Positions 1 through 21,690 of a stretch of 21,690 bases of DNA are shown one piece after another. The DNA lies in contig NYZA01000159.1 of NCBI GenBank assembly GCA_002686955.1, forward strand, positions 1-21,690, written 5' to 3'. Every line of letters starts with the position of its first letter. The first letter of the stretch is position 1. The notes under the pieces were generated by a model. That model saw nothing but the letters and a program-made list of their open reading frames with translations. It was not told the DNA's origin and ran no database searches. Source of the DNA: Gemmatimonadota bacterium (lineage in GTDB: Bacteria; GCA-2686955). A program made the translations under genes and the position numbers.

Positions 1-411
1 CTCGGGCGTCGTGGCGAATCGCCAGGTTGCGTCGAGCGAGCCGAGGCCCAATGCGATGGCGGCCACCCAAAACGATCGCCGCCGCCCGCCACCGCCCGAA
101 TACCGGAGAGCGAGGGCCACGAATCCCGCGAGCGCCAACGCGGTCGCCACCGCACCGGCCAGAACCACCGCGCGCCCGTTGCCCAGCGCCGCGAAGAGAA
201 GCGAAGGCAGCGCATGTCCCGGCGGATGCAGAATCCCTCCTCGAAGCGCCACCGCGACCACTTCCCCGCCATCGTCCCAATAGGCGCCGGGGGCGGCGGT
301 GTTCCAGTAGATCGAAGCCGAGATGAGAGCGACACCGGTGATCAGGGCTCCATCGAATCCGGGCATCCCCGTGCCGAACGCCCGGTCGGTCACGGACGCC
401 TTCCCCCCCAT
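1..411 (-). CDS. DUF2723-family (GT-C type) membrane glycosyltransferase, N-terminal 137 residues; runs off the window
   Basis: An ATG at 411 opens a frame that stays open to the window edge, giving the first 137 residues. The segment around residues 35-65 reads YWNTAAPGAYWDDGGE followed by HPPGHALPSLLFAALG. This is the hallmark N-terminus of DUF2723 proteins (protein O-mannosyltransferase-like, GT-C fold), in which an acidic D-x-GE motif follows the first membrane helix and HPPG lies in the next segment. Hydrophobic stretches near residues 22-33 and 70-100 fit membrane helices. GT-C enzymes use polyprenyl-phosphate-linked sugars as donors on the outer face of the inner membrane; the acceptor here is unknown. 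The gene starts 4 bases after the carbamoyltransferase stop, so it is very likely co-transcribed and translationally coupled. M16 is an alternative start. Family assignment is confident, substrate is not. Confidence 0.82.
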   Translation of the reverse strand, partial: MGGKASVTDRAFGTGMPGFDGALITGVALISASIYWNTAAPGAYWDDGGEVVAVALRGGILHPPGHALPSLLFAALGNGRAVVLAGAVATALALAGFVALALRYSGGGGRRRSFWVAAIALGLGSLDATWRFATTPE

Positions 412-415
412 CTTT

Positions 416-2155
416 CTATTCCGACCCTCTCGATGCCGTCGCCGGACGCCGCCCGCGATCGACCAAGATCTCATTCCACCGCGATCTTGCACGAAGGAAC
501 AGCCGATGGCCCACGATCAGCGCATCGAGCTTGCCCTCTTCGAACGTGCGGGCCATGTCGGCGCCGTCGCGGGCGATCGGCCGCCCCGCAACGTTCAAGC
601 TGGTATTGAGCACGGCCGGCACCCCGGTGCGCCTCGAGAAACGCTCGATCAACCGGTGGAAGCGTGGATTCTCGAGCGCCCGCACCGTTTGGGCGCGTGC
701 GCTGCCGTCACGATGCACCGCCGCGCGCAGCTGTTGCAGGGCTGCGTCGCGCACAGGCAAGGCGAACCCCATTCGGGCGCTATCCCCCCCCAACTCCAGA
801 AACTCGTGACTCCGCTCAGCCAGAATCGCGGGAGCCAGGGGACGGAACCACTCGCGTCCTTTGATCTCGCGGTTGATCCGTTCGCGGGTCGCGGGGTCGC
901 GGGGGTCGGCCAAGATAGAACGGTTTCCGAGGGCGCGGGGACCGAACTCCATTCGGCCTTGGGCCCATCCGATGATGGCGCCGCTCGCGAGCAGCTCGGC
1001 CGCCGTGTCTGCCGGATCGACGAGATCGACCGGCGGCGAGGCTCCGGCGGGGATCGGGAGCCGGGTGGGCGCTTCCGGACCGAGATAGGGCGTCGGTGGG
1101 GTCGAAGCGCGGGGCGAGCCCTTTTCGGCCGCCAGGGTGAGCGCGGCGCCGGCGGCCGTGCCCGCATCGTTGGGGGCCGGAGGCACGTGAATCCGCTCGA
1201 AGGGACCACGGCGGAGCAGAGCACCGTTCATCTGGCTGTTGAGAGCGACGCCGCCGCTGAGGCAGAGGGTCTTGGCGCCGGTCTCTCGGTGCAGATGCTT
1301 CGCGATGTGGAGAACGATCTCCTCGAGGCGGGTCTGGGCCGCCGCAGCGAGAGCGAAGTGGCGATCTTCGAGCGGCGCCCGGGGGTCTCGAGGGGGGCCG
1401 AAATAGGCGTCGAATCGCTTCGAAGTGCCGCGTTCATCTCCGTACTGGTGGCGGAACCAACGGTGGTCGAGGCTGAATCCGCCCCCCGCCTCTGCGCGAA
1501 TCGCCTCGCGTAGCGGAGCCGGATCGACAAGCTCCGCGTAGGCCGCCAGCGCCATGACCTTGTACTCGTCGGAGTAGGGCCGGAAGCCGAGATGTTGGGT
1601 GAGCGCACGCCAAAAGACACCGAGCGAATGTGGAAATGCGATCTCACGGATGGCCCGGAGGCGCCCCTGATGGAGGTGGCCGAGCCAGGCGGTGGTCCAC
1701 TCCCCCATGCCGTCGATCGAGAGCAGAGCGGGAGCCGGATCGGAGCAGTAGGCCAGGGCGTCCCAGAGGTGGGCGTGGTGGTGTTCGACGAATCGCGTCT
1801 CGATGCCGGGCGGAAGACCGAGGCGGCGCGCGAGGCCGCCATGGAGGAGTCCGATCATCCGCAGCCACCCCCCCACGTCACCGCCACGATCGGTGGCGAA
1901 TCGGATCGATCGCGGCAGATGACGAGCGACATGCACGAGTCGGGCGCCGGCATGGAGCAGTGGGCGATGGTAGAAGGCGATGGCGTCGATGCCGCCGCTG
2001 TGGCGCATACACCATTCGGCCGCCCGGCGGGGGAAGGCGCCGTCGTGTTTGATGCCGGAGAATCGCTCCTCCTCGACCGCGGCGACGAGCGTACCGTCGG
2101 CAACGATGGCGGCGGCGGAGTCGTGGCCGAATGCCGAAATGCCCAGGATTCTCAC
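416..2155 (-). CDS. NodU/CmcH-family O-carbamoyltransferase
   Basis: This 579-residue protein is of normal length for the family that moves a carbamoyl group from carbamoyl phosphate to a hydroxyl via carbamoyl-adenylate (NodU, CmcH, TobZ). Visible landmarks are the N-terminal ILGISAFGHDSAAAIV (3-18) and VEEERFSGIKHDGAFP (27-42), the metal/ATP-site HHHAH (125-129), SIDGMGEWTT (146-155), LSGGVALNSQMN (299-310), APNDAGTAAGAAL (327-339) and the C-terminal YrdC-like GRMEFGPRALGNRSILADPR (400-419), with a final NTSLN (517-521). The GTG start at 2155 overlaps the methyltransferase stop in a GTGA junction. Upstream extension of the frame is overlapped by real genes and does not resemble the family. 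In this operon a lipid-linked or transferred sugar is a reasonable acceptor, but that is inference. Confidence 0.93.
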   Translation of the reverse strand: MRILGISAFGHDSAAAIVADGTLVAAVEEERFSGIKHDGAFPRRAAEWCMRHSGGIDAIAFYHRPLLHAGARLVHVARHLPRSIRFATDRGGDVGGWLRMIGLLHGGLARRLGLPPGIETRFVEHHHAHLWDALAYCSDPAPALLSIDGMGEWTTAWLGHLHQGRLRAIREIAFPHSLGVFWRALTQHLGFRPYSDEYKVMALAAYAELVDPAPLREAIRAEAGGGFSLDHRWFRHQYGDERGTSKRFDAYFGPPRDPRAPLEDRHFALAAAAQTRLEEIVLHIAKHLHRETGAKTLCLSGGVALNSQMNGALLRRGPFERIHVPPAPNDAGTAAGAALTLAAEKGSPRASTPPTPYLGPEAPTRLPIPAGASPPVDLVDPADTAAELLASGAIIGWAQGRMEFGPRALGNRSILADPRDPATRERINREIKGREWFRPLAPAILAERSHEFLELGGDSARMGFALPVRDAALQQLRAAVHRDGSARAQTVRALENPRFHRLIERFSRRTGVPAVLNTSLNVAGRPIARDGADMARTFEEGKLDALIVGHRLFLRARSRWNEILVDRGRRPATASRGSE

Positions 2156-2886
2156 GCGGGGCGATCTCCCGCGAACGGCTCTGGTGATCGGCGCGGCGCT
2201 TCGGCAACGATCAAGACGAACCAGGCCAGTCGGCGAAGCCAGGGCAGGGCGCCCATCAGCCTGCGGTCGAGGGCGGTGGTGGCGCGGGACGGGATGATCG
2301 CGCTGACGAGGCCATGGTAGGAGACGCGCGCCCGCGCGAAGCGCTTCGTCATCGCTGCAATGTCGCGGCGCGTGAGGTAGCGGGCGCCCGAGAGACGGCC
2401 GGGCGAGAGCGCCACGCGGTAGAGGGCGACGAGGGGATGATAGGGCAGTGGTTCGAGGGCGATGAGGCGCCCCTCGGGGCGAAGGACTCTGCGGATCTCG
2501 CGCAGAAAGGCCGGCAGATTCAGATGCATGGCGGTGCTCTGGACGATCGCGAGATCTATGCAGGAGTCGCGCAGCGGGAGCCTCTCCCCCATGCCGCCGC
2601 AGAGGTCGACTGCGGAGCCGGGAGGAATCGAGCGACGGAGTCTGACCGCGCAGAGGTCGACCGCGCAGACCCGTGCGCCGCGGCGGGCGAGCTTTCGTGA
2701 GCTTCGTCCCTCGCCCGGTCCTACTTCGAGCACGCGCAGCCCAGCGATCGGATCGGCATGATCTTCCGGCAAGATCGCTTCCGCTCGCAGGAATGGGAGA
2801 TGGGCGAGCCTGCTGCGCTCTCGGTTCTCCGGTGGGATCCAATACCGATCGAAGTAGCCGGCCGGAGCCGGGCTGATCGGCGTCAC
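2152..2886 (-). CDS. class I SAM-dependent methyltransferase
   Basis: The protein is 244 residues from the GTG at 2886, which overlaps the upstream stop as GTGA; a GTG three codons further up (2895) is an alternative. The Rossmann methyltransferase motifs are in order. Motif I is RVLEVGPGEGRSS (51-63). The acidic end of strand 2 is CAVDL (74-78). A motif II/III region is ERLPLRDSCIDLAIVQ (101-116). The late motif RRVLRPEGRLIALEPL (132-147) is typical of the UbiE/Methyltransf_11 group. A hydrophobic C-terminal stretch (about 213-230) may associate with the membrane. Its position between a sugar-phosphate-lipid enzyme and a carbamoyltransferase suggests O- or N-methylation of a sugar. The sequence does not identify the substrate. 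Confidence 0.88.
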   Translation of the reverse strand: MTPISPAPAGYFDRYWIPPENRERSRLAHLPFLRAEAILPEDHADPIAGLRVLEVGPGEGRSSRKLARRGARVCAVDLCAVRLRRSIPPGSAVDLCGGMGERLPLRDSCIDLAIVQSTAMHLNLPAFLREIRRVLRPEGRLIALEPLPYHPLVALYRVALSPGRLSGARYLTRRDIAAMTKRFARARVSYHGLVSAIIPSRATTALDRRLMGALPWLRRLAWFVLIVAEAPRRSPEPFAGDRPA

Positions 2887-4835
2887 GTCGAGCACCCGCC
2901 GGTGGCGCCGGATATCGATCGAGTCTCGTAGCTCGCGAGAAAGGTCTCCAGCTGCTCGCCTTCGAGCGGGATTTGGCCTTCGGGCTGGATCTCGATAGGG
3001 ATGAGCCGGCCCCCGTCGCCACAGGCGATCGTCCACTGGGAATCGCAGCGATCGACGACACCAGGGCGGCCGGGGTTGCCCGGCATCGGCTCCAGGATCG
3101 ACGCCCTCCAGATCTTGACCCGATCCCTTCCATTGCCACTGAAGGCCCCCGGAAAGGGGCGGGCCACGGCGCGCACCAGATTCCGGACCTCTCGCGCGGA
3201 AGAGCTCCAGTCGATCCGGCCGTCCTCGGGAGTTCTCTTGCCGACCCAGAACGCCTTCGATTCATCTTGGGGACGAGGCGTGTAGTCGCCTCCGCGCAGG
3301 TCGGGCCAGGTGTCCTTGAAGAGATCGAGGGCCGCACCGGCCAGCTTCGCCGAGAGAGTTCCGGCATCATCTCGTTCCTCGATCGGGATCGGGAGCTGAG
3401 AGACGATCGGTCCAGCGTCGGGGGATTCGACCATTTCGTGAATCGTGATGCCCGTCTCGGTCTCTCCACGCAGCAAGGCCCAGTTCATTGGAGCCCGGCC
3501 GCGATAGGCCGGCAGGAGCGAAGGGTGCAGATTGAAGGCGCCGCGCGAGGCCAGTCCCAGCACGGCCGCCGGCAGGATCCTGCGATAGTAGACCGAGAGG
3601 ATCATGTCGATCTCGAGATCGATCAGTGTACGCAGAAAGCCCGGGGAATCGACTCGACCGGAGAGCAAGACCGGGATGTGATGGCGAGCGGCGAGCTCGC
3701 TGACGCTGGGCCATGCGGACCGGTCCTCGTCGGTCTCGGGGTGGGTGGCGACGGCGATGGGAGCGGCCCCCGAGTCGATAAGGTGCCGCAGAACGGCGTG
3801 GCCGACCTCGCGGAAGGCGCATAGCAGGAGGCGCGGCTCGGCGCGGCATTCGACGCGGGCGTCGCTCCGCGAGCCCCGACCTCGGCGCGTGGGCCAGGCA
3901 TCCGCGATCTGAGGGAAAGGGCCGGGCCGAAGCTGGCGATAGAGTCTGAAGGCGTACAGGGTCAAGACCGCCTGAACCGCGATGATTCCCCCCGCCATCG
4001 CCGCGGAGAGGCCCGCGAGACCGAGGCTGAGCGGGTCGGCGGTGAAGGCGAAGAGGGCGGCCAGCAACGCCACCGCCACCAGAGAGGTTCCGGCGCCAAG
4101 GATCACCAGCCCGGTGCCCACGAGCAGGTGGAGCGGGCGCCGCGAGCTGCCGATCGAAAGGTCGATCGCGAGGCGGGCCAAACCACGGAAGTTGTACTTC
4201 GATACGCCGGCGAGGCGATCGGTATGTGGAATCTCGATCTCTTCCAGCGAGCCGGCGGCGTGAAAAGCGAGGGCGGGCACGTAGGGCGAGCGTGAATCGA
4301 TCCGGAGAATCTGTTCGACGACCCGCCTCGAATACCCCCGGAACATGCAGCCGTAGTCGTGAGCCGGCACACCGGAGATCCAAGGTCCGACGAGGTGCAG
4401 CAGTCGACTCACCGCGAAACGCCGGATGCCCTCCACTCGACCGGCCCGGCTGCCGGAGACCAGATCGCATCCCGATTCGACCCGATCGACAAAACGGGGG
4501 ATCTCTTCGGGCGGATTCTGCAGATCGCCGTCGAGCGTGACCACGCTGGCTCCCGATGATGCCCGAAAGCCCGCGAGTATCGCCGCATGCTGCCCGTGAT
4601 TCCCTTTCAGCGCAACTACACCGATCTTGGAGGCATAGCGTTCGCGCCAGCGCAGAAGGCGATCGAGGGTGGCGTCGGTACTGCCGTCGTCCACCAGAAT
4701 CAACTCCGCTTCTTCTCCGTACGGATCGAGGGCACCGAGGGTGCGTTCGACAAGCCCGTCGACGTTGTCGGCCTCGTTCAGAACCGGCACGATGACGGAA
4801 ACGCGACAGGGAGCGGCGGAATCGCCTTGTGGCAT
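2883..4835 (-). CDS. fused ArnC-like polyprenyl-phosphate glycosyltransferase and ArnA-like formyltransferase
   Basis: The protein is 650 residues from ATG 4835; a TTG at 4871 is also in frame but less likely. Residues 11-230 form a GT2 domain with VSVIVPVLNEADN (12-24), LVDDGSTD (48-55), LDGDLQNPPEEIP (101-113) and an Arg-rich ending, as in ArnC/DPMS enzymes that load a sugar onto undecaprenyl phosphate. Two membrane helices follow (about 237-262 and 270-298). From residue 335 a second complete domain resembles the formyltransferase half of ArnA: FNLHPSLLPAYRGRAPMNW (434-452), GETETGITIHEM (457-468) and SPDAGPIVSQ (471-480). N435, H437 and D473 match the catalytic Asn-His-Asp of formyltetrahydrofolate-dependent enzymes. 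A C-terminal OB-like region completes it. In enterobacteria these are separate ArnC and ArnA proteins. The ArnA decarboxylase half is absent. The product is probably a formamido-sugar on a lipid carrier; the sugar identity is unknown. Confidence 0.9.
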   Translation of the reverse strand: MPQGDSAAPCRVSVIVPVLNEADNVDGLVERTLGALDPYGEEAELILVDDGSTDATLDRLLRWRERYASKIGVVALKGNHGQHAAILAGFRASSGASVVTLDGDLQNPPEEIPRFVDRVESGCDLVSGSRAGRVEGIRRFAVSRLLHLVGPWISGVPAHDYGCMFRGYSRRVVEQILRIDSRSPYVPALAFHAAGSLEEIEIPHTDRLAGVSKYNFRGLARLAIDLSIGSSRRPLHLLVGTGLVILGAGTSLVAVALLAALFAFTADPLSLGLAGLSAAMAGGIIAVQAVLTLYAFRLYRQLRPGPFPQIADAWPTRRGRGSRSDARVECRAEPRLLLCAFREVGHAVLRHLIDSGAAPIAVATHPETDEDRSAWPSVSELAARHHIPVLLSGRVDSPGFLRTLIDLEIDMILSVYYRRILPAAVLGLASRGAFNLHPSLLPAYRGRAPMNWALLRGETETGITIHEMVESPDAGPIVSQLPIPIEERDDAGTLSAKLAGAALDLFKDTWPDLRGGDYTPRPQDESKAFWVGKRTPEDGRIDWSSSAREVRNLVRAVARPFPGAFSGNGRDRVKIWRASILEPMPGNPGRPGVVDRCDSQWTIACGDGGRLIPIEIQPEGQIPLEGEQLETFLASYETRSISGATGGCST

Positions 4836-4870
4836 GAAATCAAAGATCTTACGAGGATGACGCTGGTGCA

Positions 4871-4888
4871 AGGGTGCGTTGACACCCT
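4871..4888. promoter_or_regulatory. candidate operator: perfect 6-bp inverted repeat over a -35 box
   Basis: AGGGTG-N6-CACCCT is a perfect inverted repeat with a 6-base spacer. Its right half overlaps the TTGACA -35 box of the plus-strand promoter, and a third copy of the half-site CACCCT lies at 4912-4917 near the expected start of transcription. It sits between the divergent envelope-sugar operon and the lipoprotein gene, so a bound regulator could affect both. No regulator gene is visible in the window. The protein that binds is unknown. Confidence 0.4.
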
Positions 4889-4907
4889 ATGGAACGCTGG
4901 CTATGAT
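4879..4907 (+). promoter_or_regulatory. near-consensus sigma70-type promoter for the lipoprotein gene
   Basis: TTGACA (4879-4884) is followed by a 17-base spacer and TATGAT (4902-4907). This is a perfect -35, ideal spacing and 5 of 6 matches at -10. Transcription would begin near 4914, giving a leader of about 180 bases before the ATG at 5093. Confidence 0.7.
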
Positions 4908-4913
4908 ATCGCA

Positions 4914-5092
4914 CCCTTCGCATCGGATTCGCCGAATGGCCGAAAAGCGGCAGGCGAACCGGCGAAAGGGATGGACCGATTCCACAGGTCGGAAACTCTT
5001 TTCCGCGCCCAGCGGAAGGAAAGTCCGAGAGCGCCGGGAGACGGGCTCGCGAGGTCTCGAAGAGGCGATTTGAGGACACGGAAGGATTTCGT
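4914..5092 (+). promoter_or_regulatory. long, hairpin-rich 5' leader of the lipoprotein mRNA
   Basis: About 180 untranslated bases lie between the predicted transcription start and the lipoprotein ATG. Short stems can be read directly: GCCG-AAAAG-CGGC near 4940, GACC...GGTC near 4974-4990, and CGGAAA-CTCT-TTTCCG near 4989-5004. No known riboswitch core was recognised; the conserved words of the cyclic-di-GMP-I aptamer were looked for and not found. The leader may be an ordinary untranslated region. Confidence 0.3.
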
Positions 5093-6796
5093 ATGCGCTC
5101 GTTGACTGCAGTAGGTGTCGGGCTCTCGATCGGCGGTCTCCTCATTGGCTGCGCTTTCTCCCCGAGCGATCCGGGGAAGATCAAGGCGAACGAGTCCCCG
5201 GAGGTCTTCTTTCTCAATACCTTGGAGACCGTGATCGACACCACCCTGGAAGAGTTCGTCGACGGGATCGGTCGGACCTTCATCGACACGACGCTGACCC
5301 TCGTGGCGCCCGAGGTCAACTACTCCACCATCATCTCGTGGTACGGCACCGACATCGACGACTTCATAGACTACTTCGAGTACGCGATCAGGCCGGGCGG
5401 GGAGACTGTCTTTTCGCCGGCCCAGTTCGCTGCCCTCACCAGCAACGACACCGCCGACAGCGCGTGGCAGACCACTTCGGCCACCAACGACACCGTTCTC
5501 TTTCCCGCTCCGACCCTGCGCGATCGCCATCGTCTCTGGCTCAGGGCCGTGGACGGCCGCGGTCGGCGATCCGAGGTTAAATTCGCCGACTTCATCGCCA
5601 TGACCGACCCACCGGCCATCTCGCTCTCCTGCTCCGACGAAGAGATCGAGCAGGGCCTCTGCCCGCCCGATTCGGTGTTTGCTTTGGCGGGCCCCACCCC
5701 TTCCTGGCCCGGCATCACCTACTCCTGGGAAGCGGAGGACACAGACGGCTCCGTCGCCGGCTACTACTACTGGATCGATGATGGAGACCGAACGTGGATC
5801 GACGCCGATGACGCCCTGACGACCTTCACTCCGCCGGACGAGGCCTCGATCGATCGGCCGGCCGTGACATTGACCTCGATGAGCTCCGGGGATCCCACAT
5901 TCTATGTATCGGCCGTGGATGATGCGGGGGCGATCAGTCCGATCCCCTCGCGCTACACGGTCCATGTGGTCGTGCCCACGCTGCACCAAGATCTGCTTAT
6001 CGTCGCCGACAGCGACAACGATTTCGCTCCGGCGGACTTGCCGCTGACCAACGATCAGTACAAGGCGTTTTACAGCGATGCGGCCAGCGCCGCGGGACTG
6101 TCGCCCGGAGGGGATCCAACGGTCATCACCCCCGACGAGCTGACCCGCCAGCACTTGGCGGACCATGCAACCGTTTTGTGGGTGACCGACAACGCGACGA
6201 AGGGGTACAGAAACGTCTATGAGCTGATCACCGGGATCGACCCTGCCTTCTTGGTTCGAAGAGCCGCGATTCTGGAGCAGTACCTCGAAATCGGAGGCAA
6301 TCTCATCTTCAGCGGCGCCCTCGGCGCGACCGTATCGACCGAAGATGCCGAGTACGACGGGAAGTACAGCGTTCTGGAGCCTTGGTTCGGCATCGAGTTC
6401 AATCCTGACGAGGGGTACACCGACGGCCTCTTCGAAGCGATCGGCGACTCCTTGCCGATTCTCACGGTCGATTCCGATTGGGGAACCGTCCCCGCGGGTG
6501 ATCCCGTGCTAGACCCGAAGGGCGCGTTCGCGGGTAAGATCGGAAGCCTGGCCGAGACCGACCCCGCCTCCCCGCTCTACTGGGATGCCGATGGTGATCT
6601 GGTGGCGGTGACCAGAGAGGGCAGCCACCCCTCCGTGGGTGCCACGGGGCTCGTGCTCTTCCCACTGCAGACGATTCTACCGGTATTCACCGACTCCGCC
6701 GACTATACCGATGCCCCCTGGGACATCCTCAGTGAGGAAGAGAAGGCACAGGTCGTCGCGATTCTGAGGGACCTGGCCGGCGGCATGGGGATCTAG
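5093..6796 (+). CDS. secreted lipoprotein of unknown function (567 residues)
   Basis: The ATG at 5093 has GGAAGG 7 bases upstream. The first 20 residues are a signal peptide ending in the lipobox LLIGC, so C20 would be lipidated and the protein anchored in a membrane facing the periplasm or surface. Acidic residues dominate the mature part. Residues about 60-290 look like beta-rich, fibronectin/Ig-like modules with a linker rich in Asp, Pro and Thr. From about 297 the pattern DLLIVADSDND, then TVLWVTDNATK, then YLEIGGNLIFSGAL resembles the alternating strand-helix layout of class I glutamine amidotransferase-like or ThuA-like folds, but no catalytic Cys-His-Glu set could be assigned. It is the only plus-strand gene here and stands alone behind its own strong promoter. 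Its stop codon lies inside the left end of an inverted-repeat element. Confidence 0.85.
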   Translation: MRSLTAVGVGLSIGGLLIGCAFSPSDPGKIKANESPEVFFLNTLETVIDTTLEEFVDGIGRTFIDTTLTLVAPEVNYSTIISWYGTDIDDFIDYFEYAIRPGGETVFSPAQFAALTSNDTADSAWQTTSATNDTVLFPAPTLRDRHRLWLRAVDGRGRRSEVKFADFIAMTDPPAISLSCSDEEIEQGLCPPDSVFALAGPTPSWPGITYSWEAEDTDGSVAGYYYWIDDGDRTWIDADDALTTFTPPDEASIDRPAVTLTSMSSGDPTFYVSAVDDAGAISPIPSRYTVHVVVPTLHQDLLIVADSDNDFAPADLPLTNDQYKAFYSDAASAAGLSPGGDPTVITPDELTRQHLADHATVLWVTDNATKGYRNVYELITGIDPAFLVRRAAILEQYLEIGGNLIFSGALGATVSTEDAEYDGKYSVLEPWFGIEFNPDEGYTDGLFEAIGDSLPILTVDSDWGTVPAGDPVLDPKGAFAGKIGSLAETDPASPLYWDADGDLVAVTREGSHPSVGATGLVLFPLQTILPVFTDSADYTDAPWDILSEEEKAQVVAILRDLAGGMGI

Positions 6797-6977
6797 CCCG
6801 CATTTCTCACCAACTGTCTGCTGTCGCGGCGCATCCCCGCACCCTGGCAGCGCTTTGCACCTCCGTCGCTTGTGCGACGTGCCTCCAGCACGCCTCCGCG
6901 CGCCGGCGGCACAAAGCACTGCCAGGGCACGAATCTACGCCGACTCGTTACGACATCTTGTGAGAAATCCGGGCTAG
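6793..6977. repeat. inverted-repeat element of about 185 bases with CTAG ends (MITE-like candidate)
   Basis: The left end CTAGCCCGCATTTCTCAC (6793-6810) and the right end GTGAGAAATCCGGGCTAG (6960-6977) are inverted copies differing at one base. Inside, CCCTGGCAGCGCTTTG (6842-6857) pairs with CAAAGCACTGCCAGGG (6912-6927) at 15 of 16 positions, and CGTGC/GCACG forms a terminal hairpin in the middle. The whole unit can fold into one long stem. It has no open frame of its own. CTAG at both ends could be part of the repeat or a 4-base target duplication. The left CTAG contains the TAG stop of the lipoprotein gene. Confidence 0.6.
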
Positions 6978-7300
6978 GAGCGCTTTTCTTCCCTTCCAGT
7001 ATTGCCGCGCGGCTTTTGCGTGGGTCGCTGTCAGAGATCGCGCGGCTTCCGTAGCCCCATTCGGCCTGAGGGTCCGCGCAAGAATGACTTGTCATTTGGC
7101 ATCCCATCCGCGGCACATTTGGGCGCCAGAATGACAAGCTACTCTCGCGCGGACCCTGAGCGCGAGCAGAGTCCGATTGCGGTTCGCGCGCGCGCCACAT
7201 TGGCCCTGCGACCTCTCGCTGTCCGAGTTGCTTCCGTGCAACGCGGGGGCGCTCTCTCCGGGCAACCGGCACGGAGCGAAGAACCGAACCGATACGACAC
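6978..7300. other. non-coding stretch between converging genes
   Basis: Between the end of the first inverted-repeat element and the terminator of the minus-strand propeller gene no credible coding frame is seen. The interval contains a second hairpin element (7070-7156) and GC-rich sequence with runs of alternating GC near 7185. The octamer AGAATGAC occurs twice (7081-7088 and 7129-7136). Confidence 0.6.
7070..7156. repeat. second imperfect inverted repeat (27-base arms)
   Basis: The arms 7070-7096 and 7130-7156 are inverted copies matching at 23 of 27 positions. Both ends are perfect: GGGTCCGCGC with GCGCGGACCC, and CTTGTCATT with AATGACAAG. The 33-base loop is unpaired. The arm 7083-7096 is itself a small palindrome (AATGAC-TT-GTCATT). 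It does not share sequence with the neighbouring CTAG element, so it is a distinct unit. Confidence 0.5.
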
Positions 7301-7334
7301 TAAAAAGCCCGCCGGCCACGAGGACCGACGGGCT
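7301..7334 (-). terminator. Rho-independent terminator of the propeller-protein gene
   Basis: Read on the minus strand, AGCCCGTCGG (7334-7325) pairs with CCGGCGGGCT (7315-7306) with a single G-U wobble and a 9-base loop, followed directly by a run of Ts (7306-7302). It lies about 48 bases beyond the stop codon at 7382 and closes the minus-strand surface cluster. Confidence 0.9.
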
Positions 7335-7381
7335 CTTGTCGAGCGAAAACCTGGAGGGGGATCCAGGTGGCTTTCGCTCCG

Positions 7382-9241
7382 CTACTTCACGATGAGCATC
7401 GAGCGGGTTTCGCTGACGCCATCGGCCTCTATGCGGTAGAAGTAGACACCCGAGGAGACCTTGCTGCCATTGTCAGCCAGGCCGTTCCAACGGACGGTGT
7501 GACGACCCGCGGCCTTCTCACCATCAACCAGGGTGCGCACCTTGCGGCCGCTCGCGGCGTATACAGTCAGCTCGACCTGGCCGGCCTTGGCCATCTCGAA
7601 GCCGATGCTCGTAGATGGGTTGAAGGGGTTCGGAGCGTTCTGATGAAGAACGACCTTGCCGGGTGCCGCGGGGGCACCGATGCCATCACCCTCGATGCCA
7701 GTCGGGATATCCGGGCGGTAGAACATGACATCCGAGGGGGGAGCGCCCGCGAACATCTCCGACCAGACATAGCCTGGACCCGATCCTGGTACTTCGTGCG
7801 TGATGTGCACGAACATCGGCTGGCGATCCAGAATGGCGTCGTCGATGGAGATTGCGGAGACCTGCGTCCGCTCCGACCAGCCGGCATCCGCGCCCACGGC
7901 GCCGAGATCGTTGCTCTGCATCCACACCTGGAACGCAGGTCCACAGATCATCCAGCCACCGCCATCGGCCGTCACGCTCATGTAGGACGAAATGAAGCCC
8001 ACATAGAGAATGTCCGAAGCGCCGCCACGGTAGATGCCGAGCTGCGGAAGACCGGTCAGAGAATCGGTCGCGATGCTCACGCTGTCGGGCTCGAAGTCGC
8101 AGCTATCGGCAACCGCGAGCAGAGCCGCGCGGTCCTGCAGCGGTCCGTGCGAATCCTCGACCCAGGTGTCGGCTTCAAAGTGGCCCGTCACATACTGCGC
8201 GGGGCCGATCAGCACGCCGTTGTCCTGCAAACCGGAGAGTCCGCCCGAAGCGTCCGGGGCCAAGTTCTCTTGGTAGACCATATGAACCGTGTGATTGCGA
8301 TCTACCACGAGCGAGGGCTCGACGTTCTGCTTCGATACGCCGCCGACGGCCACGGTTTGCGCCGGGCTCCAGCTCGCTCCGCCATCGGTGGAGCGGTGGA
8401 TGAAGGCCTCGAGCAAATTGTCGCCTTCGGTGTCGCCGTTGTAAGCGACATAGAGGTCGCCGTTGCTCGGGTCGGCCGCGCCGCTCGGGAGGAGCCACAT
8501 GTCGTTGACCCCGCTCGCAACCGTGGTTTGGGTCCAGGTTGCGCCGTCATCGTCGGAGATATTCGCCACGACGTTGACGCCGGTCGCACCTTCCTGCGAC
8601 ACGATCATCCACTTGCCATCGGACGACTGGTCGAGGAAGGGGAATGTGCTTCCGACGGGATCATCGGTCACCTGGAGGCTCGTGCCCCACTCCTCGGAGG
8701 CGAAATCGAAGGTATTGATCCAGACGTTGTAGTGGTCGGGGTCGGTGTCGCCGTCGATATGGGCGTGGTAGGCGACCATGATTCCGCCATCCAGCTCGTG
8801 ACCGCTCGGGCGACCGCCGTCGTTCTGGATGTCGGGCTCGTTTACGGTGCCCTCCGCGGACCAGAAGCCGAAACCGAGAACCTCATCCCAGTACTTGCCG
8901 GTGACGGCCATGTCGTTCTCGTCGTTCCACTCGTAGAACGCGAAGTAGGTGTCCTGCGAGGGGACGTACACCGAGTGGCGCTCCTGCGGGTAGTCGGTGG
9001 GGGATTGCAAACCGGGGATCCAACCGGCGCGGTCCACTCCACTCCTCACGACATGAACGGAGTCACCGGGGGGGACAGCGAAGTAGGAGTTCGGCTCCTT
9101 GCTCTGCTCGTTCCCGAGGCTCGCGTTCGGGAAGAGCACTGGCTCAGTTCTGGTGGTTGGTGAGGCCACGGCCGGGCTCGCCAAGCTCGACGAGAGCATG
9201 ACGGCGGGAACCGTGAATGCCAACGCATAACGATTGATCAT
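7382..9241 (-). CDS. secreted propeller-like protein with Asp-box motifs and a FlgD-like/T9SS-type C-terminal domain
   Basis: The protein has 619 residues. ATG 9241 is preceded by AGGAG at good spacing. Residues 1-27 are a signal peptide (cleavage near AVA-SP). The central part has sialidase/BNR Asp-box motifs: ISDDDGATW (228-236) and STDGGASW (284-291), with beta-strand blocks such as DLYVAYNGD and TVHMVYQEN that fit a beta-propeller. No sialidase catalytic Arg triad was recognised, so an enzyme activity is not claimed. Residues 531-619 form the typical C-terminal domain: LHQNAPNPFNPSTSIGFEM (532-550), VYAASGRKVRTL, WNGLADNGSKVSSGVYFYRI and a final LIVK. Such domains mark exported proteins in FCB-type bacteria and in Bacteroidota direct type IX secretion. 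A PorV-like gene lies just upstream, consistent with that route. Confidence 0.88.
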   Translation of the reverse strand: MINRYALAFTVPAVMLSSSLASPAVASPTTRTEPVLFPNASLGNEQSKEPNSYFAVPPGDSVHVVRSGVDRAGWIPGLQSPTDYPQERHSVYVPSQDTYFAFYEWNDENDMAVTGKYWDEVLGFGFWSAEGTVNEPDIQNDGGRPSGHELDGGIMVAYHAHIDGDTDPDHYNVWINTFDFASEEWGTSLQVTDDPVGSTFPFLDQSSDGKWMIVSQEGATGVNVVANISDDDGATWTQTTVASGVNDMWLLPSGAADPSNGDLYVAYNGDTEGDNLLEAFIHRSTDGGASWSPAQTVAVGGVSKQNVEPSLVVDRNHTVHMVYQENLAPDASGGLSGLQDNGVLIGPAQYVTGHFEADTWVEDSHGPLQDRAALLAVADSCDFEPDSVSIATDSLTGLPQLGIYRGGASDILYVGFISSYMSVTADGGGWMICGPAFQVWMQSNDLGAVGADAGWSERTQVSAISIDDAILDRQPMFVHITHEVPGSGPGYVWSEMFAGAPPSDVMFYRPDIPTGIEGDGIGAPAAPGKVVLHQNAPNPFNPSTSIGFEMAKAGQVELTVYAASGRKVRTLVDGEKAAGRHTVRWNGLADNGSKVSSGVYFYRIEADGVSETRSMLIVK

Positions 9242-9423
9242 CTCGTCTCCTCGTGAGACTACTTACCGGCGCTCGTACCGCGGGACCTCCGCGATACTCA
9301 GCTCCAACCGAAGCGAGAGCCCATAAAGGGCACCGAGCGGGGCCGACGCCGTCATTCCTTTGTTGTCGAATCGGCGCAACCTATCAGCACCAAAAGGTGC
9401 CGTCAAGCCGAGCCGAAAACCTC
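9242..9423. other. intergenic region upstream of the propeller gene
   Basis: The 182 bases between the PorV-like gene and the propeller gene contain no credible gene. They hold a minus-strand promoter (9378-9406) and a leader of about 130 bases. This suggests that the propeller gene can be transcribed separately from the upstream receptor operon. Confidence 0.55.
9378..9406 (-). promoter_or_regulatory. candidate sigma70-type promoter with a dyad in its spacer
   Basis: On the minus strand TTGACG (9406-9401) is followed by a 17-base spacer and TAGGTT (9383-9378). The spacer contains the perfect hairpin/dyad GCACC-TTTT-GGTGC, a possible binding site for a regulator. The promoter would serve the propeller gene starting at 9241. 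Confidence 0.45.
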
Positions 9424-10383
9424 TCAAAATCGAATCCCAAGCGAATACCGGTGAACATCGGGAAGAATGTCCCCGGCAGTGTAGGCGTAATCGAACTTGG
9501 CGGCGCCATCGGCAAGATAGACGCCCCCTCCAACGCTCCAGGTCTCGTCGTCGTAGCGGAATCGGTAGCCTCCGCGTAGCGCCACCCAATCGCGCAGGGT
9601 GTACTCCGCACCCACATTCGCCCGTTCCCGATTGTCGTTGGGGTGGCTTCCCTCCGCCGCGAGCTGCAGTGCATGGACCTCTGTCCTGAACAGATCGGCG
9701 GCGACGCCGACCTTGAAGTTGATCGGCAGCGGCGCGGCTTCGACGAGGTAAATGAGATCGGGACCGAAATTGCTGATCGCCATACCGAAGTTGATGCCGT
9801 GATAGCCGGTTCGGTAGAGGGTCCCGATATCGATTCCCCACGAGCGGGCTGAAGCATCGACGGCGGGCTCGTCTCTGATCGGCTCCAGGTCGGCCAGGAA
9901 GGAGGAAACGAAGCGGAAAGTGAAGCCAGCGGAGAATTTGTCGGTCAGATCCAGCGCATAGGTACCAGCCAGACCGTACTCCGAGGAACGGAAGTTCCGG
10001 CCGGTTCCCGTCGGATCGAGCGGAGTCGTCTCCGGCATATCATCGGTTCTGAGTGCCTGGAAGCTGATCCCAACCCGTCCGGAAGCGACGTACGTGGGCA
10101 GCACGACCCCGGCGAACTCGTACGAAACCCCGGCTCCGTGGTACAGGTCGATGTGCGAAAGCACCGCCTCTCCGCCGGGGATGGCGGTGATCGACGCCGG
10201 ATTATAGTAGAGGCCCGACGCGTCGTCGGTCGCGGCCACCGTGGCGTCGCCCATGCCGACTGCTCGCGCGCTCACACCCACTTTCAGAAACTGGGCCGTC
10301 GCGGTCCCGACCTTGTCTTGGGCGTGGGCAGCCGACACGGCCAGGAACAACCCGGCTGTCAGAGCCAGAGCCTTTGTTTTCAT
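9424..10383 (-). CDS. PorV/PorQ-like (UPF0164) outer-membrane beta-barrel protein
   Basis: The protein has 319 residues. ATG 10383 has AGGAGA about 9 bases upstream. The signal peptide ends AHA-QD (residue 21). The start of the mature protein, FLKVGVSARAVGMGDATVA followed by DDASGLYYNPAS, is the family signature of PorV/PorQ-type barrels, with the conserved G-A-R-x-x-G-M-G and Y-x-N-P-A/S blocks. The rest alternates aromatic and polar residues as in a transmembrane beta-barrel and ends in a C-terminal aromatic (GIRF). In Bacteroidota PorV binds the C-terminal domain of type IX cargo and shuttles it. Two neighbours here carry such domains, so a similar role is plausible. It starts 27 bases after the 856-residue gene and belongs to the same operon. 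Membership in PorV rather than another UPF0164 branch is not certain. Confidence 0.85.
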   Translation of the reverse strand: MKTKALALTAGLFLAVSAAHAQDKVGTATAQFLKVGVSARAVGMGDATVAATDDASGLYYNPASITAIPGGEAVLSHIDLYHGAGVSYEFAGVVLPTYVASGRVGISFQALRTDDMPETTPLDPTGTGRNFRSSEYGLAGTYALDLTDKFSAGFTFRFVSSFLADLEPIRDEPAVDASARSWGIDIGTLYRTGYHGINFGMAISNFGPDLIYLVEAAPLPINFKVGVAADLFRTEVHALQLAAEGSHPNDNRERANVGAEYTLRDWVALRGGYRFRYDDETWSVGGGVYLADGAAKFDYAYTAGDILPDVHRYSLGIRF

Positions 10384-10410
10384 GGGGTTCCGTCTCCTTC
10401 TTCGGTTCTG

Positions 10411-12981
10411 CTACTTGAGGACCACGAACTTGCCGACTTCTATCTCAGCATTGCCGGCGGGTTCGACCGCGAAGAGGTAGATGCCGCTCACAATGGCCTG
10501 ACCGTTCCGGGAGATCAGATCCCAGTAGGCGGTCGTATCGTCTTCGTGATCGGGCACGAACTCGAACTCATCGACCAGATCGCCCGCGAGCGTGAAGACC
10601 CGAATCGTCGCTCGGCCGGCGATGTTGGTGAAAGCGATCTTCCGATCGAACTCGGTCCACGATTGGGCATCCTTCTCCCAGCCCCCGCGATAATCCGCCG
10701 TGATCTTGTATGGGTTGGGAACGACCAGAGTCGGCAAGGACGCGGCCTGCTCCGTCGGTGTGGTGGGCGTGATCTGGGTCGCGTTGATGAAAACGCTCGA
10801 CTCCAACGGGGCCAGATTCGCCGGCGGATATCCGTTGTCGTAGCTGGTGACCGCTACGTAGACCGGCCAGTTCGAGACGATCGGGCCATACCGATGTCGA
10901 TAGCGATAATCCGTCGAGTCGGCGTCCGTGTTCAGGATCGACACGAAACCGGTGTTTCGTCCGAGCGTGTCCTCCATCGTGCCGGTGATGTTCAGGTCCT
11001 CGTCGTATGTCGGCACCTGGTCGACATCGAGATCGAGAATCGTGGTGAAATCGTTGCTGGCGCCCGTGCGGCTGACGTAGACACGGTAGCCCTGAAAATC
11101 CCGGCGTCTCTTCGCGTCAGGGATAAAGCCGTCGGAGAACACCTCTGGCGCATCGTTCCATTTGAGGACCAGGTGATTGGCGTCGGGCTTTTCGATCTTG
11201 AGCGAAGGTGAGGGAGGCGGAGGGGGTCCAGAAAAGTCCGGGACTCCATCACCTTCGTCGAGCTTCCCGTTCTCGGCACCGAAACGCACCTCGCTCGCGA
11301 GATGGAGGCGCGAGTAGGTCGACATGATCTGCTCGGGCGTCAGATTCCAGTCGACGTCAGCGGCGATGCTCTCCAGATACTCCAGTGCGCTCTGGTCCGG
11401 GTCGCCGGGATCGGGGTCGATCCAACGGATGACGTAACGCAACGCCAGATCTTCCCCATCATCGAGCACTCCGTTCCCTTCACCGAAATCGAGGGTGCCG
11501 GGCAGTCCATCGGCTCCGACATCCTCACCGAAGAAGTAGTCGCCGGTATCGAGCACACCGTCGTCCTCCCCAATGTCGGGCGGGTCGGTCGGTCGGCCGT
11601 CGACCCCATAGTCGTACGATTTGGTATCGACCCCCGGATTGTCGAAGACGAACTGAACCCACTGAGCATTGATGTCGAAATCGGTGAAGTCGTTCTCATC
11701 GACCGAGCCACCTGCCCAAAAGTTCTCGGCGCAGAAGTAGCCGAGTGTGAAGGGCAGCTTCTCCAACGCGCCGGGCTCGATCGTGAAGGGACCGAAGGAG
11801 AAGAGAAAACGGGTGTCTTCGGCTCCGACCGCGCTGTTGTCGGGCTTGCGAGCATCGAGCTGATCGGGATCGATGCCGGGATTGGGCAGTGTCTCGTTCT
11901 GCCAACCCTTCATGATCAGGTACTTGTTGACGTCGCCATCCGGTGTTCCCTGGAGTCCCCCCCCTCCGGGGAACTTCCGTCCCGGGCCCCAGTCGGTCTG
12001 CACATCGGGATCGGAGAGCCACCAGTTGAAGGTGGTCATGAGGTTTTTGGCCGGGGAGCGAACGACCCTGACGCCCATCACCCCCGGAACGAGCAGTCCA
12101 TCTCCCGCGCCCTGAGCCCGATAGCTGGGTCCATCGTAGTCCGCTAGCCAGGCGGCGTTGATCTCCTTCAGCCCGTCGGCGGAGAACTGGCGGAATCCGG
12201 TGACATCATCCTGCGCATTGTCCGATCCGTCGCCATCGTCTTGTGGCGTCGGACCGACATCTCCGTCGAGGTAGATGCCGACGAACAGGTCCTTCAGGGT
12301 TTTCAGGCCGAGATTCTCGATCTCATAGTCGAAGATCACGAAGTCCTCGGCGTAGCTGAAGGAGAGTGCGTGGGATGTTTGTTTGACACTGATGTTCAGG
12401 GGTTTTCGGTGATTCGGCGAAATCCGCGTGTCATCCGCCGCGGTCATTGTGTCTGTGTACACACCCACGAAGGACTGGTCGGCGAGCCCGAGCACCGAGT
12501 CGTAGTTGGCCGCACTCGGATTGTTGGTGTAGACCTGGATCGTGTCGCCAGTGCCGCTACCGGCGATGAACTCGCGTTCGTGTTGCCAGCCGTCGTGCCC
12601 CACGCTCACCAAGGTATCGTTGCCGACGATGGCGCCTACCCATATCGCGCCTTGGAAAAGATAGTCGAATCCGCTACGGGCCGGGAACTGACAGGAGATG
12701 TACCCCTCGTGGCCACATGTCTCCGTGAAGGGATAGATGTTCGTCTCGTCCGGCAGTCCGAAGACGCCGAAATTCGAAACGAGCAACCAAAGATTAGACA
12801 CATCGTGGCAGAGCTGGTCGTCCTTAGCCCCCGCCTGGATCCCCTCCTCCGAAAGGCGAATCGGTGGCTCGCGCGGCTCGAGGTCGTCGCCGTCCGAGCT
12901 CCAGATCGCGTGCGTTCCGCCGACCGGTCCCAGGGTGATCAAGGCCGCCGCGGCGGCTGCCCTCCACATGCGCGTACTCAT
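10411..12981 (-). CDS. large secreted protein with calcium-loop-like repeats, an FnIII-like module and a FlgD-like C-terminal domain
   Basis: The protein has 856 residues. Of the in-frame Met codons, the one at 12981 is chosen because GGAGG lies 6 bases before it; the Met at 12987 abuts the GGAGG. The signal peptide ends GGTHA (25). Residues 60-450 are an unrecognised beta-rich region with Cys at 58, 89, 97 and 417. Residues 456-510 contain two repeats, DYGVDGRPTDPPDIGEDDG and DVGADGLPGTLDFGEGNG, of the kind that fills the insert of the adjacent TonB receptor, plus a shorter copy at 567-582. A Pro-rich linker (586-592) leads to an FnIII-like module (about 593-735). The C-terminal domain starts VVPNPYKI (753) and ends GKFVVLK. 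The gene follows the receptor gene by 91 bases. The protein is probably surface-exposed and a partner of the receptor; the ligand is unknown. Confidence 0.85.
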   Translation of the reverse strand: MSTRMWRAAAAAALITLGPVGGTHAIWSSDGDDLEPREPPIRLSEEGIQAGAKDDQLCHDVSNLWLLVSNFGVFGLPDETNIYPFTETCGHEGYISCQFPARSGFDYLFQGAIWVGAIVGNDTLVSVGHDGWQHEREFIAGSGTGDTIQVYTNNPSAANYDSVLGLADQSFVGVYTDTMTAADDTRISPNHRKPLNISVKQTSHALSFSYAEDFVIFDYEIENLGLKTLKDLFVGIYLDGDVGPTPQDDGDGSDNAQDDVTGFRQFSADGLKEINAAWLADYDGPSYRAQGAGDGLLVPGVMGVRVVRSPAKNLMTTFNWWLSDPDVQTDWGPGRKFPGGGGLQGTPDGDVNKYLIMKGWQNETLPNPGIDPDQLDARKPDNSAVGAEDTRFLFSFGPFTIEPGALEKLPFTLGYFCAENFWAGGSVDENDFTDFDINAQWVQFVFDNPGVDTKSYDYGVDGRPTDPPDIGEDDGVLDTGDYFFGEDVGADGLPGTLDFGEGNGVLDDGEDLALRYVIRWIDPDPGDPDQSALEYLESIAADVDWNLTPEQIMSTYSRLHLASEVRFGAENGKLDEGDGVPDFSGPPPPPSPSLKIEKPDANHLVLKWNDAPEVFSDGFIPDAKRRRDFQGYRVYVSRTGASNDFTTILDLDVDQVPTYDEDLNITGTMEDTLGRNTGFVSILNTDADSTDYRYRHRYGPIVSNWPVYVAVTSYDNGYPPANLAPLESSVFINATQITPTTPTEQAASLPTLVVPNPYKITADYRGGWEKDAQSWTEFDRKIAFTNIAGRATIRVFTLAGDLVDEFEFVPDHEDDTTAYWDLISRNGQAIVSGIYLFAVEPAGNAEIEVGKFVVLK

Positions 12982-13072
12982 CTGCATCCTCCGTGCCTCG
13001 GTCCTCGATCTTACGAGTGCCGACCCGATCGCCGCCGAATCGCTTGAAGTCGGTCTGGAACGCGACACTTTT

Positions 13073-16000
13073 CTAGAATCCAACCTCGAGTCCCACCTCG
13101 ATCTGCCGCCCTGGCGAAATCCGAGCCGGGTTCCTGCTGATCGCTCTGTTGTCACCGAACCAGGTTCCATATTCCGAATCGACGAATAGCACATTCTCTC
13201 GGCCCAGGAGATTGGACACCTCCGCGAATACATTGTACCGAAGACCAGCCAGTCCGAAACCCTTGTCGACGATCACGTCGACCGTGCTGGTCCACGGCAT
13301 CCGTGCCGAGTTCTTGGCGCCAACCTCGCGTCCGAAGAGCTGAGGCGTGTACGGGAACCCGCTCCCGAGCTGCCACAGTAGGTTGATCCCCCAGTCGTCG
13401 GGCAGTTTGAAACCCGCGATCGAGGGGTGCTGATCTTTCATTACGCGGAAGTCGATGTTCGTGGAAAGCGAATGTCGCTGGTCGAAATCGAGCGGGAATT
13501 CCCGCGGAGTCGTCGCGGTCGCCCCGTAGCCCTCGAAGGCATCGGAGTTCTTTCCGCTGGCGAACTGGTAGGTGTACGAAAGGTTGCCGCTGGTGTAGTT
13601 GGAATACCGCTTGTCGAGGACGACCTCGATCCCTCTTGCGTTTCCATAGTCGGAATTCTGGTACACCCACTCCGGTCGGCCGGTCGCCTCGTTCAAAGTC
13701 CTGGTCGCTTGGATCAGATCGCGGAAGTCCTTGAAGAAGGCTTTCACATCGACCTTCACATCGTCTGAGAAAGCGTGGTCGATTCCGAACTCGTAGGCGA
13801 CGGTCTTGGGCGAGCGCAGCTCGTAGTTCCCCTTGAGCGCCAAGGCCGACGCTCCTTGCTCATTTGAATTGTAGATCGAAGAAAGCTCGGGAACCTGCGA
13901 GAAGTGCCCATAGGAGAAGTACATCTTGTCGTGCTCGGAGATCGGATAGCTCACACCAAGCCGCGGCGATACTTTGTTCTCAAGTGTCTTTCGCAGAGTG
14001 TCCGGGACCGTTCCACCATCGCCGAAGATCCCCCGCACGATCCAGAAGTCGTAGCGAACGCCGGATTTGATGATGAGATCTTCCCACTCGAACTGATCCT
14101 GGAGCCAGACGGCGCCTTCGAGAGGCGGCGCGTCCCAGAAGTTCCGGAAGATCCCCCGCTCCTGCCATAGTCCCGTGGCCTCGACACTGTTCTCGGCCGG
14201 GATGAAGCGAAAGTAAGGATAACTGATCCGTTGCTGTTCCAAGAAGTGTTGCCGGAACTCAGCACCGGCTTTCACCTGGTGGTGCTCGGTCGCCTGACTT
14301 TCCAGCGAAGCCCGAATCGTGTACTGCGTCGACTCGGTCTTTTCGAAGGGACTGTGTTGCCGGAAAGCCCCTGCGTACTCCTCGTCCCATGTGCCGTTGA
14401 AGTTGGCGTCGACAAAAGGCTCTCCGTGATCCCAGCGGCCGTTGGGAGCATCGTACTCGCCATCGCCGTCGCGGTCCTGATACGGCTCGCCCGCGTCCCA
14501 TCGACCGTTGCCGGCGGTCGCATAGGTGTAGGTGCCGTTGCCATCTTGGTCCACGTACGGCTCCCCTACGTCGTAGACACCATTCCATTGGCCGGGATCG
14601 TACGTGGCGAAATCGCCGTCGGGGCCCGCATCATCGAAGGGTTCGCCGCCGTTGAACGTACCGTCGCCGGTGCGATCGACGAAAGAGTCGGCCTGGTCCC
14701 ACTCTCCGTCCCCGATCAGGTCGAAGAAGGGCTCACCATTGTCGTAGCGGCCGTTGCCCTCTCCCAGATCGTGGGTATTCGCTTTTCCATCGACGCCGAC
14801 ATCGATCAAGATATCACTGAAGAAAAGCTCGAAGACATCGGTGCGATCGAAGCGCCCGTTCCCATTGGTGTCGGTCCAGTCCCACTGGCCATTGAAGTTC
14901 GCATCGACATAGCGGGCACCGGAGTAGGCATCGTACTGTCCGTTGTCGTTCGAATCGTAGAATGGCTCACCATTGTTCCAGCGCCCATCGGCTTCACCGG
15001 TGTCACCCGTACGGGGAATCCCGTCGATTCCGACATCGGAGAAAGGCTCCCCTTCGTCGAATAGGCCGTTTGCCCAATCCTGGAAATCCTCTCCTACGGT
15101 CCAAGTTCCGCTGGCGTCCGCATCGGTGTAATCCTCACCGAAATCGTTGTATCGACCGTCATTGTTCGAGTCGACGAAGGTGTCTTCCGCGTACTGCTCT
15201 CCGTCGGTGAACGACTCGCCGCCGTCGAAGTTCCCGTTGCCGTTCAAGTCGACAAAATACTCGTGCACGCTCGGGTCGTTCGGGTGCACGTCGAAGACAC
15301 CGTTCCGCTCGCCCCAATCGTCGGTGTCGGGAATCTGGTCGAGGCCGTAGTCGTAGAAGGGTTCGCCCGAATCGAAGCGACCGTTGCTGTTGGCGTCGAC
15401 GAAGGTCTCCGGCGGATCCCAGAGCTCGTTGCCGTTTTGGTCGGTGAAGGTCTCTTCAGGGCGGGCGGCATCGTAGAAGCCGTCGTTGCTGTTTCGACGC
15501 CCGTTCCCGTCCATGTCGAGGTAGTCCTCGCCCTCGTCGCGAATGCCGTTCGGTGGATCGTAGTAGCCGTTGTCGTTGCGATCGTAGAACCACTCCCCCA
15601 ATCCGGCGTCGCGCTCCGCCACTTCGTATTGGGCGTTGTGGTTGATGTCGTTGTAGTCGGGAACGTAGAGGAGGAACTCGGGGAAGGAATTGTAGGTATT
15701 GAACTTCCCGTCGCCCTCTCCGTAATCGCCGGTTCCCGGAATACCGTCGAAGCCGACATCGACGAATCCACCTTCGTCGGCGCTTCTCTCGGGGGGGTCG
15801 AGCCCAGGATCGACCGGAGGCCAGTCGTTCGGGACCCCGTCGCCTTCCCCCTTGTCGAAGGAGTTCGGGAGCTGGTCTTCCCCGTAGTCATCCCAGGGCT
15901 CGCTCGAATCGACCAAAACGTCGCCGTCGGCGTAGGGCTCGGCGAAGTCGGCGTTGATGTGCTGCACGAACCACTTCAGATACTCCGATTCCGCCCAGGG

Positions 16001-17284
16001 TACGGTCGACGGATCGCTCAGGTCGGGCTCGAGCGGAAACCCATCGGGGAGCACACCGGCGTCTTGAATCGTCTGCGTGTGGACACGGCTGGCGCGCAGT
16101 TCAAAAAAGGTCTGCGGGCTGACGGTGTGGTTCCAGGTGACGTAGGCAAGGGACGAGCTCTTGTCGGTCTGCCAGTACGCATGCTCCGGGACCAGAGTGA
16201 ACGCATGCTGGTAGTAGTCCCTCTTCTCCCACGAATTCTGCATACTGAAGGTCAGCTTGTCGGAGCCTCCGAGCCTCCAGACCCACTTCGAGAGGAAAGA
16301 AAGGTTGTTCCTGTAGCGATTGTCGAAATCGAAGCCAAGAAGATTGGTCGTCTCGTTCGGCTTGCGAGCGAAAGGGGTGTGGGTATCGGTGACGTCACCG
16401 GTTGCGGTGAAGATCCACGAAAGCTGATCGCCGGGCAGATTCAAGCCGAGAACCGGGAGAAGATAGGAGCTGATCGGCTCGGGGCCTTGCAGAGAGAACT
16501 CGGCGAAGTCGGAGTTGAGGCTGTATTCCTCGGGCGTGAAGTTGTCGGTCTTGAAGCGCAGAGAGCCGCCCCACTCGGGCGTGCCTTCTTTGGTGACCAC
16601 CTTGATGATCGCCGACTGGGCCTCACCATACTCGGCGTCGAACCCACCCTGGAGGACCGAGATCTCCTCGATCGCCGCTCGACCGACCTCGAGGCCGGAG
16701 CCCTCGCCAGTAATTGGATCCTTGACCGAGATTCCGTCGACCAGGTAGCGCGCCTCATTGCCGCGACCGCCACGGAAGTGAAGCTCGCCGCCCTGCGCGA
16801 CGACTCCGGCCGTCGTCTGGAGCAGCTCGGTCACGTTGTTGATCGGCATCTGCTCGATCGATTCGGAGCTGACGGTGCGTAGCGAACTCGTGACGTCCCT
16901 CTGAATCAGCGCGCGCGTCGCCACGACCTCGGTCTGGAACTCCTCGGACTCGATCACCGCAGGCAGAAGCTCGAAGGTCAAGGGGGTGTTGCGGTCACTG
17001 AACACCTTGACGCCGGTTTGGCGCTGGGCCGTGAACCCCATCGATTCGGCGCGAACATTGTAGGAACCGGGAGGAACGTTCAGAATGAAGAACTTCCCCT
17101 TCTCGTCGGTCATGGCGCCTAGGTGGGTATCCTCGACGATCACGTTCGCGTACTGCATCGGATCCCCGGTCTCTTTGTCGAGGACCTTCCCCGTGATCTT
17201 ACCCGTGACACCCGCGAGCGCGGGGGAGCCGAGTGTGAGAAGGGCGAGGGCGGGGAGGAGCAGGAGGAGACGGAATCTACGCAC
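13073..17284 (-). CDS. TonB-dependent receptor with a carboxypeptidase-regulatory-like domain and a giant repeat insert
   Basis: The protein has 1403 residues from the GTG at 17284, which has AGGGAG 8 bases upstream; an in-frame GTG at 17293 has none. Residues 1-24 are a signal peptide (SPALA). Residues 26-110 form a CarboxypepD_reg-like beta-sandwich (GKITGKVLDKETGDPMQYANV). The plug follows, with ELLQTTAGVVAQGGELHFRGG (153-173) and YLVDGISVKDP (180-190). Barrel strands occupy about 240-440 and 985-1403, ending in a C-terminal aromatic (GLEVGF). Between them residues about 445-971 are an Asp/Asn/Gly-rich array of repeats unlike any standard receptor loop. The protein is about 500 residues longer than usual for this reason. 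No TonB box was identified by eye. It heads an operon with a repeat-sharing secreted protein and a PorV-like protein. The imported or bound substrate is unknown. Confidence 0.9.
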   Translation of the reverse strand: MRRFRLLLLLPALALLTLGSPALAGVTGKITGKVLDKETGDPMQYANVIVEDTHLGAMTDEKGKFFILNVPPGSYNVRAESMGFTAQRQTGVKVFSDRNTPLTFELLPAVIESEEFQTEVVATRALIQRDVTSSLRTVSSESIEQMPINNVTELLQTTAGVVAQGGELHFRGGRGNEARYLVDGISVKDPITGEGSGLEVGRAAIEEISVLQGGFDAEYGEAQSAIIKVVTKEGTPEWGGSLRFKTDNFTPEEYSLNSDFAEFSLQGPEPISSYLLPVLGLNLPGDQLSWIFTATGDVTDTHTPFARKPNETTNLLGFDFDNRYRNNLSFLSKWVWRLGGSDKLTFSMQNSWEKRDYYQHAFTLVPEHAYWQTDKSSSLAYVTWNHTVSPQTFFELRASRVHTQTIQDAGVLPDGFPLEPDLSDPSTVPWAESEYLKWFVQHINADFAEPYADGDVLVDSSEPWDDYGEDQLPNSFDKGEGDGVPNDWPPVDPGLDPPERSADEGGFVDVGFDGIPGTGDYGEGDGKFNTYNSFPEFLLYVPDYNDINHNAQYEVAERDAGLGEWFYDRNDNGYYDPPNGIRDEGEDYLDMDGNGRRNSNDGFYDAARPEETFTDQNGNELWDPPETFVDANSNGRFDSGEPFYDYGLDQIPDTDDWGERNGVFDVHPNDPSVHEYFVDLNGNGNFDGGESFTDGEQYAEDTFVDSNNDGRYNDFGEDYTDADASGTWTVGEDFQDWANGLFDEGEPFSDVGIDGIPRTGDTGEADGRWNNGEPFYDSNDNGQYDAYSGARYVDANFNGQWDWTDTNGNGRFDRTDVFELFFSDILIDVGVDGKANTHDLGEGNGRYDNGEPFFDLIGDGEWDQADSFVDRTGDGTFNGGEPFDDAGPDGDFATYDPGQWNGVYDVGEPYVDQDGNGTYTYATAGNGRWDAGEPYQDRDGDGEYDAPNGRWDHGEPFVDANFNGTWDEEYAGAFRQHSPFEKTESTQYTIRASLESQATEHHQVKAGAEFRQHFLEQQRISYPYFRFIPAENSVEATGLWQERGIFRNFWDAPPLEGAVWLQDQFEWEDLIIKSGVRYDFWIVRGIFGDGGTVPDTLRKTLENKVSPRLGVSYPISEHDKMYFSYGHFSQVPELSSIYNSNEQGASALALKGNYELRSPKTVAYEFGIDHAFSDDVKVDVKAFFKDFRDLIQATRTLNEATGRPEWVYQNSDYGNARGIEVVLDKRYSNYTSGNLSYTYQFASGKNSDAFEGYGATATTPREFPLDFDQRHSLSTNIDFRVMKDQHPSIAGFKLPDDWGINLLWQLGSGFPYTPQLFGREVGAKNSARMPWTSTVDVIVDKGFGLAGLRYNVFAEVSNLLGRENVLFVDSEYGTWFGDNRAISRNPARISPGRQIEVGLEVGF
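14372..15950 (-). repeat. coding region for the receptor's calcium-loop-like repeat array
   Basis: This part of the receptor gene encodes residues about 445-971. Sixteen loops fit or nearly fit D-x-[ND]-x-[ND]-G-x-x-[DN], for example at residues 568, 590, 630, 679, 705, 777, 794, 805, 870, 912, 937 and 959. This is the geometry of EF-hand-like, dockerin and thrombospondin type 3 calcium loops. Six longer units of the form D-x-G-x-D-x-x-P-x-T-x-D-x-G-E-x-x-G start near 466, 509, 645, 750, 828 and 885, joined by GEPF/GEPY motifs. At the DNA level the units are diverged, so the array is old or under selection rather than a recent expansion. Confidence 0.85.
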
Positions 17285-17293
17285 GGGGTCCAC

Positions 17294-17695
17294 TCCCTTC
17301 GGCGGGAAACGGTTGCCGAGGCTGGAACAATGGGCCGGAGAGACGGAGGGGGACGGGCGACCGCTGATTCAATGACAAGGACAACTTCTGGGTCGCGAAG
17401 GCGAGACGGCAACCGAGCGCTCGATGAGGAGAGTAGACACGTATTCGCCCAGTTGTCAAGCGGCGTGGCGGCATGAAGCGGTCCTGCGGGCCCGTGGCCC
17501 GTTGAGTGGAGCAGTGCTGCTCTGCGGAGCGTGCTTTGAATAGCGCGCCTTCGGCCGGAGCCCGCGCTCGGTGGTACGTGTCGCCACCGATTCCGAGCCG
17601 ACCGACCGCCGGCGCGCCCAAGATCGCGGCGAGTATAGAGATGTTGGAACTGAATGGGGGGGGTTTTCTGGATAGTGGCTTCGCGCGGGATTTCG
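17294..17695. other. non-coding region upstream of the receptor operon
   Basis: These 402 bases carry no credible gene. They contain a candidate minus-strand promoter (17430-17459) and two small perfect hairpins: CGGGCC-CGT-GGCCCG (17487-17501) and GAGCAG-TG-CTGCTC (17509-17522). Neither hairpin is followed by a T run. There is also a run of eight Gs (17655-17662). No RNA gene was recognised. Confidence 0.55.
17430..17459 (-). promoter_or_regulatory. candidate promoter of the receptor operon
   Basis: On the minus strand a perfect TTGACA (17459-17454) is followed by an 18-base spacer and TACTCT (17435-17430). The -10 box is weak but keeps the key first TA and last T. The resulting leader to the GTG at 17284 would be about 140 bases. 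Confidence 0.4.
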
Positions 17696-17974
17696 TCACG
17701 CCCGCGGAGCCTTCTCTCTGCTCGCCCGGCGCCGCAGGATGTGATCCAGATCGTCTTTCGGAATCGCATCGATCAGGGTGCGCCTGTACTCGACGTCGGG
17801 AGATGCATAGAGCTCCTCAGCGGGGCCGATCTCGACGATCTTCCCCCCCTGCATTACCGCCATCGCATCGGACATGAACTTCACCACCGAGAGATCTTGG
17901 GAGATGAAAATGTAGGTCAGGCCACGCTTTTGTTGCAGCTCCTTCAGCAGATTCAGCACCTGCGCCTGCACCGA
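17696..17974 (-). pseudogene. 3' remnant of an oligopeptide/dipeptide ABC transporter ATPase (OppD/DppF-like)
   Basis: About 92 codons match only the C-terminal end of peptide-transporter ATPases: SVQAQVLNLLKELQQKRGLTY just after the D-loop, then FISQDLSVVKFMSDAMAVM, GKIVEIGPAEELYASP and the oligopeptide-type tail YRRTLIDAIP. Walker A, the Q-loop, the LSGGQ signature and Walker B are all missing. The switch histidine of the H-loop (normally FISHDLSVV) is Gln. Recognisable homology begins directly after the TAG stop (17977-17975) of the lipoyltransferase gene, in a frame closed by that stop. It is best read as the dead end of a deleted or recombined gene. A small GTG-initiated protein (17971) is possible in principle but could not hydrolyse ATP. 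Confidence 0.8.
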
Positions 17975-18732
17975 CTACTCTTTCAGGAGTTGGCGGGGCG
18001 AATCCCCGCTCCGGTAGCGCTCGACCACGAGTTTGGCGATCGATCGCGTGGCTCCGCGCCCCAACGCCAGGGGCTCGAAGCGAATAGAATGCTCCCGCCG
18101 GAAGGCATCTACGACTTGTTGGAGATTCAAGGGGGACGGTGCTCCGGCGGTTGCCGATCCCGGATCGAAAAGAGAGGCCAACTCGGCCGGGCCCAGGGGG
18201 GAGATCGTCCCCTGGACCAGGATTCCGGTTCGCACCCTCTTCTGCGCGCTCCCCAGCACCTTGCCCCCCGCGGCCGCCAACTCATGCGGGTAGATCTCGG
18301 CGCCGCAACTCACGCCGTTCCCGCTCAGCTCGGCGCGCATCGACTCCGACGGAGGTCCACAGGGCAAGCCGGATCGTCGTAGCGCCGAGGCCACCGCCCT
18401 GGCTACGAATTCGTAGGGCGGGCCCGATCCCTCATCCCAATCGCGATAAGGTCGAGGCACGACACAGGCGTAGGAGATGTCGGTCCCGTGTAGAACCGCC
18501 TTTCCCCCGGTCGGCCTGCGCACCACGGGCAGTCCGGCGGCCTCGATCCGATTCAGGAGCGCCGAGTCCAGCGACTGGCCATATCCGATGGAGATCGCCG
18601 GTCGATCCCATCGCCAGATGTGCAGAATCGGCTCCTCACCCGGGCGGATGGCGTGAAGCAGATGATCATCGAGGGCCATCGCCTCGGATCCATCCTGCGA
18701 TTCCGCGAAGAGCAGACGCCAGATTTCGTGCT

Positions 18733-18736
<4 letters not shown>
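17975..18736 (-). CDS. LipM/LplA-type octanoyl- or lipoyl-protein transferase
   Basis: The protein has 253 residues. The TTG at 18736 overlaps the gcvP stop as TTGA and gives the usual family N-terminus ([22 protein letters not shown], 6-27). The BPL/LplA/LipB fold is marked by [10 protein letters not shown] (46-55), [20 protein letters not shown] (71-90) and [11 protein letters not shown] (157-167), with K159 as the expected conserved lysine. Cys144 ([15 protein letters not shown]) sits where LipM/LipL enzymes carry their catalytic Cys, and LplA ligases have none. Octanoyl transfer from acyl carrier protein to GcvH is therefore the preferred reading. LipM of Bacillus subtilis octanoylates GcvH, and here the gene is coupled to gcvH-gcvP, which supports this. 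An LplA-like ligase remains possible. Confidence 0.85.
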
Positions 18737-21606
<2,870 letters not shown>

Positions 21607-21639
21607 CGGCTCACCATCTTTCGGAGGAGGGTGGCGATC

Positions 21640-21690
21640 CTACTCGGCGATCGATTCGCGATAGGCGGAGGGAGCCAGGAGCTCGTCCAG
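21640..21690 (-). CDS. gcvH: C-terminal end of glycine cleavage H-protein (partial)
   Basis: The last 16 codons and the TAG stop of a minus-strand gene that enters from the right edge read LDELLAPSAYRESIAE. The pattern LDELL-x-x-x-x-Y followed by a short acidic tail is the usual end of GcvH, the lipoylated carrier of the glycine cleavage system. The position 33 bases upstream of gcvP supports it. The lipoylated lysine lies outside the window. Confidence 0.75.
   Translation of the reverse strand: MDELLAPSAYRESIAE

Follow-up and report, generated by a model that had tools for sequence, protein, structure and literature searches.

The window, a stretch of 21,690 nucleotides, contains a gene for a TonB-dependent receptor with a long segment of calcium-type loops in its barrel, which raises the question whether this segment is a genuine part of the receptor and what it might do there. 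The gene (13073-17293, minus strand, GTG start), as judged from its open reading frame, translation and Pfam domains, encodes 1406 residues with a signal peptide at about residues 1-27. A CarboxypepD_reg-like N-terminal domain (16940-17197, minus strand, residues 33-118; PF13715, E 5e-17) precedes the plug domain that characterizes TonB-dependent receptors (16619-16903, minus strand, residues 131-225; PF07715, E 3e-13). The first part of the barrel (16049-16573, minus strand, residues ~241-415) comprises strands 1-7 by hand count and aligns with insert-free homologues. The second part (13076-14338, minus strand, residues 986-1406) comprises strands 8-22, also by hand count, and terminates in a phenylalanine; the match to the TonB-dependent barrel family PF00593 ends near the C-terminus, at residue 1362. 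The first-pass annotation had described a TonB-dependent receptor with a large insert of calcium-type loops and with a complete barrel and plug on either side of it, and both statements are borne out by the Pfam matches to the plug, the N-terminal domain and the barrel. A profile built from the insert-free members of the family finds PhuR, YncD and further receptors of known structure, and the own genome contains five TonB_C matches above the cut-off.

A hand count of the strands, begun at the plug, gives seven before and 15 after the insert. A 22-strand barrel with a C-terminal aromatic residue is in agreement with the PF00593 match and the terminal phenylalanine, the number of 22 strands coming from the hand count alone. 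According to this count the insert (14339-15958, minus strand, residues ~446-985) should occupy the extracellular loop L4. The original expectation of a large surface loop between barrel strands therefore stands with respect to the position between strands 7 and 8, while the extracellular side is a prediction from the hand strand count only. AlphaFold was uninformative both for residues 232-1406 as a single sequence (mean pLDDT 28.5) and for residues 845-985 with an alignment made of other stretches of the same insert (pLDDT 30).

The insert comprises about 540 residues and is bounded by the strands '...TFFELRASRVHT' and 'STQYTIRASLESQ...'; the segment marked initially (14372-15950) corresponds to residues ~448-974. 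It consists of 17% aspartate, 15% glycine and 8% asparagine. How many metal loops it contains depends on the pattern: seven for the strict D-x-N-x-N-G, 12 for the EF-type D-x-[DN]-x-[DNS]-G, and 18, of which 17 do not overlap, for the looser D-x-[DNSTG]-x-[DNSG]-G. The sixteen D-x-N-x-N-G type loops reported at first are a fair middle count, but only seven have the strict motif. For the 12-loop pattern, 2000 composition-preserving shuffles gave 0.98 loops on average and never more than 5; the remaining 866 residues of the receptor contain none, and the background ORFs of the fetched loci 0.044 per 100 amino acids. Tandem Repeats Finder detected no DNA repeat, so the loop units are old and diverged and reflect neither a recent expansion nor an assembly stutter.

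The consensus of 131 loops is [FYW]-x-D-x-N-G-N-G-x-[YWF]-D-x-x-[E/D], with D1 and G6 as consensus positions next to N3 (90%), N5 (80%) and D9 (76%), and with aromatic residues at positions -1 (92%) and 8 (78%). Only about every second loop has glutamate or aspartate at position 12, and some loops may therefore be weak or inert. When an aromatic residue is allowed at position 8, seven loops fit the full 12-position EF pattern. The favoured spacings among the 131 loops are 15, 22, 18 and 16 residues.

It had been suggested that these repeats are of the dockerin or thrombospondin type 3 kind. This is right only in a loose sense. Dockerin type I modules and EF-hands do share the 12-position arrangement D1-x-[DN]3-x-[DN]5-G6-x-hydrophobic8-D9-x-x-[ED]12, and the loops seem to function in the manner of EF loops. 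However, they often follow each other at 15-22 residues, too tightly for the helices of dockerins or EF-hands, the aromatic residues at -1 and 8 set the insert apart, and a Pfam search with the window's insert returned no family even at E 10. Dockerin_1 was matched by two of 13 inserts, with a best E of 0.002. Thrombospondin type 3 repeats are likewise acidic tandem calcium loops of a surface protein, but the insert contains no cysteine, its spacing is different and the corresponding profile did not match the inserts. Membership in the dockerin, EF-hand or thrombospondin type 3 families is thus not established. Against the PDB, neither the window's receptor nor its insert alone gave a meaningful match, and the insert profile gave weak matches, among them an FrpC module (E 0.026) and the ubiquitin fusion 2ojr (E 0.21). 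The aligned part of this fusion (YIDTNNDGW...) is presumably a tandem 15-residue lanthanide-binding tag. Such tags have tandem EF-type loops of 15 residues, an aromatic clamp and no helices, as the insert seems to have; they are engineered, however, the match is weak, and a use of lanthanides here would be speculative. In other genomes, ORFs that do not encode receptors (L053:22-2877, L092:287-2950, L057:6260-8266 and L090:4992-7181) likewise contain loops of the same type, six to 12 per ORF.

A segment of the same type is present at the same place in 13 other complete receptors (12 families including the window's own) and in two partial ones. Between alignment columns 412 and 988 the 13 complete homologues have 231-566 residues and the window's receptor 576, whereas ten insert-free relatives, including two paralogs from the own genome (contigs C106 and C82), have only 33-67. 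Since the homologues carry the loops between the same two strands and the insert-free relatives have this short connection, the segment is a true insertion and not a fusion end, as had been proposed, and the alignment across homologues that had been called for places it in the same loop in every case. Across all 13 inserts aligned, the start of the insert (P..F) and its final two loops correspond, and the inserts therefore look homologous. The barrel tree requires three changes of the insert state (gains or losses); it does not exclude a single origin and does not fix the number of origins. A scan of genome contigs for homologues added only one remote fragment from Bacteroidota, and viral contigs contained no homologues.

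In the whole phyla of two of the carriers, the insert-bearing receptor is found in 36 of 39 and in 17 of 17 genomes (match at E ≤ 1e-100), nearly always as one gene per genome and with intact frames of ~1170-1315 residues. Within the window's own phylum the comparison is with one other genome, so this lineage is poorly sampled; the orthologue from that genome is 77% identical overall and 72% identical across the insert.

The insert is under purifying selection. In a permutation test computed inside each of two related groups, aspartate, asparagine and glycine at the ligand positions (1, 3, 5, 6 and 9) are more conserved than the same residues elsewhere in the insert, with 0.88 versus 0.69 in the first group (p = 0.0006) and 0.96 versus 0.65 in the second (p < 0.0002). 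Moreover, the spacing of the loops is nearly fixed inside each group (15, 37, 18, 14, 15... in one and 18, 18, 22 in another). Relative to the sister orthologue, the insert has a pN/pS of 0.22, compared with 0.11-0.26 in the rest of the receptor, values that are a rough guide, as synonymous sites are near saturation. Taken together, conservation of the ligand positions, fixed spacing and pN/pS rule out an artefact, and they argue for a selection that preserves the geometry of the metal ligands.

The neighbourhood of the gene points to type IX secretion (T9SS). Downstream of the receptor lies a gene for a surface protein of the T9SS-sorted type (10411-12987, minus strand, start set at the signal peptide) with a C-terminal FlgD/Por-like tail '...GKFVVLK'; its C-terminus matches the PorZ model weakly (E 0.002, below the cut-off), and it contains two loop motifs with a marginal BLAST match to the insert (E ~0.006). 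Then follow a PorV/PorQ-family outer-membrane protein of the T9SS shuttle type (9424-10383, minus strand; NF033709, E 1e-54, and PF19572) and a BNR-repeat protein with a T9SS type A sorting tail (7382-9241, minus strand; PF13088, PF13860 and TIGR04183 over the cut-off). A homologue of the T9SS-type partner follows the receptor, directly or one ORF on, in 12 of 16 carriers, the partner gene not adjoining the receptor in L042, L046 and L083, and a PorV homologue follows it in nine of 16. The SprA translocon scored above the cut-off in all 16 genomes tested (the own and 15 others; 15 of the 16 are carriers). SusC/RagA-type and other CarboxypepD_reg-bearing TonB-dependent transporters similarly combine this N-terminal domain, plug and barrel with a neighbouring surface protein. 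In contrast to them, however, the partner here is of the T9SS-sorted type, no SusD-family match was found among the neighbouring proteins scanned, and L4 bears the 540-residue metal-loop domain. Of the roles considered initially, ligand capture and the holding of a surface partner are both possible, and the T9SS-sorted-type neighbour together with PorV favours a surface partner. The own genome and its sister also possess a paralogous operon (L050:2938-6327 and L051:3494-6751) with an insert-free receptor and a T9SS-type partner that itself has three to four loops. It seems as if the loop module can sit in either of the two proteins. As the receptor of this operon has no insert, receptors and partners of this kind can in general be paired without it.

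The model that we prefer, and to which we give about an even chance, is that of a calcium-rigidified surface arm that works with a T9SS-delivered partner in ligand capture. Loop L4 of a TonB-dependent transporter would have been enlarged into a metal-loop domain, built as a chain of EF-type loops that often follow each other in steps of 15-22 residues. Every loop would wrap around a single Ca2+, with the flanking aromatics as a clamp, so that the long acidic loop would become a stiff arm above the mouth of the pore. During barrel assembly the L4 chain would cross the membrane unfolded and set on meeting extracellular calcium. The barrel would be energised by TonB, and the arm and the neighbouring T9SS-delivered surface protein would most likely together provide the surface on which the ligand docks or is captured, with PorV shuttling or holding the partner in a pairing comparable to that of SusD with SusC. 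Architecture, insert site, conservation, gene neighbourhood and the presence of SprA and TonB in the genome are well supported. That the metal is calcium, that the arm is stiff and extracellular, and that it contacts a partner and serves ligand uptake, we infer.

The receptor with its insert of calcium-type loops, a conserved architecture shared by many uncultured bacteria, is apparently undescribed, in line with the initial impression of unfamiliarity: we found no published TonB receptor with such an insert, which is weak evidence, as the literature searched contained few subscription papers. The C-terminal domain of BamM from the Flavobacterium BAM complex is comparable in so far as this surface domain lacks well-defined secondary structure and owes part of its shape to seven ions that were modelled as Ca (PMC12611786). 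BamM is, however, a lipoprotein subunit rather than a receptor loop, and it was absent from the PDB profile matches. A role of the receptor in the BAM complex was considered and dropped, the subunits named in two studies of it (BamA, D, G, H-K, M and P; PMC12611786, PMC12578637) including no TonB receptor with such an insert.

Among the alternatives, the one that fares best, though we consider it unlikely, is that the receptor has a second function as an adhesin or as a surface-layer anchor, with the calcium-stiffened arm binding neighbours, surfaces or an S-layer instead of a transported ligand. Long acidic calcium-loop repeats are common among surface adhesins, and the non-receptor ORFs of L053, L057, L090 and L092 mentioned above carry the same loops. 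However, the conserved plug makes the receptor look like a working transporter, and the nearly fixed loop arrangement inside the groups is unlike the fast-changing repeats of adhesins. Still more doubtful is a function as a metal collector, in which the array of EF-type loops would enrich Ca2+ or a lanthanide at the mouth of the receptor, to be taken up or sensed there. The resemblance to lanthanide-binding tags, whose tandem spacing of 15 residues equals the favoured one here, would fit, and a TonB-dependent receptor belongs to the lanthanide uptake set of methylotrophs (PMC9260416). This idea is weakened, since no PQQ alcohol dehydrogenase was found above the family cut-off in the own genome (84.5% complete). 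Moreover, Ca2+ is not known to depend on TonB-driven import, and there is no metal-handling gene among the conserved neighbours. Finally, that the segment is a chance low-complexity stretch or was joined to the receptor by an assembly error, the misassembly named beforehand as a refuting outcome, has a negligible probability despite the skewed composition and the draft state of the genome (270 contigs) and is rejected, given the frame that is open throughout 13073-17293, the orthologue in a separate genome, the same join in dozens of homologues and the purifying selection.

If the arm of the preferred model does bind calcium, TonB receptors of several uncultured phyla would contain a surface domain set by a metal and would apparently have type IX secretion as their counterpart in place of SusD lipoproteins. 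The side of an outer-membrane transporter that captures the ligand would here be built in a new way. The finding would also single out one conserved receptor for study in phyla of poorly known nutrition and provide a clean test case for the passage of very long loops across the outer membrane during barrel assembly. One could go further, more tentatively, and suppose that this one-per-genome receptor, near-universal in at least two phyla besides its own, forms with the T9SS partner and PorV a complex for uptake at the surface that differs from SusCD. Its pore mouth would be built by a calcium-set arm that is threaded through the membrane as a barrel loop, and calcium would control the assembly of the complex or the gating of uptake.

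The flanks of the operon contain further genes. Upstream of the receptor, the region 17975-21606 comprises a lipoate-protein-ligase-like gene (17975-18754, minus strand; PF21948) and the glycine cleavage gene GcvP; a homologue of the ligase gene lies upstream of the receptor in six carriers, namely the window's own genome, G004, G291, G297, G158 and G010. At the other end of the window, an ORF in which a family 2 glycosyltransferase is joined with a formyltransferase and an adjacent carbamoyltransferase gene (2883-4871 and 416-3469, minus strand) look like genes for the modification of surface-polysaccharide sugars.
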